From NCBI GenBank assembly GCA_018262715.1, contig JADFDS010000039.1:1-64000 (forward strand): a DNA stretch of 64,000 bases, read 5' to 3'. Source of the DNA: Bacteroidota bacterium. Its GTDB lineage: Bacteria; Bacteroidota; Bacteroidia; Bacteroidales; VadinHA17. The position numbers and the translations under genes are program-made. This document shows, one piece after another, positions 1 through 64,000 of this stretch; position 1 is the first letter of the stretch, and every line of letters starts with the position of its first letter. The notes beneath the pieces were generated by a model that did no database searches, was not told where the DNA came from, and saw nothing but the letters and a program-made list of their open reading frames with translations.

Positions 1-773
1 ATGCACTTAATGTTCCAGAAGGAGGGGGCAAAAACCATGACAAGCATATGGAACATACCGGCCTGTTAGGAACTGTAGCGGCTTATTAATCTTTATTAAG
101 GTCAGAGAAGAATTCACTTGAGTGCAGTTAAACAGGCTCCTTTGATTTCTCGCCGAGCCGCTACTTAAACCAGGAAGCGGAGGAGTGCAGCTGAGTTGGG
201 GTGATTCGGCAGTCGTGCTAGACAGGTTATTAATGTTCTTTAAATTCCTGACAAGCTAAGTGGCGGCGCGAAGGCGAGAGTGTTCGAAGCGAGAGGAAAT
301 GCTTGCCCCCCTTTTATTGTGATTTGAGCAGTTAATACATTGATTATTATATAGCCGCTATTGTTACTAACTTGTTTATATGGATACCAAAAATAGCTGT
401 TATTTATTGAAATTGGTGGTTATTGTGGAGGTGGGGGTGGATGATATATGATTTGTAAAATTGCATTCTTGCACTGAAATGTTGAAAATGTATTTAAAAA
501 GATAAAAAAATTTCGGGTTTCTGCTATTCCTGAATATGAGGTGGATTCTTGTCTCCTGTTTGGCCCGGGAGGAGATACTCTGCTTTGATTCCAAATGATC
601 CGTATTAACAGGCATCGCTAGAATTCATACCATCTGAGCAGATCACGCAACCTGTCCTTAACTGATTTTTCTTCCGGAATAAATAGTAATTTAAGCATCA
701 CCCGCCTCGCACAAAATTCGAGGTTACAGTTTTACAAATGACTTCGGAAAAAATGACCATCCTGCAACCCTGA
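1..773. other. Unassigned left-edge region, no supported gene
   Basis: I find no convincing gene here. On the plus strand two frames run in from the left edge and stop at bases 67-69 and 85-87, so the 3' tip of a gene truncated by the window is possible, but neither tail (about 22 and 28 residues) resembles a family I know. Bases 230-330 are rich in short GC blocks (ggcggcgcgaaggcgagag) with no obvious long stem. Bases 330-560 are AT-rich. A 71-residue minus-strand reading frame at 400-615 has no repeat, domain or start context that supports it. Confidence 0.4.
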
Positions 774-1586
774 TCATTCTTCCTCTGCAGATAGTAATTC
801 AAGCGTCACAAAATGCGCACAATGATCAGAGGCAACTGAATCACAAATAACCTCCGCCGAAACAACCTTCCATCGATCCTTGGGATAATACATAACATAA
901 TCAATCTTCTTCACGGGTGCGTCGGAGGGGAAAGTAGGAGCAGACACCACCCTGTCATAGGCACTACCCCATAACTCCTCCAGTACTGTAATCGGAGTAC
1001 TTCCCGGCTCCGCATTCAGATCGCCGGCAAGAATAACAGGGTAAGGTGCACCAGACAGCAATTCATTGACCCTCTTCGCCTGAAGAACCCGGTCTGCCTC
1101 GTTAGCGGTATGATCAAAATGGGTTCCGATAAAAATTATCGTGTCTCCTGCCGGCAGTACAGTCGTGACCATCAGCGCAGCCCTCGGCTCATTGTTCCCG
1201 GTACAGGGGAGAGGTACGTTCCGCGTTGCGATGAAACTGTACCTTGATAAAATCCCCTCGCCATACTCACCTCCGTCATAAAACATCGCCCTGCCGAAAA
1301 GCGGCGCCCTCTTCGTCCTCCAACCCAGCTCCGTCACCAGATCGTAACCGCGAGCCCTCCTGGTCATGAAATCAACCTCCTGCAACGCTACGAGATCAGC
1401 ATCAGCTCCTTTAATCACCCCGGCAATGAGATCCAAATCGTAATCACCCTTCATGGTGGCACCGTGATAAATGTTAAAGGTTAAAATACAAACAGTGTTG
1501 GAAAAGCCGTTACTCTCCTGCGAAATGGCAGTCTGCGCAAAACTCGTTGCCAGAATGAGAAATAAGATTGAGGAAATGCGGTTCAT
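774..1586 (-). CDS. Secreted endonuclease/exonuclease/phosphatase-family hydrolase
   Basis: 270 residues. It begins with a cleavable signal peptide (hydrophobic ISSILFLILATSFAQTAIS, residues about 4-22), so it acts in the periplasm or outside the cell. The rest is one EEP-fold domain with the family's metal and catalytic motifs in order: LTFNIYHG, ALQEVD (acidic metal ligand), GTHFDH, GDLNAEPGS (Asp/Asn pair), KKIDYVM and the C-terminal SDHCAHF His. EEP enzymes cleave phosphodiester bonds in nucleic acids, phospholipids or inositol phosphates; the sequence does not decide which. It stands alone, 345 bp from the tyrosine recombinase on the same strand, with no operon partner. Length and motif order are normal, and the ATG start fits the signal peptide. 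Confidence 0.85.
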   Translation of the reverse strand: MNRISSILFLILATSFAQTAISQESNGFSNTVCILTFNIYHGATMKGDYDLDLIAGVIKGADADLVALQEVDFMTRRARGYDLVTELGWRTKRAPLFGRAMFYDGGEYGEGILSRYSFIATRNVPLPCTGNNEPRAALMVTTVLPAGDTIIFIGTHFDHTANEADRVLQAKRVNELLSGAPYPVILAGDLNAEPGSTPITVLEELWGSAYDRVVSAPTFPSDAPVKKIDYVMYYPKDRWKVVSAEVICDSVASDHCAHFVTLELLSAEEE

Positions 1587-1931
1587 AAGTCAGCTTGTTT
1601 ATTTTTTCCCCTTCCATGAAGGTGCCAGTAAAGTTAAACCGATTCTGGTTCATGGACTGACAAGGAAGGGGATTGGGCTTTGCAAGTATCAGATACATAG
1701 ATAATTATAGTGCATAATGATTGCAGTATCAACCGGTTACAGCAGTCCGGCATATACCGGCTCCCGCCGGGAACTACCCGGGGTAAAATGAGAATTGCAT
1801 CTATCAGAGCGTGATTCAGACCAGAACTTTTTCAGCAGGGATATCGCAGGGAACAAACTATTAAAAGCTCTACATCGCCGAGCACGGATTAAACCCGATG
1901 CCTGCGCTTGGCGGAAACACGTCCTCTATCT
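1587..1931. other. Intergenic stretch, no gene seen
   Basis: A 345-bp gap between the EEP hydrolase start and the recombinase stop. It must hold the promoter of the hydrolase on the minus strand, but I find no clean TAnnTTTG box. A short GC-rich inverted stretch (cggctcccgccgggaactacccggg, about 1758-1782) could be the recombinase terminator; the stem is imperfect. Reading frames that cross this region on both strands are overlaps of neighbouring genes. Confidence 0.35.
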
Positions 1932-3263
1932 TTACAGGTCATCAAATGGACTCCGGATCTTCTGGATGCTCTTCTCGGTAACATGGGTGTAAATCTCGGT
2001 GGTCTTGCTGCTCTTGTGCCCAAGCAACTCCTGAATGTAACGAAGATCAGTCCCGGCCTCGAGCAGGTGCGTGGCATACGAATGCCTGAGCCCGTGCAGA
2101 GTAATCTTCTTGCGTATGCCTGCTATATTACATGCAACTTCGAAAATCTTCTCCACACTGGTTGCACTGTATGGATACCCATGCCTCTGTCCCTCAAATA
2201 TATACGTTGTCGGCTTGTACCTTTCAAGATATGAATCAATCATCCCGACCAATTTCGGTGATATTGGCACAATCCTGTCCTTGAATCCTTTGGCCTGTCT
2301 GACACTGAGCAGCAAACGGTCACGGTCAATGTCCTCCTTTTCGAGCATTATTGCCTCGTTGCGTCGAAGACCACATCCGTAAATCACACTTAATAGCACC
2401 CTGTGCTTTTCATTAACCGGTGCCGACAAAATTTTCCTTACCTCTTCTTTGCTAAGGACATTTGGTAACCTATGACGTACTCGAGGCCTTGTGAATTCTC
2501 CCGGATCAATTACATTATTGCGAATCTCCCGGTAAAATTTCTTAACAGCGCTTATGAGCTGGTTCTGATACGAGTAGCTAAGTCCATTCGGCAGAATGTA
2601 GTCATTAACCATCCGTACGAGGTCCTCAGCATTGCACTCAGATGCTTCCCTCGGAGCGACGAACTTCAGAAATGCCCCCATCATCGAAGTGTAGGTGCGG
2701 ACAGTGGTGTCCGGAAACCTTCGTGACTCCAGCCAATTGCGAAATCTCTCAATGTCAGCTATAGATGACGGACTGAGCAAGGTATCTTTAAAGGAGATTG
2801 TCCCTATGCCAGACACAGCCTTTCCAACCTGGACCAGAGGGTGGCGATCCTCGGCTTTATTGACCTGTGCGCTGGAATCCTTACGCTCATCGGCGGAATC
2901 GTTCTGCTCTGACCTGAGACATGATTCTGCTGATTCTTGTTCTGTACATAACCAGGGCTCCGAAAAAGACTGACTCCTGACTATCCTGATGACCTTTTGC
3001 CTCTTTCCGTCCTCACTGAAAGAAATGACAGGATTCGTCTTCCTGAAAGCAGTGTAATCAACATATGCATCCCGGCTAAAAGTCTCGAGGAGCATCGATA
3101 CGACATCACGAGTGTACGGAATATGCCAGCATTTGAGCCGTTCACTCCAGATCGCTCCTGGCAACATCTTAACTCTTTCAGTTAAATCCCTGTCTTTCGG
3201 GAACCTGAGGGTGACACGCATTCCACCGTCGTATTGTACCCTCTCGACTGTGATTGTGATCAT
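1932..3263 (-). CDS. Tyrosine-type site-specific recombinase/integrase with extra N-terminal domain
   Basis: 443 residues. The C-terminal catalytic domain has the complete tyrosine-recombinase set: Arg300 in YGCGLRRNEAIML, a Lys in the 325-328 beta-hairpin, His390 and Arg393 in HGLRHSYATHLLEAG, His416 in LLGHKSSKTTEIY and the nucleophile Tyr425. Residues about 175-265 form the SAM-like core-binding domain (RFRNWLESRRFPDTTVRTY). Before these lies about 75 residues of an additional domain (MITITVERVQYDGGMRVTLR) and a charged linker. This layout resembles Bacteroidota recombinases similar to integron integrases rather than XerC/XerD, which are about 300 residues. It is probably active, since no catalytic residue is missing. 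No excisionase, relaxase, phage gene or obvious attachment site is nearby, so the element it serves is unknown. Confidence 0.88.
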   Translation of the reverse strand: MITITVERVQYDGGMRVTLRFPKDRDLTERVKMLPGAIWSERLKCWHIPYTRDVVSMLLETFSRDAYVDYTAFRKTNPVISFSEDGKRQKVIRIVRSQSFSEPWLCTEQESAESCLRSEQNDSADERKDSSAQVNKAEDRHPLVQVGKAVSGIGTISFKDTLLSPSSIADIERFRNWLESRRFPDTTVRTYTSMMGAFLKFVAPREASECNAEDLVRMVNDYILPNGLSYSYQNQLISAVKKFYREIRNNVIDPGEFTRPRVRHRLPNVLSKEEVRKILSAPVNEKHRVLLSVIYGCGLRRNEAIMLEKEDIDRDRLLLSVRQAKGFKDRIVPISPKLVGMIDSYLERYKPTTYIFEGQRHGYPYSATSVEKIFEVACNIAGIRKKITLHGLRHSYATHLLEAGTDLRYIQELLGHKSSKTTEIYTHVTEKSIQKIRSPFDDL

Positions 3264-3427
3264 AATATGCAGCGATTTTAGTTATGTTCACAGGGTATAT
3301 GTTCTATTAGGAAATTATTTGCTGAAATGAGATGACCTGCCACTTGGGGTCTGCCGGGAAAGTTGTATTTCACTGGAATTCTTTTCCCGCAGGATGCTTT
3401 TTCTGAGGAGACTTTCGTTGAAGAACC
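3264..3427. other. Recombinase upstream region
   Basis: A 164-bp gap upstream of the recombinase start and downstream of the octapeptide-repeat ORF. It presumably contains the recombinase promoter on the minus strand. I see AT-rich sequence near 3290-3330 but no clear -7 box, hairpin or inverted repeat that would mark an attachment site. Confidence 0.3.
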
Positions 3428-3808
3428 CTATCTCCTTAGAGAATCTGAGTCTGCTTCGCGGAGATCTACAGATGATGCATCGCGGAGCGAACCGGAATCT
3501 GACCCTCGAAGCGATTCCGAGTCAGAATCACGAAGAGTACCTGAATCATTTGTTCCTCCGGTTCCGGTATTCTTATCGGTATTGGCATCCACGGGAGTGC
3601 CGTTGGTGACTACTGTCTCATGGTGAGGAGGGATGACCGTCGGGGCAGAGGGGCTGTCAGTAAATTTCGATCCGGTATCCCGCAAAGCGACAGAATCAGC
3701 ATCACGCATGCCTGCAGAGTCATTATCCCGCATGGATGCTGAGTCAGACTCCCGCAGCGCTTCCGAGTCGGTGTCCCTTAATGCACCTGAATCAGCAACC
3801 TGGGTCAT
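3428..3808 (-). CDS. Low-complexity octapeptide-repeat protein (hypothetical)
   Basis: About 126 residues from the first ATG (a GTG three codons upstream is the alternative). I do not recognise the protein. It consists of two blocks of an eight-residue repeat of the form [AS]-L/M-R-[DE]-x-D-S-x (for example ALRDTDSE, SMRDNDSA, TLRDSDSE), separated by about 40 residues rich in Thr, Pro and Asn. The repeat corresponds to a 24-bp DNA period. It has no signal peptide, membrane segment or cysteine and is probably disordered. It lies downstream of the GPP34 gene on the same strand, behind that gene's triplicated 3' end. It may be a real disordered protein or just an open frame through a 24-bp minisatellite; start and ribosome-binding evidence is weak. 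Confidence 0.35.
   Translation of the reverse strand: MTQVADSGALRDTDSEALRESDSASMRDNDSAGMRDADSVALRDTGSKFTDSPSAPTVIPPHHETVVTNGTPVDANTDKNTGTGGTNDSGTLRDSDSESLRGSDSGSLRDASSVDLREADSDSLRR
3430..3790. repeat. 24-bp tandem repeat in two blocks
   Basis: Two runs (about 3430-3545 and 3660-3790) of imperfect 24-bp units, seen on the plus strand as variations of gaatcagcatcacgcatgcc. Because 24 is a multiple of three, the minus-strand reading frame stays open through both blocks and yields an octapeptide repeat. The units are diverged, which points to an old expansion or selection on the peptide. Confidence 0.65.
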
Positions 3809-3829
3809 TTCAATCACTGTTTTGTTAAT

Positions 3830-3989
3830 CTGATATTTGCAGTTCAGTGGCTGCCGGCAGAGGAGGCGGTAACTGATTTGCTAGTCTGTTATTTGCAGAT
3901 CAGTGGCTGCCGGCAGAGGAGGCGGTAACTGATTTGCTAGTCTGATATTTGCAGATCAGTGGCTGCCGGCAGAGGAGGCGGTAACTGAT
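3830..3989. repeat. 56-bp tandem repeat that copies the 3' end of the GPP34 gene
   Basis: Three near-identical copies of the core cagtggctgccggcagagga, beginning at 3845, 3901 and 3957, so the period is 56 bp. The copy at 3957 is the actual C-terminal coding end and stop of the GPP34 gene on the minus strand (residues ending VTASSAGSH then TGA). The other two are downstream duplicates that carry the same stop codon. Copies differ at only a few positions, so the duplication is recent. Confidence 0.9.
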
Positions 3990-4639
3990 GCGGTAACACT
4001 GGTAATTATTGCTGCCTGAACCTGCCTGATCGTCTGCGCCACGGCATCAGAAACAGGACTATCCTTCACAATCCTTTTAATCTGTGATCTTATAACTTTT
4101 AATTCTTCACGGTCAGTGGTAAGTATCCGCCGCATCCTGCAGGCTTCAACCAGTCCGGCCAGGGCACTGCTTTCTCCGGCATCACCACGGTACACAAGGA
4201 TATCGTTTTTGAGCTTCCTGATCAGGTTGTCCCGGGTGTAACTCTCGGTGAGGTAACTACGGCTCCGGGGAATGATTCCCAGCAACTTCGTCTCTTCTAT
4301 CCGTGCCAGCCTTTTTCCCGCCAACTCTGCCACAATCTGATTCATATACCTGGTGTAACGGAACGCCAACTTGCGAACCCAGTATCCGGCCCTCCTCGGC
4401 CTGGCGGAATCTGTTATCATTTTAAGTACCTCGTACTTTACAGGATCTGCAGGTGTATTGCCTGGCCTCGGAGTAATCCGCCCGTTATCAAAGCCAATCC
4501 TTCCGTCGAGACAAAGATCAAGGAGTATGGCTCCGACAAGGCCGTACCGGAAATACTGTCTTGAAACGACAAGCCGTCCTTTCTCTGGGTGATGCGCCAG
4601 CAGGAAGAACTTTTCAGATGTGTTAAGCGTTTTTCCCAT
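3956..4639 (-). CDS. GPP34 (GOLPH3/Vps74-like) family protein
   Basis: 227 residues, no signal peptide or membrane segment, so probably cytoplasmic or membrane-peripheral. The body matches the GPP34 family, whose eukaryotic members bind phosphatidylinositol-4-phosphate and retain Golgi glycosyltransferases: an N-terminal EKFFLLAHHPEKGR strand-helix, then YGLVGAILLDLCLDGRI, a middle helix set (YWVRKLAFRYTRYMNQIV) and a basic C-terminal half. Bacterial members exist, mainly in Actinobacteria and some Bacteroidota, with unknown function. The last residues (SVTASVTASSAGSH) are low-complexity and coincide with a 56-bp repeat unit, so the C terminus may vary between strains. The repeat-protein ORF lies downstream. 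Upstream is a 1.2-kb non-coding region holding a 47-bp satellite. Confidence 0.8.
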   Translation of the reverse strand: MGKTLNTSEKFFLLAHHPEKGRLVVSRQYFRYGLVGAILLDLCLDGRIGFDNGRITPRPGNTPADPVKYEVLKMITDSARPRRAGYWVRKLAFRYTRYMNQIVAELAGKRLARIEETKLLGIIPRSRSYLTESYTRDNLIRKLKNDILVYRGDAGESSALAGLVEACRMRRILTTDREELKVIRSQIKRIVKDSPVSDAVAQTIRQVQAAIITSVTASVTASSAGSH

Positions 4640-4885
4640 ACTGTAAAGTTAAGCTGCCCGAGGGGAATAAAGGTTACCGGGATTGTAATAATGACTTGAT
4701 TATTTTATGGAAGGGGGCCGAACAATTAACAACGAGACAAGCATGTATCGGTCCGGGAACTATTCATGGATCAGAAACAGTTCACCTGGAGTGGTTCAGA
4801 CAAAAGTCATTGCATTTATATACCAACGGTGAACAGAGCCGCTCAGGCATAAGTCAACACAGTGCTCTGTCCCGGAAAGCAGGGC
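4640..4885. other. Upstream region of the GPP34 gene, no gene seen
   Basis: Non-coding stretch between the GPP34 start and the 47-bp satellite. It should contain the minus-strand promoter of the GPP34 gene, but I cannot pick a clear -7 box. An 81-codon plus-strand frame runs from here into the satellite; it has no family resemblance and terminates inside the repeats, so I do not call it. Confidence 0.35.
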
Positions 4886-5392
4886 AGCTCGTGAGTAAGT
4901 CATTGAAGTGTCATGCGGCTGGTGCAAAGGGTAGCTTATGAGCAAGTCATCGAAGTGTCATGCGGCTGGTGCAAAGGGTAGCTTATGAGCAAGTCATCGA
5001 AGTGTCATGCGGCTGGTGCAAAGGGTAGCTTATGAGCAAGTCATCGAAGTGTTATGCGGCTGGTGCCAGGGGTAGCTTATGAGCAAGTCATCGAAGTGTT
5101 ATGCGGCTGGTGCCAGGGGTAGCTTATGAGCAAGTCATCGAAATGTCAGGCGGCTGGTGCCAGGGGTAGCTTATGAGCAAGTCATCGAAATGTCAGGCGG
5201 CTGGTGCAAAGGGTAGCTTATGAGCAAGTCATCGAAATGTCAGGCGGCTGGTGCAAAGGGTAGCTTATGAGCAAGTCATCGAAGTGTCAGGCGGCTGGTG
5301 CAAAGGGTAGCTTATGAGCAAGTCAGCGGAGTGTCATGCTGCTGGTGCCAGGGGTAGCTCGTGAGCAAGTCAGCATAATGTCATGCTCCCGA
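4886..5392. repeat. 47-bp tandem satellite, about 10.7 copies
   Basis: Units start at 4886, 4933, 4980, 5027, 5074, 5121, 5168, 5215, 5262, 5309 and 5356, exactly 47 bp apart; the last is partial and degenerate. Each unit begins agcttatgagcaagtcatcg and ends ggctggtgcaaagggt. Variants (catgcgg, tatgcgg or caggcgg; gcaaagg or gccaggg) are clustered in runs of adjacent units, as expected from unequal crossover or slippage. Stop codons occur in all frames on both strands, because 47 is not a multiple of three and each unit carries tag/tga/taa, so it is not coding. Each unit contains the near-palindrome gcttatgagc. There are no unique spacers, so it is not a CRISPR array. Confidence 0.95.
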
Positions 5393-5813
5393 TGTGCCGG
5401 GATTCAATGCAGGAGTCATTGCAGTTCCATGACCCGGGTTGGGCCATCACCGGCAGATGACATAATAAGACAACCCAATTGTGCCGGGCGTAAAAGCCAA
5501 TTGATTATCAGTAAATTAAAAATCAGGTCTTTAAGATTGCTTTTGTACAGGTATAATACTCCGCCCCGTCAGTCACATTAATACCTTACCGGAGAAAGTG
5601 CATCGGGGTGACTTTCACTGACTGACAGAAGATGTAAAATGCAAACATGGAAATTTAGTGAAAAATTTTAACCGAAACAAGTAAATTGTTCGAAAAACCT
5701 TATTTATCCATTGGCCGGATACAGAATTACGTCCTGGCGGAGGCGTGACAGGAACATTTTTTCAGGAAAATACATGTCCCGGACAGATCGGGGTCAGCGT
5801 TTGAAAAACCTTG
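5393..5813. other. Non-coding stretch between satellite and Rnf operon
   Basis: 420 bp without a credible gene. It contains the 3' flank of rnfA. Two similar short segments, gttcgaaaaaccttatttat (5688) and gtttgaaaaaccttgttaca (5799), form an imperfect direct repeat about 111 bp apart. No clean rho-independent terminator for the Rnf operon is visible. Confidence 0.4.
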
Positions 5814-6386
5814 TTACACCAGCCCAGCAAAACCCATAAAGGCCAGGGCAAGTATACCGGCAGTGACCAGCGATATGGGCACCCCCTTCATCCCTGAAGG
5901 TACGTCGGCAAGCTCCATCTGCTCACGAATACCGGCCAGAATAACCAACGCCAGCCCGAAACCAATGGCTGTGGCTGCCCCGTATACAACGCCTTCCAAA
6001 AGGTTGTAGTCCTTCTTGATCACCAGGATCGCAACACCAAGTACAGCACAGTTCGTGGTGATCAGGGGAAGAAATATTCCCAGCGACTGGTACAGCGGCT
6101 GACTGATCTTCTTCAGAATGATCTCAACCATCTGCACTAGCGCGGCAATCACCAAAATAAACGTGATCGTCTGCATGAAGGTGATACCCAGCGGTATCAG
6201 CACATAGGTGTGAATCAGGTATGTGACCATAGTGGCAAGCACTATCACAAAAACAACTGCCCCACTCATCCCAAGAGCCGTGCTTACCTTGTTCGAGACT
6301 CCCAGAAAGGGACAAACACCCAGAAACTGGGCCAGCACCACGTTGTTGACAAAAATTGCCGATATGATGAGAAGTATAAATTCCAT
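5814..6386 (-). CDS. rnfA: Rnf electron-transport complex subunit A
   Basis: 190 residues, six hydrophobic transmembrane helices, the usual length for RnfA. It is recognised by the start [20 protein letters not shown] and by the internal [20 protein letters not shown], which carries the conserved Cys thought to bind an iron-sulfur centre with RnfE. The Rnf complex transfers electrons from reduced ferredoxin to NAD+ while pumping Na+ or H+ across the inner membrane; RnfA and RnfE form an inverted pair in the membrane core. It is the last gene of the seven-gene operon, 12 bp after rnfE. The conserved [17 protein letters not shown] motif is intact. Confidence 0.96.
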
Positions 6387-6398
6387 TTCCTTTCCTCC

Positions 6399-6980
6399 CT
6401 AAGCTTTGTTAATCCTGTTCACAATGGCAATCAGATACCCGAGGGCAATGAACGCACCCGGAGCAAGAATAAATACCAGGATGCCATCACCCTCAATGAA
6501 CTTGAATCCTGCAATGGCACCACTGCCAAGAATTTCGCGGACTGCCCCAAGCACCCCCAGGGCCCCTGTAAAACCGAGCCCCATCCCGGCACCGTCAACA
6601 AACGAAGACCAGACAGTATTCTTGCTGGCATACGCCTCCGCACGTCCAAGGACTATACAGTTCACCACAATCAGCGGAATGAATATCCCCAGAGTCTCAT
6701 AAAGCGAAGGAACATAAGCCTGCATTACCTGGTCAACAATCGTCACAAAAGTAGCTATGACCACAATAAATGCGGGAATACGAACCTTGTCGGGAATCAC
6801 ATTCTTCATCAGTGAAATGACCACATTTGACCCGATGAGCACAAATGTGGTCGCCAGCCCCATCCCCATACCGTTCAGGGCGGAAGAGGTGGTAGCAAGG
6901 GTGGGACATGTTCCCAGTACAAGCACCAGGATCGGGTTCTCCTTCAGAAATCCCTTTGTGAAATTCTGCATCTGGCTCAT
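6399..6980 (-). CDS. rnfE: Rnf electron-transport complex subunit E
   Basis: 193 residues, an integral membrane paralogue of RnfA with six predicted helices. Identifying motifs are [20 protein letters not shown] (Cys in the iron-sulfur-binding turn) and [20 protein letters not shown]. With RnfA it forms the central membrane part that passes electrons across the inner membrane to the periplasmic FMN of RnfG. Its ATG overlaps the rnfG stop by 4 bp (6977-6980), indicating translational coupling. Length and motifs are normal for the family. Confidence 0.95.
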
Positions 6981-7570
6981 TTCAGACCTCCTTTTTCAAA
7001 TGTGTTGTACGCCCTCTGAACTCCGTCACAGAAAGCCCTTGAACTGATAGTGGCTGCGGTGATGGCATCAACCGGACCGCCGTCCTTCTTCACCTTCAGC
7101 TGGTACTCAGCAGGGTTCTTCCCCTTGAACTGATCCTTGAACTCAGGCTTTTCCGGAGTCCCGTCAGGAACCATCTTGGTGCCCAGTCCCGGCGTCTCCT
7201 TCTGCTCGAGGACGTTCACATTGTATATCGCGCCGTCAGGCGTAAATCCTACCATAAAACCGATGTAACCGCTGAATCCGTTGTTCGTGTATGATTTGAT
7301 CGCATAACCCACAACCTGGTCACCGTTCTTTGCAGGGTAAACCTCCAGTGAGTCGCCCTCGCCAGTAGGCAGCATGAACATCTCGTCGTTCGGGTTATTT
7401 GTGAACTCAGGCACCACCTGCTTGATAGCCTCAATCTTCTTGTTGAGCAGTGCTGCAGCTATCGGATCCTTTGTCATCTCGTAAACAAATCCGAGTGCGG
7501 CTGAAGCGCCAAGCGAAATAAGCGTCAGCGAGAGCACCATGTTTTTCAGGGTTGATTGCATCTTAGCCAT
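6977..7570 (-). CDS. rnfG: Rnf electron-transport complex subunit G, FMN-binding
   Basis: 197 residues. One N-terminal transmembrane anchor (residues about 9-29) is followed by a periplasmic FMN-binding domain. RnfG carries FMN covalently on a threonine in a motif usually written SGATxT/S; here the corresponding segment is [12 protein letters not shown] (residues about 170-180), with Ala in place of Gly but with the Thr kept. Other family signatures are [20 protein letters not shown] and ETPGLGTKM. It lies between rnfD and rnfE with overlaps of 8 and 4 bp, so the three are translationally coupled. Confidence 0.93.
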
Positions 7571-8564
7571 GCTTCACCTCCTTCCCGAACCTCTTTGGTT
7601 TGATGTACATGTTGAGCAGCGGCACGAAAGAGTTCATGATCAGGATCGCAAATGATACACCCTCGGGATACGCTCCCCAGGTCCTGATCAGCACAGTAAT
7701 AACACCTATGCCTATACCGTATATTATCATTCCCTTCGCCGTCATCGGCGATGTTACATAATCAGTCGCCATGAATATCGCGCCAAGCATTATACCACCC
7801 GTCAGCAGATGGAAGAGGGGATCAGCATATTTCGTGGGGTCAACAGCCCAGAGGATGCCGGTGAATACAGCCACAGTAAGCAGTATGGTTACCGGGATGT
7901 GCCATGTAATTATCTTCCTCCAGATCATGTACAGCCCCCCGAGAATCAAAGCCACAGCCGCAATCTCACCCATGGAGCCTCCCATGTAACCATAGAAGAG
8001 CTGCATGTGCGATGGGATTTTCTCCATCAGGGCCGAAACGGCCTCGCCATTCTTGATTCCCTCACTCATGATCGCAAGGGGAGTGGCGCCTGTGACTGCA
8101 TCTGTATAACCGGTGTTGAAACCCGATGGCACAGGCCAGCTGGTCATCTGTACCGGGAAGGAGATGAGCAGGAAGACCCTTCCCACCAGAGCCGGGTTGA
8201 ACGGATTGTTCCCCAATCCGCCGAAGGTCATCTTTGCCACACCTATCGAGACTATGGCACCGATGATAATAATATGAACCGGGAGGTTCGAAGGCACGTT
8301 GAATGCCAGGAGAAGCCCCGTGACAATCGCCGATCCGTCTGATACCGAAGGCTTTGTCTTCAGGATGAATTTCTGGATCAGGTACTCAACCGCCACGCAT
8401 GAGACTACCGATACCAGTGTGACGATAATCGCCCCCAACCCGAAGTACCAGACTGAGGCTGCAAGGGCAGGAGCCAGGGCAATCACCACGCCCAGCATCA
8501 GCTTGCGCGTCGTTTCGGCGCTCTGCTGGTGCGGTGACGGGGATACATTTAAAATGTTGCTCAT
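7563..8564 (-). CDS. rnfD: Rnf electron-transport complex subunit D
   Basis: 333 residues with about nine or ten transmembrane helices. RnfD binds a second covalent FMN on a threonine; the motif DAVTGATPLA is present at about residues 150-160. It starts SPHQQSAETTRKLMLGVVIA, typical of RnfD/NqrB, and contains the conserved GGLGNNPFNPALVGRVFLL. It is thought to form the ion-translocating path with RnfA/E. It lies 80 bp downstream of rnfC and overlaps rnfG by 8 bp. All expected motifs are present. Confidence 0.96.
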   Translation of the reverse strand: MSNILNVSPSPHQQSAETTRKLMLGVVIALAPALAASVWYFGLGAIIVTLVSVVSCVAVEYLIQKFILKTKPSVSDGSAIVTGLLLAFNVPSNLPVHIIIIGAIVSIGVAKMTFGGLGNNPFNPALVGRVFLLISFPVQMTSWPVPSGFNTGYTDAVTGATPLAIMSEGIKNGEAVSALMEKIPSHMQLFYGYMGGSMGEIAAVALILGGLYMIWRKIITWHIPVTILLTVAVFTGILWAVDPTKYADPLFHLLTGGIMLGAIFMATDYVTSPMTAKGMIIYGIGIGVITVLIRTWGAYPEGVSFAILIMNSFVPLLNMYIKPKRFGKEVKHG

Positions 8565-8644
8565 ATCTAATGTTTGCTGTTTCGTAACACGTTTATCTCT
8601 TCATGCCGTGCCAGGGAATGAGGAGAAAGGAAGATTCTTGTTTG

Positions 8645-9979
8645 CTATTTCGTAACTCGTTCACGGGCCATCCTTATAACCGTGGCCTTGCCAAGCCTGA
8701 TATAGTCAAGCAGGGGTCTTTTCGCCGGGCAGGTGTATGCACATGCCCCGCACTCCATGCAATCGGTGATCTTCTCCTGCTCTGCCTTCTCATACATCGC
8801 CTTCTGCCCGAGGACCGAAATGAGCCACGGCTCGAGACCCATGGCACAGGCCGAGGAACACTTTCCGCACCTGATACACGGCATGACCTCTGCACGCTTC
8901 GATGCATCAGCAGGAAACATGATGATCCCCGAGGTCCCCTTCGTGACAGGTACATCTGTAATTGCCAGCGCCTTGCCCATCATCGGACCGCCGTTAACCA
9001 CCTTGCCGGTGTCATCGGGCATGCCTCCTGCAGCCTCAATCAGCGCCGTAACGGGAGTGCCGACGCGAACCATGAAATTACCGGGGTTCTTTACCGACTT
9101 CCCGGTGACGGTCACCACCCTCTCAAACAGCGGCTTGTTCTTCTGAACTGCCTCGTAAACGGCAAACGAAGTCCCTACATTCTGTACAACAACACCAACA
9201 TCAACAGGAAGCCCGCCGGATGGAACCTCACGGCCGGTACAGGCCTTGATGAGCTGTTTCTCACCACCCTGCGGGTACTTGACCTTAAGGGGCTGAACAG
9301 TAATGCCTTTGAAATCCTTTGCAAGTTCCGTTAATTGGCTGATGGCATCTGGCTTGTTCGCCTCAATGCCTATTACCGCGTTTTCAACCCCGAGGGCTTT
9401 CATGATTATTGAGACGCCCGTCAACACCTCGGCACCCTTCTCAAGCATCAGCCTGTGGTCCGAAGTGAGATAAGGTTCGCACTCCACTCCGTTGATAATC
9501 AGCATGTCACACTTCTTGCCGGCAGGAACGGTAAGCTTGATATGGGTGGGGAAGGTCGCACCTCCCATGCCCACAAGCCCGCACTGCTGACACCTCTCTA
9601 TTATCTGCTCACGCGACAGCGTGATCTCCTTGACCAGTGCGGCGCTGCGGTCAATTGTCTCAACCCATTCGTCTCCCTCGGCATCAATCACTACCGCAGT
9701 CTGCTTATAACCGGTGGTGTCAACAACGGTGTCTATCTTGTTCACCTTGCCGGAAACCGGCGAATGGATGTTCGTGGAGACAAACCCTTTGGCCTGGGCA
9801 ATTAACTGCCCGGCCTTCACTGCAGCACCCTTCTCAACCACCGGCACTGCAGGAGCTCCGATGTGCTGCGAGACCGGCACCGTCACCTGTGACGGAACGG
9901 GAAGAATAACTATCGGCCTGTCAGCCGTCAGCTTGTTCTCTGGCGGATGGATACCGCCCTTCGGAAATGTCTTTAACAC
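8645..9979 (-). CDS. rnfC: Rnf electron-transport complex subunit C
   Basis: 444 residues, cytoplasmic face of the Rnf complex, where NAD+ is reduced. The N-terminal FPKGGIHPPENK is the family signature. The middle carries the NADH/FMN-binding region (GMGGATFPTHIKL, then INGVECEPYLTSDHRLML). The C terminus has two 4Fe-4S motifs, CIRCGKCSSACAMGLEPW and CMECGACAYTCPAKRPLLDY. The first codon is GTG; no in-frame ATG lies upstream before a stop, and this start gives the standard N terminus. It follows rnfB after 92 bp, the largest gap in the operon. It lacks the long C-terminal repeat extension of the enterobacterial protein. Confidence 0.96.
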   Translation of the reverse strand: MLKTFPKGGIHPPENKLTADRPIVILPVPSQVTVPVSQHIGAPAVPVVEKGAAVKAGQLIAQAKGFVSTNIHSPVSGKVNKIDTVVDTTGYKQTAVVIDAEGDEWVETIDRSAALVKEITLSREQIIERCQQCGLVGMGGATFPTHIKLTVPAGKKCDMLIINGVECEPYLTSDHRLMLEKGAEVLTGVSIIMKALGVENAVIGIEANKPDAISQLTELAKDFKGITVQPLKVKYPQGGEKQLIKACTGREVPSGGLPVDVGVVVQNVGTSFAVYEAVQKNKPLFERVVTVTGKSVKNPGNFMVRVGTPVTALIEAAGGMPDDTGKVVNGGPMMGKALAITDVPVTKGTSGIIMFPADASKRAEVMPCIRCGKCSSACAMGLEPWLISVLGQKAMYEKAEQEKITDCMECGACAYTCPAKRPLLDYIRLGKATVIRMARERVTK

Positions 9980-10071
9980 GTTTATGGTTATTTTCAGGTT
10001 GTTCGGAAAGTTTTCTTTCTCAGTATCAAGGTCAGCCTTTTGTATTTTTGGCCTGATCTGCGCACCAGGAA

Positions 10072-10935
10072 TCAGTTAACCGCTGCATCGGCCGGCTCGG
10101 CCGGCTTCGCTTCCTTAACCGGGAAACCGATCTCCAGTATCGCGCCTGTCGGGCACTCAGGCTCGCACTTGCGGCAGAGCCTGCACTTGAACGAGTCAAT
10201 AAAGGCCAGGTTGTTCTCCATGGTTATTGCCTCGTAGGGGCATACCTTCATGCACTTGCCGCACCCTATACATGCCACTTTGCATGCCTTTCGTGCCGGA
10301 CCGCCCTTGTCCCTGTTGACGCACGAGACATAAATCTTCCGGTCCTTCTTGTTACGCTTGCGCAGCTCTATGATGCTGCGCGGACATGCCTTAACACAGG
10401 CGCCACACGCAACGCATTTCTCATCAAGAATAACCGGCAATTGCGTAACAGGATCCATGTACATCGCATCAAACTTGCATGCCGCCACGCAATCGCCGCA
10501 TCCGAGGCACCCATACTGACAGCCTGTCTGGCCACCGTAAAGGGAATGTGCAACACGGCAACTGACAGCACCATCATAGTACGATGTCCGGGTTGCGTTG
10601 TCAGGAGTACCGTTGCACCTCACAACAGCCACTTTCGGCTCCACTGCAACAGGCTGACGGTCGAGGATAACAGCTACTTTGCCCATTGTTTCGGCTCCGC
10701 CGACAGGACAGTTAAGTCCTTCGAAAGATGTTGATTTCACCAGCGTTTCCGCGAATGCGCGACACCCGGTGTAACCGCAACCGCCACAGTTGGCACCAGG
10801 CAGCGCCTCTGTAACAGTATCGATGCGGGGATCCTCAACCACCCTGAATTTCTGCGCCACAAAATAGAGAATAATCGCGGCAAGCAGGCCCAGGGCACTC
10901 AGCATCGCGATAGTCAATAGAACGGTTGAACTCAT
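10072..10935 (-). CDS. rnfB: Rnf electron-transport complex subunit B, ferredoxin-like
   Basis: 287 residues. One N-terminal transmembrane helix (VLLTIAMLSALGLLAAIIL) anchors a cytoplasmic iron-sulfur protein that accepts electrons from ferredoxin. First comes the four-Cys cluster PGANCGGCGYTGCRAFAE...NCPVGG, then four further CxxCxxC(x)nC motifs (CLGCGDCVAACKFDA, CVACGACVKACPRS, CIGCGKCMKVCPYEA, CRLCRKCEPECPTGA). This is longer and richer in clusters than the proteobacterial RnfB (about 190 residues) and matches the form seen in Bacteroidota and Clostridia. It lies only 3 bp after rseC. Confidence 0.96.
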   Translation of the reverse strand: MSSTVLLTIAMLSALGLLAAIILYFVAQKFRVVEDPRIDTVTEALPGANCGGCGYTGCRAFAETLVKSTSFEGLNCPVGGAETMGKVAVILDRQPVAVEPKVAVVRCNGTPDNATRTSYYDGAVSCRVAHSLYGGQTGCQYGCLGCGDCVAACKFDAMYMDPVTQLPVILDEKCVACGACVKACPRSIIELRKRNKKDRKIYVSCVNRDKGGPARKACKVACIGCGKCMKVCPYEAITMENNLAFIDSFKCRLCRKCEPECPTGAILEIGFPVKEAKPAEPADAAVN

Positions 10936-10938
10936 CTG

Positions 10939-11355
10939 TCAGACCTTTATTTTGAATTCAAATTTTTCACCTATCCGGCCTCTCAGCAGCCATACTGCCA
11001 GGTACCAGCATCCAATCGCGGCAAAAGAGATCAGCGCGGAAGCCAGTTCACCTGCACCGGCCAGCAGAGCGGCTACAAACGCAGTGATAAGCACGATGAA
11101 AGGAATAATGTAACCTATAAGAAGCGCCTCGAAACCTTGCGAGAGCTTCATCTCAACCCTGACATTGTCACCGGGTTGGAGGGGAGCATCACACTTCGCA
11201 GTAATGACTTTGGTCTCTGATTTTCCGGCAGAACAAACTGACTTTGCCTGACAGCCCGAACAGGCCCCGGCAACAAGAATCTCAACCTCGGCTGTGCCGT
11301 CGCCAGGCACACTCAACACCTTTCCCTCATGCGTAATCGTTTCTCCCTGCGGCAT
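10939..11355 (-). CDS. rseC: SoxR-reducing system protein RseC family
   Basis: About 138 residues. A cysteine-rich cytoplasmic segment (ACSGCQAKSVCSAGKSETK, four Cys) is followed by two transmembrane helices (residues about 77-97 and 101-121). This is the RseC/MucC layout. In Enterobacteria RseC works with the Rsx (Rnf) complex in reducing SoxR. In Bacteroidota it is regularly the first gene of the rnf operon, as here, and probably assists assembly or electron transfer. The ATG at 11355 is preferred over the TTG one codon upstream. The operon promoter should lie in the AT-rich stretch 11360-11430. Confidence 0.85.
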   Translation of the reverse strand: MPQGETITHEGKVLSVPGDGTAEVEILVAGACSGCQAKSVCSAGKSETKVITAKCDAPLQPGDNVRVEMKLSQGFEALLIGYIIPFIVLITAFVAALLAGAGELASALISFAAIGCWYLAVWLLRGRIGEKFEFKIKV

Positions 11356-11644
11356 CAATGGATTCTTGAAAAGGCAATTTTAAGGAATTACCGTGAAATA
11401 ATATATAACAATGGTCATTATTTTAATAAGTATGAAGGTCTGAGGGGCTAAAGGTCTGGTTATTTGCGATTTGCGATTTGCGATTTGCGATTTGGGGCCA
11501 AACCACTACAATTCATGATGCGGGCAAAATTGTAAATCGCAAATCGCACATCTACAATGCTGTATGCCCTGCAGCCTTTGCCGACGATGGATGATCCTAA
11601 ACTGCGGCCATTATCCGGTGCATTCAATTTTCTGAGCTGGTCCC
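11356..11644. other. Intergenic region between recG and the rnf operon
   Basis: 289 bp. The AT-rich part (about 11375-11430) is the probable rnf promoter region on the minus strand; a degenerate -7 (tatttcac on that strand) can be seen but is not convincing. The rest holds the GCGATTT hairpin element (11461-11549) and, just before it, two short tgaaggtctg/aaggtctgg units related to the 8-bp repeat near 29.1 kb. No gene is visible. Confidence 0.5.
11461..11549. repeat. GCGATTT hairpin element, copy 1
   Basis: The left arm (11461-11495) is four and a half direct copies of the heptamer gcgattt. After about 38 bp of unrelated sequence the right arm (11534-11549) has two copies of the reverse complement aaatcgc. 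The arms can pair to form a large hairpin. It lies between the recG stop and the rnf operon start, both on the minus strand. It is one of four copies of this element in the window, and the only one without an adjacent intrinsic terminator. Confidence 0.85.
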
Positions 11645-13750
11645 TCAGCTTATCTCTGACCACGAATACTTCTTCCCGAACAATCTTTTCAGGTTGACTT
11701 TCAGGATGCTGTTCACCGGCTGTGCCAGCTCGGGGTCATCAGACAGGATCTCCGCTGCACGCGACCGCGCCAGGTTAAGTATCTGCCCGTCCTTCCCCAG
11801 GTCAGCTATCTTAAGGTCAAACGCCATTCCGCTCTGCTGCGTCCCCTCCAGGTCACCCGGCCCGCGCATCCGCAGGTCAGCTTCCGCGATCTCAAAACCA
11901 TCAGTTGTGGCAATCATCGTATTGACGCGCTCCGCAGCGTCTGCCGAGAGCCTGTGCGAGGTCATCAGCACGCAGTACGACTGGTCTGCGCCACGGCCCA
12001 CCCGACCGCGCAACTGATGCAACTGCGAGAGTCCGAATCGCTCCGCACTCTCAATAACCATCACACTGGCATTGGGTACGTCAACACCCACTTCAATCAC
12101 GGTTGTTGCGACCATTATATGCGCCTGCCCCCTGCGAAACATATTCATCGAGATCTCCTTGTCCTTCGAGGTCATCCGCCCGTGAACAACACTGATGCAG
12201 TACTGTGGCGGCGGGAAGGCACGGGCCATGCTCTCGAGGCCATCTTCGAGATCCTTGTAATCAAGTGATTCCGACTCCTTTATCAATGGATAAACAACGT
12301 AAATCTGACGCCCGTCCCCGATCTGCCTCCGCATGAACCCGAAGACCTTTTCACGCTCGGCATCGGTGAATGCCATTGTCTTTATCGGCTTCCGCCCGGG
12401 CGGTAACTCGTCAATGACAGAGACATCTAGGTCGCCATAAAGGGTCATCGCCAACGTGCGGGGGATTGGCGTGGCAGTCATCACAAGCACATGCGGAGGA
12501 CAATCGCTCTTCTGCCACAGCTTCGCGCGCTGCGCGACACCGAAACGGTGCTGCTCGTCAATTATAACCAGCCCCAGGTTCTTATACTGTACGTTTTCCT
12601 CGATCAGCGCGTGCGTTCCGATCAATATGTCAATTGAACCGTCAAGCAGTCCCTTTTCTATCCTTGCCCGCTCACTTTTCTTTGTCGACCCTGTCAGGAG
12701 CGCTACGTTTGCATCGATTCCTGAAACAAATTTACTAATGGAGTTAAAGTGCTGCATGGCAAGAACTTCCGTGGGGGCCATCAGGCAGCTCTGGAACCCG
12801 TTGTCGGCGCCGATCAGCATGCTCATAAGCGCAACCATCGTCTTCCCGCTGCCAACATCTCCCTGAAGGAGCCGGTTCATCTGCCTGCCGCTGCCAAGAT
12901 CGGCACGGATCTCGCGGATCACCCTCTTCTGGGCCTCGGTGAGTGCAAAGGGAAGGTTGTTGGCATAAAACGAATTGAGCCTTTCACCGACTACCGAAAA
13001 GAGGAACCCGTGTGTGCTTTTCTTACGGTTATCCTTGTATCTCAGCAGGTTAAGCTGGATGTAAAACAGTTCCTCAAATTTCAGCCTGAAACGGGCATTA
13101 TCGATGTCATTGTTTGAATCAGGGAAATGGATTCTGAAAAGGGCATCAGACAGGCTCATCAGCTTCATCGGTTCGGTGACTGAAGAGGGGAGAGTCTCAG
13201 GGAAGCGGAGTGCCGGCATTGAAAATGCCGTTGCCATGAGCTTCCCGATCGCCTTTGAATGAAGGAAGTGATCCTTCATCTTCTCCGAGGTGCTATACTG
13301 TGCCTCAAGTGCAGAGGAAACTCGTGTTTCGCGCTTCTCTGCCTCCTCTATTTCAGGATGCACAATGTTGAATGCACCGCTGAAGAGGGTGGGTTTGCCG
13401 AAGATGATATACTCCTTTTCGGGTTTGTATGAGCTGATAACCCACTTGTGTCCCTTGAACCAGACAAGCTTTACAATGCCGGTCTCATCGTAGAAGTCTG
13501 CTGTCAGCCTTCTCCCTTTTCCGACCCCCTCGGTGGTGAACCTGCGGATCTTGCCCTTCACCTGTACGTACTGCATGTCGGTATCAAGCTCCCTGACCTT
13601 GTAGAAGCGGGTTTTATCGACGTACTTGTAAGGAAAATAGTATATCAGGTCGCGGAATGTGTGTATGTCTGCCTCCGCCCCGAGCAGTTCTGCCCGTTTG
13701 GGGCCCACTCCTGGAAGGAATTTGATCTCACTGTCAAGCAATTCAGACAT
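11645..13750 (-). CDS. recG: ATP-dependent DNA helicase RecG
   Basis: About 701 residues, the usual RecG length. The N-terminal wedge/OB domain starts FLPGVGPKRAELLGAEAD. The helicase core shows Walker A GDVGSGKTMVAL, motif II IIDEQHRFGV (DEQH box), motif III TATPIPRTLAM and motif VI QLRGRVGRG, followed by the RecG-specific C-terminal segment (ATTDGFEIAEADLRMRGPGD). RecG remodels stalled replication forks and Holliday junctions. ATG at 13750 is preferred over the GTG one codon upstream. The methyltransferase gene starts divergently 72 bp away. Confidence 0.96.
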   Translation of the reverse strand: MSELLDSEIKFLPGVGPKRAELLGAEADIHTFRDLIYYFPYKYVDKTRFYKVRELDTDMQYVQVKGKIRRFTTEGVGKGRRLTADFYDETGIVKLVWFKGHKWVISSYKPEKEYIIFGKPTLFSGAFNIVHPEIEEAEKRETRVSSALEAQYSTSEKMKDHFLHSKAIGKLMATAFSMPALRFPETLPSSVTEPMKLMSLSDALFRIHFPDSNNDIDNARFRLKFEELFYIQLNLLRYKDNRKKSTHGFLFSVVGERLNSFYANNLPFALTEAQKRVIREIRADLGSGRQMNRLLQGDVGSGKTMVALMSMLIGADNGFQSCLMAPTEVLAMQHFNSISKFVSGIDANVALLTGSTKKSERARIEKGLLDGSIDILIGTHALIEENVQYKNLGLVIIDEQHRFGVAQRAKLWQKSDCPPHVLVMTATPIPRTLAMTLYGDLDVSVIDELPPGRKPIKTMAFTDAEREKVFGFMRRQIGDGRQIYVVYPLIKESESLDYKDLEDGLESMARAFPPPQYCISVVHGRMTSKDKEISMNMFRRGQAHIMVATTVIEVGVDVPNASVMVIESAERFGLSQLHQLRGRVGRGADQSYCVLMTSHRLSADAAERVNTMIATTDGFEIAEADLRMRGPGDLEGTQQSGMAFDLKIADLGKDGQILNLARSRAAEILSDDPELAQPVNSILKVNLKRLFGKKYSWSEIS

Positions 13751-13822
13751 CACTGGCGGTCAAAAAGATTGTCACCGAAAATAGTTAATTTTGACCGGGA
13801 TTCAAATGAACTGTCTGAAGAA

Positions 13823-15166
13823 ATGAACCTCCATACAGCATCGGCTTATGCCATGCTCCTGCTGACTGCCCGAAGTACTGCGGGTCACGGAGTGCACAGT
13901 CCCTTCATGTTCCGTTTCATCACGGAGGTGATCGGGGGCAGGAGTGACATTGCAATAATGAGGGAGGTTGAGAGCCTCAGACGGGAGATGCTTTCAGACA
14001 GGCGGGTGGTGATGGTGACCGATCTCGGTGCAGGATCATCGGTGATGAGAGGCAGTGAGCGAACCGTGCGGCAGATAGCCTCTGCTGCCGCCGTGCCGAA
14101 AAGGGAGGCGTCGCTGCTGACGAGAATAGCTGCGAGCCTCGACCTGATCAGAACGGGGAGGCCGGGAAGCCGGCAACAACCAGGAGGGCAAACTGGTGCC
14201 GGGGATGGGTCCGGGGAAGAGCCGAAAATAGTTCTGCAGAAGCAAGCTGAAGCAGGAGATTCGCAGTGTGCCGCGGTAGAAAATGAAACAAATAAGCAGA
14301 AGCAAGCTGAATCAGTTGATGCACTGTGGTCAGGGGAAGGTATCCCGGCACCTCAGCCATTCAGGGAGTCGGATTCCGGCCGTGAGGACGCTGGTCGTGA
14401 GGATTCCGGCCGTGAGGATGCCGGTCGGGAGGATTCCGGCCGTGAGGATGCCGGTCGGGAGGATTCCGGACGGGATGAGACCGGCCGGGACAATCAGCCG
14501 GTGATCCTCGAGCTGGGCACATCGCTGGGAATAAGCACTCTTGCCCTGGCGCTGGGAGCGCCCCAAAGTAAAGTTATTTCGGTGGAGGGCTGCCCTGTAC
14601 TGGCAGCTATCGCCCGCGATAACCTTCGCAGACACGGTGCACTGAATGCAGAAGTGATCTGCATGGAGTTCGGGAAGGCACTCACTGAACTTTACGAAAT
14701 GGGGGTGAAAGTTGCACTTGCTTTTGTTGACGGTAACCATCGCGGAGCAGCAATGACGGAATATGTGCGCAAAATCAGGCAGATGGGGGAGGAGATGATA
14801 ATCGTTGCTGATGATATTCACATGAACCGGGATATGATAAAAGCCTGGCGCTCAATTGTGTCAGGCAGCTCCACCAGTCCGGTCCCGGATCCTTGGCTGC
14901 CGCCCGCCGGCCCGGTCCCGGATCCTTGGCTGCCGCACACCAGCCCGGTCCCGGATCCTTGGCTGCCGCACACCAGTCCGGTCCCGGATCCTTGGCTGCC
15001 GCCCGCCGGCCCGGTCCCGGATCCTTGGCTGCCGCCCGCCGGCCCGGTCCCGGATCCTTGGCTGCCGCCCGCCAGCCCGGTCCCGGCTACCCTGGAAACA
15101 CTCCGTACGGGAATGCTGTTCTGCATCCCATCCATCACCCCGGGGCATTACAGGGTGCGGTATTAA
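13823..15166 (+). CDS. Class I SAM-dependent methyltransferase with two inserted repeat tracts
   Basis: 447 residues from the ATG at 13823, chosen because the frame upstream only shadows recG. The N-terminal segment AGHGVHSPFMFRFITEVI and the SAM-binding motif ILELGTSLGIST (about residues 226-238), with SVEGCPVLAAIARDNL, ALAFVDGNHRG and IIVADDIHMNRDMIKAWRSI, define a Bacteroidota family of putative O-methyltransferase-like enzymes that I judge to be roughly 250-270 residues. Two in-frame tandem-repeat expansions enlarge it: GRED[SA] repeats before the SAM motif (residues about 183-222) and six PVPDPWLP-type units (about 352-418) between the last helix and the final strand (ATLETLRTGMLFCIP). 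The reading frame and core motifs survive on both sides. The substrate is unknown. Confidence 0.75.
   Translation: MNLHTASAYAMLLLTARSTAGHGVHSPFMFRFITEVIGGRSDIAIMREVESLRREMLSDRRVVMVTDLGAGSSVMRGSERTVRQIASAAAVPKREASLLTRIAASLDLIRTGRPGSRQQPGGQTGAGDGSGEEPKIVLQKQAEAGDSQCAAVENETNKQKQAESVDALWSGEGIPAPQPFRESDSGREDAGREDSGREDAGREDSGREDAGREDSGRDETGRDNQPVILELGTSLGISTLALALGAPQSKVISVEGCPVLAAIARDNLRRHGALNAEVICMEFGKALTELYEMGVKVALAFVDGNHRGAAMTEYVRKIRQMGEEMIIVADDIHMNRDMIKAWRSIVSGSSTSPVPDPWLPPAGPVPDPWLPHTSPVPDPWLPHTSPVPDPWLPPAGPVPDPWLPPAGPVPDPWLPPASPVPATLETLRTGMLFCIPSITPGHYRVRY
14371..14491 (+). repeat. 15/30-bp tandem repeat inside the methyltransferase gene
   Basis: About eight units of 15 bp, organised mostly as 30-bp pairs (gattccggccgtgaggatgc type), coding for alternating GREDS and GREDA, with GRDET at the end. 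The unit is a multiple of three, so copy changes keep the frame. It is placed just before the SAM-binding motif. Confidence 0.9.
14879..15092 (+). repeat. 33-bp tandem repeat inside the methyltransferase gene
   Basis: Six complete 33-bp units beginning ccggtcccggatccttggct, starting at 14879 and then every 33 bp, plus a truncated seventh at 15077. They encode an 11-residue unit PVPDPWLPxxx ending PAG, HTS or PAS. The units are nearly identical, so the expansion is recent. All six plus-strand and minus-strand frames are open through the array, which produces several spurious overlapping reading frames. Confidence 0.95.
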
Positions 15167-15237
15167 CAAAAAATAACAGCAACGGAACATTATTATATCT
15201 TAATTTGAACTAATTTCGGAACTTTAATAAAAGAGGC

Positions 15238-15948
15238 ATGGATAAAGTCATTGAAATTCAGGAAATAGTTAAAAACTACCAGGTCGGAACAGTCATCGTC
15301 AGAGCTCTCCGTTCAGTTTCACTCGATATCAGAAGAAATGAGTATGTGGCCATTATGGGCCCTTCCGGATCCGGAAAGTCAACACTGATGAACATCCTCG
15401 GATGCCTCGACACACCCACAAAAGGACAGTATATCCTTAATGGAACCGACGTCAGCAAGATGGAAGACGACAGGCTCGCAGAAATCCGCAATAAGGAGAT
15501 AGGCTTTGTCTTCCAGACCTTTAACCTGCTGCCCAGGTATACCGCACTGGAAAACGTCACCCTCCCGCTGATATACGCCGGAGTACCCCGCCATGAACGC
15601 GAAGACCATGCTGTCAAGACACTTGACCTGGTGGGACTGGGCGACAGAATGACCCATAAACCCAACGAACTTTCAGGAGGACAACGCCAGAGAGTGGCAA
15701 TCGCCAGGGCTCTGATCAACAACCCCTCAATAATCCTCGCCGACGAACCAACCGGTAACCTCGACAGTAAGACTTCATATGACATCATGGGCCTGCTTGA
15801 CAAGATCCATGAAGACGGCAATACAGTTATCGTAGTTACCCACGAGGAAGATATCGCACGCCATGCCCACAGGATCATCAAACTGATGGACGGCGAGGTC
15901 TCGGCTGACTATATCAATGAAAACCGCATCGAAGTCAGAAAGAAGTAA
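15238..15948 (+). CDS. ABC transporter ATP-binding protein (MacB/LolD type)
   Basis: 236 residues, one complete ABC ATPase: Walker [11 protein letters not shown]-loop [18 protein letters not shown], signature [15 protein letters not shown], Walker [13 protein letters not shown] and H-loop VTHE. The pattern around the signature and the NLDSKT segment place it in the MacB/LolD/FtsE-like group that powers lipoprotein release or export of small molecules and peptides. No permease gene is adjacent, so its partner is elsewhere and its substrate cannot be told. It lies 72 bp after the methyltransferase. A box ttaatttg at 15200-15207 is one mismatch from the Bacteroidota -7 consensus. The cobalamin adenosyltransferase follows after 71 bp and may be co-transcribed. 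Confidence 0.92.
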
Positions 15949-16019
15949 GCTCCAACAGACGACCCGATGCAGAATGGCCGGGTATTGATAACCATACCAG
16001 CTCCGGTCAGGTAAAAGCG

Positions 16020-16571
16020 ATGAAAATCTACACCAAAACCGGCGACAAAGGCGAGACATCTGTCATCGGAGGCGTCAGACTGCCAAAACATCATCCCCGC
16101 ATCGAAGCCTACGGCACCCTCGATGAACTTATCGCCTGGATAGGTATGCTACGCTCTTGCGAACAGTCATGCGTACCACGTGAAGAACTGATTGAAATCC
16201 AGTCGGTGCTCATGTCATGCTGCACAGTAATCGCCACCCACCCATCCGCGAAAGTCCCTGATGGGATCCACATCGAAGATACCGTCCGGCTGGAAAGTTC
16301 TATAGACCGGATGGAAACTGACCTGCCCGGATTGCAGTCATTCATCCTTCCGGGAGGTAACAATCCCGCTGCAACAGCCAACCTTGCCCGCACCGTCTGC
16401 CGACGTGCCGAACGGGCAATCCTCCGCCTCAATGAAACCGAAAAAACCGACCCTGACGTCATAAGATACCTCAACCGACTGTCAGATTACCTCTTCGTAT
16501 TGTCCAGGTGTCTTGTATATAGTCTTGGTACAGAAGAAGTTAAGTGGGTGTCGGATAAAAAAGCAAAATAA
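16020..16571 (+). CDS. Cob(I)yrinic acid a,c-diamide/cob(I)alamin adenosyltransferase, PduO type
   Basis: 183 residues. PduO-type ATP:cob(I)alamin adenosyltransferase, which transfers the 5'-deoxyadenosyl group of ATP to cobalt to make adenosylcobalamin. The ATP-binding N terminus MKIYTKTGDKGETSVIGG, the EAYGTLDELIAWIG helix, the RRAERAILRLNE motif and the C-terminal YLNRLSDYLFVLSR motif are all present, and the length is normal. No cobalamin biosynthesis gene or visible cobalamin riboswitch is nearby, so it probably serves salvage or assimilation of B12. It lies 71 bp behind the ABC ATPase gene on the same strand. Confidence 0.94.
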   Translation: MKIYTKTGDKGETSVIGGVRLPKHHPRIEAYGTLDELIAWIGMLRSCEQSCVPREELIEIQSVLMSCCTVIATHPSAKVPDGIHIEDTVRLESSIDRMETDLPGLQSFILPGGNNPAATANLARTVCRRAERAILRLNETEKTDPDVIRYLNRLSDYLFVLSRCLVYSLGTEEVKWVSDKKAK

Positions 16572-16616
16572 TCCGGGTAAAAACTTTCCTAAGTCTTTTT
16601 TTATTCTAAATAATTT

Positions 16617-16624
16617 TATATTTG
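16617..16624 (+). promoter_or_regulatory. Bacteroidota-type -7 box for the DUF2795 gene
   Basis: TATATTTG matches the TAnnTTTG consensus of the Bacteroidota primary sigma factor and lies 38 bp before the ATG. The -33 region is a T-run rather than a clean TTTG. Confidence 0.6.
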
Positions 16625-16662
16625 CGGACTCTTAGAAGGGTAATAAAATAACTCTCTTAATT

Positions 16663-16884
16663 ATGTATTGGACACTTGAATTAGCATCAAAACTTGAAGA
16701 CGCGCCATGGCCCGCCACAAAAGACGAGCTCATTGACTACGCGATCAGGTCAGGTGCCCCCATGGAGGTAATAGAAAACCTTCAGGAAATTGAAGATGAG
16801 GGTGATATCTACGAAAGCATTGAAGATATCTGGCCTGACTATCCCTCAAAGGACGACTTCTTCTTCAACGAAGACGAGTACTAG
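16663..16884 (+). CDS. Small DUF2795 domain protein
   Basis: 73 residues, very acidic in its C-terminal half (GDIYESIEDIWPDYPSKDDF). The pattern MYWTLELASKLEDAPWPATK...ELIDYAIRSGAP matches the short DUF2795 proteins that are almost universal in Bacteroidota and are usually single-copy. The function is unknown. It has no membrane segment or signal peptide and is presumably cytosolic. It has its own promoter (TATATTTG at 16617) and is followed by a hairpin shared with the convergent OstA-like gene. Confidence 0.85.
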   Translation: MYWTLELASKLEDAPWPATKDELIDYAIRSGAPMEVIENLQEIEDEGDIYESIEDIWPDYPSKDDFFFNEDEY

Positions 16885-16907
16885 CAGCCTTTTGCTATAA
16901 GCACACT

Positions 16908-16949
16908 AAGTGCCTGGAACGGTCATTCCGACGTCAGTTCCGGGCACTT
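16908..16949. terminator. Hairpin between the DUF2795 and OstA-like genes
   Basis: aagtgcctggaac (16908-16920) pairs with gttccgggcactt (16937-16949), a 13-bp stem with one wobble and a 16-base loop, followed by cggctttt on the plus strand. It lies between two convergent genes and probably terminates the DUF2795 transcript, possibly both. Confidence 0.7.
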
Positions 16950-16983
16950 CGGCTTTTATGAGCCCCTCTGCCTCCCGAGCTAA

Positions 16984-17054
16984 GGGCTACCGCTGGGGCT
17001 TCCTCAGGCCTTCCTCCGGGACTACCGTTGGGGCTTCTTCAGGGCTGCCTCCGG
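16984..17054. repeat. 35-bp duplication of the 3' end of the OstA-like gene
   Basis: Two imperfect copies, ggctaccgctggggcttcct (from 16985) and gactaccgttggggcttctt (from 17020), with their stop triplets 35 bp apart. The right copy is the real gene end on the minus strand (LKKPQR then TAG, cta at 17022-17024). The left copy is downstream and carries its own TAG (cta at 16987-16989). Confidence 0.8.
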
Positions 17055-18776
17055 GGGGGCCTCCCGGACTTCCTCTGGAGTTTCCTCCCGGACTTCGTCA
17101 GGAAGCGGAGGGAACAGCTCATCAATCCCCATCCCTTTACGGTCAGGCCGAAGATCAGGATGCCACCTGAACCCGTCAAGCCGCATCTCGGAGTCAGGTA
17201 CCTTCAGGGGTGGATTCAGAGTGCCGTCAGGACTCTGATTCTGGATTATCTCCACTATCCTGCTGTCCTCAAACAGTATCTCAATAGTGGCGCTTCGCGC
17301 CCGGTTGACACCAACAAGTTCTTCTCCATCAACTACATAATAAATGGCCTCACCATTCCCGGTGACCTTTATCCTGGTCAGCTTGTTATCAGTAAAATAG
17401 CCTGATAGATTCTTCCCGCTGATCTGATCATACCGTGAAGTATCAATCTCACTTACCACAAATGCACTGTTGTACATCTCCATATGGTCAGCCTTACTGT
17501 TGACTGTAAACAGGGCGATGGAATCTGCTGTCATCTGGTAAGCCCGTGACCATACAACGGGATCATCATAAAGCCTGATGACCGAGTCGAGAAATGAGTA
17601 GGAGAGAGAATCACACTTCCCCTGCATCTCACGGCTGAATATCCTGCATTCATGGAATGCCTTGAGCAGCCTGTGACTTACCCCTGCAGTGTCTTCAACA
17701 GGAATGGCCCTGAGGGTGTCAGCCCTCAGTGTGAGCGTGTCATCATCAGAAAACAGTGAAAACCAGGGTGTGCCCGTCAGCAAAAACTGCTCCGGCCGCT
17801 TCACGTACCAGGCATAATTACCCCCGCCGGTGATGTTGTCAGTGGTGTCTGTTATGGTTACCCTTCCGAAACCTTCACCTTTGCCGCTCTTCTCATCATA
17901 CCAGAGGGTGTCTCCGGTGATGCGCTGCTCCCGGTTGTCAAGCACCGCATTCTTCATAAGCTGTGAAACATCATTGCGGGTGTCACTCCACCCATTCTCA
18001 CAGTATAGATAAATACTGTCTCCGACTGCCTCGGTGGGACCGGTAAACCAGACTATCTCCCTGCTCGTGTCATAGCGCATAGTGTCAGCCGTCATCACAT
18101 AATCAGGATTGACAATCCTGACACTGTCGCGGAAGTGAAGCATCTTCCTGTCGGAGTAATAGATACCCTCCCTGCTTGTAAGGGTGTTGTCTCCGTTGAG
18201 TATACGCCCCCAGGTGTCATAGTTGGCAACCTGGGTGTTCACGTCATAGTCAATCTTGTCTGTAAAGAGCTGCATCTCCTTGTCGGAGAGAACCACACTG
18301 TCGGTCAGGAATGCCTTCCGGGTGTTGCCGTTGTACGAAAGGTACTCACCGCGGATGTGGATGGTGTCACCCTGCCAGATATGAATGTTGCTGTAAGCCA
18401 GTACCTGATTGGTGTCATCATAGTACCATGCACTGTCACAGTCCATGTACAGGTCATTGTGTTTCAGGCTGACGTTACCGTTCAGCCTGTTACGTGTACG
18501 GCCGTCAGACTGCTCATATTTCATTGAATCAGAGTGCAGTATCTCTACCCTCCTGCGGCCGGGGGTGTCCTGTGCCCGGAGGTGGCATGACAGAAGCAGG
18601 AAGAAAAGAGGCAAAAGAATCCGGCCAGGGTTACAGAGATATTGCAGCTGTAAATAACTGCCTGCCCTGCTCCGCGAGCCGGTGGGCGGCAATGCGCACC
18701 GGGAAGCACTTCGGGATATGAATCCTGCTGTTATTTTCCTGGCTATTCTAACCATCCGGAATAGTGGAAGCTGCAT
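17022..18776 (-). CDS. OstA/LptA-like outer-membrane assembly protein
   Basis: 584 residues (563 if the ATG at 18755 is used). After a hydrophobic segment (ILLPLFFLLLSC, residues about 53-64) come repeated beta-strand units typical of OstA/LptA domains: SDSMKYEQSDGRTRNRLNGN, YMDCDSAWYYDDTNQVLAYS and IRGEYLSYNGNTRKAFLTDS. These proteins form beta-jellyroll bridges that carry lipopolysaccharide to the outer membrane. The Bacteroidota form is larger than E. coli LptA. The signal sequence sits unusually far from either ATG, so the start is uncertain. The C terminus is Pro/Glu-rich with internal repeats (DEVREETPEEVREAPPEA), and a 35-bp duplication copies the gene end. The gene overlaps surA by 34 bp. 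Confidence 0.8.
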   Translation of the reverse strand: MQLPLFRMVRIARKITAGFISRSASRCALPPTGSRSRAGSYLQLQYLCNPGRILLPLFFLLLSCHLRAQDTPGRRRVEILHSDSMKYEQSDGRTRNRLNGNVSLKHNDLYMDCDSAWYYDDTNQVLAYSNIHIWQGDTIHIRGEYLSYNGNTRKAFLTDSVVLSDKEMQLFTDKIDYDVNTQVANYDTWGRILNGDNTLTSREGIYYSDRKMLHFRDSVRIVNPDYVMTADTMRYDTSREIVWFTGPTEAVGDSIYLYCENGWSDTRNDVSQLMKNAVLDNREQRITGDTLWYDEKSGKGEGFGRVTITDTTDNITGGGNYAWYVKRPEQFLLTGTPWFSLFSDDDTLTLRADTLRAIPVEDTAGVSHRLLKAFHECRIFSREMQGKCDSLSYSFLDSVIRLYDDPVVWSRAYQMTADSIALFTVNSKADHMEMYNSAFVVSEIDTSRYDQISGKNLSGYFTDNKLTRIKVTGNGEAIYYVVDGEELVGVNRARSATIEILFEDSRIVEIIQNQSPDGTLNPPLKVPDSEMRLDGFRWHPDLRPDRKGMGIDELFPPLPDEVREETPEEVREAPPEAALKKPQR

Positions 18777-20092
18777 CCGCGGAAGTCTTCGCTGACACGG
18801 ATGTACGTCCTCTTGATCTTGTCAACAACCCACTCCTCGTATTTGCGGCCCTGCTTTTCCCTCAGAGCTGCTTCGGAAAGATAGTTGTAGTCTTCCTGCA
18901 TGTTGACCCTGTGGGCGGCTATCTCCTCGTCAAGCCTGACAATGCAATAGACGCTGTTTCCCTTCGGATCCGTGCTACGGAACGGATCGGAGATCTCTCC
19001 CAGTTTCATGTCTCTTACCACCAGGTTAATTTCCCTGGGCAACTCGTCAAGAGTTAGCCAGTTGACTCTTTCAGCCGGATTCTCGCTAACCATCTTTCCG
19101 CCGTTGGCACGAGTGGTTTTGTCGGATGAATACCTCATGGCAGCCATTGTAAAGGATACGCTGTCAGAGCGGACCAGGTTGGCGATGCTGTCGAGCCTTA
19201 GGATGGCCCATTCGGTCTGTTCGGCCGAAAGCTTCGGTTTTAAAAGAATATGACGCGAGTTGACCATGTCTCCCTTCCTTTCAATAAGCTGGATGATGTG
19301 AAAACCGGCCTCTGTTTCAACTATTTTGGACACTACGCCCTGCTTCAGGCTCCATGCTACCTCTGCATATGGTTTGTACAACTCACCCCTGGTCATAAAT
19401 CCCAACTCGCCTCCTCGAGGAGCCGAACCCGGGTCCTCGGAATACACCATTGCCAATGTGCTGAAACTTTCACCGTTGATGATACGGCTGCGCAGGTCTA
19501 GGAGCCTCTGACGCACCTCTGCCTTGCTGGCATCCATATCAGGCGGCTCTACCGTTATGATGCTCAGCTGTACCTTCCTCGGTACCAGAGGAAGCGAGTC
19601 ACGGGGAATGGTGTTGTAATATTTTTTTACCTCCTCCGGAGTGACTGCTATACCTTTCGCGATGGTCCCCTGGGTCTCCTGGACTATGTATTGGTTGGTG
19701 AGCATCTCCCGCAAATCCTTGCGGATCTCTGCCATGCTCTTGTTGAAATAGGTTTCCAGGGCCTGCTCCGAACCGGCACGCCTTACGTAATCAGTCAGCC
19801 TGCTGTTCAGGTCAGACTCGACGGTCTCCGTCGAAACCTCGATGGAGTCAATCCTGGCCTGGTCAAGGAAAAGCTTCTGTACCAGCTGGTCCTCAAAGAT
19901 ACGGCACCTGAGCTGCTCCACGGGAGTGGGATCACGCTCAGCCTTGAGCTGAACCACCTGCCCCTCGATGTCAGAGAGGTAGATTACCTCATTGCCCACA
20001 ACAGCCACAACCGATTCAACCACCTGTTGCCCGGCTGCACCGTACACCGCCATTACTGCCAGCGCACATGATAAAATGATATTCTTCTTCAT
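18743..20092 (-). CDS. Periplasmic peptidyl-prolyl isomerase, SurA-like
   Basis: 449 residues from the ATG at 20092 (a TTG three codons upstream is unlikely). The signal peptide KNIILSCALAVMAVYGAAGQ is followed by a SurA N-terminal chaperone domain (VVESVVAVVGNEVIYLSDIE) and two parvulin-type modules: one typical (LSIITVEPPD ... VYSEDPGSAPRGGELGFMTRGEL ... GVVSKIVETEAGFHIIQL) and one more diverged (NSRHILLKPKLS ... YSSDKTTRANGGKMV). SurA escorts outer-membrane proteins through the periplasm. The next gene is OstA-like and the previous one a second SurA-like lipoprotein, so the cluster serves envelope assembly. Confidence 0.9.
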   Translation of the reverse strand: MKKNIILSCALAVMAVYGAAGQQVVESVVAVVGNEVIYLSDIEGQVVQLKAERDPTPVEQLRCRIFEDQLVQKLFLDQARIDSIEVSTETVESDLNSRLTDYVRRAGSEQALETYFNKSMAEIRKDLREMLTNQYIVQETQGTIAKGIAVTPEEVKKYYNTIPRDSLPLVPRKVQLSIITVEPPDMDASKAEVRQRLLDLRSRIINGESFSTLAMVYSEDPGSAPRGGELGFMTRGELYKPYAEVAWSLKQGVVSKIVETEAGFHIIQLIERKGDMVNSRHILLKPKLSAEQTEWAILRLDSIANLVRSDSVSFTMAAMRYSSDKTTRANGGKMVSENPAERVNWLTLDELPREINLVVRDMKLGEISDPFRSTDPKGNSVYCIVRLDEEIAAHRVNMQEDYNYLSEAALREKQGRKYEEWVVDKIKRTYIRVSEDFRGCSFHYSGWLE

Positions 20093-20107
20093 CCTTTTCA
20101 ATCCCTT

Positions 20108-20956
20108 CTAATAGAGTTTCAATGTGTTGTTGCTCACAGCCTCATTGTAGATGCCGTCTTCGAGCTTCTGCAGGAAATCGTTCCTCCTGTTGTTGAGGAT
20201 TATGGTCCTGACCTGTCCCCTTATATATTCAAACGGTGCAACGCTGTTCCTCAGCCTGTATTCCCTTATTGCGATGAAATAGGAAAACCTGTCATCCTTC
20301 AGCTCAACGGCGCTGTTCCTTGCCAGCCACTGTTCCTGGTCAACTGACTCGAACGGCACCTCCATGAGAAGCTGGGTGAAGGGGATCCATTCATCACTGT
20401 AATCTTCAAACCGTAACCCGAACCGGGTGCAAATGTCTTCAAGCTCCCGGATATCAGCTGACTCCTGTGACCGGTAAAGCTTCCTGATCCGGTCAAGCTC
20501 TGACATCCCTTCCGGTACTTTGATGTAAAGAGCCCTTATGAGGTTCGAAGTGAGGGTAAAGGTACTGAGGTTGCTGACATAGTAATCCTGCACTTCGTTG
20601 TCAGTAACGGTGGTATCCATTCTCTGGATAATCATCTGGTGCTGGTACTGATAAATCAGGAGATTGTTCCTCATCTCATTGAGCTGCCTGTTGACCTCAG
20701 CCTTGTATTCGGGAGTGAGGTTCTCTTCGGCCCGCAGGGCCATGAGCTCCTTACGGGCCCACTGCCTGATGTAGCTCTGTACGGCCGAGGTGCTGTCTGC
20801 CTTGCTCATACCTTCCATCATAAGCCCTGATGGTATCTGGTCAAGATAGAGTACTCTGTCACCGGCACGTGCCACAGCGTTTCTGTTCTCATCAGTGCCG
20901 GCATGGCGGCATGAGACAACTGCAAGGAGCAGGAGAGGGATGATAAGCCTGACCAT
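20108..20956 (-). CDS. SurA-N-like lipoprotein, putative periplasmic chaperone
   Basis: 282 residues. A lipoprotein signal peptide (LIIPLLLLAVVSC, lipobox Cys at about residue 16) precedes a helical domain resembling the SurA N-terminal chaperone region (VARAGDRVLYLDQIP, a glutamine- and arginine-rich helix RQLNEMRNNLLIYQYQHQ and DNEVQDYYVSN). No clear parvulin active site is present, so it is probably a chaperone without isomerase activity. It lies 15 bp before surA and 2 bp after guaB. I recognise this gene neighbourhood as common in Bacteroidota, but the protein has no standard name. Confidence 0.7.
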   Translation of the reverse strand: MVRLIIPLLLLAVVSCRHAGTDENRNAVARAGDRVLYLDQIPSGLMMEGMSKADSTSAVQSYIRQWARKELMALRAEENLTPEYKAEVNRQLNEMRNNLLIYQYQHQMIIQRMDTTVTDNEVQDYYVSNLSTFTLTSNLIRALYIKVPEGMSELDRIRKLYRSQESADIRELEDICTRFGLRFEDYSDEWIPFTQLLMEVPFESVDQEQWLARNSAVELKDDRFSYFIAIREYRLRNSVAPFEYIRGQVRTIILNNRRNDFLQKLEDGIYNEAVSNNTLKLY

Positions 20957-20958
20957 TA

Positions 20959-22449
20959 TCAGTATTCGTTTATTTTGCGGCTGTAGTTAGGAGCCTCCCG
21001 GGTGATGGTCACATCATGGGGATGGCTCTCAGTGACGCCGGCAGTGGTTACCCTGACAAAACGCCCTTCACGCTTGAGTGTGGCTATGTCACGTGCCCCG
21101 CAGTAACCCATCCCTGAGCGCAGGCCGCCAAGGAACTGGTAAATCACCTCGGTGAGAGTGCCCTTGTAGGGAACACGCGCCGTGATACCCTCAGGAACAA
21201 GCTTGTGAATGTCATCCTCCATGTCCTGGAAGTACCTGTCCTTTGACCCCATCTGCATTGCCTCCACCGAGCCCATGCCGCGATAGGTCTTGAATTTCCT
21301 GCCGTTGTAGATGATGGTTTCACCGGGTGACTCCTCAACACCGGCAAATAGTGACCCTGCCATGATGCTGTCAGCTCCGGCGGCAATTGCCTTGACAATG
21401 TCACCGGAATACCTGATGCCGCCGTCAGCGATCACGGGAACTCCGCTGCCTTCTATGGCGCGTGCCACGTTGTATATCGCAGACAACTGAGGTACACCTA
21501 CCCCTGCAACTACCCTTGTGGTACAGATGGAACCGGGCCCGATACCCACCTTCACCGCATCAGCGCCCTCCTCAACCAGCTTCCTGGCTGCCTCCGCGGT
21601 GCCAATGTTCCCGACAACAACCTCGGTACGGGGAAAGTTCTTTTTAATCTCCCTCAGAATTTCTATCACACTCTTCGTATGCCCGTGAGCTGTATCAATG
21701 GCTATGGCGTCAACGCCGGCGCCCACCAGCGCCTCAACCCTGGAGAGGGTATTGGGTGCAATGCCCACTGCGGCGGCGGCCCTCAGCCGCCCCTTGTCAT
21801 CCTTGCATGCGTTGGGCCTGTCTTTTGCTTTTGTAATGTCCTTGTAGGTCACCAGCCCCTTCAGCCTTCCCTTCTCATCAACAATGGGAAGCTTCTCTAT
21901 CTTGTGCTTCTGCAGTATCTCAGCGGCAGCCGCCAGATCTGTCTGATGACTGAGGGTGATAAGCCTCTCAAGAGGTGTCATGATCTCACTGATACGACGC
22001 GAATAGTCAGTCTCGAAACGAAGATCACGATTGGTGACAATCCCTGCCAGCGCACCGTCTTCATGAATTACCGGAATGCCGCCGATCTTGAACTCCTTCA
22101 TCAGCGCCAGGGCATCAGCCACTGAGGCCCCGTCAGAGATGGTGACAGGATCAAAAATCATAACACTCTCCGCACGCTTTACCTTCCGCACCTGGGCAGC
22201 CTGCTGACTGACTGACATATTCTTGTGAATCACGCCGATACCGCCCTCACGGGCGATGGCTATTGCAAGCTCTGCCTCGGTGACGGTATCCATGGCCGCC
22301 GAAACAATGGGAGTGTTGATGATGATGTTCCGTGTGAACTTTGACCTGAGATCAACGTTTCGCGGCAAAACCTCCGAGTAGGCCGGAAGGAGCAGCACAT
22401 CATCGAAGGTCAGACCTTCAAACAGCAGTTTATCTTCAGAGAATGACAT
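20959..22449 (-). CDS. guaB: Inosine-5'-monophosphate dehydrogenase
   Basis: 496 residues. IMP dehydrogenase, which oxidises IMP to XMP with NAD+, the committed step of GMP synthesis. The TIM barrel starts [15 protein letters not shown] and is interrupted by two CBS domains (about residues 95-215, for example [15 protein letters not shown]). The active-site loop [15 protein letters not shown] contains the catalytic Cys, and [19 protein letters not shown] and the mobile flap KDRYFQ are present. Length is normal. It is the first gene of a minus-strand set with the three envelope genes, 2 bp before the SurA-like lipoprotein, so co-transcription is likely. The promoter is in the 130-bp region divergent from recQ. 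Confidence 0.97.
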
Positions 22450-22550
22450 CGGGCAAGGGTTTTTTTTACTTGGGGCGAAAATTACAAAAAATTGCTAAGC
22501 ACCTGCATATCTTAAATGTCAATAAAAGGTTAAAAGTAAGATTGAGTTAT

Positions 22551-22558
22551 TAAATTTG
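22551..22558 (+). promoter_or_regulatory. Bacteroidota-type -7 box for recQ
   Basis: TAAATTTG fits TAnnTTTG and lies 21 bp before the recQ ATG, implying a very short leader. No clean -33 TTTG is seen at the expected distance. Confidence 0.55.
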
Positions 22559-22579
22559 TATTAAACAGCCTGCAAAACC

Positions 22580-24490
22580 ATGCTGCCGGATATCTACAGG
22601 GAGACTCTCGCACGGTACTGGGGATTCACGTCCTTCAGGCCCATGCAGGAGGAGATCATTGAGTCAGTGGTCTCCGGATCTGACGTGGTGGGCCTTCTCC
22701 CGACCGGCGGCGGCAAATCGGTAACCTACCAGCTGCCTCCCGTTGCCGGTGAGGGACTATGCCTGGTCATCACACCCCTGATAGCACTGATGAAAGACCA
22801 GGTGGTAAGACTTAAGACAATGAATATCAAAGCTATGGCCATTCATAGCGGCATGACCCGCGAAGAAGTGGAAATATCCCTTGATAACTGCCTGTACGGC
22901 GACTACAGGCTGCTGTATGTCAGCCCCGAAAGACTTCAGACACCGATGTTCAGGGCCCGCCTGCCGAGATTCAACTTCACCCTCGTGGCTGTTGACGAAG
23001 CCCACTGCATATCACAGTGGGGATATGACTTCAGACCCTCATACCTCCATATCGCGGAAATAAGGGATATGATGAATGAGGATGTCCCATTCCTTGCCCT
23101 GACGGCGACTGCCACCCCGCGGGTTGTGGATGACATCATCTCAAGACTGAAGATGAAGAACCCGAAGGTCCACCGCACCAGCTTCCGGAGACCCAATATC
23201 ACCTATATGGTAAGGGAGGTGGAGGATAAGAACACATACGTCCTGCGAAGCCTCAAAAAGGAACAGGGCAGCGGAATAATCTATGTGAGCAGCCGGAAAA
23301 GGGCAAAGGAGGTGGCTGAGATGCTTGTGGCTAACAATATTAAGGCCGACTTCTACCACGCCGGACTGCCACAGGAAATGCGTGACAGGAAACAGACCTC
23401 ATGGAGCGCCGGCGAAACCCGCGTGATAGTGGCTACCAACGCCTTCGGCATGGGAATTGACAAGGCCGATGTCAGGTTCGTCATCCACTGGGACTGCCCT
23501 GACTCCGTGGAGGCATACTACCAGGAATCGGGCCGAGCTGGCCGCGACGGGAAACCCTCATTCTCCGTGCTGCTCTGGTCTCAGGATGAAAAGAGAAAGC
23601 TGGCTGACTCGGTACGCATAAAATTTCCGCCGGTGGAACGGATAAAAGATGTCTACGAAGCTATCGGCAACTTCTATCAGCTCCCGGTCGGCTCAGGCAG
23701 GAACAGCGTGCACGACTTCGACCTGTGGAAGTTCGTTTCGGCATTCCGGTTCTCTGTGACCGAAACATACAACAGCCTCAACTTCCTCCAGAAGGAGGGA
23801 TACCTTGAATTTACGGATGAGATAAACAATCCTTCACGGGTGCATTTCGTGGTGACACGCGATGACCTTTACAAGTTCCAGGTAGCCAACGAGGAGTATG
23901 ACAGGTTCATCAAACTGCTCCTCCGCACCTACAGCGGCATGTTCTCTGAATTTGTTCCGGTCAATGAAGAAAACCTGGCTGCAAGGTCAGGCCTTACCCG
24001 CGAAGCCATTTACCAGTACCTCCTGAGGCTCTCATCACAGGGAATAATTCATTTTATCCCGGGGAAGAAGAGCCCGCTGGTCATTTTCACCGAGGAACGG
24101 CTTGACCGCAGCCACCTCCGCATCTCACCCGAACTCTACCTTAAGGTGAAGGAAAACTACATTGAACGGGTTGCCCGGATCACTGACTATGCCGAAAACA
24201 AAACCCGTTGCCGCCCTGCTTTCCTGGCCGCTTACTTCGGCGAGGAATCGGGCAGATGCGGACTGTGTGACACCTGCCAGGAGAGAAACGAACTTGAGCT
24301 GAGTAAGTATGAGTTCGATCTGATAATCGATAAAATAAAGGAACTGCTTGCCGAAAAACCCCTCAGGCCTGAGGAACTGGAGGAGCAGATCGACCTTCCG
24401 CGGGAAAAAAGCATCAAAGTCATCCGGTGGCTCCTTGACCATGAGAAACTGGTTTATGACAGTGATCACAGACTTACCTGGAAAAGGTAA
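22580..24490 (+). CDS. recQ: ATP-dependent DNA helicase RecQ
   Basis: 636 residues. The superfamily 2 helicase core has motif 0 YWGFTSFRPMQEEIIESV, Walker A LLPTGGGKSVTYQLP, DEAH in VAVDEAHCISQWGYDFRPSY, motif III LTATATPRV and motif VI QESGRAGRDGKPS. The RecQ C-terminal zinc-binding Cys set is represented by KTRCRPAFLAAYFGEE and CGLCDTCQ. The region after about residue 520 is a winged-helix segment; no HRDC domain is obvious, as in many Bacteroidota RecQ proteins of this length. It unwinds 3'-to-5' in recombination and fork repair. It is divergent from guaB and followed by the DUF5063 gene with its own promoter. Confidence 0.95.
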   Translation: MLPDIYRETLARYWGFTSFRPMQEEIIESVVSGSDVVGLLPTGGGKSVTYQLPPVAGEGLCLVITPLIALMKDQVVRLKTMNIKAMAIHSGMTREEVEISLDNCLYGDYRLLYVSPERLQTPMFRARLPRFNFTLVAVDEAHCISQWGYDFRPSYLHIAEIRDMMNEDVPFLALTATATPRVVDDIISRLKMKNPKVHRTSFRRPNITYMVREVEDKNTYVLRSLKKEQGSGIIYVSSRKRAKEVAEMLVANNIKADFYHAGLPQEMRDRKQTSWSAGETRVIVATNAFGMGIDKADVRFVIHWDCPDSVEAYYQESGRAGRDGKPSFSVLLWSQDEKRKLADSVRIKFPPVERIKDVYEAIGNFYQLPVGSGRNSVHDFDLWKFVSAFRFSVTETYNSLNFLQKEGYLEFTDEINNPSRVHFVVTRDDLYKFQVANEEYDRFIKLLLRTYSGMFSEFVPVNEENLAARSGLTREAIYQYLLRLSSQGIIHFIPGKKSPLVIFTEERLDRSHLRISPELYLKVKENYIERVARITDYAENKTRCRPAFLAAYFGEESGRCGLCDTCQERNELELSKYEFDLIIDKIKELLAEKPLRPEELEEQIDLPREKSIKVIRWLLDHEKLVYDSDHRLTWKR

Positions 24491-24537
24491 CCCGCCTCCT
24501 TTTATCAACAAATTCCCGGTTTTAAGACTGAAATGAA

Positions 24538-24545
24538 TACTTTTG
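24538..24545 (+). promoter_or_regulatory. Bacteroidota-type -7 box for the DUF5063 gene
   Basis: TACTTTTG matches TAnnTTTG, 19 bp before the ATG, with T-rich sequence (ggtttt) at about the -33 position. It makes DUF5063-exonuclease-rlmI-tex a likely transcription unit separate from recQ. Confidence 0.6.
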
Positions 24546-24564
24546 CCCCGTTGATCTGTTCATT

Positions 24565-25125
24565 ATGGAAAAAGAGGAAAAGGTTATTTATTCCCGCCAG
24601 GTGGTTGAGTTTGCCGCTTCAGCGAACGAGTACTGCAAATACCTGGAGTCAACCCGGGAAATCAACGGCATAGAGATACTCAAGGTGTTGCAGCGCCTCC
24701 TGCCGTTCATATACCTGAGGGGATCACTGTTGCCACTCCTGGAACCGGTGCTTGAGGAACCCAACGAAAAAACCGTCACGGAATTCGACTGGACCAGGAT
24801 GCATGAAAACCTGCTTTCAAAACTGGGCAACAATGACCCTTTCCCGGTCATTGTGTCAGTGGGTGACCCCGCTGACGGACTCTATACAGGCAGTATTTCT
24901 GAAAACCTGAGTGATATTTACCAGGACCTGAAAGATTTCATTGTCAGCTATAAAAGCGGTAATGAAGAGGTGATGAATGATGCCGTCTGGGAGGTGCTGA
25001 TGAACTTCGAGGAATTCTGGGGAAAGAAACTGCTGAACGTGCTCACGGCGATCCATACCGTCCTCTATTCCGAAGATGACACGATTGCTGGCAACGAACA
25101 GAATGAAGATGACGAAACAATATAA
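24565..25125 (+). CDS. DUF5063 domain protein
   Basis: 186 residues, all-helical and acidic, with no signal peptide or membrane segment. It matches the DUF5063 family of Bacteroidota by the patterns VVEFAASANEYCKYLE, LQRLLPFIYLRGSLLP and DIYQDLKDFIVSYKSGNEEV. The function is unknown. Its 3' end overlaps the start of the 3'-5' exonuclease gene by about 23 bp, and this DUF5063-exonuclease pairing suggests a link to nucleic-acid processing; that is inference only. Confidence 0.8.
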   Translation: MEKEEKVIYSRQVVEFAASANEYCKYLESTREINGIEILKVLQRLLPFIYLRGSLLPLLEPVLEEPNEKTVTEFDWTRMHENLLSKLGNNDPFPVIVSVGDPADGLYTGSISENLSDIYQDLKDFIVSYKSGNEEVMNDAVWEVLMNFEEFWGKKLLNVLTAIHTVLYSEDDTIAGNEQNEDDETI

Positions 25126-25702
25126 CGGAAGCATTACCGATGATGAACTGAGAAGACTGCCTCTGCTGCAGTTTGAGGGGAGGGTGACCCTGGTTGACAA
25201 TATGGAAAAGTTCCGCAGGGTCATGGGCGATATAGGCAGACCCTCATTGCTGGGATTTGATACCGAAACCAGGCCGTCATTCAAAAAGGGGAGGAGATAC
25301 AAGGTGGCGCTCCTGCAGCTTGCTGATGCTGACCGGGCATGGCTCTTCAGGCTCAACATGATCGGCCTTCCGCCCGAACTGGCAGCGCTGCTCTCTGACA
25401 GGAACATAGTCAAAACAGGTGTTGCTATACGCGACGATATAAAAGCCCTTCGGGCACTTACCCCCTTCGAACCGCACGGATTCATTGACCTTCAGAGCGT
25501 TGTGGTTGATCATGGAATACAGGAACTGGGCCTCAAGAAACTCACGGCTATCGTTCTCGGATACTCTATCTCAAAGTCGCAGCAGGTTTCAAACTGGGAG
25601 GCTCCCGCACTGACCGAACCGCAACAGCTCTACGCTGCCACAGATGCCTGGGTGTGCCGGAGCATTTACCTTGCCCTTAACGGGAAGGAAACTTATCAAT
25701 AA
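25103..25702 (+). CDS. 3'-5' exonuclease, RNase D/DnaQ-like
   Basis: About 199 residues from the ATG at 25103 (or 197 from 25109). DEDD-type exonuclease: motif I LLGFDTETRPSF (Asp/Glu pair), motif II VAIRDDIKAL (Asp) and motif III YAATDAWVCRSIY (Tyr and Asp of DEDDy). It lacks the HRDC domains of true RNase D and resembles the small WRN-exonuclease/ribonuclease-D-like proteins common in Bacteroidota. It probably trims RNA or DNA 3' ends. It overlaps the end of the DUF5063 gene and ends 10 bp before the RlmI-like gene. Confidence 0.85.
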   Translation: MKMTKQYNGSITDDELRRLPLLQFEGRVTLVDNMEKFRRVMGDIGRPSLLGFDTETRPSFKKGRRYKVALLQLADADRAWLFRLNMIGLPPELAALLSDRNIVKTGVAIRDDIKALRALTPFEPHGFIDLQSVVVDHGIQELGLKKLTAIVLGYSISKSQQVSNWEAPALTEPQQLYAATDAWVCRSIYLALNGKETYQ

Positions 25703-25712
25703 GCCACTATCA

Positions 25713-26897
25713 ATGCCCGCAAACATCATCCTTAAAAAAGGCAAGGAACAGTCGGTACGCAGGTACCACCCCTGGATCTTCTCCGGGGCCGTAGCTTCAG
25801 TCAACGGAAACCCGTCAGAAGGCGATGTCGTTGATGTTTTTGCATGGGACAAAACATACCTGGCAACGGGTCACTGGGCTCCGGGATCCATCGCAGTACG
25901 GATCTTCTCCTTTACGAAATGCAATCCTGACCACGGGTTCTTCAGGAAACGTCTTGAGGAGGCCATGGCATTCAGGATCAATGCCGGTATTGCAGGCAAA
26001 CCTGAAACCACCGTATGGCGACTTGTCCACGGCGAAGGCGACGGGCTGCCGGGACTGATTGTTGACATCTATGGCAGTATTGCAGTCATGCAGGCTCACA
26101 CTGCCGGATTCTGGAAAATCAGGGAGATGATTGCACAACTGCTGCCTGAGGTGACCGGCGGACTGGTGACGGCAGTATACGATAAAAGCGAGGGAACGCT
26201 TCCGTTCATGGCAAGGCTGAATCCCTCAAACGGCTACCTCGTTGGTGAAAACGGTGAACCCGGTGCGGTTGTCACTGAAAACGGCTACAGGTTCAGGGTC
26301 GACTGGGAGAAGGGGCAGAAGACAGGCTTCTTTATTGACCAGCGTGACAGTCGCAGCCTGCTGAGCCGCTACAGCAACGGCAGGAGGGTCCTTAATATGT
26401 TCGGCTATACCGGAGGCTTCTCGGTTTATGCAATGAAAAACGCTGAACTTGTGCATACAGTCGACAGCTCTGCGGCGGCCACGGCCCTCGCCGATGAAAA
26501 CGTGAAGCTCAACTTCGGCGATGATCCCCGCCACCACTGCTACACCACTGATGCCTTCACCTACCTGGCCGGAATGGAGCGCGAATATGACCTCATTATT
26601 CTTGATCCCCCCGCCTTCGCAAAACATCAGACCGCTCTTAACCAGGCACTTCAGGGCTACAGGAGACTCAACGCGCTGGCTATCCACAAAATCAGGCCCG
26701 GCGGTCTGCTGTTTACCTTCTCCTGCTCGCAGGTGGTAAGCCGCGATGACTTCCGCCGCTCGGTCTTCGTGGCCGCCGCCAATACCGGACGCAACGTACG
26801 GATTCTTCACCAGACCGGACAGCCGGCTGACCACCCCGTGAATATTTACCACCCCGAAAGCGAATACCTGAAAGGATTGATTCTTTACATCGAATAA
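25713..26897 (+). CDS. rlmI: Class I SAM-dependent rRNA methyltransferase, RlmI-like
   Basis: 394 residues from the ATG at 25713; upstream codons in frame belong to the exonuclease overlap. An N-terminal PUA domain (LKKGKEQSVRRYHPWIFSGAV) is followed by a central EEHEE-like segment and a Rossmann methyltransferase with GQKTGFFIDQRDSR, VLNMFGYTGGFSVYAM, IILDPPAFAKHQ and FTFSCSQVVSRDDF. This architecture is that of RlmI, which makes 5-methylcytosine 1962 in 23S rRNA. Assignment to the family is firm; the exact target base is inferred. It is 6 bp before tex. Confidence 0.88.
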   Translation: MPANIILKKGKEQSVRRYHPWIFSGAVASVNGNPSEGDVVDVFAWDKTYLATGHWAPGSIAVRIFSFTKCNPDHGFFRKRLEEAMAFRINAGIAGKPETTVWRLVHGEGDGLPGLIVDIYGSIAVMQAHTAGFWKIREMIAQLLPEVTGGLVTAVYDKSEGTLPFMARLNPSNGYLVGENGEPGAVVTENGYRFRVDWEKGQKTGFFIDQRDSRSLLSRYSNGRRVLNMFGYTGGFSVYAMKNAELVHTVDSSAAATALADENVKLNFGDDPRHHCYTTDAFTYLAGMEREYDLIILDPPAFAKHQTALNQALQGYRRLNALAIHKIRPGGLLFTFSCSQVVSRDDFRRSVFVAAANTGRNVRILHQTGQPADHPVNIYHPESEYLKGLILYIE

Positions 26898-26903
26898 TAA
26901 TCT

Positions 26904-29048
26904 ATGGACACTTCGGTACATATCAGGACTATTGCACGAAAATTTCAGCTGCACGACTGGCAGGTTGAGAATACTCTGAGGCTCCTTGATGACGGCGCCA
27001 CGATACCCTTCATCAGCCGATACCGCAAGGAGGTGACGGGAAGTCTCAACGAGGTGCAACTGGCTGAGATACGTGATGAATATGAGAGGCTTAAGGAGCT
27101 GGAAAAGCGCAGGGAGGCAGTTATCAGATCGATAGAAGAACAGGAGAAAATGACTCCTGAACTGCTGGCAAAGATCAATGCAGCCCTGACCATGTCACAG
27201 CTCGAGGATCTTTACCTGCCGTTCAGGCCGAAAAGAAAGACACGCGCCTCCGTTGCCCGCGAGAAAGGCCTCGAACCCCTGGCACTCTGGCTGCTTGCAC
27301 AGAATACCGGTGACACTGAAGCAGAGGCTGGAAAGTATGTGGGTGATAATGTGGAAGATACGACAGCTGCCCTGTCCGGTGCACGTGACATCATCGCCGA
27401 GATTGCCAGTGAGAACGAACAGGTTCGCGGATCGCTCAGGCGTCTCTATGAACGTGATGCTGTCATAACCTCGAAGGTTGTAAAGGGAAAGGAACAGGAG
27501 GGAGCCAAATTCAGCGATTACTTCGACTGGTCAGAGCCGCTGCGCCGCTGCCCGTCACACAGGTTGCTTGCCATGCGCCGCGGCGAGGAGGAGGGATTCC
27601 TCAGGATTACGATTATGCCTTCTGAGGAGGAGGCGCAGAGCCTGGTTGAAAAACAGTTTGTGAAGGCAAACAATGATTCAGCCCGGCAGGTGCGCGAGGC
27701 TGTGGCCGACAGCTGGAGCAGGCTCCTGGCACCGTCAATGGAGACGGAATTCAGAAAGACATCCAAGGAAAAAGCCGACGAGGAGGCCATACGCGTTTTC
27801 ACGGAAAACCTGCGGCAACTGCTGCTGGCACCCCCTTTGGGTGAAAAGAACGTACTTGGAATTGACCCGGGACAGAGAACAGGCTGCAAGCTGGTATGCC
27901 TTGACCGCCAGGGAGCCCTGCTGCACCATGACGTGATCTATCCGCACCCCCCACAGAACGAGACGGCACGAAGCGTAAGCAAAATGCTTTCACTTGTTGA
28001 CAAATTCAGCATTGAGGCCGTAGCTATCGGCAACGGAACCGCCAGTCGCGAGACTGAACAGTTCGTCCGTTCATATCTCCCTGCTGAATCGGGAATTAAG
28101 GTCTTTGTGGTGAGCGAAGCGGGCGCTTCCATATATTCAGCCTCGAAGACCGCCCGTGACGAGTTTCCGGATCATGACGTGACAGTGCGCGGGGCCGTTT
28201 CAATTGGACGGCGCCTCATGGACCCGCTGGCTGAACTCGTTAAAATAGATCCCAAATCGATCGGGGTGGGGCAGTACCAGCATGATGTTGATCAGACCCG
28301 CCTCCAGGCCAGCCTCGACGAGGTGGTGATGTCATGCGTCAACGCCGTGGGAGTGGAGGTAAATACCGCCAGCCCGCACCTTCTGACTTATGTTTCAGGT
28401 ATCGGCCCGAAGATGGCGCAGAACATCGTCGATCACAGGACGGAGAACGGTCCGTTCCGCTCCCGCACTGAACTGATGAAGGTGAAACGGATGGGAGAGA
28501 AGGCTTTTGAACAGGCTGCGGGATTCCTCAGGATACGAGGCGCTGCCAACCCGCTCGACGCCTCGGCCGTGCACCCGGAGAGCTATCACATAGTCGGAAA
28601 GATGGCCGCTGACCTGGGTTGCTCTGTCACTGACCTGATAAAGGATGAGGCCCGGCGAAAATCCATAATGATTGAGAAATATGTTACCGCTGAAGCCGGG
28701 CTGCCAACCCTGAAGGATATCATGCAGGAACTGGCCAGGCCGGGTCGTGACCCGCGTCAGGCGATACAGGAATTCAGTTTTGCGGATATTCATTCAATTG
28801 ATGATGTGAAAGAGGGGATGGTGGTCCCCGGCATTGTCACAAACATTACCAGGTTCGGGGCGTTTGTTGATATCGGCGTCAAACAGGACGGTCTTGTGCA
28901 CGTGTCGCAGATGGCTGACCGCTATGTTGATGATCCGGCAAAGATCGTTAAATTGCATCAGCATGTCACTGTCCGCGTCGTTTCGGTTGACCGCAACCGG
29001 AACCGTATACAGCTCTCCATGAAAGGGGAAAAAGTCAGGCGGCAGTAA
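26904..29048 (+). CDS. tex: Tex family RNA-binding protein (S1 domain)
   Basis: 714 residues. The full Tex layout is present: an N-terminal helical domain (HDWQVENTLRLLDDGATIPF, YRKEVTGSLNEVQLAEI), a YqgF/RuvX-like nuclease-fold domain (LGIDPGQRTGCKLVCLDR), helix-hairpin-helix motifs (YVSGIGPKMAQNIVDHR, LMKVKRMGEKAFEQAAG) and a C-terminal S1 domain (VPGIVTNITRFGAFVDIG). Tex binds RNA and affects transcription and stress tolerance. It is 6 bp after the rlmI-like gene and is probably the last gene of the unit that starts at the DUF5063 promoter. Confidence 0.95.
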   Translation: MDTSVHIRTIARKFQLHDWQVENTLRLLDDGATIPFISRYRKEVTGSLNEVQLAEIRDEYERLKELEKRREAVIRSIEEQEKMTPELLAKINAALTMSQLEDLYLPFRPKRKTRASVAREKGLEPLALWLLAQNTGDTEAEAGKYVGDNVEDTTAALSGARDIIAEIASENEQVRGSLRRLYERDAVITSKVVKGKEQEGAKFSDYFDWSEPLRRCPSHRLLAMRRGEEEGFLRITIMPSEEEAQSLVEKQFVKANNDSARQVREAVADSWSRLLAPSMETEFRKTSKEKADEEAIRVFTENLRQLLLAPPLGEKNVLGIDPGQRTGCKLVCLDRQGALLHHDVIYPHPPQNETARSVSKMLSLVDKFSIEAVAIGNGTASRETEQFVRSYLPAESGIKVFVVSEAGASIYSASKTARDEFPDHDVTVRGAVSIGRRLMDPLAELVKIDPKSIGVGQYQHDVDQTRLQASLDEVVMSCVNAVGVEVNTASPHLLTYVSGIGPKMAQNIVDHRTENGPFRSRTELMKVKRMGEKAFEQAAGFLRIRGAANPLDASAVHPESYHIVGKMAADLGCSVTDLIKDEARRKSIMIEKYVTAEAGLPTLKDIMQELARPGRDPRQAIQEFSFADIHSIDDVKEGMVVPGIVTNITRFGAFVDIGVKQDGLVHVSQMADRYVDDPAKIVKLHQHVTVRVVSVDRNRNRIQLSMKGEKVRRQ

Positions 29049-29083
29049 GCAGTACCAGTCGGCAGGTGGCAATCAAAAGTGCC

Positions 29084-29198
29084 GACCTTCAGACCTTCAG
29101 ACCTTCAGACCTTCAGACCTTCAGACCTTCAGACCTTCAGACCTCAGACCTTCAGACCTCAGACCTTCAGACCTTCAGACCTTCAGACCTTCAGACTT
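29084..29198. repeat. 8-bp microsatellite (gaccttca), about 14 copies
   Basis: Perfect head-to-tail gaccttca units, interrupted by two shortened 7-bp units (gacctca). It lies between the tex stop and the oligopeptidase start, ending about 23 bp before that ATG. Because the period is 8, a change of one unit shifts the upstream reading frame (a GTG at 29066 is presently in frame with the oligopeptidase gene) and alters promoter or leader spacing. Reverse-complement units (tgaaggtc) also occur near 11433. Confidence 0.95.
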
Positions 29199-29221
29199 TT
29201 ACAATTCTTAATAAATTACTC

Positions 29222-31360
29222 ATGAAAAGAACCTTATTAATCCTCACCGCCGCGGTCATCGCCATGACATCATGCGGCAGGAAACCCAAGCCACCCGTGG
29301 CTGAAAAAATCCCGTTCGTCGTTGAAAGCAACGGTAACGAACGCGTCGACAACTACTTCTGGATGCGCCTCAGCGATGAACAGAAAAACGCAGAAACACC
29401 CGATTCCCAGGCCGTGAAGGTGCTTTCCTGGCTCGACGCAGAGAACGCCTATGCTGACGCCATAATGAAACACACCGTTCCCCTGCAGGAGAAACTCTTC
29501 GAGGAGCTCAAGGGTCGCATCAAACAGGACGACGAAACCGTTCCTTACCTTGACAATGGCTTCTGGTACAATACAAAATACCTTCCTGGCAAGGAATACC
29601 CTGTGCTCTACAGGAGAAAAGACGGCACTGACAAGCCGGAGGTGATGCTTGACGTAAACCTGCTCGCCGAGGGTCATGAATACACCGGTGTTGGCGGCGC
29701 CTCACCCTCGCCTGACAACAACCTCCTTGCTTACGGTACTGACCACGTCAGCCGCAGACAGTACACCCTGCAGTTCAAGGACCTGAACAGCGGTGAACTG
29801 CTCCCTGACAACATCCTCAATACCACCGGCCAGGCAGTATGGGCCGCTGACAGCAAAACCCTGTTTTATGTAAGCAAGGACCCCGAAACACTCAGGGCAG
29901 CAACCGTCATGATGCATGTCCTCGGCACTCCTTCCTCGGATGACAGGGTAGTGTACAATGAGGGCGACGAAACATTCAGCGTTCAGCTTGGAAAAACAAA
30001 AAGCAGGAAGTATATCACAATTGTCTCTGACCAGACGCTCACAACCGAGGTTCGCCTCATTGAGGCGGAAAATCCAACGGGCACCGTACAGGTATTCGAA
30101 CCCCGCAGGGTTGACCATCTCTACTCTGTGGAACACCTGAACGGCACCTTCTACATTCATACCAACGCTGATGGCGCGAAGAACTTCAAACTGATGTCAT
30201 GCCCCGAGAACAAGACAGGTATGGCATCATGGAAGGAAGTTATTCCCCACCGCGCAGACGTTCTTCTTGAAAACTTTGAAGTATTTGACAATTATATCGT
30301 TGCAAATGAGCGCATCAAGGGACTCACAAACCTGAGGATCATAAGCATGGCAGACAAATCAGAGCATTTCCTTGATTTCGGTGAAGAAGCTTACACGGCA
30401 GGCATCAGTGTCAACCCGAATGCAAACACCACGCTGCTCCGGTACAGCTATTCATCCCTGACCACACCCAACTCGGTCTATGACTATGATATGGCTGCAA
30501 AGACAAAGACGCTGCTGAAGCAGGACAGTGTGCTGGGAGGTTTCGATAAAAACAACTACGAGACAAAGCGTCTCTGGGCCACGGCTGCTGACGGTACACA
30601 GGTTCCTGTCTCACTGGTTTACAGAAAGGGATTCAAACAAGATGGCACTGCACCGCTGCTGCTCTATGCATATGGTTCATATGGTTCTTCCACAAATCCC
30701 TCATTCCGCTCAGGCATCATTAGCCTTCTTGACAGAGGATTTGTCTATGCCATCGCCCACATCAGGGGTGGCAGCGAAATGGGCCGCCAATGGTACGAGG
30801 ACGGCAAGCTGCTGAAGAAGATCAATACCTTCACCGACTTCAATGACTGCGCACGTTTCCTGATAAATGAGAAGTACAGTTCCGCAGAGCATCTGTATGC
30901 AATGGGCGGAAGCGCCGGCGGATTGCTTATGGGCGCTGTTGCAAACATTGAACCTGCACTCTACAATGGCATCATCGCACAGGTTCCGTTCGTTGACGTG
31001 GTAAGCACAATGCTTGACGAAACAATTCCCCTCACTACCTTCGAATGGGATGAATGGGGCGATCCGCGCAAGCAGGAGTACTATGATTACATGCTTTCAT
31101 ATTCACCGTATGACCAGGTGAAGGCGCAGGCTTATCCCAACATGCTTGTCACAACCGGTTACTGGGATTCACAGGTGCAGTACTGGGAACCAGCAAAGTG
31201 GGTTGCCAAACTCCGCGAGATGAAGACCGATGATAATATCCTCATTATGGATGTTAACATGACTGCCGGTCACGGCGGCGCTTCAGGCAGGTTTGAAAGG
31301 CTGAAGACAACCGCACTGGAGTATGCCTTCATGCTTGACCTTGAAGGAATTAATGAATAA
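29222..31360 (+). CDS. ptrB: Oligopeptidase B-like S9A peptidase, lipoprotein
   Basis: 712 residues from the ATG at 29222, chosen because it begins a perfect lipoprotein signal (KRTLLILTAAVIAMTSCGRK). The beta-propeller N-terminal domain is followed by an alpha/beta hydrolase with Ser in YAMGGSAGGLLMGAVAN, Asp in GYWDSQVQYWEPAKW and His in NMTAGHGGASGRF. The segment TMLDETIPLTTFEWDEWGDP is characteristic of oligopeptidase B, which cleaves short peptides after basic residues. Signal-peptide lipidation places it in the envelope. An in-frame extension upstream through the 8-bp repeats is possible but would bury the signal peptide. Confidence 0.93.
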   Translation: MKRTLLILTAAVIAMTSCGRKPKPPVAEKIPFVVESNGNERVDNYFWMRLSDEQKNAETPDSQAVKVLSWLDAENAYADAIMKHTVPLQEKLFEELKGRIKQDDETVPYLDNGFWYNTKYLPGKEYPVLYRRKDGTDKPEVMLDVNLLAEGHEYTGVGGASPSPDNNLLAYGTDHVSRRQYTLQFKDLNSGELLPDNILNTTGQAVWAADSKTLFYVSKDPETLRAATVMMHVLGTPSSDDRVVYNEGDETFSVQLGKTKSRKYITIVSDQTLTTEVRLIEAENPTGTVQVFEPRRVDHLYSVEHLNGTFYIHTNADGAKNFKLMSCPENKTGMASWKEVIPHRADVLLENFEVFDNYIVANERIKGLTNLRIISMADKSEHFLDFGEEAYTAGISVNPNANTTLLRYSYSSLTTPNSVYDYDMAAKTKTLLKQDSVLGGFDKNNYETKRLWATAADGTQVPVSLVYRKGFKQDGTAPLLLYAYGSYGSSTNPSFRSGIISLLDRGFVYAIAHIRGGSEMGRQWYEDGKLLKKINTFTDFNDCARFLINEKYSSAEHLYAMGGSAGGLLMGAVANIEPALYNGIIAQVPFVDVVSTMLDETIPLTTFEWDEWGDPRKQEYYDYMLSYSPYDQVKAQAYPNMLVTTGYWDSQVQYWEPAKWVAKLREMKTDDNILIMDVNMTAGHGGASGRFERLKTTALEYAFMLDLEGINE

Positions 31361-31404
31361 TCCGCCGGCAAGGGTGACAGTAACCCCGGCTGCAGGGAAA
31401 CAAG

Positions 31405-31440
31405 AGAGGCTGACCTTTTCCGGGGTCAGCCTCTGCTTTT
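31405..31440. terminator. Intrinsic terminator after the oligopeptidase gene
   Basis: agaggctgacc (31405-31415) pairs perfectly with ggtcagcctct (31424-31434), an 11-bp stem with an 8-base loop, followed by gctttt. It lies between the convergent oligopeptidase and M28 peptidase genes. Confidence 0.85.
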
Positions 31441-31534
31441 CAAACAGAATAGAAAAACAATGAGTTGCAGTTGGCCTGTGGTCAGCGCCGGGTGAACCAT
31501 ACCCGTTGCCTGTGACTTAAGGCCTGCGCAGGGA

Positions 31535-33103
31535 TCAGAACCCGTAGGGTGACCGCTGCTGGTTTGATTTCATCTCGGGCTTGCGGGGCAGCAGCTGTTC
31601 CTGCTGTGATGCATTCCACGCCAGCCATGCCGTTATGATTGCATTATGCCTCAGGTCAGGAACCAGGAGACGTTCACGGGTGTCGGCAAGTGTATGATAG
31701 CCACGGCCATATTCAATCTCGTCCTGAATGAACTGGAATCCGGGGAGACCTGCGCCGTCAAAGCTCTGATGGTCGGTGCCACCGGTGTTCCTGCTTGTTA
31801 TTGTGGTGAATCCCATGTCTTTGACCGGTTCCATGCACTTCTCGAAAAATGACCTTGCAAGGATGTTCTCCTGAAGATAGACACCGCGGTAACGACCGGT
31901 ACCATTATCCATGTTGAAGTATACGCTGAACTTGTCAAATCCGGGTTTCTTCTCGTTCTTTTCCCTGTCATACAGGTACTTTGAGACATATCCCCTTGAT
32001 CCGTAAAGACCCTGTTCCTCACCACCCCAGAGAGCAACACGGATGGTTCTGCGCGGTTTGACATCAAGGGCCTTCAGTATGCGAAGCGCTTCCATCATCA
32101 CGATGCAGCCCGATGCGTTGTCTGCAGCTCCCGTGCCGCCATGCCAGGCGTCGATATGCGCACCCAGAAGAACAACCTGGTCCTTCAGTTTGGGATCGGT
32201 GCCCGGAATCTCGCCAATGACATTGTAGACTTTCCTGTTGGGAGTGAATTCAGCCTTTATCTCAGCCTCCATCTCAACCTTCTCACCGCCCTTCAGCATC
32301 CTCTCCATTCTGCCATAGGCTTCCATCGGGATGCTTATCTCAGTCACCGGAGGTGTGCCCTTGCCATCATAGGATGACCCTGACGACCTGGGGATGTTAA
32401 AGGCACTTCCCTGTGAAACCGACATCAGAATATTCTCACTCTTCAGAAACTCATTCACCTTGGTGCGCAGCTCACGCATCGCCATAAAGTCGCCTGTTAC
32501 CGGCCTTCTTGCCGCACGTCCTCCGGCATCAGCCTTTGCAAGATTCTCCAGCTCCTCATCGGTATACCTGGATGCCAGCGGCTCAAAGCTGACCTCATAT
32601 TGTGTAGTGGTGGGTGTCATGATGATCTTGCCATTCAGCTTGCCACGGTACTTTTCGATGTCAGCGAGGGTTTTGATGTCAACAAGAATTACTTCGCCCC
32701 TGATCAGGCCGTTTGTCCCGGCCGTCCACGCCACCGGCGTAACGGAAAAGTTGTTGTAGTATGGAGCTACCATAGCTGCATACGCTTTTGTCAGGTCCCA
32801 TCCACCACGATTGAAATCACTCACTTCCTCAATTCGTACGTTTGACAAACCATATTCTGCCAGCTTGGCCCGCGCAATCTCATTAGCCCGGTCAATGCCG
32901 GCTGATCCTGTGAGCCTGGGCCCGGCAAGGTCAGTCATGATATAGGCAAGCTTCTCGATGTCAGAATTACGCTGACCCTCCTGCCTTATCTTGTATACCA
33001 TTTCAAGGTCACTGGCAGCTTCCTGTGTGAAAGCCGGCATGACCACAGCAAACAGGATGACTGCAACAAGCATCATCCTGATTTTTTCAATACGGATTTT
33101 CAT
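31535..33103 (-). CDS. Secreted M28-family zinc aminopeptidase
   Basis: 522 residues. An N-terminal signal peptide ([18 protein letters not shown]) precedes a peptidase M28 domain with an inserted PA-like region (residues about 120-250). The two-zinc site is complete: [10 protein letters not shown] (His, Asp), GAADNASG (Asp), [11 protein letters not shown] (Glu pair: base and ligand), [12 protein letters not shown] (Asp) and [10 protein letters not shown] (His). It probably removes N-terminal residues from peptides in the periplasm or outside. Next to the oligopeptidase B lipoprotein it suggests extracellular peptide use. A TATCTTTA box (33126-33133, minus strand) is one mismatch from the -7 consensus. 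Confidence 0.92.
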
Positions 33104-33178
33104 TTTATTTTGTGGTTAACGGGATTAAAGATAAATTCAGAAGTTTTACACCCGTGCAGTGTTAACATTAATTAACGT

Positions 33179-33186
33179 TACTTTTG
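33179..33186 (+). promoter_or_regulatory. Bacteroidota-type -7 box for mutS2
   Basis: TACTTTTG matches TAnnTTTG. It overlaps the TTG that a frame scan would choose as start, so translation must begin downstream, supporting the ATG at 33205 and a short leader. Confidence 0.6.
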
Positions 33187-33204
33187 CGAGGAGATGACCA
33201 CCAG

Positions 33205-35682
33205 ATGATCTATCCCGACACATATGAACTGAAGATCGGCTTTGACCGTATCAGGGAACAGCTTAACGGATGCTGCATCAGCAATGCCGGAATCCGCAGG
33301 GTTGAAGACATGCACCCGTCATTTGCTGCAGATGAAGTCAGGGACAGGCTTTCCCTTACGGCCGAGTTCCAGATGATCCTTGCCTTCGGCGAACAATTCC
33401 CCTCTGACAACTACAATGATCCCTTTGCAACCCTGGAAAAACTCCGCGTGGAGGGCACTTTTCCTGAGATTGAAGAGGTGGTTGCCCTGCGGGGATCACT
33501 TGATACCATACGGCGAATCATAGGCTTCTTCCGGAACAGGAAGGACGGACGATACCCGCTGCTGACCGGGCTGACCGGGAAAGTGGTATACTACCCGTTT
33601 GTTTCAGAGGCTGTTGACCGTATTATTGACAAAGAGGGTAAGATACGTGACGGCGCTTCACCGGCTCTTAAAACGATACGCGCCGAACTGGCTTCGAAGA
33701 ACCTTGCGGCAGTGAGAAAACTGCACGCAGTGCTGCGCCAGGCCCAGGCTGACGGCATCATTGACCGCGATGTGACCGTGGCAGTGCGCAACGGCAGAGG
33801 CGTGATACCCGTAAGCGCATCAAACAAAAGAGGAATAAAAGGATTCGTTCATGATGAGTCTGCCACCGGGAAAACCGTTTTCATAGAGCCTTCAGAAGTT
33901 GTTGAACTCAACAACGAGATCACCGAGCTCGAGCACCAGGAGAAGCGCGAGATCGTTCGTATCCTTACAGCCCTGGCTGACACCATCAGACCATACATCG
34001 ATGAACTGGAGGAGAACTGCAGCTTCCTGGCGGAGATCGACTTTCTCAGGGCAAAAGCCATCTTCGGCAACAGGCTCAGCTGCATCATGCCTTCGGTGGC
34101 TGATACCCCGCACATAAGATGGATCAACGCCCGCCACCCGCTGCTGACACTCTCTTTTGCCCGCACAGCGGGACGGGAGGTGGTGCCACTTACAATTACC
34201 ATCGACAGCAGGGAAAGAATTCTTCTCATCTCCGGCCCCAACGCCGGAGGAAAATCAGTCTGCCTCAAGACCGTGGCACTCATTCAGTATATGCTCCAGT
34301 GCGGAATGACAATCCCGGCAGGCGAGGGCACCGAGGCTGGCGTGTTCGGCAAGTTCTTTATCGATATTGGTGACGAGCAGAGCATTGAAAATGACCTCAG
34401 TACCTACAGCTCACACCTCATCAACATGAAACAGATGCTCAGGCATGCTGATGACTCCTCACTGGTCATGATCGATGAGTTTGGCACAGGGACTGAACCG
34501 GTTCTCGGCGGAGCCCTCGCAGAGGCAATCCTTGCCGAACTCAACAGAAGGGGCGCTTACGGTGTAATTACCACCCACTATACAAACCTCAAGCACTTCG
34601 CTACATCACAGGAGGGAATCAGCAACGGGGCAATGGCCTTTGACAACCAGCTTATGCAGCCCCTCTTCCGCCTTGACCAGGGAAAGCCGGGAAGCTCATT
34701 CGCCTTTGAGATAGCCAAAAAGATAGGCCTGCCACAGGAAATACTGGCAGATGCCGCAACCAGGGCAGGAGAGGGGAACGTCGACTTCGACAGGAACCTT
34801 CGCGAGATTGCCCGTGACAAACGCTACTGGGAGAAGAAGCGCGAGGCGGTACGCCGCCACGAGAAACGGCTCGAGGAGCTGATTGCAACCTACGAGACAC
34901 AGCTCGGCGACATAAAGACTCAGAAGAAGGAGATCATCACCCAGGCGAAGAGCAAGGCGGAGGAGATGCTTCGCGACACCAACCGGATGATAGAAAACAC
35001 CATCCGGACCATCCGCGAGGCACAGGCCGAAAAGGAGAAAACGAAAGAGGTTCGCGAGGAGCTTGACTCATTCCGTGAACACCTTGACAGGGAAGAGAAA
35101 CAGGTTGAGATACCCGTTCCGCCTAAACCCCGCATTGACACCCCTGCCGCCAGCATAGTAAAGAGGATCTCAGCAAAGAAGGAGACTCCGCAGCCGGTTA
35201 AAAAGAAGAAAGGACCACTGGCGCCGGGCGACTATGTAAAGGTATCCGGCACCGATACCGTGGCCCAGGTGACCGGGATACGCGGAAACAAAGTACAGAT
35301 CATCTCCGGAAACCTGATGATGAATGTTGATATCAGCATGACTGAACCGGTCAGCGAAGAGGAACAGAAAAAGGCAACACTGCCAGGCACCCGGCAGCAG
35401 AAGGTCGACTGGTCACTCACAACCCGCCGCAACCAGTTCAATCCTGAGATTGATGTTCGTGGCATGCGCACCGGGGAGGCCCTGCAGGTGGTGCAGGATT
35501 TCGTAGATACCGCCCTGATGATACAGTTCAGGAACCTGAGGATACTGCACGGCAAGGGTAATGGCATCCTGAGACAGATGATCAGGCAGTACCTGGAATC
35601 AACCGGGGCAGTAAAGAGGGCAACAGATGAACATGTAGACCGGGGCGGGGCAGGCATCACCCTGGTGGAGCTGGATATTTGA
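33205..35682 (+). CDS. mutS2: Endonuclease MutS2
   Basis: 825 residues from the ATG at 33205; the upstream in-frame TTG overlaps the promoter. MutS-type core with FVHDESATGKTVFIEP, Walker A ISGPNAGGKSVCLKT, ENDLSTYSSHL and Walker B LVMIDEFGTGTEPVLG, then a long coiled-coil (about residues 510-640, for example KRYWEKKREAVRRHEKRLEE), a basic linker and a C-terminal Smr nuclease domain (IDVRGMRTGEALQVVQDF, LRILHGKGNGILRQMI). MutS2 suppresses recombination or rescues collided ribosomes, depending on the organism; it lacks the mismatch-recognition domain. Length is normal. Confidence 0.95.
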   Translation: MIYPDTYELKIGFDRIREQLNGCCISNAGIRRVEDMHPSFAADEVRDRLSLTAEFQMILAFGEQFPSDNYNDPFATLEKLRVEGTFPEIEEVVALRGSLDTIRRIIGFFRNRKDGRYPLLTGLTGKVVYYPFVSEAVDRIIDKEGKIRDGASPALKTIRAELASKNLAAVRKLHAVLRQAQADGIIDRDVTVAVRNGRGVIPVSASNKRGIKGFVHDESATGKTVFIEPSEVVELNNEITELEHQEKREIVRILTALADTIRPYIDELEENCSFLAEIDFLRAKAIFGNRLSCIMPSVADTPHIRWINARHPLLTLSFARTAGREVVPLTITIDSRERILLISGPNAGGKSVCLKTVALIQYMLQCGMTIPAGEGTEAGVFGKFFIDIGDEQSIENDLSTYSSHLINMKQMLRHADDSSLVMIDEFGTGTEPVLGGALAEAILAELNRRGAYGVITTHYTNLKHFATSQEGISNGAMAFDNQLMQPLFRLDQGKPGSSFAFEIAKKIGLPQEILADAATRAGEGNVDFDRNLREIARDKRYWEKKREAVRRHEKRLEELIATYETQLGDIKTQKKEIITQAKSKAEEMLRDTNRMIENTIRTIREAQAEKEKTKEVREELDSFREHLDREEKQVEIPVPPKPRIDTPAASIVKRISAKKETPQPVKKKKGPLAPGDYVKVSGTDTVAQVTGIRGNKVQIISGNLMMNVDISMTEPVSEEEQKKATLPGTRQQKVDWSLTTRRNQFNPEIDVRGMRTGEALQVVQDFVDTALMIQFRNLRILHGKGNGILRQMIRQYLESTGAVKRATDEHVDRGGAGITLVELDI

Positions 35683-35697
35683 CCTGCTTTTTATCAT

Positions 35698-35727
35698 TTT
35701 GTCCGCAACGCGAATTGAATAGATTTG
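35698..35727 (+). promoter_or_regulatory. Bacteroidota-type promoter, -33 and -7 boxes
   Basis: TTTG (35698-35701), 18-bp spacer, TAGATTTG (35720-35727), followed 20 bp later by the ATG of the asparaginase fusion gene. This is the best-spaced promoter of this type in the window. Confidence 0.7.
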
Positions 35728-35747
35728 CATAACGTAAAACCTGAATC

Positions 35748-37676
35748 ATGAAGAAACTGACACTGCTTTTTTCCGCCCTGGTGATGCTGATGACGCTTCC
35801 GGCCAACGGGCAGACCAATGATTTTTATGATGATGCGCCCACAATGCAGCTGAAGGGCGCCAAAAAGATCCTTGTCACCGGCGAGATTGAGAAGGATGTG
35901 ACAGTTGACCTGTCACGCCTGCAGAAACACACCATCACTGTAAAGGAGACAACAATCACTGACGGAAATGTCGGCTTCACAGGAGCATACCGTTATGACG
36001 GCTATTCAGTATATGATATTCTTGACAGGGCAGTCCTGAAGAAAAAGAACGAAGCAGAATTCCCTCCGATCATTGACCTCTATGTTGAGATCACCAATGA
36101 CAGGGGCGAAACCGCAGTATTCTCATGGGGAGAAATCTACTACCCGGTAAACATGCACCGGCTGATGATTGCCACTTCCGTTGCCCGCATCGTGCCCTCC
36201 AAGGCAAAGGACCTATGGCCATTGCCAGCAGAAACGAAGGTTGTGGCCGGCAATGACCTGGTCACATCACGCAATATCAGCAACCCGGTGAAAATCACCG
36301 TGAAGTCACTCAACAGCAAGTATCCCATTAACAAGGGGATGAACCCGATGTTTTCAGAGACAATGAAGCTATGCGTCAACGGAAAGCAGCGTGCCATACT
36401 GTCTGAGCTTCCCGAAGGCATGGACAGTGAGACCTATCATACAGTGTTCTACGGACGCGGGATGGGCATTCACGGTACCACACCCTTTACCGGTGCAATG
36501 CTGAATGAACTGATCAGGGATTATTACAGGCTCTCTCCCGAAGCGCTTCAGAAGGGGATGGTGGTCATCGCCGGCCTCGACGGTTACCGTGCGGCATTCA
36601 CTCTGAGCGAGATAGTTAACCGTAATGACCAGCAGGAGGTGCTGATCATTGACCGTGATAACTACGAGGGTGCCGGCCGCTTCTCCATCTTCCCGGCATG
36701 CGATTTCTTCTCTGACCGCGCCATCAAGGCAGTGATGGAGGTCAATCTTCTTTTGCCGACAGCAGGGTCTCCGTGGGCCATTGTGGTGCATGGCGGCGCC
36801 GGCGCCATTACCCGTGACCGGATGAATGCCGAGGCAGAGGCTGAATACCGCAGGGCGCTGCAGGCAGTAATCGACAGCGGCGCCGCTGTGCTCAGCGCCG
36901 GCGGCTCGGCCCTCGACGCCGTCGAGCGTGCCATCCGGATGATGGAAGACTCACCTCTCTTCAACGCGGGCAAGGGCGCTGTATTCACCCACGAGGGCCG
37001 GAATGAACTCGACGCCTCCGTCATGGACGGAAGCAACCTCGCCGCCGGCGCCGTAGCCGGAGTCACAGACATCCGCAACCCCATCACCGCCGCACGCACT
37101 GTAATGGAGAAATCACCACACGTCATGCTGACAGGCAGGGGAGCATCTGAATTTGCAGCTGAACAGGGCCTCGAGATAGTCGACCCATTATACTTCCGCG
37201 AGGAATCACGATTCAGGGAACTGCAACGCGCTCTTGAAAGAGAAAAACACGGCACTGTGGGCTGCGTGGCCCTTGACATGAACGGCGACCTGGCAGCAGG
37301 CACTTCCACAGGGGGTATGACAAACAAAAGATATAACCGCGTCGGAGATGCACCGGTGATTGGAGCAGGAACCTATGCCAGCAACGCCACATGCGCCGTA
37401 TCCGCAACAGGCCACGGTGAGTTCTTTATCAGGTATACCGTTGCCCATGATATCTCTGCACTGATGCAGTACAGGGGCCTCTCGCTCGATGAAGCAGCCC
37501 GCGAGGTGATCAAAAACAAACTGGTGAAGGCCGGCGGAACTGGAGGAATCATCTCTGTCGACGGCAAGGGCAACATAAGCATGCCATTCAATACCGGAGG
37601 AATGTATCGCGGGTATAAGAATTCAGATGGCGAAAAGGGCGTCTTCATTTTCGCCGACGAACCTGACAGGCTTTAA
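35748..37676 (+). CDS. Fusion of a molybdopterin-oxidoreductase-like domain to isoaspartyl peptidase/L-asparaginase
   Basis: 642 residues with a signal peptide (LTLLFSALVMLMTLPANGQ). Residues about 30-330 resemble the fold of molybdopterin-dependent oxidoreductases of the sulfite-oxidase type (ILVTGEIEKDVTVDLSRL, FTGAYRYDGYSVYDILDRA), but I see no cofactor-ligand Cys in the expected place. From residue 341 (WAIVVHGGAGAITRDRM) it is a complete plant-type asparaginase/isoaspartyl dipeptidase: GGSALDAVERAIRMMEDSPLFNAGKG, the autocleavage Gly-Thr at 502/503 (HGTVGCVALD) and STGGMTNKRYNRVGDAP. The C-terminal part would make an Ntn-hydrolase that processes beta-aspartyl peptides. The two parts are normally separate proteins. 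No stop or frameshift separates them here. Confidence 0.8.
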   Translation: MKKLTLLFSALVMLMTLPANGQTNDFYDDAPTMQLKGAKKILVTGEIEKDVTVDLSRLQKHTITVKETTITDGNVGFTGAYRYDGYSVYDILDRAVLKKKNEAEFPPIIDLYVEITNDRGETAVFSWGEIYYPVNMHRLMIATSVARIVPSKAKDLWPLPAETKVVAGNDLVTSRNISNPVKITVKSLNSKYPINKGMNPMFSETMKLCVNGKQRAILSELPEGMDSETYHTVFYGRGMGIHGTTPFTGAMLNELIRDYYRLSPEALQKGMVVIAGLDGYRAAFTLSEIVNRNDQQEVLIIDRDNYEGAGRFSIFPACDFFSDRAIKAVMEVNLLLPTAGSPWAIVVHGGAGAITRDRMNAEAEAEYRRALQAVIDSGAAVLSAGGSALDAVERAIRMMEDSPLFNAGKGAVFTHEGRNELDASVMDGSNLAAGAVAGVTDIRNPITAARTVMEKSPHVMLTGRGASEFAAEQGLEIVDPLYFREESRFRELQRALEREKHGTVGCVALDMNGDLAAGTSTGGMTNKRYNRVGDAPVIGAGTYASNATCAVSATGHGEFFIRYTVAHDISALMQYRGLSLDEAAREVIKNKLVKAGGTGGIISVDGKGNISMPFNTGGMYRGYKNSDGEKGVFIFADEPDRL

Positions 37677-37689
37677 TGACAAAAAAAAA

Positions 37690-37726
37690 CGCGGCGCCCT
37701 GTCACTGGCGCCGCGATTCTTTTTTG
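37690..37726. terminator. Bidirectional intrinsic terminator
   Basis: cgcggcgcc (37690-37698) and ggcgccgcg (37707-37715) form a perfect 9-bp stem, with an A-run before and attctttttt after. It serves the convergent asparaginase-fusion and DUF4097 genes. Confidence 0.9.
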
Positions 37727-37736
37727 CTGTCCCTGC

Positions 37737-38819
37737 TTAGTTCAGCCTGACTGAACCGTAGGATGTATCGATGGTAACCTCTGATGACGGCGTGCTGCAT
37801 TTGCCCACCTTGCCTGCCATCTCGGTTGATGAGTTGCCAACAATCCGCCTGTCGGCCGAGAAAAGACTGTCATCAAGCTTGATGCTTCCGTATGAGCTTT
37901 TGGCATCGAGCCTGTAGCAGGCCGAAGGATCAATCCCGAGCCTGACGGCACAGTAACCTGCCTTGACCGCTAACCTCTCAAATCCTGCAGGCACATAGTT
38001 AACTGAAAGATTTCCGTATTTTGTCTCCACATCAAGCTTCCTGCTGACCTTGTCAAACCTGAGGTCCGTATAGCCGCCGAGAACCACTATGTTGTTGGCC
38101 TCGCCAACCGAATAACCGTCATACTTGCTGTCGGCTACCAGTGAACTCACCTTTTTGACTGACACCTTTGAGTACTTGCTGTCAACCAGGAGCGCAGTCG
38201 CCCTTTCAACACTGAACATCCCTACATAGCGGGCATTGATCTCAGCCCATCCGAGTTCATAAACAGTGGCCTTGCCGTATGCCACAATCAGGGTATTCAG
38301 TGGCTTGACATTCCCGCGCGTGAGCTTGTCAACTGTCAGATCACCGTACTTGACATTTGCCGTGACAAGCCCTGAAAGCTCATCTATAACCGTGTTGCCA
38401 TACTTGTTGGTGACATCAAAGTTCACCCTGGCCGGCATCTTTATTACATAGTTGATGCTGAAATTGTTGTTTGATCCCTTCCAGCTTATCGATGAGAAGT
38501 CATCGCTGAAGATGGTCTCAGCCTTCAGGTTGCCGCCTTCCTCGGTGAACTCCACCCTGATCATGTCAAGGAGCTTCCTCGCCCTGTCGGCAGATGGATG
38601 TTCAACCTTCACGGTAACATCCACAACAACATTATTCTTGTCCCACGTCTCGGTGACCACAGAACCGAATTTATTGATTACGGTCACTGTCGAGTTGTCA
38701 CCCGGAGTCAACTCCCTGTGGAACTCCTTTTTGACCTCTTCTGCCGAGGCGGACAGGGCTACTGAGCACAGCAACGCTGCGAACAGCGTAACCCGCTGAT
38801 TAGTAAACAACTTCTTCAT
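37737..38819 (-). CDS. Periplasmic DUF4097-type adhesin-like beta-helix protein
   Basis: 360 residues with a signal peptide (TLFAALLCSVALSASA). The rest is a run of beta-strand repeats of the DUF4097/DUF2807 type (INKFGSVVTETWDKNNVVVD, VTNKYGNTVIDELSGLVTAN, VKYGDLTVDKL, SKYSKVSVKKV, TKYGNLSVNYV), which fold as a right-handed beta-helix. The function is unknown. It is the third gene of a sigma factor/regulator/DUF4097 unit on the minus strand and overlaps the preceding gene by 20 bp, so it may be part of, or the output of, an envelope-sensing circuit. Confidence 0.75.
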   Translation of the reverse strand: MKKLFTNQRVTLFAALLCSVALSASAEEVKKEFHRELTPGDNSTVTVINKFGSVVTETWDKNNVVVDVTVKVEHPSADRARKLLDMIRVEFTEEGGNLKAETIFSDDFSSISWKGSNNNFSINYVIKMPARVNFDVTNKYGNTVIDELSGLVTANVKYGDLTVDKLTRGNVKPLNTLIVAYGKATVYELGWAEINARYVGMFSVERATALLVDSKYSKVSVKKVSSLVADSKYDGYSVGEANNIVVLGGYTDLRFDKVSRKLDVETKYGNLSVNYVPAGFERLAVKAGYCAVRLGIDPSACYRLDAKSSYGSIKLDDSLFSADRRIVGNSSTEMAGKVGKCSTPSSEVTIDTSYGSVRLN

Positions 38820-39366
38820 GGCTGACTGGTTTAACGGTTTCTGCTTTTATCTCTTTGAGCTGGTCAAGTATATAACTCATCACTTCTATTTTGGTCTGGT
38901 AATGTTTGATCATGGCATCTATGATCCGCTGGTCATCCGGGTTGGCCCTGAGTTCCTTCTGCAGCTCAACGTAGACCGAATCCATGGAAGCCATCTCAAC
39001 CATCAGTGCCTCTTTCTGTTCAGGATTGGACATGTCGATCAGTGTGAGCTCGTTTTCCATCAGGTTCACCTGCTGCACATAATATTTCTCAACCTCGCGG
39101 TATTCAGGTGAAACCTGGCTGAGTGTCATCTTTGTCTTCAGGTTGGGCCTGACGAAGTGGTCAAAGGTCCACAGTGAGGAAAGTGTCACCAGCAGGGTTA
39201 CCACCGCAGCCTTAAGCAGGTATGGAATGATACTTCTCTTGGCTTTGCCGGCATGAAGCCTCGTAGCCAGCTTGAAGCTGAACCTCTCGAAGTGCCCGTC
39301 TGACGGCTCCCTGTCGTCAAACTCGCTCCTGCTCTTCCTGATTATGTCATCTATCATGTTCATCAT
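38800..39366 (-). CDS. Membrane protein, putative anti-sigma factor
   Basis: 188 residues: a short cytoplasmic N-terminal region (MIDDIIRKSRSEFDDREPSD), one transmembrane helix (YLLKAAVVTLLVTLSSLWTF, about residues 45-65) and a helical, Glu/Met-rich extracytoplasmic part. It has no zinc-binding anti-sigma motif. Its start overlaps the sigma factor stop by 4 bp (39363-39366), and the single-helix layout is that of anti-sigma factors, so that role is inferred from position. I do not recognise the family by sequence. Confidence 0.55.
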   Translation of the reverse strand: MMNMIDDIIRKSRSEFDDREPSDGHFERFSFKLATRLHAGKAKRSIIPYLLKAAVVTLLVTLSSLWTFDHFVRPNLKTKMTLSQVSPEYREVEKYYVQQVNLMENELTLIDMSNPEQKEALMVEMASMDSVYVELQKELRANPDDQRIIDAMIKHYQTKIEVMSYILDQLKEIKAETVKPVSHEEVVY

Positions 39367-39935
39367 TCGTAAATTTTCCTGTTTTTAAGTTCACCCACCA
39401 GCTTCTGCTTTGCCCTTGAGAGTTGTGATCTCGAGGTACTGCTTGAGATGTTGAGCATCTCTGCTATCTCATCGTGGTCATAACCTTCAATGAGATAGAG
39501 AGAGAGTATCACGCGGTATCCTTCCGGCAGCCGCTCAATGGCAGCCTTTACCTCCTCCACCCGCAGTGCCAGATCCTCATGGTAGGCAGTTTCCTCACCG
39601 CTGTCGTCGCGGATCCCTGCGTGACTTTCAATGTCTTCAAAGATCGCCTTCCTTTTCCCCAGGACATCAAGTGATCTGTTGACCACTATCCGCTTCAGCC
39701 AAGCGCCGAAGCTCACCGTCCCCGAGTAGGTGTTTATCTTCTCGAAAGCTGAGAGAAACGCTTCCTGCATCACATCTTCAGCTTCCATCTCATCATTTAC
39801 AATACGCAGGCTGGTGTTGTACATCGCTTTATAGTAAAGCTTGTAAACCTGGAACTGTGCCCGCTGGTCACCTGAGCGACACCCGTCAATCAGGTCCTGG
39901 TGTATGTTCCTGAATGCTGCTTCAACATTTTCCAT
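39363..39935 (-). CDS. ECF-type RNA polymerase sigma factor
   Basis: 190 residues from the ATG at 39935 (a GTG at 39980 would add 15). Region 2 shows FQVYKLYYKAMYNTSLRIV, DEMEAEDVMQEAFLSAFEKI and SFGAWLKRIVVNRSLDVL; region 4 shows AIERLPEGYRVILSLYLIEG and YDHDEIAEMLNISSSTSRSQ, a helix-turn-helix. It would direct RNA polymerase to envelope-related promoters and is probably held by the membrane protein encoded next. A box TACCTTGG (40031-40038, minus strand) is one mismatch from the -7 consensus. The GPP34, repeat and recombinase genes are far away and unrelated. Confidence 0.9.
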   Translation of the reverse strand: MENVEAAFRNIHQDLIDGCRSGDQRAQFQVYKLYYKAMYNTSLRIVNDEMEAEDVMQEAFLSAFEKINTYSGTVSFGAWLKRIVVNRSLDVLGKRKAIFEDIESHAGIRDDSGEETAYHEDLALRVEEVKAAIERLPEGYRVILSLYLIEGYDHDEIAEMLNISSSTSRSQLSRAKQKLVGELKNRKIYE

Positions 39936-40068
39936 CTTTTTCCAAAGATCCGGTTTAAGTATGTTTGACGCCGCACCCACGTATTTGAACTCTTCAATTC
40001 AATGACGGGGGCGATGCCCGAATGCTGCATCCAAGGTAGAAAAAAGCTGTAAGAGGATGAAAATTTTT

Positions 40069-40875
40069 TTATCCCTGTGTTACGGTCCCTGTAACATAGT
40101 CAAGCTCAGACCCGAACAGGCTGTGGGGAATGGAGTAAACCAGCAACAGGATCAGTGCTGCTGCAATGGTATAAGCAGGCCTTGCCTTCTTGCGGTTCAT
40201 GATGACCGCAACCACCCATGCTATAACGGCGATAAGGGTTTTATTGTCGGTCAGGTCCCACCCGAACGGAACTCCGGTCCACAGCTCTCCGAAGGCATAC
40301 TTCTGGACAAGCGGCCCAAGTACCAGTCCTCCTGCAAGGAGCAGCCACAGTGCAAGGCGGCCGTGCTTCCTCTGTGAATCCCTTCCCGCCACAGCAGTGA
40401 TACCCGCAAGATTGGAGAGCAACATTGCAAAAAACATTATCAGGATGTGCGGAATCATGATCACCGCAGGGACATTGCCCTTGAACCTGATAACAACGGG
40501 TTTTTCCCTGAGAAGCGCTGTCTCTGAACCTGATGCACCCCTAAGTACAACGTAATACTCCAGCTTCCCTGCAGCAGGCTGGGAGGGGAGTTCACCGGCA
40601 AGCTTCCCGTTGTCATGCTTCATCACCACGGGTGTCCACTCGTCATTCGTCCTGAACCGGCGGAAATACAAAGTTCCCGACACCTCCTGAGGAACCTCCA
40701 GTTTTATCAGGCAGGGATGGGTGTTCGTCTGACTGCGCTTAAACGCGAAGGAGTATTCGGTTCCGTCAACAGATGCACTGGTCCTGTATGGGTAGGTTGG
40801 ACCGGTCATCCTCTGGTACATCGCGGCAGCGATGGTAATGATTATGGCAATGGTCCAGAAAAGAAAGTTCTTCAT
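40069..40875 (-). CDS. Conserved membrane protein of unknown function
   Basis: 268 residues. One N-terminal helix (FLFWTIAIIITIAAAM) is followed by about 100 residues of extracytoplasmic beta-rich sequence (LYFRRFRTNDEWTPVVMKHD, GKLEYYVVLRG), then four more helices (VPAVIMIPHILIMFFAML, LALWLLLAGGLVLGPL, LIAVIAWVVAVIMN, YTIAAALILLLVYSIP). I do not recognise a named family. It lies 19 bp after the M28-PDZ peptidase gene on the same strand and is probably co-transcribed with it. Confidence 0.7.
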   Translation of the reverse strand: MKNFLFWTIAIIITIAAAMYQRMTGPTYPYRTSASVDGTEYSFAFKRSQTNTHPCLIKLEVPQEVSGTLYFRRFRTNDEWTPVVMKHDNGKLAGELPSQPAAGKLEYYVVLRGASGSETALLREKPVVIRFKGNVPAVIMIPHILIMFFAMLLSNLAGITAVAGRDSQRKHGRLALWLLLAGGLVLGPLVQKYAFGELWTGVPFGWDLTDNKTLIAVIAWVVAVIMNRKKARPAYTIAAALILLLVYSIPHSLFGSELDYVTGTVTQG

Positions 40876-40894
40876 GATGATCGTCGTTATGTTG

Positions 40895-42661
40895 TTATAA
40901 CTGAATTAATAACAGTTCCCTGTTCCCGCTCCTGAGGACTTCCACGGTCACCCTCTGGCCGGGTTTAAGCTGGTTGAGCCTGAACATATAGTCCTCGATA
41001 TTGCTGACCGGTTTGTCATCGATTGACACGATGATGTCACCCTTCTCCATACCTCCCAGCGCCGCGGGTTTCCCGGGAGTTACAAAGTCAGCCCTCAGCC
41101 CGTTTTTGACATTGCCGGCAAAGTCCGGCATGATCCCCAGGGTGACTCCTCTGCGGCGACCCATCGGACTCGTCGGTTCTTTGGGACCTGCCTCGGTAAA
41201 GGCCAGTCTGGCAGATCTGCCGGCAACGGCATTGACTATTCCGAACAGTAGATCACCGGTTTTGATCATCCCTTCATAATTGAGCTTGTCAGGGGTATCC
41301 ATCGGGGTGTGATAATCAAGATGGGCTCCGGTGGTGATTGAGAGGACAGGAATATTCCTGCCGTAGAAGGCTGAGTGGTCAGACGGACCGTACCCTTCAG
41401 AGGTAAAGGCGAGACTCAGCGCGGTGGTGTCAGCATACGCCAGCACCGTGTCACGCAGCCCGGCGGCAGTGCCTATCCCCGCTACCTGCAGGCCGTTCCC
41501 TTCCTTCATCCGGCCTACCATGTCAAGGTTGATCATCAGGTTAACGGCCGCGGGCGAAATGCCGGAGTTCTCAACGAAATGCTTTGATCCCAGCAGCCCC
41601 ATCTCTTCACCGGAGAAAGCCACGAAGAGAATGCTTCTTGCCGGACGCTGCTTCATGGCGGCGAGCCTTTCTGCAAGCTCAATCATAAGTGCCACGCCGG
41701 AGGCATTGTCATCAGCGCCGTAATGCACGGCGACAGTGTCAGGTGTCCTGCTTGACGATCCCGGTCCTCCCATGCCCAGATGGTCATAGTGAGCACCTAT
41801 TATCACATACTCCTCAGGAGCCGATGCTCCCCTGAGCATCATCACCACGTTTGAAGTGACAGCCTCTTTCTTTATTATCTGCGCCCTGGCGTCTACAATG
41901 GAAGCAGTCACCATTGAGGCGGATGAACCCGGCCCGGCCGCCCTTTCCTCAAGTCCGTTGACGGTGACTGAAGTGGTGGCAAGGATGGCATCAGCCACGT
42001 TTCGTTTTACCTGGAATACGGGAATGCCGGAAGTGGACTCGTTTCGTGAAGGTTTGTCAAGATTGTCTGCAACATCCCACTTTTCTCCCGACACCAGCAA
42101 AACGCCTTTGGCGCCTTTTTCCCTGGCATTAAGTACTTTAATCCTGTCAGAGCTGAGTGACGCATAGCCTGCGTCTGATGGGTTTGACTCGGGGTAACCA
42201 CGAAGAATCAGAGCCCATTTCCCAGACACATCCGTTCCTGCAAAGTCATTGCGGCTCAGGGTATCTCCTGATGGGGTAAGTCCGTAGCCGCAGAAGATCA
42301 CGGGTGCATTAAGCTCTGAATCCGATGTCAGTGCAAGCGGAATGAAGTCGGTACCTGCAAGATAGTCTGTTCCGTTGACTGATAATCTGTTGCCTGTTCC
42401 TGCTTCAACCGAAACACTCACCCTGAAGGGCTGAAGTCCTGATTCAGTAAACGGCCCGGTGCCCGCCTTCCCGAGTTCTCTTTTTATGAACATTGCGGCA
42501 AGTGAGTCACCTCCGGTTCCTGTCCCCCTTCCCGCAAAGCGGTCAGATGCAAGTTCTCCGGCGAGCCATCCCAGCTCGTCAGTGGTAATGGCCGCTTTCC
42601 TGCCCGTGCCGGCGCATGCGGTCATGATCAATGCGGTAAATATGATGATTCCGGTTCTCAT
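40895..42661 (-). CDS. M28-family zinc peptidase with PA and PDZ domains, lipoprotein
   Basis: 588 residues. Lipoprotein signal (GIIIFTALIMTACAGTG). The order is: an N-terminal helix (TTDELGWLAGELASDRFAGR), a PA-type insert (about 130-245), the M28 catalytic domain and a C-terminal PDZ domain (about 500-588: GVTLGIMPDF, GDIIVSIDDKPVSNIEDYM). Zinc ligands and base are present: GAHYDHLG, YGADDNASG, SGEEMGLLGS, NLDMVGRM and PSDHSAFYG. It is an envelope-anchored aminopeptidase; the PDZ domain may guide substrate C termini. It is followed by a membrane protein of unknown function 19 bp away. Confidence 0.92.
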   Translation of the reverse strand: MRTGIIIFTALIMTACAGTGRKAAITTDELGWLAGELASDRFAGRGTGTGGDSLAAMFIKRELGKAGTGPFTESGLQPFRVSVSVEAGTGNRLSVNGTDYLAGTDFIPLALTSDSELNAPVIFCGYGLTPSGDTLSRNDFAGTDVSGKWALILRGYPESNPSDAGYASLSSDRIKVLNAREKGAKGVLLVSGEKWDVADNLDKPSRNESTSGIPVFQVKRNVADAILATTSVTVNGLEERAAGPGSSASMVTASIVDARAQIIKKEAVTSNVVMMLRGASAPEEYVIIGAHYDHLGMGGPGSSSRTPDTVAVHYGADDNASGVALMIELAERLAAMKQRPARSILFVAFSGEEMGLLGSKHFVENSGISPAAVNLMINLDMVGRMKEGNGLQVAGIGTAAGLRDTVLAYADTTALSLAFTSEGYGPSDHSAFYGRNIPVLSITTGAHLDYHTPMDTPDKLNYEGMIKTGDLLFGIVNAVAGRSARLAFTEAGPKEPTSPMGRRRGVTLGIMPDFAGNVKNGLRADFVTPGKPAALGGMEKGDIIVSIDDKPVSNIEDYMFRLNQLKPGQRVTVEVLRSGNRELLLIQL

Positions 42662-42827
42662 AGTCTCAGATGTCGTGCCGACAAAAATAGCAATCTTTTA
42701 ATACCACCGGATGGTGATATTTGCAACAACCGAAGTAAGCCGGAGTACCCCGGAGTGAATTAAAGTGCACCTGGGCGGCCAGAATCAGCCGGCCCGCTCA
42801 GGAATCCGGAAACCGCAAACCCCTTTC

Positions 42828-44039
42828 TCAGGCAAACAGAAGGATTGCCTTCTTTATGAGTGATATGGCATCACGCAGCTGCTCCTCGGTAATGACGAGG
42901 GGAGGAGCAAAGCGGATGATATGTCCGTGTGTCGGTTTTGCCAGTACACCGAGTTCTTTCATGGCAAGGCATACATCCCATGCCTCCTTGCCGTTCTTCG
43001 GCCTGATGACGATGGCATTCAGCAGACCTTTGCCGCGTACCAGCTCAATCATGTCTGACTTCACAGCCCTCATCTCGTCGCGGAAAATCTTTCCGAGCCT
43101 TTCAGCTTTTTCTGCAAGTTTCTCCTCCTTAATGACCTCCAGGGCAGCAATTCCGACCTTGCATGCCAGCGGATTGCCTCCGAAGGTGGAACCGTGCTCA
43201 CCCGGCTTTATGGTCATCATTATCTCATCATCGGCCAGTACGGCAGATACCGGAAGAACACCACCGGAGAGTGCCTTGCCCAGGATCAGAATGTCAGGCC
43301 TGACACCCTCATGGTCACATGCCAGGAGCTTGCCCGTACGGGCTATGCCGGTCTGGACCTCGTCTGCTATGAACAGTACATTGTGTTTTTTGCAGAGATC
43401 ATATGACTTTTTGATATATCCCTCGTCAGGAACAAAGACACCTGCTTCGCCCTGAATGGGCTCAACAAGGAAGCCTGCAACATCAGGGTCAGCCAGCGCC
43501 TTCTCAAGGGCAGGAATATCATTGTAGGAGATGGTTATGAAACCCGGTGTGAACGGACCGTAATCCTTACGCGCATCAGGGTCAGTTGACATGGAAACGA
43601 TGGTGATGGTGCGGCCGTGGAAGTTGCCTTCACAGACGATTATCTTTGCCTGGTTCTCCTTTATTCCCTTCACGAGATAAGCCCATTTGCGGCAGAGCTT
43701 AAGAGCGGTCTCGTCGCCCTCGGCGCCTGTATTCATCGGCAGGACCTTGTCATAGCCGAAATACTTCGTAACATACTCCTCATACTCACCGAGCACTGAA
43801 TTGTAGAATGCCCTGGACGTCAGGGTGAGCTTTGCTGCCTGTTCGGTCAGGGCACCGATGATCTTCGGGTGGCAGTGCCCCTGGTTAACTGCAGAGTATG
43901 CCGAGAGAAAGTCATAGTAACGCTTCCCTTCCACGTCCCAGACAAATGGTCCTTCACCTCTGTCAAGCACTACCGGCAGGGGATGATAGTTATGCGCTCC
44001 GTACTTCTCTTCTCTTTCAATGTAATCATGAGGTTTCAT
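42828..44039 (-). CDS. rocD: Ornithine aminotransferase
   Basis: 403 residues from the ATG at 44039; an upstream in-frame ATG (44105) would add 22 residues rich in Lys/Arg that do not fit the family. Class III PLP enzyme: [74 protein letters not shown] and the PLP-binding Lys in [19 protein letters not shown]. The [10 protein letters not shown] motif and length mark ornithine delta-aminotransferase, which converts ornithine and 2-oxoglutarate to glutamate semialdehyde. No other arginine or proline genes are adjacent. Confidence 0.93.
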
Positions 44040-44109
44040 AGCTCTCTGTTTTATTTTATTGTGTTGTGTTCTGATGTGGGCAATGATACGAACCTTTTTC
44101 GACAAAAAG

Positions 44110-44223
44110 AAAGAGAGGAATCAGCTTTCTTCTTCGGCCGGCTGGTCCGGTCGCTTTTGCCTGGTGAAAAGAGAAAATCAGCCCTCTTCTTCACCCAACA
44201 GATCCGGTCGCTTCTCCCGGGTG
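44110..44223. repeat. 57-bp duplication of the 3' end of trmD
   Basis: Two diverged copies (44110-44166 and 44167-44223). The right copy contains the trmD coding end and stop on the minus strand. The left copy repeats it just downstream: residues [11 protein letters not shown]-stop in the gene correspond to KRPDQPAEEES-stop in the copy. Both carry TGA. The copies are roughly 70-75% alike by eye, so this duplication is older than the one at GPP34. Confidence 0.8.
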
Positions 44224-44864
44224 ATTCGGAGTGATTGTTCAAATCGCCATCTTTCTATTTCAGGAGTGTTGCCACCGGTAAGAATGTCAGGCACTTTCCA
44301 GCCCATGAACTCAGCCGGCCTGGTGTACTGAGGCGGTGCTAGCAATCCGTCCTGGAAAGAATCGGAGAGGGCTGATTCAGCATCGGAAATGGCTCCGGGC
44401 AAAAGCCTGACGACAGCATCGGTGATGACAGCAGCAGGCAGTTCGCCTCCGGTAAGGACATAATCACCGATTGATATCTCACGCGTTATGAGATGGTCCC
44501 TGATACGCTGGTCAATGCCCTTGTAATGGCCGGCAAGGATGATAATGTTCTCCTTCATTGAAAGTTCGTTTGCCATTGCCTGGGTGAATCCTGCACCGTC
44601 AGGGGAGGTGTATATTACCTCATCATAATGACGCTCCGATTTCAGACGGGTAATGCAATTGTATACCGGCTCAATCATCATCACCATCCCGGCGCCGCCT
44701 CCAAATGGATAGTCGTCAACACTCCGGTGTTTGTCAGTGGAATAGTCTCGCAGGTCGATGATGTTTATCTCTGCGATGCCCTTCTGACGTGCCCTGCGGA
44801 TGATTGACTCATCGAACGGACTGCGCAGAAGCCCAGGAAGTACCGTTATTATATCAATTCGCAT
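44178..44864 (-). CDS. trmD: tRNA (guanine37-N1)-methyltransferase
   Basis: 228 residues. TrmD of the SPOUT superfamily, which methylates G37 of tRNAs to prevent frameshifting. It shows [13 protein letters not shown], the [16 protein letters not shown] loop, [14 protein letters not shown] and the knot motif [20 protein letters not shown], then the C-terminal [20 protein letters not shown]. All SAM and tRNA contacts I can recognise are in place. The last residues are acidic (LLGEEEG) and lie within a 57-bp duplication. It is separate from its frequent partners rimM, rpsP and rplS. Confidence 0.96.
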
Positions 44865-44901
44865 AAAAATCCCGTTTGGTAAATCTAATATTGTTTTTTC
44901 G

Positions 44902-44909
44902 TATATTTG
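44902..44909 (+). promoter_or_regulatory. Bacteroidota-type -7 box for yegP
   Basis: TATATTTG matches TAnnTTTG. A TTTG at 44875-44878 could be the -33 box, but the 23-bp spacer is long. The ATG is 41 bp downstream. Confidence 0.55.
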
Positions 44910-44950
44910 AAAACGACAAGTCGAAATTAACCATTTAAAAAATTTAGAAC

Positions 44951-45286
44951 ATGGGAAAATTTGTTATCTCGAAGAGGAAAAACGGTGAGTTTCAATTCAA
45001 TCTTCTTGCAGGCAATGGCCAGGTAATTCTTACAAGCGAGGGTTATGCATCAAAGCCTTCATGCATGAATGGCGTCAAATCAGTCATGAAGAATGCAGGT
45101 GATGTGAAGAGGTTTGAATCAAAGGTTGCCAAGAATGGCAAGTTCCACTTCAACCTTAAGGCAGGCAATGGCCAGGTGATTGGCAAGAGCGAAATGTACG
45201 AGTCAGAAACAAGCCGTGAAAACGGTATTGCCTCGGTGAAGAAGAACGCTCCCGGTGCAACCATTGATGACCAGACCAAGGCTTAA
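44951..45286 (+). CDS. yegP: YegP family protein (two DUF1508 repeats)
   Basis: 111 residues made of two tandem DUF1508 units: [20 protein letters not shown] and [20 protein letters not shown], each with the N-x-x-A-x-N-G-Q-V-I core and a following helix ([11 protein letters not shown]). This is the standard YegP layout. The fold is a small intertwined alpha/beta structure; the cellular role is not known. The protein is basic, cytosolic and probably abundant, judging from its own consensus promoter. It is divergent from trmD and convergent with the amidohydrolase, whose stop abuts its stop. Confidence 0.9.
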
Positions 45287-46990
45287 TTACTTTTGTCTTT
45301 CGTAGGCGATTTTACCGTCAACGATAGTATAATCTGATTTAACTGACATAATCATCTCCTCAGGGGTATTAAAGATATTTTCTGAGAGGATGGTTATGTC
45401 TGCTAAATACCCCTTCCTGATCATTCCCTTCCTGTCCTCCATGAACTGGGCATATGCTGCGCCCAGGGTGTAATATTCAATGGCTTTTTCCATTGTTATC
45501 TTCTCCATCGGGAACCAGCCGTCTCCCTCTTCACCCTTTCTGTCCTTGCGGGTCACCGATGCGTAGAGACCCTCCATGGGGTTGAGGGGTTCAACGGAGT
45601 AGTCTGTTCCGAAGGCCAGCCTGGCCCCGCTGTCTGCCAGGCTCTTCCATGCGTAAGCCCAGCGGCTGCGTTCAGTGCCAATGCGTTTCTCTGCAAACCG
45701 TTTGTCAGTGATGCAATGGGTCGGCTGCATTGACGCTATCACTCCCAGGCCCGCAAACCTCGGAATATCCTCTTCAATGAGTATCTGGGCATGCTCCGAG
45801 CGGTGCCTGCTGTCACGGATACCGTTTACCTCCCGGGCTTTCTCATATGCATTCAGTATCCAGTTGTTGGCTTTCGGACCTATCGCATGTATTCCTATCT
45901 GAAATCCGCGACTGTCGGCGGCGAGCACACGCGCTTCAAGCTCCTCGTAGCTCATCTGGGGGAGACCGCTCCTGTCAGGTGCATCGGCAAACGGCTCAAA
46001 CATCATTGCAGTGGCTGAACCCAGCGTGCCATCCATGAAATCCTTCAGGTAACCAAACCTTATCCAGTCGCCCTGGGCCGGGTACTTCTGCCTCAGCGCC
46101 TCATACCTGTCAAGGCGTGCCTGGTCAGCGGTGAGCTCGCCGCCGATGTCAATCCGGCACGAAAGCTTTCCGGCAGCCATGATCGAGTCATACATGTCAA
46201 AATCGGCACTGCCGGGTATCTGTATGCTTGTTATGCCATATTCGGTGGCCATCTTCAGCGCCAGCAGGTAACCGCTCCATTCCCTCTCGCGCTCTTCCTC
46301 AGGTGTCCGTTCGATATCTTTTGCACCCGTCCTGATCAGTGACATGGCGCTCTCCTTGAGAATACCCGTAGGCTCCCCGGTGACAGGGTCATGCATGATC
46401 TCACCCCCGAAAGGATCAGGGGTGCTTCGGGTAATGCCCGATTGCCTGAGCACATAGCTGTTAACCAGGGCACTGTGACCGTCGGTACGGCGGAGGACAA
46501 CAGGATTATCCGGTGATACGGCATCAATGAGCTCCTTCGAAGGCCATTCGCGGGTGGTAAACATCTCATGCTCCCAGTGGCCGCCATAGATCAGCTGACC
46601 CTTCTGCGAGCGCGCCACCTGCTCCTTCACCCTGTTCGTAATCACTGAAGGGTCAGTGACATAGCGAAGCTCAATATAATCGGGATCAACAGGACCGAAG
46701 TGCGCATGTGCGTCATTAAAACCGGGGAGAACAGCCCGGCTGCGTGCATCTATCACCTTCGTAGCCTGCGGATCAACATACCTGCCGATCTCCCTGTCAC
46801 TCCCGACGGCAAGTATCCTGTTCCCCTTCACGGCAACAGCCTCTGCCCGGGGATTAAGCGAATCAGCCGTAAAAACAATACCTCCGGTAATGACCAGGTC
46901 AGCCTTTTCCGCTTTCGTGCATCCTGACGCCGCAGTCAGTACAAGTGCAATAATCATTAATATTCCCTGTCTCATAGAAACGATTTTCAT
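45287..46990 (-). CDS. Amidohydrolase family lipoprotein (YtcJ-like)
   Basis: 567 residues from the ATG at 46990; the ATG at 46975 is equally possible, and both give a lipoprotein signal (ILMIIALVLTAASGCTKAEK). Amidohydrolase-3 fold: metal ligands in GFNDAHAHFG, a central barrel, RSEHAQILIEED (His), IGIHAIGPKANN (His) and the Asp in FGTDYSVEPLNPMEG. YtcJ-like enzymes hydrolyse N-substituted amino acids or similar amides; the substrate is not evident. A divergent MFS transporter starts about 80 bp away and may import or export the substrate or product. Confidence 0.88.
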   Translation of the reverse strand: MKIVSMRQGILMIIALVLTAASGCTKAEKADLVITGGIVFTADSLNPRAEAVAVKGNRILAVGSDREIGRYVDPQATKVIDARSRAVLPGFNDAHAHFGPVDPDYIELRYVTDPSVITNRVKEQVARSQKGQLIYGGHWEHEMFTTREWPSKELIDAVSPDNPVVLRRTDGHSALVNSYVLRQSGITRSTPDPFGGEIMHDPVTGEPTGILKESAMSLIRTGAKDIERTPEEEREREWSGYLLALKMATEYGITSIQIPGSADFDMYDSIMAAGKLSCRIDIGGELTADQARLDRYEALRQKYPAQGDWIRFGYLKDFMDGTLGSATAMMFEPFADAPDRSGLPQMSYEELEARVLAADSRGFQIGIHAIGPKANNWILNAYEKAREVNGIRDSRHRSEHAQILIEEDIPRFAGLGVIASMQPTHCITDKRFAEKRIGTERSRWAYAWKSLADSGARLAFGTDYSVEPLNPMEGLYASVTRKDRKGEEGDGWFPMEKITMEKAIEYYTLGAAYAQFMEDRKGMIRKGYLADITILSENIFNTPEEMIMSVKSDYTIVDGKIAYERQK

Positions 46991-47070
46991 AAAACCGGTG
47001 CAAGATAAGAAAATAGACACTATTTTAGTCGCTCATAAACCTGTGAACATTAACTCCAATCCTCAAACCT

Positions 47071-48354
47071 ATGAAAAGCAAGGTCGTCCCGCCCGGTTAT
47101 CTTTTCACCAGGCGTTATTCAAATTATGTGTTCATCCTTTTATTTCTGCTTTACCTGTTTGATTATGCTGACAGGATGGTCGTGAGCTCGATGTTCTCCT
47201 ACATCCAGGCCGATCTTGGCATAAATGACTTTCAGTCAGGGTGGCTGGTCTCAATCATATATCTTACAATCGGATTGCTGACTTTTCCGGTATCGCTTGT
47301 TATAGACAGATGGAGCCGGACGAAGACAATAGGCATAATGGCTATCGTCTGGAGTCTTGCAACCCTCCTGTGTGCCTTTACGGGTAATTATGTACAGCTC
47401 TTCCTCGCACGGGTACTCATCGGTTTCGGCGAAGCCGGATATGCCCCGGGCGGAAGCGCACTCATATCAGGAATGTACCCGATGGAAAAGCGCTCGAAGA
47501 TGATGGGACTCTGGAATGCTTCCATTCCTATAGGATCTGCCATCGGGGTAACTGCCGGCGGAATCATTGCAAGCAGCTGGGGCTGGAAACACGCCTTCGG
47601 CCTGGTTGCCATCCCCGGTCTCCTGATTGCAATTCTTTTCCTGTTCGTGAAAGATTACAAGACCGTAGCCCTTTCAAAGGTTGATGAGACCAACAATAAG
47701 ATCAGGATGGAGAAAAAGGACATTGCAAAGGAGTTCCTGAAGAAACCCTCGGTCATATTTACATATTTCGCGATGACGGCAATTGTGTTCGTGACCACGG
47801 CACTCCTGGTGTGGCTGCCGAAATTCTTCCAGGTTACAAGCGGAATGGATCCGAAAAAGGCCGGAAGCCTTGCCGGTGCGGTTATGATGCTGGCCCTGGT
47901 AGGAGCACCCCTGGGCGGCTATATAATTGACCGCTGGAGAAAGACTATGCCTACGGCACGAATGATCTATCCGGCCATCTCTACACTACTCTCAGCACTC
48001 CTGCTGTTCCTTGCACTCTACGTGTTCAGGGGTACGTTGCAACTGGTGACACTCTTCATATTCGGAATATTCATAATGCAGTTCATAAGCGGCGCAGCTG
48101 CTGTCACACAGGATGTTATTCACCCGGGACTGCGGGCAACATCATATGCAATAGCAGTTCTCGTGCAGAACCTCCTCGGCTCATTTACAGCACCCATTGC
48201 CCTGGGGAGAATCTCTGACCTGACTAACATACAGACAGCAGTAAGCATTCTTCCTTTTTCTCTTCTGCTGGGCGGACTGCTATTCCTGATTGGGGCGCGC
48301 TACTATATAAAGGATCTGAAGAAGGTAGCCCCAGTTACCCTGGAGGCAGAATAA
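47071..48354 (+). CDS. MFS transporter, spinster-like
   Basis: 427 residues, twelve predicted membrane helices. MFS signatures are DYADRMVVSSMFSYIQADLG in helix 1, the loop motif SLVIDRWSRTKTIGIMA and ARVLIGFGEAGYAPGGSALI. This resembles the spinster/organic-anion group (with UhpC- and ExuT-like relatives). The middle loop is basic and short. The gene diverges from the amidohydrolase lipoprotein and probably shares its regulation; a substrate cannot be inferred from the sequence. Confidence 0.88.
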   Translation: MKSKVVPPGYLFTRRYSNYVFILLFLLYLFDYADRMVVSSMFSYIQADLGINDFQSGWLVSIIYLTIGLLTFPVSLVIDRWSRTKTIGIMAIVWSLATLLCAFTGNYVQLFLARVLIGFGEAGYAPGGSALISGMYPMEKRSKMMGLWNASIPIGSAIGVTAGGIIASSWGWKHAFGLVAIPGLLIAILFLFVKDYKTVALSKVDETNNKIRMEKKDIAKEFLKKPSVIFTYFAMTAIVFVTTALLVWLPKFFQVTSGMDPKKAGSLAGAVMMLALVGAPLGGYIIDRWRKTMPTARMIYPAISTLLSALLLFLALYVFRGTLQLVTLFIFGIFIMQFISGAAAVTQDVIHPGLRATSYAIAVLVQNLLGSFTAPIALGRISDLTNIQTAVSILPFSLLLGGLLFLIGARYYIKDLKKVAPVTLEAE

Positions 48355-48613
48355 ACCGGTTGAAAATACCACCCATGCCTGTTACGTCACTCATTCCCTG
48401 CTGACAAGATGACAAGGGCAGGTGCATCCGTTCACGGCAGGGCTTATTGAGGTGTTTCCGCTTAAAGGAATGCTGTATTCCTGCCTGCCCGAATCACCAT
48501 GTTTCAATTGCCGGTGTACCCGCCTCACAGGTCCCATCAGAAAGAGGTATTATTCGCACAGGAAACTGATTTGAATTTATTATAGTAGATTTGCACATCG
48601 AAAACCAAAGAAG
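48355..48613. other. Intergenic stretch before lepB
   Basis: 259 bp between the MFS gene and lepB, with no gene visible. The lepB promoter box lies at its right end. Earlier parts contain short self-complementary segments (gaatgctgtattcctgcc) but no clean terminator for the MFS gene. Confidence 0.4.
48586..48593 (+). promoter_or_regulatory. Bacteroidota-type -7 box for lepB
   Basis: TAGATTTG matches TAnnTTTG, 20 bp before the ATG. No good TTTG is seen at -33. Confidence 0.6.
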
Positions 48614-50014
48614 ATGAAAGAACTTTTGCGGAACAAATTTTTCAAATTCGGCATAGCCGGAGTACTCTACCTCCTGTGGGTGATATGGGTGGGCAACTTC
48701 TGGCTGCTGCTCGGATTGCCGATAGTATTCGACATATATGTATCCAAAAAGGTAAACTGGGCATTCTGGAAGAAACGCCACGGTAAAAATCATGTTGTTA
48801 TTGAATGGCTTGATGCACTGATCTTTGCGGTGATTGCAGTGACATTGATCAATATCTTCCTCTTCCAGAACTACCGCATTCCGACTCCCTCCATGGAGAA
48901 GACCCTGCTGGTGGGTGATCACCTGGCTGTAAGCAAGGTGGCATACGGCCCCCGCATGCCCAATACCCCCCTCGCCTTCCCCTTTACCCAGCATACCATG
49001 CCTTTCACCGGCGGCAAGGGGAAATCATGGTCTGACCTTATTCACTGGAAGTATAAAAGACTCAAGGGATTCGGGCATGTCAAAAACAATGATATCGTCG
49101 TCTTTAACTTCCCGGCTGGAGATACAGTCTGCCTGGAGCAGCAGGCAATAAGCTACTATGAGATTGTTCGTGAACGGATTGAGACACTCACTGCGGAGGA
49201 TATCAGGGCAGGCAGGCCTTTGAAAAGCAAGGATGAGTATTATTCAGTTGCAAGGCAGATGATCTGGAATGAGTACACGGTAATCTACAGGCCTGTTGAC
49301 CGGCGTGACAATTATGTGAAGAGGTGTGTTGGCATACCCGGCGACACTGTCCTGATCAAAGGAGGGAAGCTGTTCATCAACGGTCATGAGAACGCGGAGT
49401 TCGAGACCCAGCAGACATCCTATTACGTGCGTACCAATGGTACCCGGATAAATCCCAAGGCTTTTGAAAGAATGGGCGTGTCAAAATCAGACCAGTCCCT
49501 TATGCTTTCAGGAACTGTCTACAGGCTGCCGCTGACGAAGGAAAACGCAAAGACAATCTCAGGATTTGCAAATGTCACCGGGATTGAGGCCGACTACCAC
49601 AGGCCCGGTGAATATCTTGCCTCTGTCTTTCCTCATGATCCCGCGTACCGCTGGAACGAGGATTACTTCGGCCCGCTCTGGATACCGAAAAAGGGAACCA
49701 CGGTGAAGCTTGACATGACCAACATTAACTTCTATACATCCATTATCGATATATACGAGGAGAATGACCTGGAGATACGTGATACAGTAATATATATTAA
49801 CGGCAAGCCTGCTGACAGCTATACCTTTAAGATGGATTACTACTGGATGATGGGTGATAACAGGCATGACTCAGCCGACTCACGCTTCTGGGGATTCGTC
49901 CCTGAGGATCACATCGTCGGGCGCCCTGTGCGTGTCTGGCTCTCAATTGACAAGGAAGCCCAGGGATTTAAAAAGATAAGATTCAACAGGTTCTTCAAGG
50001 CAGCCAAGAGATAA
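48614..50014 (+). CDS. lepB: Signal peptidase I
   Basis: 466 residues, the enlarged Bacteroidota form. The N-terminal membrane helices (FGIAGVLYLLWVIWVGNFWL and IFAVIAVTLINIFLF) are followed by the catalytic domain: nucleophile Ser93 in RIPTPSMEKTLLVGD, general-base Lys in RDNYVKRCVGIPGDTVLI (about residue 235) and the C-terminal box MMGDNRHDSADSRFWGFVPE. A large insert (about residues 265-390) between these boxes explains the extra length. The enzyme cleaves signal peptides from exported proteins at the outer face of the inner membrane. Its gene is convergent with rplT across the hairpin element and a shared terminator. Confidence 0.95.
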   Translation: MKELLRNKFFKFGIAGVLYLLWVIWVGNFWLLLGLPIVFDIYVSKKVNWAFWKKRHGKNHVVIEWLDALIFAVIAVTLINIFLFQNYRIPTPSMEKTLLVGDHLAVSKVAYGPRMPNTPLAFPFTQHTMPFTGGKGKSWSDLIHWKYKRLKGFGHVKNNDIVVFNFPAGDTVCLEQQAISYYEIVRERIETLTAEDIRAGRPLKSKDEYYSVARQMIWNEYTVIYRPVDRRDNYVKRCVGIPGDTVLIKGGKLFINGHENAEFETQQTSYYVRTNGTRINPKAFERMGVSKSDQSLMLSGTVYRLPLTKENAKTISGFANVTGIEADYHRPGEYLASVFPHDPAYRWNEDYFGPLWIPKKGTTVKLDMTNINFYTSIIDIYEENDLEIRDTVIYINGKPADSYTFKMDYYWMMGDNRHDSADSRFWGFVPEDHIVGRPVRVWLSIDKEAQGFKKIRFNRFFKAAKR

Positions 50015-50076
50015 TTGCGAATTGCGATTTGAGATGTTCGATTTAATTCGCAAATCACAAATCGCAAATCGCAAAT
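50013..50076. repeat. GCGATTT hairpin element, copy 2
   Basis: attgcgaattgcgatttgag and following bases form the left arm. After a minimal loop at about 50045 the right arm reads attcgcaaatcacaaatcgc and continues to 50076. The two arms are near-complete reverse complements, making a stem of about 30 bp. The element overlaps the lepB stop codon and is directly followed by the bidirectional terminator at 50077-50106. Confidence 0.9.
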
Positions 50077-50106
50077 AAAAAAGCGGGCCTCAGCCCGCTT
50101 TTTTTT
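50077..50106. terminator. Bidirectional intrinsic terminator between lepB and rplT
   Basis: aagcgggc (50081-50088) pairs with gcccgctt (50093-50100) across a 4-base loop, with A-run before and T-run after, so it functions for both convergent genes. Confidence 0.92.
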
Positions 50107-50452
50107 ACTCTTTTACTTTGTCCACTATCGCCTTAAAGGCTTCAGGATGGTTCATCGCCAGGTCAGCGAGGGTCTTGCGGTTAAGGGAAATTCCCTTCTT
50201 CTCAAGCCCGCCGATAAACTGCGAGTAACTCATTCCGTGAAGACGTACTCCCGCGTTGATTCTCTGGATCCAGAGTGCGCGGAACTGCCCCTTCTTGTCC
50301 TTGCGGTCACGGTACGAATAGGCAAGCCCTTTCTCAAGCACGTTCTTTGCAACGCTGTAAACATTGGCGTTGTTGCCGAAGTACCCTTTGGTCTGCTTGA
50401 AGATCTTTTTTCTTCTTGCCTTCGATGCTGGTGCGTTTGTTGCTCTTGGCAT
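50105..50452 (-). CDS. rplT: Large-subunit ribosomal protein L20
   Basis: 115 residues, typical bL20: [20 protein letters not shown] at the start and [20 protein letters not shown] in the body; very basic N-terminal tail. It binds 23S rRNA early in 50S assembly. It is the last gene of thrS-infC-rpmI-rplT and lies 101 bp after rpmI. The stop touches the terminator T-run. Confidence 0.97.
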
Positions 50453-50553
50453 TTTTGTTCTCTTTTTCGGATGTAAGCGCCTCTTTAAGGTCTTTTATGC
50501 TTCACATCCCGGTTAATAATTCTGTTGATTAACTCTCCGTCAGGCGGTAAACA

Positions 50554-50751
50554 CTACTTCAGCCCGAGCAGAAGTTTTACGTTCTTCTGATCTGCCTTGT
50601 CAACCAGTCCGTCATAGGTAAGATTCCTCTTACGCTTTGTTGACTTCTTGGTAAGAATGTGACTCTTGAAGGCATGCTTACGCTTGATTTTACCTGAACC
50701 GGTCAAAGAAAATCTCTTCTTTGCACCCGGATTTGTTTTCACTTTTGGCAT
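50554..50751 (-). CDS. rpmI: Large-subunit ribosomal protein L35
   Basis: 65 residues, bL35: [20 protein letters not shown] and the basic stretch [20 protein letters not shown]. Length is normal. It lies 26 bp after the infC stop, in the conserved infC-rpmI-rplT order. Confidence 0.97.
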
Positions 50752-50777
50752 GTTGTATATATATGTGTAAAAAAAAT

Positions 50778-51332
50778 CTATTTCTTTTTCTTTGGCGAGA
50801 GGATGATTATCATTCTCTTTCCTTCCAGTCTCGGAGTCTGGTCTACCTTTCCGTACTCATCCAGGTCACTCACAAATCTCGCAAGAAGCTTTTCTCCCTG
50901 GTCCTTGAAGAGAATTGACCTTCCCTTGAAAAAGACATATGCCCTTACTTTGGCCCCTTCTTCCAGGAAGTTGATAGCGTGCTTCAGCTTGAAGTTGTAA
51001 TCGTGATCATCGGTGTTCGGGCCGAAACGAATCTCTTTTACAACAATCTTGGCTGCATTGGCTTTGATCTCCTTCTGCTTCTTCTTTTGCTGGTAAAGAA
51101 ACTTCTGGTAATCAACTATCTTGCAGACGGGTGGGTCAGCATTTGGAGATATCTCAACAAGGTCAAGCTCCATTTCGTCTGCCAGCCTGAGAGCATCAGA
51201 AAGGTTCATGACTTTTGCTTCTATGTTCTCACCGACGACTCTTACCGTCCTGGCTGTGATCCTGTTGTTAATCCGGTGTTCCGGTTCGGGTTTTCTTCCC
51301 GGCCTGGGCCTGGAAAAGATCGGTCCTGCTAT
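50778..51332 (-). CDS. infC: Translation initiation factor IF-3, with an ATA start codon
   Basis: 184 residues if translation starts at ATA (51332-51330). The first in-frame ATG (51209) would delete the first strand of the N domain. Upstream codons, read in the same frame, give [20 protein letters not shown] and GENIEAKV, which is canonical IF-3 sequence, and there is no ATG, GTG or TTG between that ATG and the stop codon at 51353-51351. GGAGG (51345-51341 on the minus strand) lies 8 bases before the ATA, ideal spacing. IF-3 rejects non-AUG starts, and infC in Enterobacteria starts at AUU for autoregulation, so a rare start fits. Domains: N ([20 protein letters not shown]), linker ([14 protein letters not shown]) and C ([20 protein letters not shown]). 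Confidence 0.9.
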
Positions 51333-51340
51333 TGTTTTGT

Positions 51341-51345
51341 CCTCC
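51341..51345 (-). promoter_or_regulatory. Shine-Dalgarno sequence deciding the infC start
   Basis: GGAGG on the minus strand, 8 bases before ATA. Strong Shine-Dalgarno sequences are unusual in this window, which makes this one informative. CTG (51350-51348) is the other non-AUG candidate, but it overlaps the Shine-Dalgarno itself. Confidence 0.75.
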
Positions 51346-51378
51346 AGTTAAGTTAATAATATGTTTAAAATCTGTATT

Positions 51379-53328
51379 TTAAATACCAGTCTCTCTCTTT
51401 ATCTCCTCTTTCACAAGGTTGATGAACTCCCCGGGTTTCATGACTCCCCTGTCACCTTCTCCCTGCTTCCTGACGGAGACTGTTCCCGCTAATTCTTCCT
51501 TTTCACCAATCACAAGAAGATAGGGAATTCTCTTTAACTCATTATCCCTTATCTTTTTACCTATCTTCTCGTTCCTCTCGTCAATCAGGGTGCGAATATC
51601 GTAATTATTAAGGAGATTTGAAACAGTTTTTGCATAATCATTGAATTTTTCGCTGATGGGCAGTATTACAGCCTGATCAGGAGTCAGCCAGACAGGGAAA
51701 CGGCCGGCAGTATTTTCAATGAGCACTGCAACGAAACGTTCCAGGGAACCGAAAATTGCCCTGTGAATCATCACCGGCTGGTGCTTCTGGTTGTCGCTGC
51801 CGGTGTACTCAAGCCCGAACCGCTCCGGGAGGTTGTAGTCTACCTGGATGGTCCCGAGCTGCCACTTGCGGCCGATGGCGTCACGCACCATGAAATCGAG
51901 CTTGGGTCCGTAAAAGGCTGCCTCACCTATTGCCACAGTGGTCACAAGGTTCTTTTCCCCTGCAGCTTCAATGATTGCCTTCTCGGCCTTCTCCCAGTTC
52001 TCGTCAGTACCGATGTACTTATCATGGTTACCCGGATCCCTGAGTGATATCTGTGCGGTGAATTCATTGAATCCGACTATCCTGTAAATATATTGCACAA
52101 GGTCAATGATGCTCTTGAACTCCTCCTTGAGCTGTTCAGGGGCGCAGTAATGGTGAGCGTCATCCTGGGTGAAGCTGCGCACGCGGGTCAGCCCGTGCAG
52201 CTCACCGCTCTGCTCATAGCGGTAAACGGTGCCAAACTCGGCCATCCTCACCGGAAGCTCCCGGTAGGAGTGGGGAGTGGCGTTGAATATCTCGCAGTGA
52301 TGAGGGCAGTTCATTGGCTTGAGCATGAAGACCTCACCCTCCTGCGGAGTGGTGATGGGCCTGAATGAGTCAGCCCCGTACTTCTCAAAGTGACCTGATG
52401 TCTTATACAGGTCAACATTGCCGATGTGCGGAGTGGATACCATGGTGTAACCTCTCACCTTAAGTACCTTTGTCATGAAATCGATAAGCCTCTGCTTCAG
52501 GTCCGCTCCTCGCGGAAGCCAGAGAGCCAGCCCCATTCCCACCTTCGGCGAGAAAGCGAACAGCTCCAGCTCCTTGCCTATTCTGCGGTGATCACGCTTG
52601 CGTGCCTCTTCGATCATTGTCATGTACTCATCAAGCATCTTCTGCTTCGGGAACGTGATGCCGTAAATGCGGGTCATCATCTTCCGCTTTTCGTCGCCAC
52701 GCCAGTATGCACCGGCAAGGCTTAGAACCTTTATCGCCCTGATTGATGAAGTGTCCGGAAGGTGCGGACCACGGCACAGATCGGTGAAATTTCCCTGCCG
52801 GTACAGAGTAATTGTACCGTCTTCAAGCTCAGAGATCAGCTCGGTCTTGTATTCATCACCCTTTGCAGTGAAGAGCTCCATCGCTTCCTTCTTGCTGACC
52901 TCCGTGCGAACTATCGGGCTCTTCCTTGCTGCAAGCTCCTTCATCTTTTCTTCAATGAGGGTCAGGTCGGAATCGGTTATCACCTTTCCGTCACCTGGAT
53001 CAACATCGTAGTAAAAGCCGTTCTCTATGGCCGGGCCTATGCCGAATTTAATCCCGGGGTAAAGTGCCTCGAGTGCTTCCGCCATAAGGTGGGCTGACGA
53101 ATGCCAGAATGCATGCTTCGCCTCGGCATCATCCCACTTGTGAAACCTGACAGTGGCATTGCCTTCAACAGGCCGCGAAAGGTCACGAACCTCACCGTTG
53201 ACCGTTGCTGCATAGACATCAGCAGCAAGACCCGGACTGATTGACATTGCAATTTCATGACTGGTTATACCCTGGCTGTACTCCCTCACAGAGCCGTCAG
53301 GAAAGGTTATGCTGATCATCGGTTTCAT
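51379..53328 (-). CDS. thrS: Threonyl-tRNA synthetase
   Basis: 649 residues, class II synthetase. Domains: N-terminal TGS ([20 protein letters not shown]), the editing SAD domain with [17 protein letters not shown] and the second metal motif RGPHLPDTS, the catalytic core with [20 protein letters not shown] (Cys of the zinc site), [20 protein letters not shown] and [19 protein letters not shown], then the anticodon-binding domain ([20 protein letters not shown]). It charges tRNA-Thr and edits Ser-tRNA-Thr. It is the first gene of the operon; infC follows after 46 bp. Confidence 0.97.
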
Positions 53329-53344
53329 ACTTTTTAATAGTCCG

Positions 53345-53352
53345 CAAAGATA
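53345..53352 (-). promoter_or_regulatory. Bacteroidota-type -7 box for the thrS operon
   Basis: On the minus strand TATCTTTG (caaagata on plus) matches TAnnTTTG, 16 bp before the thrS ATG. A -33 box is not clear. Confidence 0.6.
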
Positions 53353-53468
53353 ATATTTTTTACTGTATGGTGTTCTCCTGTGTTTTCGAGGTAAAACGGC
53401 CCTCTTTTTTGAAATTGTTAATTGGCACAGATTTTGGATTTAACAAAACAGCACCAAAAACGGCAGTC

Positions 53469-54158
53469 ATGAAAAGAATTTTAATCTTAACCGCAGCAGC
53501 AGCATTGATAATGCTGAATTCATGTGACACACAGCCCGAAGCTTACTTCTTCGCAGATAAGATAAAGGCTGAAATAGGAGAGGAGGTATTCTTCTTCAAC
53601 GGGTCATACAACGCAACTGATTACGAATGGGACTTTGGCGACGGCACTTTTTCCAACGCCTACGAACCTGCCCACGTCTACAACGCATCCGGGGTATTTA
53701 CAGTGGTCCTGACCGCATATACGAGATCGGGCAATGTCGACAAGTCTTACCTTGATATCGAGATCAACTCCCCGACAATGCTTGAGGTTGAGGTGCTTGA
53801 ATACTACGACCAGTATCCGGTTTCAGGGGCAAGCGTGATACTCTATCCTACGGAGACAGACTGGGACAATGAGACCAATGCCATAGTGGAGGGGTTCACC
53901 AACGCCTCCGGAAAGGTCATATTCACCAACCTGCAGCCCAGGGTCTACTTTGTCGATGTCTGGCATTCAACCCACAACAACTACACCCTGAGAAACGAGG
54001 ATACGGGCTTCATCAGGACAGATCAGCTCGAAAAGAATCAGCTCAACCAGTTCACTGCATGGGTTGACTACACAGGCACCAAGGGAGCTGCAATCCGCGA
54101 CAGGAAACAGCTTGTCCCGCTCAAGAGCAGGACGGTTTCAGCAACCGTAAAAAAGTAA
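53469..54158 (+). CDS. PKD-domain lipoprotein
   Basis: 229 residues from the ATG at 53469; earlier in-frame codons belong to the promoter region. The lipoprotein signal (RILILTAAAALIMLNSCDTQ) is followed by a PKD domain (about residues 25-105: EVFFFNGSYNATDYEWDFGD, NAYEPAHVYNASGVFTVVLT) and a second beta-sandwich resembling a carboxypeptidase-regulatory-like fold (VSGASVILYPTE, TNASGKVIFTNLQPRVYFVD). It is exposed at the membrane surface. No enzyme domain is seen; a role in binding or anchoring is likely. It stands upstream of the symporter gene, 91 bp apart. Confidence 0.8.
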   Translation: MKRILILTAAAALIMLNSCDTQPEAYFFADKIKAEIGEEVFFFNGSYNATDYEWDFGDGTFSNAYEPAHVYNASGVFTVVLTAYTRSGNVDKSYLDIEINSPTMLEVEVLEYYDQYPVSGASVILYPTETDWDNETNAIVEGFTNASGKVIFTNLQPRVYFVDVWHSTHNNYTLRNEDTGFIRTDQLEKNQLNQFTAWVDYTGTKGAAIRDRKQLVPLKSRTVSATVKK

Positions 54159-54249
54159 TTCACAGGGGTAAACAAAATAGTATGGCGCACGAATCCATTT
54201 GATAAATTTCTTTAAGTTTGTGTTTCACAAACCTAATCGAAAGAATCTC

Positions 54250-55980
54250 ATGGATACAAAATTTGCGCTTCATGGAATAGACTACCTTATAATGGCAGTC
54301 TATTTCGTTTTTGTGCTGGGTATAGGTTGGGCCCTGAAGAAGTATATGAAGAACGCCACTGCCTTCCTTGAGGCGGGAAGATCCATCCCCGCCTGGGTTG
54401 CAGGCCTGGCATTCATCTCCACGAACCTCGGTGCCCTCGAGGTGATGGGCATGACTGGCTCAGGTCTCAAGTACGGTATGCTCACCACCCATTTCTACTG
54501 GATTGGCGCCATACCGGCAATGGTCTTCCTGGCCCTCTTCATGATGCGTTTCTATTACGGCTCCAAGGCACGGTCAGTACCCGAGTACCTGAAGCTTCGG
54601 TTTGATGAGAAGACGCGCGGACTGAATGCCATCCTGTTTGCTGTTATGACAGTGCTTGCCTCGGGGATCTCCATGTACGCCCTCGCCCTTCTCCTTGAAA
54701 ATGTACTGGGATGGAACTTCAACGTATCACTCTTCGCCTCTGCGGCGATAGTGCTGGGTTACACATACCTTGGAGGACTCTCCTCTGCCATCTATAACGA
54801 AGTGCTTCAGTTTTTCATTATTGTGATAGGCCTTCTGCCAATGGCTTTCCTTGTCATGAAGGATGTCGGGGGATGGGGCGGCATGCAGGCCAGCCTGGCC
54901 CCGATTGTGGAGAGCAAGGGTTTTGCGGCTGATGCGTGGACTACAACCTGGAAGTATACAGGAACCGGCTCCGGAAACCCTCTGGGAGTGGCATGGTACG
55001 GCATCTTCGCAGGATTGGGCTTTGTGCTCTCCTTCGGCTACTGGTGCACAAACTTCCTGATTGTGCAGCGTGCCATGGCGGCCGAGTCAATGACGGCTGC
55101 ACGCAAGGTGCCTCTGATCGGCGCCATACCTAAGATGTTCATTCCCTTCCTTATTATTGTCCCCGGCATCGCTGCACTTGTGCTGCTGAACGATCCGCTG
55201 AAAGGATTTGCACTGCCATTGAACGACGCCGGGCAGCCTATCTATGACTATACTATAATCATGCTGCTCAAACAGTACCTGCCCGCCGGCGTACTTGGTC
55301 TCGGGGTGACGGCACTGCTCGCCTCTTTCATGTCAGGCATGGCCGGAAATGTTTCGGCTTTCAATACAGTATGGACCTATGACATCTATCAGAGCTACAT
55401 CCGGCCGGCAACAGGCAACAAGGAGGCTGATGACAAACATTATCTCAAGGTCGGAAAGATGGCTACCGTTGTGGGAGTGCTTGTCAGCATCGCTGCAGCG
55501 TATATTGCAAGCAAGTTCGGCAACATAATGGACTTCCTCCAAACGATCTTCTCAATGATCAATGCCCCGCTCTTTGCGGTGATATTCCTGGGGATGTTCT
55601 GGAAACGGTCAACAGGCAATGCGGCATTCACAGGACTGCTGGCAGGATTCCTGATGGCTCTGGTACATCATGGTTTGACTCAGCCAGAGGGAGCCACCAC
55701 CCTCGTCAAGGGCGGATGGCTCGGTGTAGTCCATACATACCCTGTTGAGATGGCACAGAACTTCTGGACAGCAATTATAGCCTTTACTGTGGCTACGCTG
55801 CTGACGGTTTTTATTTCGCTGCTCTCCAAACGCACCAAGACCGATGATGAACTCGACGGCCTTGTCTACTCAATGACGAAGAAGCTCGACGACTCCGGAG
55901 TGGTGTGGTACAACAGGCCCTGGTTCCTTGCACTTATTGTGGGAATTATTATGATTGTGCTCTCAATCTTGTTCTGGTAA
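54250..55980 (+). CDS. Sodium:solute symporter (SSS family)
   Basis: 576 residues from the ATG at 54250; an upstream in-frame start (54199) adds a basic tail that does not fit the family. Fourteen or so membrane helices. SSS signatures are MAVYFVFVLGIGWALKKYMK, FLEAGRSIPAWVAGLAFIST, GSKARSVPEYLKLRFDEKTR and LASFMSGMAGNVSAFNTVWT, plus LQTIFSMINAPLFAVIFLG. It resembles Bacteroidota sugar/Na+ symporters of the SGLT-like group, so a carbohydrate substrate is likely, though not proved. A 70-residue membrane protein follows after 17 bp and is probably co-expressed. Confidence 0.92.
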   Translation: MDTKFALHGIDYLIMAVYFVFVLGIGWALKKYMKNATAFLEAGRSIPAWVAGLAFISTNLGALEVMGMTGSGLKYGMLTTHFYWIGAIPAMVFLALFMMRFYYGSKARSVPEYLKLRFDEKTRGLNAILFAVMTVLASGISMYALALLLENVLGWNFNVSLFASAAIVLGYTYLGGLSSAIYNEVLQFFIIVIGLLPMAFLVMKDVGGWGGMQASLAPIVESKGFAADAWTTTWKYTGTGSGNPLGVAWYGIFAGLGFVLSFGYWCTNFLIVQRAMAAESMTAARKVPLIGAIPKMFIPFLIIVPGIAALVLLNDPLKGFALPLNDAGQPIYDYTIIMLLKQYLPAGVLGLGVTALLASFMSGMAGNVSAFNTVWTYDIYQSYIRPATGNKEADDKHYLKVGKMATVVGVLVSIAAAYIASKFGNIMDFLQTIFSMINAPLFAVIFLGMFWKRSTGNAAFTGLLAGFLMALVHHGLTQPEGATTLVKGGWLGVVHTYPVEMAQNFWTAIIAFTVATLLTVFISLLSKRTKTDDELDGLVYSMTKKLDDSGVVWYNRPWFLALIVGIIMIVLSILFW

Positions 55981-55997
55981 CTTTAAAAACGACGATC

Positions 55998-56210
55998 ATG
56001 TTAGATATAAGATTTCCGATTGGACTGATGTTCTCGATTTTCGGGCTGATCATTACAATCTACGGCATTGCCACACTGGGTAATGATGCAATGTATGCCC
56101 GTTCGCTGAACATAAATGTAAACCTGGTATCAGGTATAGTCACCCTGCTTTTCGGACTCATCATGCTATTTTTCTCCGGCCCGGTGAAGAAGCTGCTGAA
56201 GAGAAAATGA
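55998..56210 (+). CDS. Small two-helix membrane protein
   Basis: 70 residues from the ATG at 55998. Two transmembrane helices (FPIGLMFSIFGLIITIYGIA and VSGIVTLLFGLIMLFFSG) are separated by a short polar loop (NDAMYARSLNINVN), with a basic tail (KKLLKRK). I do not know a function. It lies 17 bp after the sodium:solute symporter and is followed at once by a terminator, so it is the last gene of that unit and may be an accessory subunit. Confidence 0.75.
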   Translation: MLDIRFPIGLMFSIFGLIITIYGIATLGNDAMYARSLNINVNLVSGIVTLLFGLIMLFFSGPVKKLLKRK

Positions 56211-56243
56211 AAAAAAAAAAGCTGCTGAGAGGCAGCTTTTTTT
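56211..56243. terminator. Intrinsic terminator after the symporter unit
   Basis: An A-run, then agctgc, a short loop and gcagct followed by a T-run; it works in both directions. The T-run runs straight into the GCGATTT hairpin element. Confidence 0.88.
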
Positions 56244-56312
56244 ATTTGCGAATGTCGATTTGCGAATTGCGAATCGTGGAAAAATCGCAACTCGTAACAT
56301 GCAAATTACAAA
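56243..56312. repeat. GCGATTT hairpin element, copy 3
   Basis: Left arm atttgcgaatgtcgatttgc and following bases to about 56274; right arm from about 56283 (aatcgcaactcgtaacatgc, then aaattacaaatca). The arms are more diverged than in copies 2 and 4. It fills the space between the terminator and the lysA stop codon. Confidence 0.82.
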
Positions 56313-57464
56313 TCACTGCAGTTCCTCGGAAAACAGTGCCATGGGCAGAGATCGCATATTGTACCTCGAGGCCATCACCTCACCGTATGCACCGGCAGAG
56401 CGAATGGCAACCAGGTCGCCGCGTCGCGTTTCCGGAAGCGAAATACTCCTGCCGAAGGTGTCAGTGGTCTCGCAGATTGGTCCCACAACAGTATATTTTT
56501 TCACCGGACCGGAAGAGGAGAGATTCTCAATCCTGTGACTGGCATGGTAAAGGGCAGGCCTGATAAGCTCGGTCATGCCGGCATCCAGGATGACAAATGT
56601 CTCCGCAGCGCCGGGCTTGACAAACAGTACCCTGCTTACAAGAGAGCCGCAGTTCGCCGTAAGCGACCGACCCAGTTCAAAGGATATGGTGCTTTGTATC
56701 CTGCTGTCAAGATGCTTCCTGAAAACGTCAAAATACTCCGCGAACTGCGGGAAACGGTCCGGGTCATCATAGCTGATTCCCAGTCCTCCGCCTACATTTA
56801 TGTCTTCAGGCCCGAAGCCCCTGTCGGTCAGCCACTGCCACAACTCGTTTATCCTTGTGCAGAGATTGCGATAGACATGCAGGTCGGTGATCTGTGATCC
56901 GATATGAAAGTGAATTCCCCTGTAACGAAGGTTCTGCAGCCCCTCCAGCCTGTCCAGAACAGTTTCAAGCTCCGGGATTCTTATACCGAACTTGTTTTCA
57001 TCGGTGCCGGTGGTGATATGCTTGATGGTGTGTGCTTCCACGTTGGGGTTGATGCGGAGTGCCACCGGGGCCTTTTTCCCCAGCCTGCCTGCAATAGCGT
57101 CGATGACATCGAGTTCCGCTGCGGATTCTGCATTGAAACACTTGATGTCCAGCCTCAGAGCCTTCTCTATCTCAGCGTCGCTCTTGCCAACCCCTGCAAA
57201 CACAGTCTCGCCGGCCGGAAATCCGCATGCAATGGCATGCTCCACCTCGTTGCCGCTGACACAGTCAGCTCCGAATCCGTACCCTGTGATGATCTTCATA
57301 ATCACAGGATTGAAGTTGGCCTTTACGGCATAGTGAACATGAAAACCCCTGTTGACAGCTTCACCTGATGCCACGGAGAGAGTCTCACGGAGCATTTCCA
57401 GATCATAGTAATAAAAAGGGGTTTCATGCTTACCCAGTTTTTCAGTAATCTCCCTGGTAATCAT
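56313..57464 (-). CDS. lysA: Diaminopimelate decarboxylase
   Basis: 383 residues, slightly short of the common 400-420. Fold-type III PLP enzyme: PLP-Lys in FHVHYAVKANFNPVIM, HFHIGSQITDLHVYR, NVGGGLGISYDDPD, the glycine-rich VGPICETTDTFGRSISLPE with the active-site Cys, and SAGAYGEVMASRYNM. It makes L-lysine from meso-diaminopimelate, the last step of the DAP pathway. Its start overlaps the lysC stop by 4 bp (57461-57464), so the two are translationally coupled. Confidence 0.95.
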   Translation of the reverse strand: MITREITEKLGKHETPFYYYDLEMLRETLSVASGEAVNRGFHVHYAVKANFNPVIMKIITGYGFGADCVSGNEVEHAIACGFPAGETVFAGVGKSDAEIEKALRLDIKCFNAESAAELDVIDAIAGRLGKKAPVALRINPNVEAHTIKHITTGTDENKFGIRIPELETVLDRLEGLQNLRYRGIHFHIGSQITDLHVYRNLCTRINELWQWLTDRGFGPEDINVGGGLGISYDDPDRFPQFAEYFDVFRKHLDSRIQSTISFELGRSLTANCGSLVSRVLFVKPGAAETFVILDAGMTELIRPALYHASHRIENLSSSGPVKKYTVVGPICETTDTFGRSISLPETRRGDLVAIRSAGAYGEVMASRYNMRSLPMALFSEELQ

Positions 57465-58783
57465 GCTTTCTGTGTAAATAACCTTTCATTCAGCGCCCTG
57501 AGGGCTGTGATCTTGTCGGCTGTGTTGATAAGGATCGAGACGCTGTGATCACTGCCGCCGTAGGAGATCATCTTTACCGGTATCTCGTTAAGCGCTTCAA
57601 ATATCTCCGGGGCCGATCCCACACGGTCAGGGCGGAAGTCGCCCACCACACATATAATGGTCTGGTTGCGGTCTGTCTCCACCTGCCCGATTGAACTGAG
57701 CGATTTCACAATGTCTTCAAGGTGGGCAGGATCCTCTATGGTCAGTGATAATGAGACTTCGGAGGTGGTTATCATGTCAATAGGAGTCCTGAAGGCTTCG
57801 AATACCTCGAAGATCCTCCTCATGAAACCGTAAGCCATCAGCATCCTGTCAGAGTGAATGCGTATCGAAGTGATGCCGTCTTTTGCAGCCACTGCAGTAT
57901 AATCTTCCAGGGTGGTTTCTGAGGTGATAAGGGTACCATCATCGGCAGGTTCCATCGTGTTCTTCAGCCGTACCGGAATATTTTTCATCCTCGCGGGGTT
58001 GATGCTTGAGGGGTGAAGTATCTTCGCCCCGAAAAAAGCCAGTTCTGCCGCTTCGCTGAAGGAGAGATTTCTGATAACCCTGGTGTTCTCCACATACCTC
58101 GGGTCATTGTTGTGCAGCCCGCTGATGTCAGTCCATATCTGTACCTCTTCAGCGGCTATGGCAGCCCCTATGATTGTGGCGCTGTAGTCACTTCCGCCTC
58201 GGCGGAGGTTGTCAGTCTCGCCGAAGACGTTGCGGCAGATAAAGCCCTGGGTGATAATGATCTTTTCGTCCCTGACGGCCGAAAGCTCCCGTTTCAGGTT
58301 CTCACTGATATAAAAGTAGTCCGGCTCGCCATCCTTGTCTACCCTCATGAAATTCAGGGCAGGTATCAGGAGTGATGGTATACCTTTTTCGGAAAGGAAG
58401 AAGTGCAACAGGGCTGTGGATATGAGCTCCCCTCGTGCGACAATCATCTTGTCGGTTCCCCTGGCAGGTTCACCTGATATGAGCGAGGAAATGAAATCAA
58501 AATGCTCATCAGTGAGGTCATGTGCCCTCTTCGACCACTCTTCGGAGGTAAAGAGATCAGAAACAACGGCATGGTACTTCGATCGCAGCTGGCCGGTCAT
58601 CCGCTCTGCCCCGGATTTGTCGCCCGACCCCAGGAGCCCGGAGATCTCTACCAGGGCATTGGTCGTCCCTGCCATGGCAGAAAGAACAACAATCTTCAAC
58701 CTGCCGTCATTTATCAGGGGAATCAGCGCCCTGAACCGTTCCGGACTTCCAACCGAAGTCCCCCCAAATTTGTAAACCTTCAT
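57461..58783 (-). CDS. lysC: Aspartate kinase
   Basis: 440 residues, monofunctional aspartokinase. Catalytic part: MKVYKFGGTSVGSPERFRAL, VVLSAMAGTTNALVEISG, NLRRGGSDYSATIIGAAIAA and EAAELAFFGAKILHPSSINP. The C-terminal third has two ACT domains (VAAKDGITSIRIHSDRMLMA, QTIICVVGDFRPDRV), the usual site of lysine or threonine feedback. It phosphorylates aspartate, entering lysine, threonine and methionine synthesis. Promoter at 58841. With lysA it forms a two-gene unit. Confidence 0.95.
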   Translation of the reverse strand: MKVYKFGGTSVGSPERFRALIPLINDGRLKIVVLSAMAGTTNALVEISGLLGSGDKSGAERMTGQLRSKYHAVVSDLFTSEEWSKRAHDLTDEHFDFISSLISGEPARGTDKMIVARGELISTALLHFFLSEKGIPSLLIPALNFMRVDKDGEPDYFYISENLKRELSAVRDEKIIITQGFICRNVFGETDNLRRGGSDYSATIIGAAIAAEEVQIWTDISGLHNNDPRYVENTRVIRNLSFSEAAELAFFGAKILHPSSINPARMKNIPVRLKNTMEPADDGTLITSETTLEDYTAVAAKDGITSIRIHSDRMLMAYGFMRRIFEVFEAFRTPIDMITTSEVSLSLTIEDPAHLEDIVKSLSSIGQVETDRNQTIICVVGDFRPDRVGSAPEIFEALNEIPVKMISYGGSDHSVSILINTADKITALRALNERLFTQKA

Positions 58784-58840
58784 CTCTTTTCAGCTCCGTG
58801 CGATGCTGCGCGTAAGGCGATTGCACCATATTTCGGGCAT

Positions 58841-58848
58841 CAAAGATA
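58841..58848 (-). promoter_or_regulatory. Bacteroidota-type -7 box for lysC-lysA
   Basis: TATCTTTG on the minus strand (caaagata on plus) matches TAnnTTTG, 57 bp upstream of the lysC ATG. No lysine-riboswitch-like structure can be seen in the short leader. Confidence 0.6.
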
Positions 58849-58920
58849 AGTAAAAGAGAAATCTGTGATTATTTTTTTTCTCTTTTAGGTAAAGTGAATC
58901 ACTTGATTGAAAAAAATAAT

Positions 58921-58928
58921 TATTTTTG
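58921..58928 (+). promoter_or_regulatory. Bacteroidota-type -7 box for the tRNA-Leu pair
   Basis: TATTTTTG matches TAnnTTTG. TTG at 58903-58905 may be the -33 element, with a shorter than usual spacer. The first tRNA starts 67 bp downstream. Confidence 0.55.
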
Positions 58929-58995
58929 CAGCCGCATTGATGGATTAAGGAAGACCGGCGTCAATTTTCAGGCAGTCTCCCTGATCCGGCAAGAA

Positions 58996-59082
58996 GCCCA
59001 GATGGCGAAATTGGTAGACGCGCTAGTTTCAGGGACTAGTGTCAGCAATGATGTGCAGGTTCGAGTCCTGTTCTGGGCACCA
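58996..59082 (+). tRNA. tRNA-Leu (anticodon CAG)
   Basis: Class II tRNA with a long variable arm. The acceptor gcccaga pairs with tctgggc, D arm with ttggtaga, anticodon stem ctagt/actag around the loop ttCAGgg, and the T arm ends caggttcgagtcctg. CAG reads the CUG leucine codon. The 3' CCA (59080-59082) is encoded, unlike in the second tRNA. Confidence 0.93.
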
Positions 59083-59090
59083 CAAACCAC

Positions 59091-59174
59091 GCCCAGGTGG
59101 TGAAATTGGTAGACACGCCAGCTTGAGGGGCTGGTGCCGGTTACGGTGTGCAAGTTCGAGTCTTGTCCTGGGCA
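59091..59174 (+). tRNA. tRNA-Leu (anticodon GAG)
   Basis: Class II tRNA, nine bases after the first. The acceptor gcccagg pairs with cctgggc, anticodon stem ccagc/gctgg around the loop ttGAGgg, and the T arm has caagttcgagtcttg. GAG reads CUC and CUU. The genome does not encode CCA after the discriminator A (next bases cac), so CCA must be added by nucleotidyltransferase. The 3' end is close to a terminator. Confidence 0.93.
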
Positions 59175-59182
59175 CACGATAG

Positions 59183-59211
59183 AAAAAAGCTGCAGGGATG
59201 CAGCTTTTTTT
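59183..59211. terminator. Intrinsic terminator after the tRNA-Leu pair
   Basis: A-run, agctgca, loop ggga, tgcagct and T-run, a symmetric structure that can end the tRNA transcript and possibly the convergent GH3 gene. The T-run leads into a GCGATTT hairpin element. Confidence 0.9.
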
Positions 59212-59212
59212 A

Positions 59213-59274
59213 TTTACGATGTGCGATTTGCGATTTGCGAATTGCTGGAACAATCGCAAATCGCAAATCGCAAC
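59213..59274. repeat. GCGATTT hairpin element, copy 4
   Basis: Left arm gtgcgatttgcgatttgcga (from 59221) plus attg; loop ctggaa; right arm caatcgcaaatcgcaaatcg. The stem is nearly perfect over about 25 bp. It ends against the stop codon of the GH3-serine hydrolase gene (59275-59277), with the terminator on its other side. Confidence 0.92.
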
Positions 59275-62200
59275 TCATTGGATTCTTGCATCATATACCG
59301 CCTGCAAAATCTTTCCCCTGATGGAGAGATCTGAAAGCCTGTTGTTGTTCCGGGTGGGATAAACCCTGTTGCTGAGGAACACATATGATATCTCCTCATC
59401 CGGATCACACCAGATGAAGGTGCCGGTGAACCCCGAGTGCCCGAAACTGGCAGGCGAGGCCGACGGACAGGGATAAGCTTCCTCCGGAGGCACCGTATCA
59501 TTCCGCAGCAGCGGTTTGTCAAATCCCAGTGCCCTGCGGTTATCGTTGTCCGGGAACTGAACGGTTGTGTACTTCCTGAGCACATCACTGCTTAGAACTC
59601 TGACACCTCCGTATTCACCTCCCCTGCGGTACATCTCCACTAGCTTCAGGAGGTCATTGCCCGTGGCAAACAGACCGGCATGACCTGACACGCCTCCCAG
59701 CATTGCTGTCCCCTCATCATGCACCGTACCCCTGAGCAACTGCTTCCTGAAAAGAGAATCATACTCAGTAGGGACAACCCTCTCTGCCGGATACTTCTCA
59801 AGCGGCCTGTAGGTGATGTTGAAGGCACCGATGGGACGGTAAATATTTGCCGGTGCAAACTTGTCTATGGTGCTGTCGGTGAGACTCTCTATGATCTCTG
59901 CAGCAAGGATGAAGGTGAGATCGGAATAGACATATTTTTTATCACCCACAGGACTGTCACGTATCTCCCTGAACATATCCTTCAGGTAATGACGGTTCAT
60001 GTAGATTGAGTCAGTAACCTGTAAGGCATACTTCCGGTTGGTATAATCGCTGAAAATGCCCCGCCTGAAAGTGCTGTCATTCTCAAGGGTATTTCTCCAG
60101 AAGGGTATCCATGCCTTCAGACCGGCCTGGTGGGCGAGCATCTCGCGAAGGACCATGTCACCCTTGTCGGAAAAACGAAACCAGGGAAGGTAATCACCAA
60201 GGGTTTTGTCAATGTCAAACAAACCTCTGTCATCAAGCAGCATCAGAGAGGGAGTGGCCGCTGATACCTTGGTCACTGAGGCAAGGTCCCACAGGTCATT
60301 TTCTGTGACAGCCTCGGTGCTGTCGTAGAGATGGAATCCGTAGCATTTGTCAAGCACGACGATTCCCCGGCGTGCTATTAGCACCTGGCAACCCGGGAAA
60401 GCCAGGGTGTCAATGCCTGCACTCACGATGGAATCAACTTTGCTTATCAGCCTCACCGAGGAAAGTCCTGCATTCTCCGGAAACCCGAACTGCATCCTGA
60501 TGTTGCCGGGGGTTTTGATGCCCGTTCCTGCCGGATAATTTTCATTTACTGTCACCGGCAGCCTGCCTGATGCGCCGATGGCGCCGAAGAGCACCTGCAC
60601 CGCAACCTGGTGAGTGTAACTGTTATCCTGGTATGCCACAAGCATAGCCGTCGGCTTCTTCGTCATGTCAAGCCGCGCAACACCATAGGGATTGCCGAAC
60701 CATATTACAGCAGCCCTGTCAAGTGCGGCTATCTGCCGGAAAAGACTGTTCAGGGCCGGCGTGACGCCATAAAGCCCTGCCGGCTTCTGCTCCAGTGCAC
60801 AGAAACCTGCTATGACCACATCATAATCCTTTAGTTTTGACATTACAAACCTGGCGCCCTGCTCATTTGCCGGGTCAATGAAGTAGTGGTCAGCATTGGT
60901 ATACCTGTCGGTCATACGCTGGAATTCGGTCATAGCCAGTCGGTTGACAGAGACAGTGGCTATTCTTATCCTGTCAAGCCTGCCCAGCGGAAGGAGATTG
61001 TCATTGTTCTCTATCAGGGTCATCGCTCCGGCATACAGGTCACGTATCAGCGCCGGGTGCCCGGAAACGGGGATGCCGCCAGGGGCTGAGGCGAAGCCGG
61101 CAGCTGCCTCTGATGCCGGGCCCGGAATTGCCTGATCCCCGGATTCTGCTTTACCTCCATTTTCCGCCCTATGAATCTCCAGCCACAGCTTTGCTTCAAG
61201 AAGCTTCCTGCACCTGTCAGTGATCTCACTTACTGCTATCTCGCCCTTTTCGACCCTGCGGGCAATCTCCTCGATGGCACGGATAGGATCAGTGGAGTAT
61301 TCTATTATGTCATTCCCCGCCAGCAGCGCCTCGGCATCGGCAATGCCCGACGGGAAGGTCATGGTCGCACCGGCCATATTCATCGCATCTGTAAGGATGA
61401 GCCCCCTGAAACGCGACTCCTGCCTGAGCAGTCCGGTCACCACTTTCTTCGAGAAAGTCGCCGGAAGACCTCCGGCATCCAGTCCCGGCACACTTATATG
61501 CGCTGTCATAACTGCCCCGATTCCTTCATCTGCCAGCCTCCTGAAGGGTATCAGCTCAATCCTGTCAAAACGGCTGCGGTCACCCCTGATTACAGGAAGT
61601 CCGGTATGGGAGTCAGTGTCAGTGTCACCGTGACCCGGGAAATGCTTTGCACAGGCTATGATGCCGTTATCCTGCAGCCCCTTCATATACATTGTCGCCT
61701 TTTCTGCAACCTTCTCCGGATCCTCACCGAAGGAGCGGTAGTTTATTACCGGATTCATAGGGTTGTTGTTCACATCGGCAACGGGTGCAAGGTTCAGGTT
61801 TACCCCAATGTCATGGCACTGCCACGCCACGGCAGCACCCATCCTGTAAATCAGGGAGTCATCCTGCAGCGCTCCCAGCGTCATCTGGTACGGAAAGTCC
61901 TCCACCTCCCTCAGCCGCATCCCGGTTCCCCACTCAGCATCCTGTGCAATGATCAGCGGTATCCGCGAGATACTGCTGATCCTTTTCGTGTAATCCAACT
62001 GCATATCACGTGATCCCTCGAAGAAAATCACACCCCCGATACCATACTTTTCAACCAGCAGCTCTACCTGCCTGTAATTACCTCCCTTTTCGTCAGCCCA
62101 TGCCGGTACCCATATTAGCTGAGCAATCATCTCCCTGACAGTCATAGTGTTAAGTATGCTGTCAACCCTGGGGTCGCCGGTGAAATTTTTCCACGGAACA

Positions 62201-62283
62201 TTGTTCTCCGCTCCGGTGACCGGAGAGGGGTAGATCATCAGGGCACACACGGCAAGTACTAGTGATAAGCAGGATTTTTTCAT
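59275..62283 (-). CDS. GH3 (NagZ-like) beta-N-acetylglucosaminidase fused to a serine hydrolase
   Basis: 1002 residues with a signal peptide (SCLSLVLAVCALMIYPSPVT). Residues about 30-390 form a GH3 domain with the NagZ-type motif AKHFPGHGDTDTDSHTGLPV (Asp-His general acid dyad) and the nucleophile Asp in GLILTDAMNMAGAT. A GH3 C-terminal domain follows (to about 610). The last 380 residues are a beta-lactamase/serine hydrolase domain: SxxK in DLASVTKVSAATPSLM, YxN-like YSDL and the third box region SGHAGLFATG. Such fusions are common in Bacteroidota and probably act on peptidoglycan in the periplasm (sugar removal plus peptide or ester cleavage). The second domain may act as an esterase or D,D-peptidase. 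Confidence 0.9.
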   Translation of the reverse strand: MKKSCLSLVLAVCALMIYPSPVTGAENNVPWKNFTGDPRVDSILNTMTVREMIAQLIWVPAWADEKGGNYRQVELLVEKYGIGGVIFFEGSRDMQLDYTKRISSISRIPLIIAQDAEWGTGMRLREVEDFPYQMTLGALQDDSLIYRMGAAVAWQCHDIGVNLNLAPVADVNNNPMNPVINYRSFGEDPEKVAEKATMYMKGLQDNGIIACAKHFPGHGDTDTDSHTGLPVIRGDRSRFDRIELIPFRRLADEGIGAVMTAHISVPGLDAGGLPATFSKKVVTGLLRQESRFRGLILTDAMNMAGATMTFPSGIADAEALLAGNDIIEYSTDPIRAIEEIARRVEKGEIAVSEITDRCRKLLEAKLWLEIHRAENGGKAESGDQAIPGPASEAAAGFASAPGGIPVSGHPALIRDLYAGAMTLIENNDNLLPLGRLDRIRIATVSVNRLAMTEFQRMTDRYTNADHYFIDPANEQGARFVMSKLKDYDVVIAGFCALEQKPAGLYGVTPALNSLFRQIAALDRAAVIWFGNPYGVARLDMTKKPTAMLVAYQDNSYTHQVAVQVLFGAIGASGRLPVTVNENYPAGTGIKTPGNIRMQFGFPENAGLSSVRLISKVDSIVSAGIDTLAFPGCQVLIARRGIVVLDKCYGFHLYDSTEAVTENDLWDLASVTKVSAATPSLMLLDDRGLFDIDKTLGDYLPWFRFSDKGDMVLREMLAHQAGLKAWIPFWRNTLENDSTFRRGIFSDYTNRKYALQVTDSIYMNRHYLKDMFREIRDSPVGDKKYVYSDLTFILAAEIIESLTDSTIDKFAPANIYRPIGAFNITYRPLEKYPAERVVPTEYDSLFRKQLLRGTVHDEGTAMLGGVSGHAGLFATGNDLLKLVEMYRRGGEYGGVRVLSSDVLRKYTTVQFPDNDNRRALGFDKPLLRNDTVPPEEAYPCPSASPASFGHSGFTGTFIWCDPDEEISYVFLSNRVYPTRNNNRLSDLSIRGKILQAVYDARIQ

Positions 62284-62390
62284 CAGAGGAATGAATTATG
62301 CGTTGTACCAAAATTAGCATTTTTCTTTATGATTCTTTTCCCGGTTGATTGGTTCCAATTTGTTATTTTTACCCAACCAACAGAACGCAT

Positions 62391-63518
62391 ATGGCAGCAA
62401 CAAAAAGTTCCGGAAAGAGCGCCGGCAAATCAGCGCGGCTTTTGTCACTTGACGTTTTCAGGGGGATGACTGTGGCTTTCATGATCATTGTCAACACCCC
62501 GGGTACATGGAGTCACGTATATGCTCCCCTGAGACATGCCTCGTGGCATGGCTGCACACCCACTGACCTTGTATTTCCCTCATTCCTGTTCATCTCGGGT
62601 GTGGCAATGTTCTATTCCCTTCGAAAGTATAACTTCGAATTCTCCGGACCATCACTGTTCCGCATACTGCGAAGGGTACTGCTCATCTTCGCCGCAGGCC
62701 TTTTTCTGAATATTTTTCCCCATTTTGTACGTGATTACAGCACACTCCGGATCATGGGAGTGCTACAGAGGATAGCACTGGCATGGGGCCTTGGTGCAAT
62801 TCTGGTGCTGCTGATCCGCAGGAATTATATCTGGCTTGCCACGGCAGTAATACTGTTCGGATACTGGGCCCTGATGCATTTCATGGGAGGGGCCGATCCC
62901 TATTCACTCGAGGGTAACTATGCACGGACAGTCGATATCGCCGTCCTCGGCGAAAATCACCTTTACAGGGGATTTGGTATGCCGTTTGACCCGGAAGGAC
63001 TGCTGAGCACCCTTCCCGCCACCGCTACGGTATTGCTCGGGTTTATGGCCGGAGGATTGATCAGCGCTAACGGATCATCATGGAAAACCCCGGGATGGCT
63101 TGCCCTCACAGGCACCCTGCTTATCGGGGCAGGACTGCTATGGGGACAGTATTTCCCCATCAACAAACCCATCTGGACAAGCTCCTATGTTATCTACGCC
63201 GGCGGTATTGGTATGGTGATTCTGGCCCTGCTGTTCATAATAATTGACATATGGAACCTGAAAGGATGGACAGGCTTCTTCAATACATTCGGCACAAATC
63301 CCCTCTTCACCTACCTCCTCGCCGGAATCTGGACCAAGACAATGCTTGCCGTGAAGATAGGGGAGACCACTCTTTACAAATGGATATTCGAACATATCTG
63401 CAGTCCGCTCTTTGAGGAACAGAAACTTGCAAGCCTGCTCTTCGCAATAATGCAGGTTCTGATCATATGGGCTTTCGGCTACATACTTTACAGGAAAAAG
63501 ATAATTATCAGGTTCTGA
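62391..63518 (+). CDS. Membrane acyltransferase, HGSNAT/NagX-like (DUF1624/DUF5009)
   Basis: 375 residues from the ATG at 62391; a TTG 14 codons upstream overlaps the promoter region and is less likely. About ten membrane helices. The start LSLDVFRGMTVAFMIIVNTP and HASWHGCTPTDLVFPSFLFI (conserved His and Asp) are the signature of heparan-alpha-glucosaminide N-acetyltransferase-like proteins, which in bacteria (NagX) are linked to amino-sugar transport or acetylation across the inner membrane. It is divergent from the NagZ-like GH3 gene and 1 bp from an AmgK-like kinase gene, which supports a role in muropeptide recycling. Confidence 0.82.
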   Translation: MAATKSSGKSAGKSARLLSLDVFRGMTVAFMIIVNTPGTWSHVYAPLRHASWHGCTPTDLVFPSFLFISGVAMFYSLRKYNFEFSGPSLFRILRRVLLIFAAGLFLNIFPHFVRDYSTLRIMGVLQRIALAWGLGAILVLLIRRNYIWLATAVILFGYWALMHFMGGADPYSLEGNYARTVDIAVLGENHLYRGFGMPFDPEGLLSTLPATATVLLGFMAGGLISANGSSWKTPGWLALTGTLLIGAGLLWGQYFPINKPIWTSSYVIYAGGIGMVILALLFIIIDIWNLKGWTGFFNTFGTNPLFTYLLAGIWTKTMLAVKIGETTLYKWIFEHICSPLFEEQKLASLLFAIMQVLIIWAFGYILYRKKIIIRF

Positions 63519-63519
63519 A

Positions 63520-64000
63520 ATGGATATAAGAACAGCAGTAGAAAAGGCATTTGAGCGCTGGAAAGGCTCCTCTCCGGAGATCATCACCCGCCTGCCGCAA
63601 TCGGGCTCAGACAGGGTTTATTTCAGGCTGATATGCCGTGAGGACCAGGTGATCGGCGCATACAACCCGAGCCGCGAGGAGAACGAAGCCTTCGTCGGAT
63701 TTTCTAACCACTTCAGATCAAAGGGATTACCGGTGCCGGAGATTTATGTATATTATCCCGAGGATAAGATCTATTTTCTTGAAGACCTGGGTGATACCAA
63801 CCTTTTTACCTGGCTCGCCCGCCGTTCCGATGAGGAACGTTTCAACAGGGAGACGGAAAACCTCTTCCTTACAGTCGCAGGTGACCTGGTACGCATACAG
63901 ACTGAAGGGATCAGAGGGCTTGACCTGTCGCTGTGTTATCCACACCGCAGCTTCGACCGGCAGAGCATAGTCTGGGATATGAACTATTACAAGTACATGT
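63520..64000 (+). CDS. Phosphotransferase, AmgK-like (partial, runs off the window)
   Basis: First 160 residues of a kinase of the aminoglycoside-phosphotransferase fold, truncated by the right edge. Visible motifs are RTAVEKAFERWKGSSPEIIT, a nucleotide-binding beta hairpin (QSGSDRVYFRL), ENEAFVGFSNHFRSKGLPVP and DKIYFLEDLGDTNLFTWL, as in sugar kinases such as AmgK that phosphorylate N-acetylmuramate or N-acetylglucosamine at C1. In Bacteroidota this protein is often followed by, or fused to, a RapZ or nucleotidyltransferase domain. Catalytic residues lie beyond the window. It starts one base after the acyltransferase stop, so the two are translationally coupled. Confidence 0.8.
   Translation, partial: MDIRTAVEKAFERWKGSSPEIITRLPQSGSDRVYFRLICREDQVIGAYNPSREENEAFVGFSNHFRSKGLPVPEIYVYYPEDKIYFLEDLGDTNLFTWLARRSDEERFNRETENLFLTVAGDLVRIQTEGIRGLDLSLCYPHRSFDRQSIVWDMNYYKYM

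Follow-up and report, generated by a model that had tools for sequence, protein, structure and literature searches.

How a repeat built from a single heptamer, GCGATTT, came to lie behind several genes of one Bacteroidota genome, and whether it is mobile, functional or a product of local growth, is the question raised by the 64,000-nucleotide stretch analysed here, referred to as the window. An earlier note on this sequence had described four copies of what looked like a mobile or spreading element, composed of arrays of the heptamer and its complement AAATCGC, situated beside terminators at gene ends and resembling REP sequences in position. All four copies are present where they had been reported (Table 1), copies 3 and 4 indeed abut stop codons, and copies 2 to 4 are each touched by a bidirectional terminator-like site.

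Table 1. Heptamer copies in the window and the features next to them
Feature	Position	Strand	Description
RseC/MucC-type gene	10939-11358	-	flanks copy 1
Copy 1	11462-11552	.	(ATTTGCG)4.7 array 11462-11494, 40-bp loop, (AAATCGC)2.7 array 11534-11552
CATTGTAGA tail of REP-like palindrome	11551-11559	-	abuts copy 1
recG	11645-13753	-	flanks copy 1
Copy 2	50013-50076	.	hairpin occupying space from signal peptidase I stop (TAA, ends 50014) to bidirectional terminator
Bidirectional terminator-like hairpin	50074-50107	.	common to signal peptidase I (+) and rplT (-, stop 50105)
Bidirectional terminator-like hairpin	56209-56246	.	between ORF 55905-56210 (+) and lysA (-)
Copy 3	56245-56312	.	degenerate GCGATTT-type; between terminator T-tract and lysA stop codon (56313)
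Bidirectional terminator-like hairpin	59182-59214	.	downstream of tRNA-Leu pair
Copy 4	59213-59274	.	hairpin, best preserved; from tRNA-Leu terminator to stop codon (59275) of minus-strand gene
Gene behind copy 4	59275-62283	-	glycoside hydrolase family 3 domain joined to beta-lactamase-type domain

The copies had also been described as folding into long stems, which holds for three of them: when compared with 200 dinucleotide shuffles each, the predicted RNA folds of copies 1, 2 and 4 (z -4.77, -5.34 and -7.26, respectively) were not equalled by a single shuffle. Copy 3, however, folds no better than its shuffles (z -0.93; 39/200 equal or better); it does not contain an exact match to the 14-mer GCGATTTGCGATTT, hence falls outside the genome-wide site counts given below. 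An Rfam search of the window returned only the two tRNA-Leu genes, with no family matching the heptamer elements.

The repeat is far from confined to these places. Across the whole genome (G000; 3,145,869 bases in 44 contigs), GCGATTTGCGATTT has 55 matches (24 forward, 31 reverse) at 35 sites, and a control using the reversed word has none. An agnostic scan for tandem repeats, covering the window and 20 further stretches (464 kb, around 15% of the genome), found 13 period-7 arrays and between zero and three for every other period from 4 to 12, while one Markov-resampled control gave no period-7 arrays; 20 stretches from nine relatives (399 kb) likewise contained 13. Tandem arrays of other kinds are also present in the window: a 47-bp repeat of approximately 10.8 copies and 94% identity (4881-5386), and arrays with 56, 30 and 33 bp units at 3816-3989, 14371-14490 and 14874-15086, the last two inside long ORFs.

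The number of heptamers varies, as had been noticed, from two to four perfect units per array in this genome up to chains of 16 in the relative G006. When two-armed, the element takes the form 5'-ATTTGCG...CGCAAAT-3'. A hairpin as its defining form is nevertheless not supported: of 38 arrays in this genome, only nine are followed within 140 bp by a complementary partner and none is preceded by one, leaving 29/38 one-armed, and copy 3 barely folds. Downstream partners accompany 17/19 arrays in G015 and 12/31 in G006, with no upstream partner in either (0/19 and 0/31), such that in the pooled sample of these three genomes partners lie downstream of 38/88 arrays and upstream of 0/88, and opposed pairs are always convergent. 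The opposite order, AAATCGC before GCGATTT, was found in none of the 16 genomes searched. The window is therefore not typical, as three of the six two-armed sites observed in the genome fall within it. Arrays also keep phase at their ends, with the outer end falling at (G)ATTTGCG in 72/119 cases.

Counts of the repeat's position relative to stop codons and gap classes rest on ORFs from a simple length-based caller rather than a gene finder. In the fetched parts of the genome, 43/51 arms are intergenic, and they are closely associated with gene ends, as the earlier note had held: of the arms lying no more than 15 bp behind a stop codon, 24 are sense (GCGATTT) and none is antisense. The antisense arms sit farther away, with 11 at 31-60 bp and seven at 61-120 bp, as would be expected of the far arm of a hairpin. 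The one-armed arrays near stops divide similarly, 18 sense to none antisense, and the bias is weaker in relatives (9 to 3 in G006, 4 to 1 in G015 plus G018). By class of gap, the 35 sites comprise 14 convergent, 14 codirectional and one divergent, plus six within called ORFs that were omitted from the class comparisons; in five of these six the site is at the 5' margin of the called ORF, whose start was probably wrongly assigned. Relative to 217 control gaps (42 convergent, 125 codirectional, 50 divergent), sites are enriched in convergent gaps (14/29 against 42/217, p = 0.0015) and depleted in divergent ones (1/29 against 50/217, p = 0.013); in this comparison copy 4, in its tRNA gap, counts as codirectional, and two of the 35 sites share a gap. 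Neither of the findings that would have told against the original description, confinement to four places or a random relationship with gene ends, was thus observed.

Adjacency to terminators fared less well. It is real in the window, but comparison with control gaps means it is not clearly valid genome-wide: a terminator was called in the same gap at 7/29 intergenic sites against 26/217 controls (Fisher p = 0.08), and by class in 4/14 against 14/42 convergent gaps (p = 1.0) and 3/14 against 10/125 codirectional gaps (p = 0.13). Terminator partnership was consequently dropped as a defining trait. A gene-polarity mechanism resting only on convergent genes was also dropped, because in the acidobacterial genome G062, described below, 19 of the 23 opposed pairs for which both neighbouring genes were called are in codirectional gaps.

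The enrichment between convergent genes and depletion between divergent ones, along with the strong folds of three of the four window copies, could be read as signs of a functional RNA element, namely a 3' hairpin selected to protect mRNA ends or to aid termination between convergent genes. Yet most arrays are one-armed and copy 3 does not fold; four members of the genus have no match to the 14-mer; no Rfam family was matched; and sister species, as detailed below, lack the element or carry unrelated repeats at the same gene ends. Selection for such an RNA is thus distinctly unlikely as the explanation, and there is a warning here for readers of genomes, in that a hairpin of this type downstream of a gene is not necessarily a terminator or a small RNA.

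Of the 21 other members of the genus, 17 contain GCGATTTGCGATTT, with matches per genome ranging from 0 to 67 across the 21, whereas it is absent from all 14 genomes sampled from other genera of the family. Two of 24 genomes from other families of the order have one match each, with the reversed control also matching in two; in the phylum, 12 of 246 other sampled genomes contain the word (one or two matches each, G127 having one array of seven overlapping matches), close to the level of the reversed control (eight genomes). No claim is made for spread of the word beyond the genus within its own phylum. The excess of heptamers is likewise not general, as 281 kb from other genera of the family and order contained four period-7 arrays, fewer than the six of period 10.

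Within the genus, three of the four window copies could be traced in relatives. The gap between rplT and the signal peptidase gene, home to copy 2, is filled with GCGATTT-type sequence in nine of 18 genomes, compact and empty in five, and otherwise occupied or not comparable in four. Sister species differ in this respect: G016 is filled and G005 empty, and similarly G019 is filled and G013 empty. On a lysC tree, a midpoint-rooted phylogeny of one gene that excludes G008, the filled state at this site needs eight changes, five of them forced by well-supported branches. The empty site of G013 has a single base between the terminator T-tract and the stop codon, exactly where the element lies in its relatives, including its sister. 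Inspection by eye of the rplT site resolved no target-site duplication in the A/T-rich junctions, in which short duplications cannot be told.

At the tRNA-Leu gap, the site of copy 4, the element is present in nine of the 16 genomes that could be read there. For copy 3, in the lysA gap, 17/20 loci were readable, of which three have GCGATTT-type arrays; the remainder contain AGGCAAT, AGGCAGT or GACTGTG heptamers, an octamer, a nonamer, REP-like sequence, or nothing. The nonamer array (GGTAATCCT) is that of G014, the closest relative, in which GCGATTTGCGATTT is absent and the array stands behind lysA (L032). Even where the unit is the same its number differs, with about ten copies of GACTGTG in G006 and about three in G019. 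The octamer CAGACCTT, which follows lysA in four relatives, has a C-skewed coding strand there, and so breaks the G-first rule described later. An octamer array related to it, (GACCTTCA)14, is found behind a plus-strand gene at 29084-29196 of the window, with the same C skew on the coding strand, the reverse of that of the heptamers. Several contigs of relatives end at an array.

Evidence that the repeat is copied, as well as gained and lost, comes from a composite element that recurs in G015, in which a GGATTTGCG array is joined to an imperfect right arm through a loop that the copies have in common. Other short repeats lie outside this element. A 39-base stretch of this right arm is found within six mismatches at 10/18 G015 loci and 3/22 G006 loci, one of these exact, compared with a best of 15 or more mismatches in shuffled loci; it was found at 0/30 loci of the genome studied here and 0/12 acidobacterial loci. 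The shared right arm in G015 and G006 is a consequence of the copying of an element, not of repeated invention. Some loci have a nested layout, with AAAGTC-type repeats and ACTGCCT arrays outside the GCGATTT hairpin (L149-L166 of G015; L135 and L143 of G006), and repeats of different unit seem to be stacked within one gap. A second family with the unit AGGCAGT, common in G001, behaves in the same way: its arms within 15 bp of stops are all sense (14 to 0), and its opposed pairs are convergent only.

An alternative that dispenses with movement is that arrays grow in place at gene ends through replication slippage and template switching at quasi-palindromes. The dominance of period 7 over the other periods from 4 to 12 is consistent with this, as is the changing number of GACTGTG units at the single lysA site. 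It sits poorly with the occurrence of the same heptamer at 35 unrelated places in this genome, and with the imperfect arm and common loop shared between many places in G015 and G006. Array ends in phase also argue against it, both at (G)ATTTGCG here and in G062, where 39/54 AGGACTG arrays start at A and exactly 30 bases is the most frequent length (17/54), while the rplT site suggests new full copies at formerly empty sites in sister species. Growth in place is accordingly rather unlikely.

The element appears instead to spread, as the earlier note had supposed, because its presence at a site flips between sister species and because relatives share a dispersed copy with an imperfect right arm. 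On balance it seems marginally probable that GCGATTT arrays form a dispersed intergenic heptamer family that reaches new places by being copied, through a trans-acting or recombinational process, and that is mostly neutral or selfish; the copy number, the placement at gene ends, the fixed arm order, the gain and loss at orthologous sites and the imperfect arm common to relatives are all direct observations. Under this copying account, whole hairpins or single arms would be copied into gaps between genes, and selection would remove those that break genes or gene ends, so that the survivors would be found a few bases behind stop codons. The unit number might then shift by slippage, and distal arms may decay or be replaced. 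Most copies would do the cell neither good nor harm or would be selfish, and an RNA hairpin that appeared in a transcript would be a by-product. Counting against the account are the weaker orientation bias in relatives, the target-site duplication that could not be resolved at the rplT site, the mostly dissimilar hairpin loops of G062 described below, the presence of the shared right arm at only 3/22 G006 loci and at 0/30 in this genome, and the failure of the searches below to find a mobilising enzyme.

These domain searches covered Y1_Tnp, the domain of REP-type transposases (RAYTs), and RVT_1. The REP-type TnpA for which the earlier note suggested looking did not materialise: no match to Y1_Tnp was found in this 98%-complete genome, and the domain is present in 8/22 genomes of the genus. 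A resident RAYT was therefore rejected as the mover. Reverse transcriptase was rejected as the maker, since RVT_1 was found in 4/22 genus genomes and amounts here to no more than part of a frame, broken by an internal stop. Four incomplete genomes, G001, G012, G015 and G016, have many 14-mer matches and no match to RVT_1. Carriage by phage was also rejected: the exact hairpin was found in no viral contigs, nor was a hairpin in the opposite order; a 21-base one-armed array was found in four viral contigs, two of which show the same sequence.

A less direct role for RAYTs was also weighed, whereby the repeat would be a REP-like element moved by an HUH (Y1_Tnp) enzyme that has since been lost, or that acts on REP palindromes and carries heptamers along. 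At 9/35 sites a REP-like CATTGTAGA tail is found no more than 120 bp away, against 2/174 intergenic gaps (p = 1.7e-6, the control gaps including some of the same sites), and thus these tails and the heptamer arrays keep company. Y1_Tnp is also found in all five of the array-bearing genomes from other phyla, in addition to the eight of the genus. The domain is nonetheless missing from the present genome, with its 55 matches of the 14-mer, as well as from G012 (64 matches, 61% complete) and G015 (46 matches, 78% complete), and only two of the 16 Y1_Tnp loci examined in the genus and other phyla (L120 and L243) are near a heptamer array. Mobilization through RAYTs is hence unlikely.

Similar hairpins occur in distant bacteria. 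A scan of genome contigs for both exact arms, which may omit records near the window's own genome, found four contigs, from one Chloroflexi, one Blastocatellia and two other Acidobacteria MAGs; the corresponding genomes have 14, 4, 83 and 35 matches of the 14-mer, with 0, 0, 0 and 1 for the control. All 13 opposed pairs within 150 bp at the listed places in other-phylum genomes have the same order of arms. In the phylum of G062, 15/247 sampled genomes contain the word, two in bulk (83 and 70 matches), and four contain the control. One acidobacterial locus (L063) has both TGCGATT and TTTGAGT hairpins. Among 72,556 plasmid records, a BLAST search with the low-complexity filter on gave a sole match, a Nostoc plasmid with a (GCGAATT)6.7 array.

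Heptamers of many sequences are abundant in G062, where 300 kb contained 106 period-7 arrays, 23 of period 9 and zero to four of each other period tried. These arrays have more than 20 different units and form 28 opposed pairs. In every one of the 28, the leading arm is the one richer in G than in C, and with three other sets included this holds for 31/31 pairs over 12 units; once one-letter variants are merged these represent around nine independent units, for which the probability by chance alone is about 0.004, and AGGCAGT adds another. Within 30 bp behind stops, G-skewed arrays on the coding strand outnumber C-skewed ones by 43 to 1 in G062, 5 to 1 in the genome studied here, 6 to 2 in a genus sample and only 3 to 2 in G060, giving 57 to 6 across the four sets. 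The arms of G062 hairpins are near-identical, yet within the 326 kb examined a similar sequence was found for only five of the 27 loops and for none of the other 22; hence arms spread without loops there, and whole-hairpin copying is not the rule. Heptamer arrays occur about once per 2.8 kb in this genome (L250-L264), some neighbouring arms having differing units (e.g. L253:7057-7177).

One possible interpretation, which we put forward tentatively and consider doubtful, is that a single strand-aware process makes heptamer palindromes from many unrelated sequences in several phyla. A conserved enzyme might add or insert G-strand heptamers at DNA ends exposed between genes, or the process might be driven by R-loops. 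Seen from the genes, the G-rich repeats would run outward from gene ends as at a telomere, by way of analogy. If true, such a process would explain the strand rule, the discrete 30-base modules of G062, the lack of relation between loops and the replacement of one heptamer by another at a single site. A literature search did not encounter either the same hairpin in Acidobacteria or Chloroflexi MAGs or the G-first strand rule.

Several known repeats invite comparison, as described in the available parts of the papers cited. REP sequences tagged GTAG, together with their RAYTs, are small extragenic palindromes located mostly downstream of genes (PMC3733652), a position shared with the heptamer arrays, which REP-like palindromes adjoin. 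However, REPs and REPINs are built on a 20-40 bp imperfect palindrome tagged GTAG or CGTC, whereas GCGATTT arms are heptamer arrays of variable number; REPs have an associated RAYT, whereas this genome lacks Y1_Tnp and its REP-like tails are separate neighbours at 9/35 sites. The element works like a REP sequence, but the features tested do not make it one. With regard to MITEs, which have terminal inverted repeats, a target-site duplication and a related transposase, the observations are palindromic ends that keep phase, A/T-rich junctions too uniform for short duplications to be told by eye, and domain searches that covered Y1_Tnp and RVT_1. The heptanucleotide elements of Geobacter metallireducens are multicopy tandem heptamers, 49 copies having four units, and differ in their unit, GGACCGG, and in lying also within genes, according to the sections available (PMC2700814). 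Repeats of TAACTGA, reported as intergenic in Beggiatoaceae, Cyanobacteria and some Bacteroidetes, have a similarly patchy distribution over phyla but, unlike GCGATTT, are in the text available mostly direct repeats upstream of start codons (169 direct sets, one indirect; PMC4679880). In the P6b stem of Nostoc tRNA-Leu introns, complementary heptamers of Class I (TDNGATT) and Class II (NNTGAGT) have repeatedly replaced one another at the same place, going by the accessible part of that study (PMC4476775). TGCGATT, a rotation of GCGATTT, fits Class I by its letters, although seven letters cannot tell homology from convergence, and the Nostoc case as there presented is one stem within an intron, not a dispersed family.

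The closest parallel is with the GGGAATC heptamers of Xanthomonas, which the available portion of their description (PMC4692102) gives as tandem and intergenic, mostly within 50 bp of stops on the coding strand, with many convergent pairs, seldom found between divergent genes, showing no link to insertion sequences and not conserved at the same genes between related species. Dispersed tandem heptamers, proximity to stops on the coding strand and convergent pairs are thus common to both. GCGATTT differs in containing no run of two or more G, so the type of G-quadruplex on which that account focuses cannot apply, and here, unlike in the Xanthomonas case as far as it is set out there, one heptamer also takes the place of another at a given gene end, depending on the species. 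A search of the literature with heptamer strings found no paper on a GCGATTT repeat; the earlier remark that the element has no name therefore stands for this heptamer, though its kind was already known. GCGATTT arrays are a new family of that known kind, intergenic heptamer arrays, and the same kind of repeat as that of Xanthomonas without being the same repeat. Heptamer arrays have so far been described genome by genome and, in the parts of those reports available, with separate explanations: G-quadruplexes in Xanthomonas (PMC4692102) and translational control in Beggiatoaceae (PMC4679880). Since the same anatomy is seen here with units unable to form quadruplexes, which change between sister species and follow one strand rule over two other phyla, a shared origin becomes testable.
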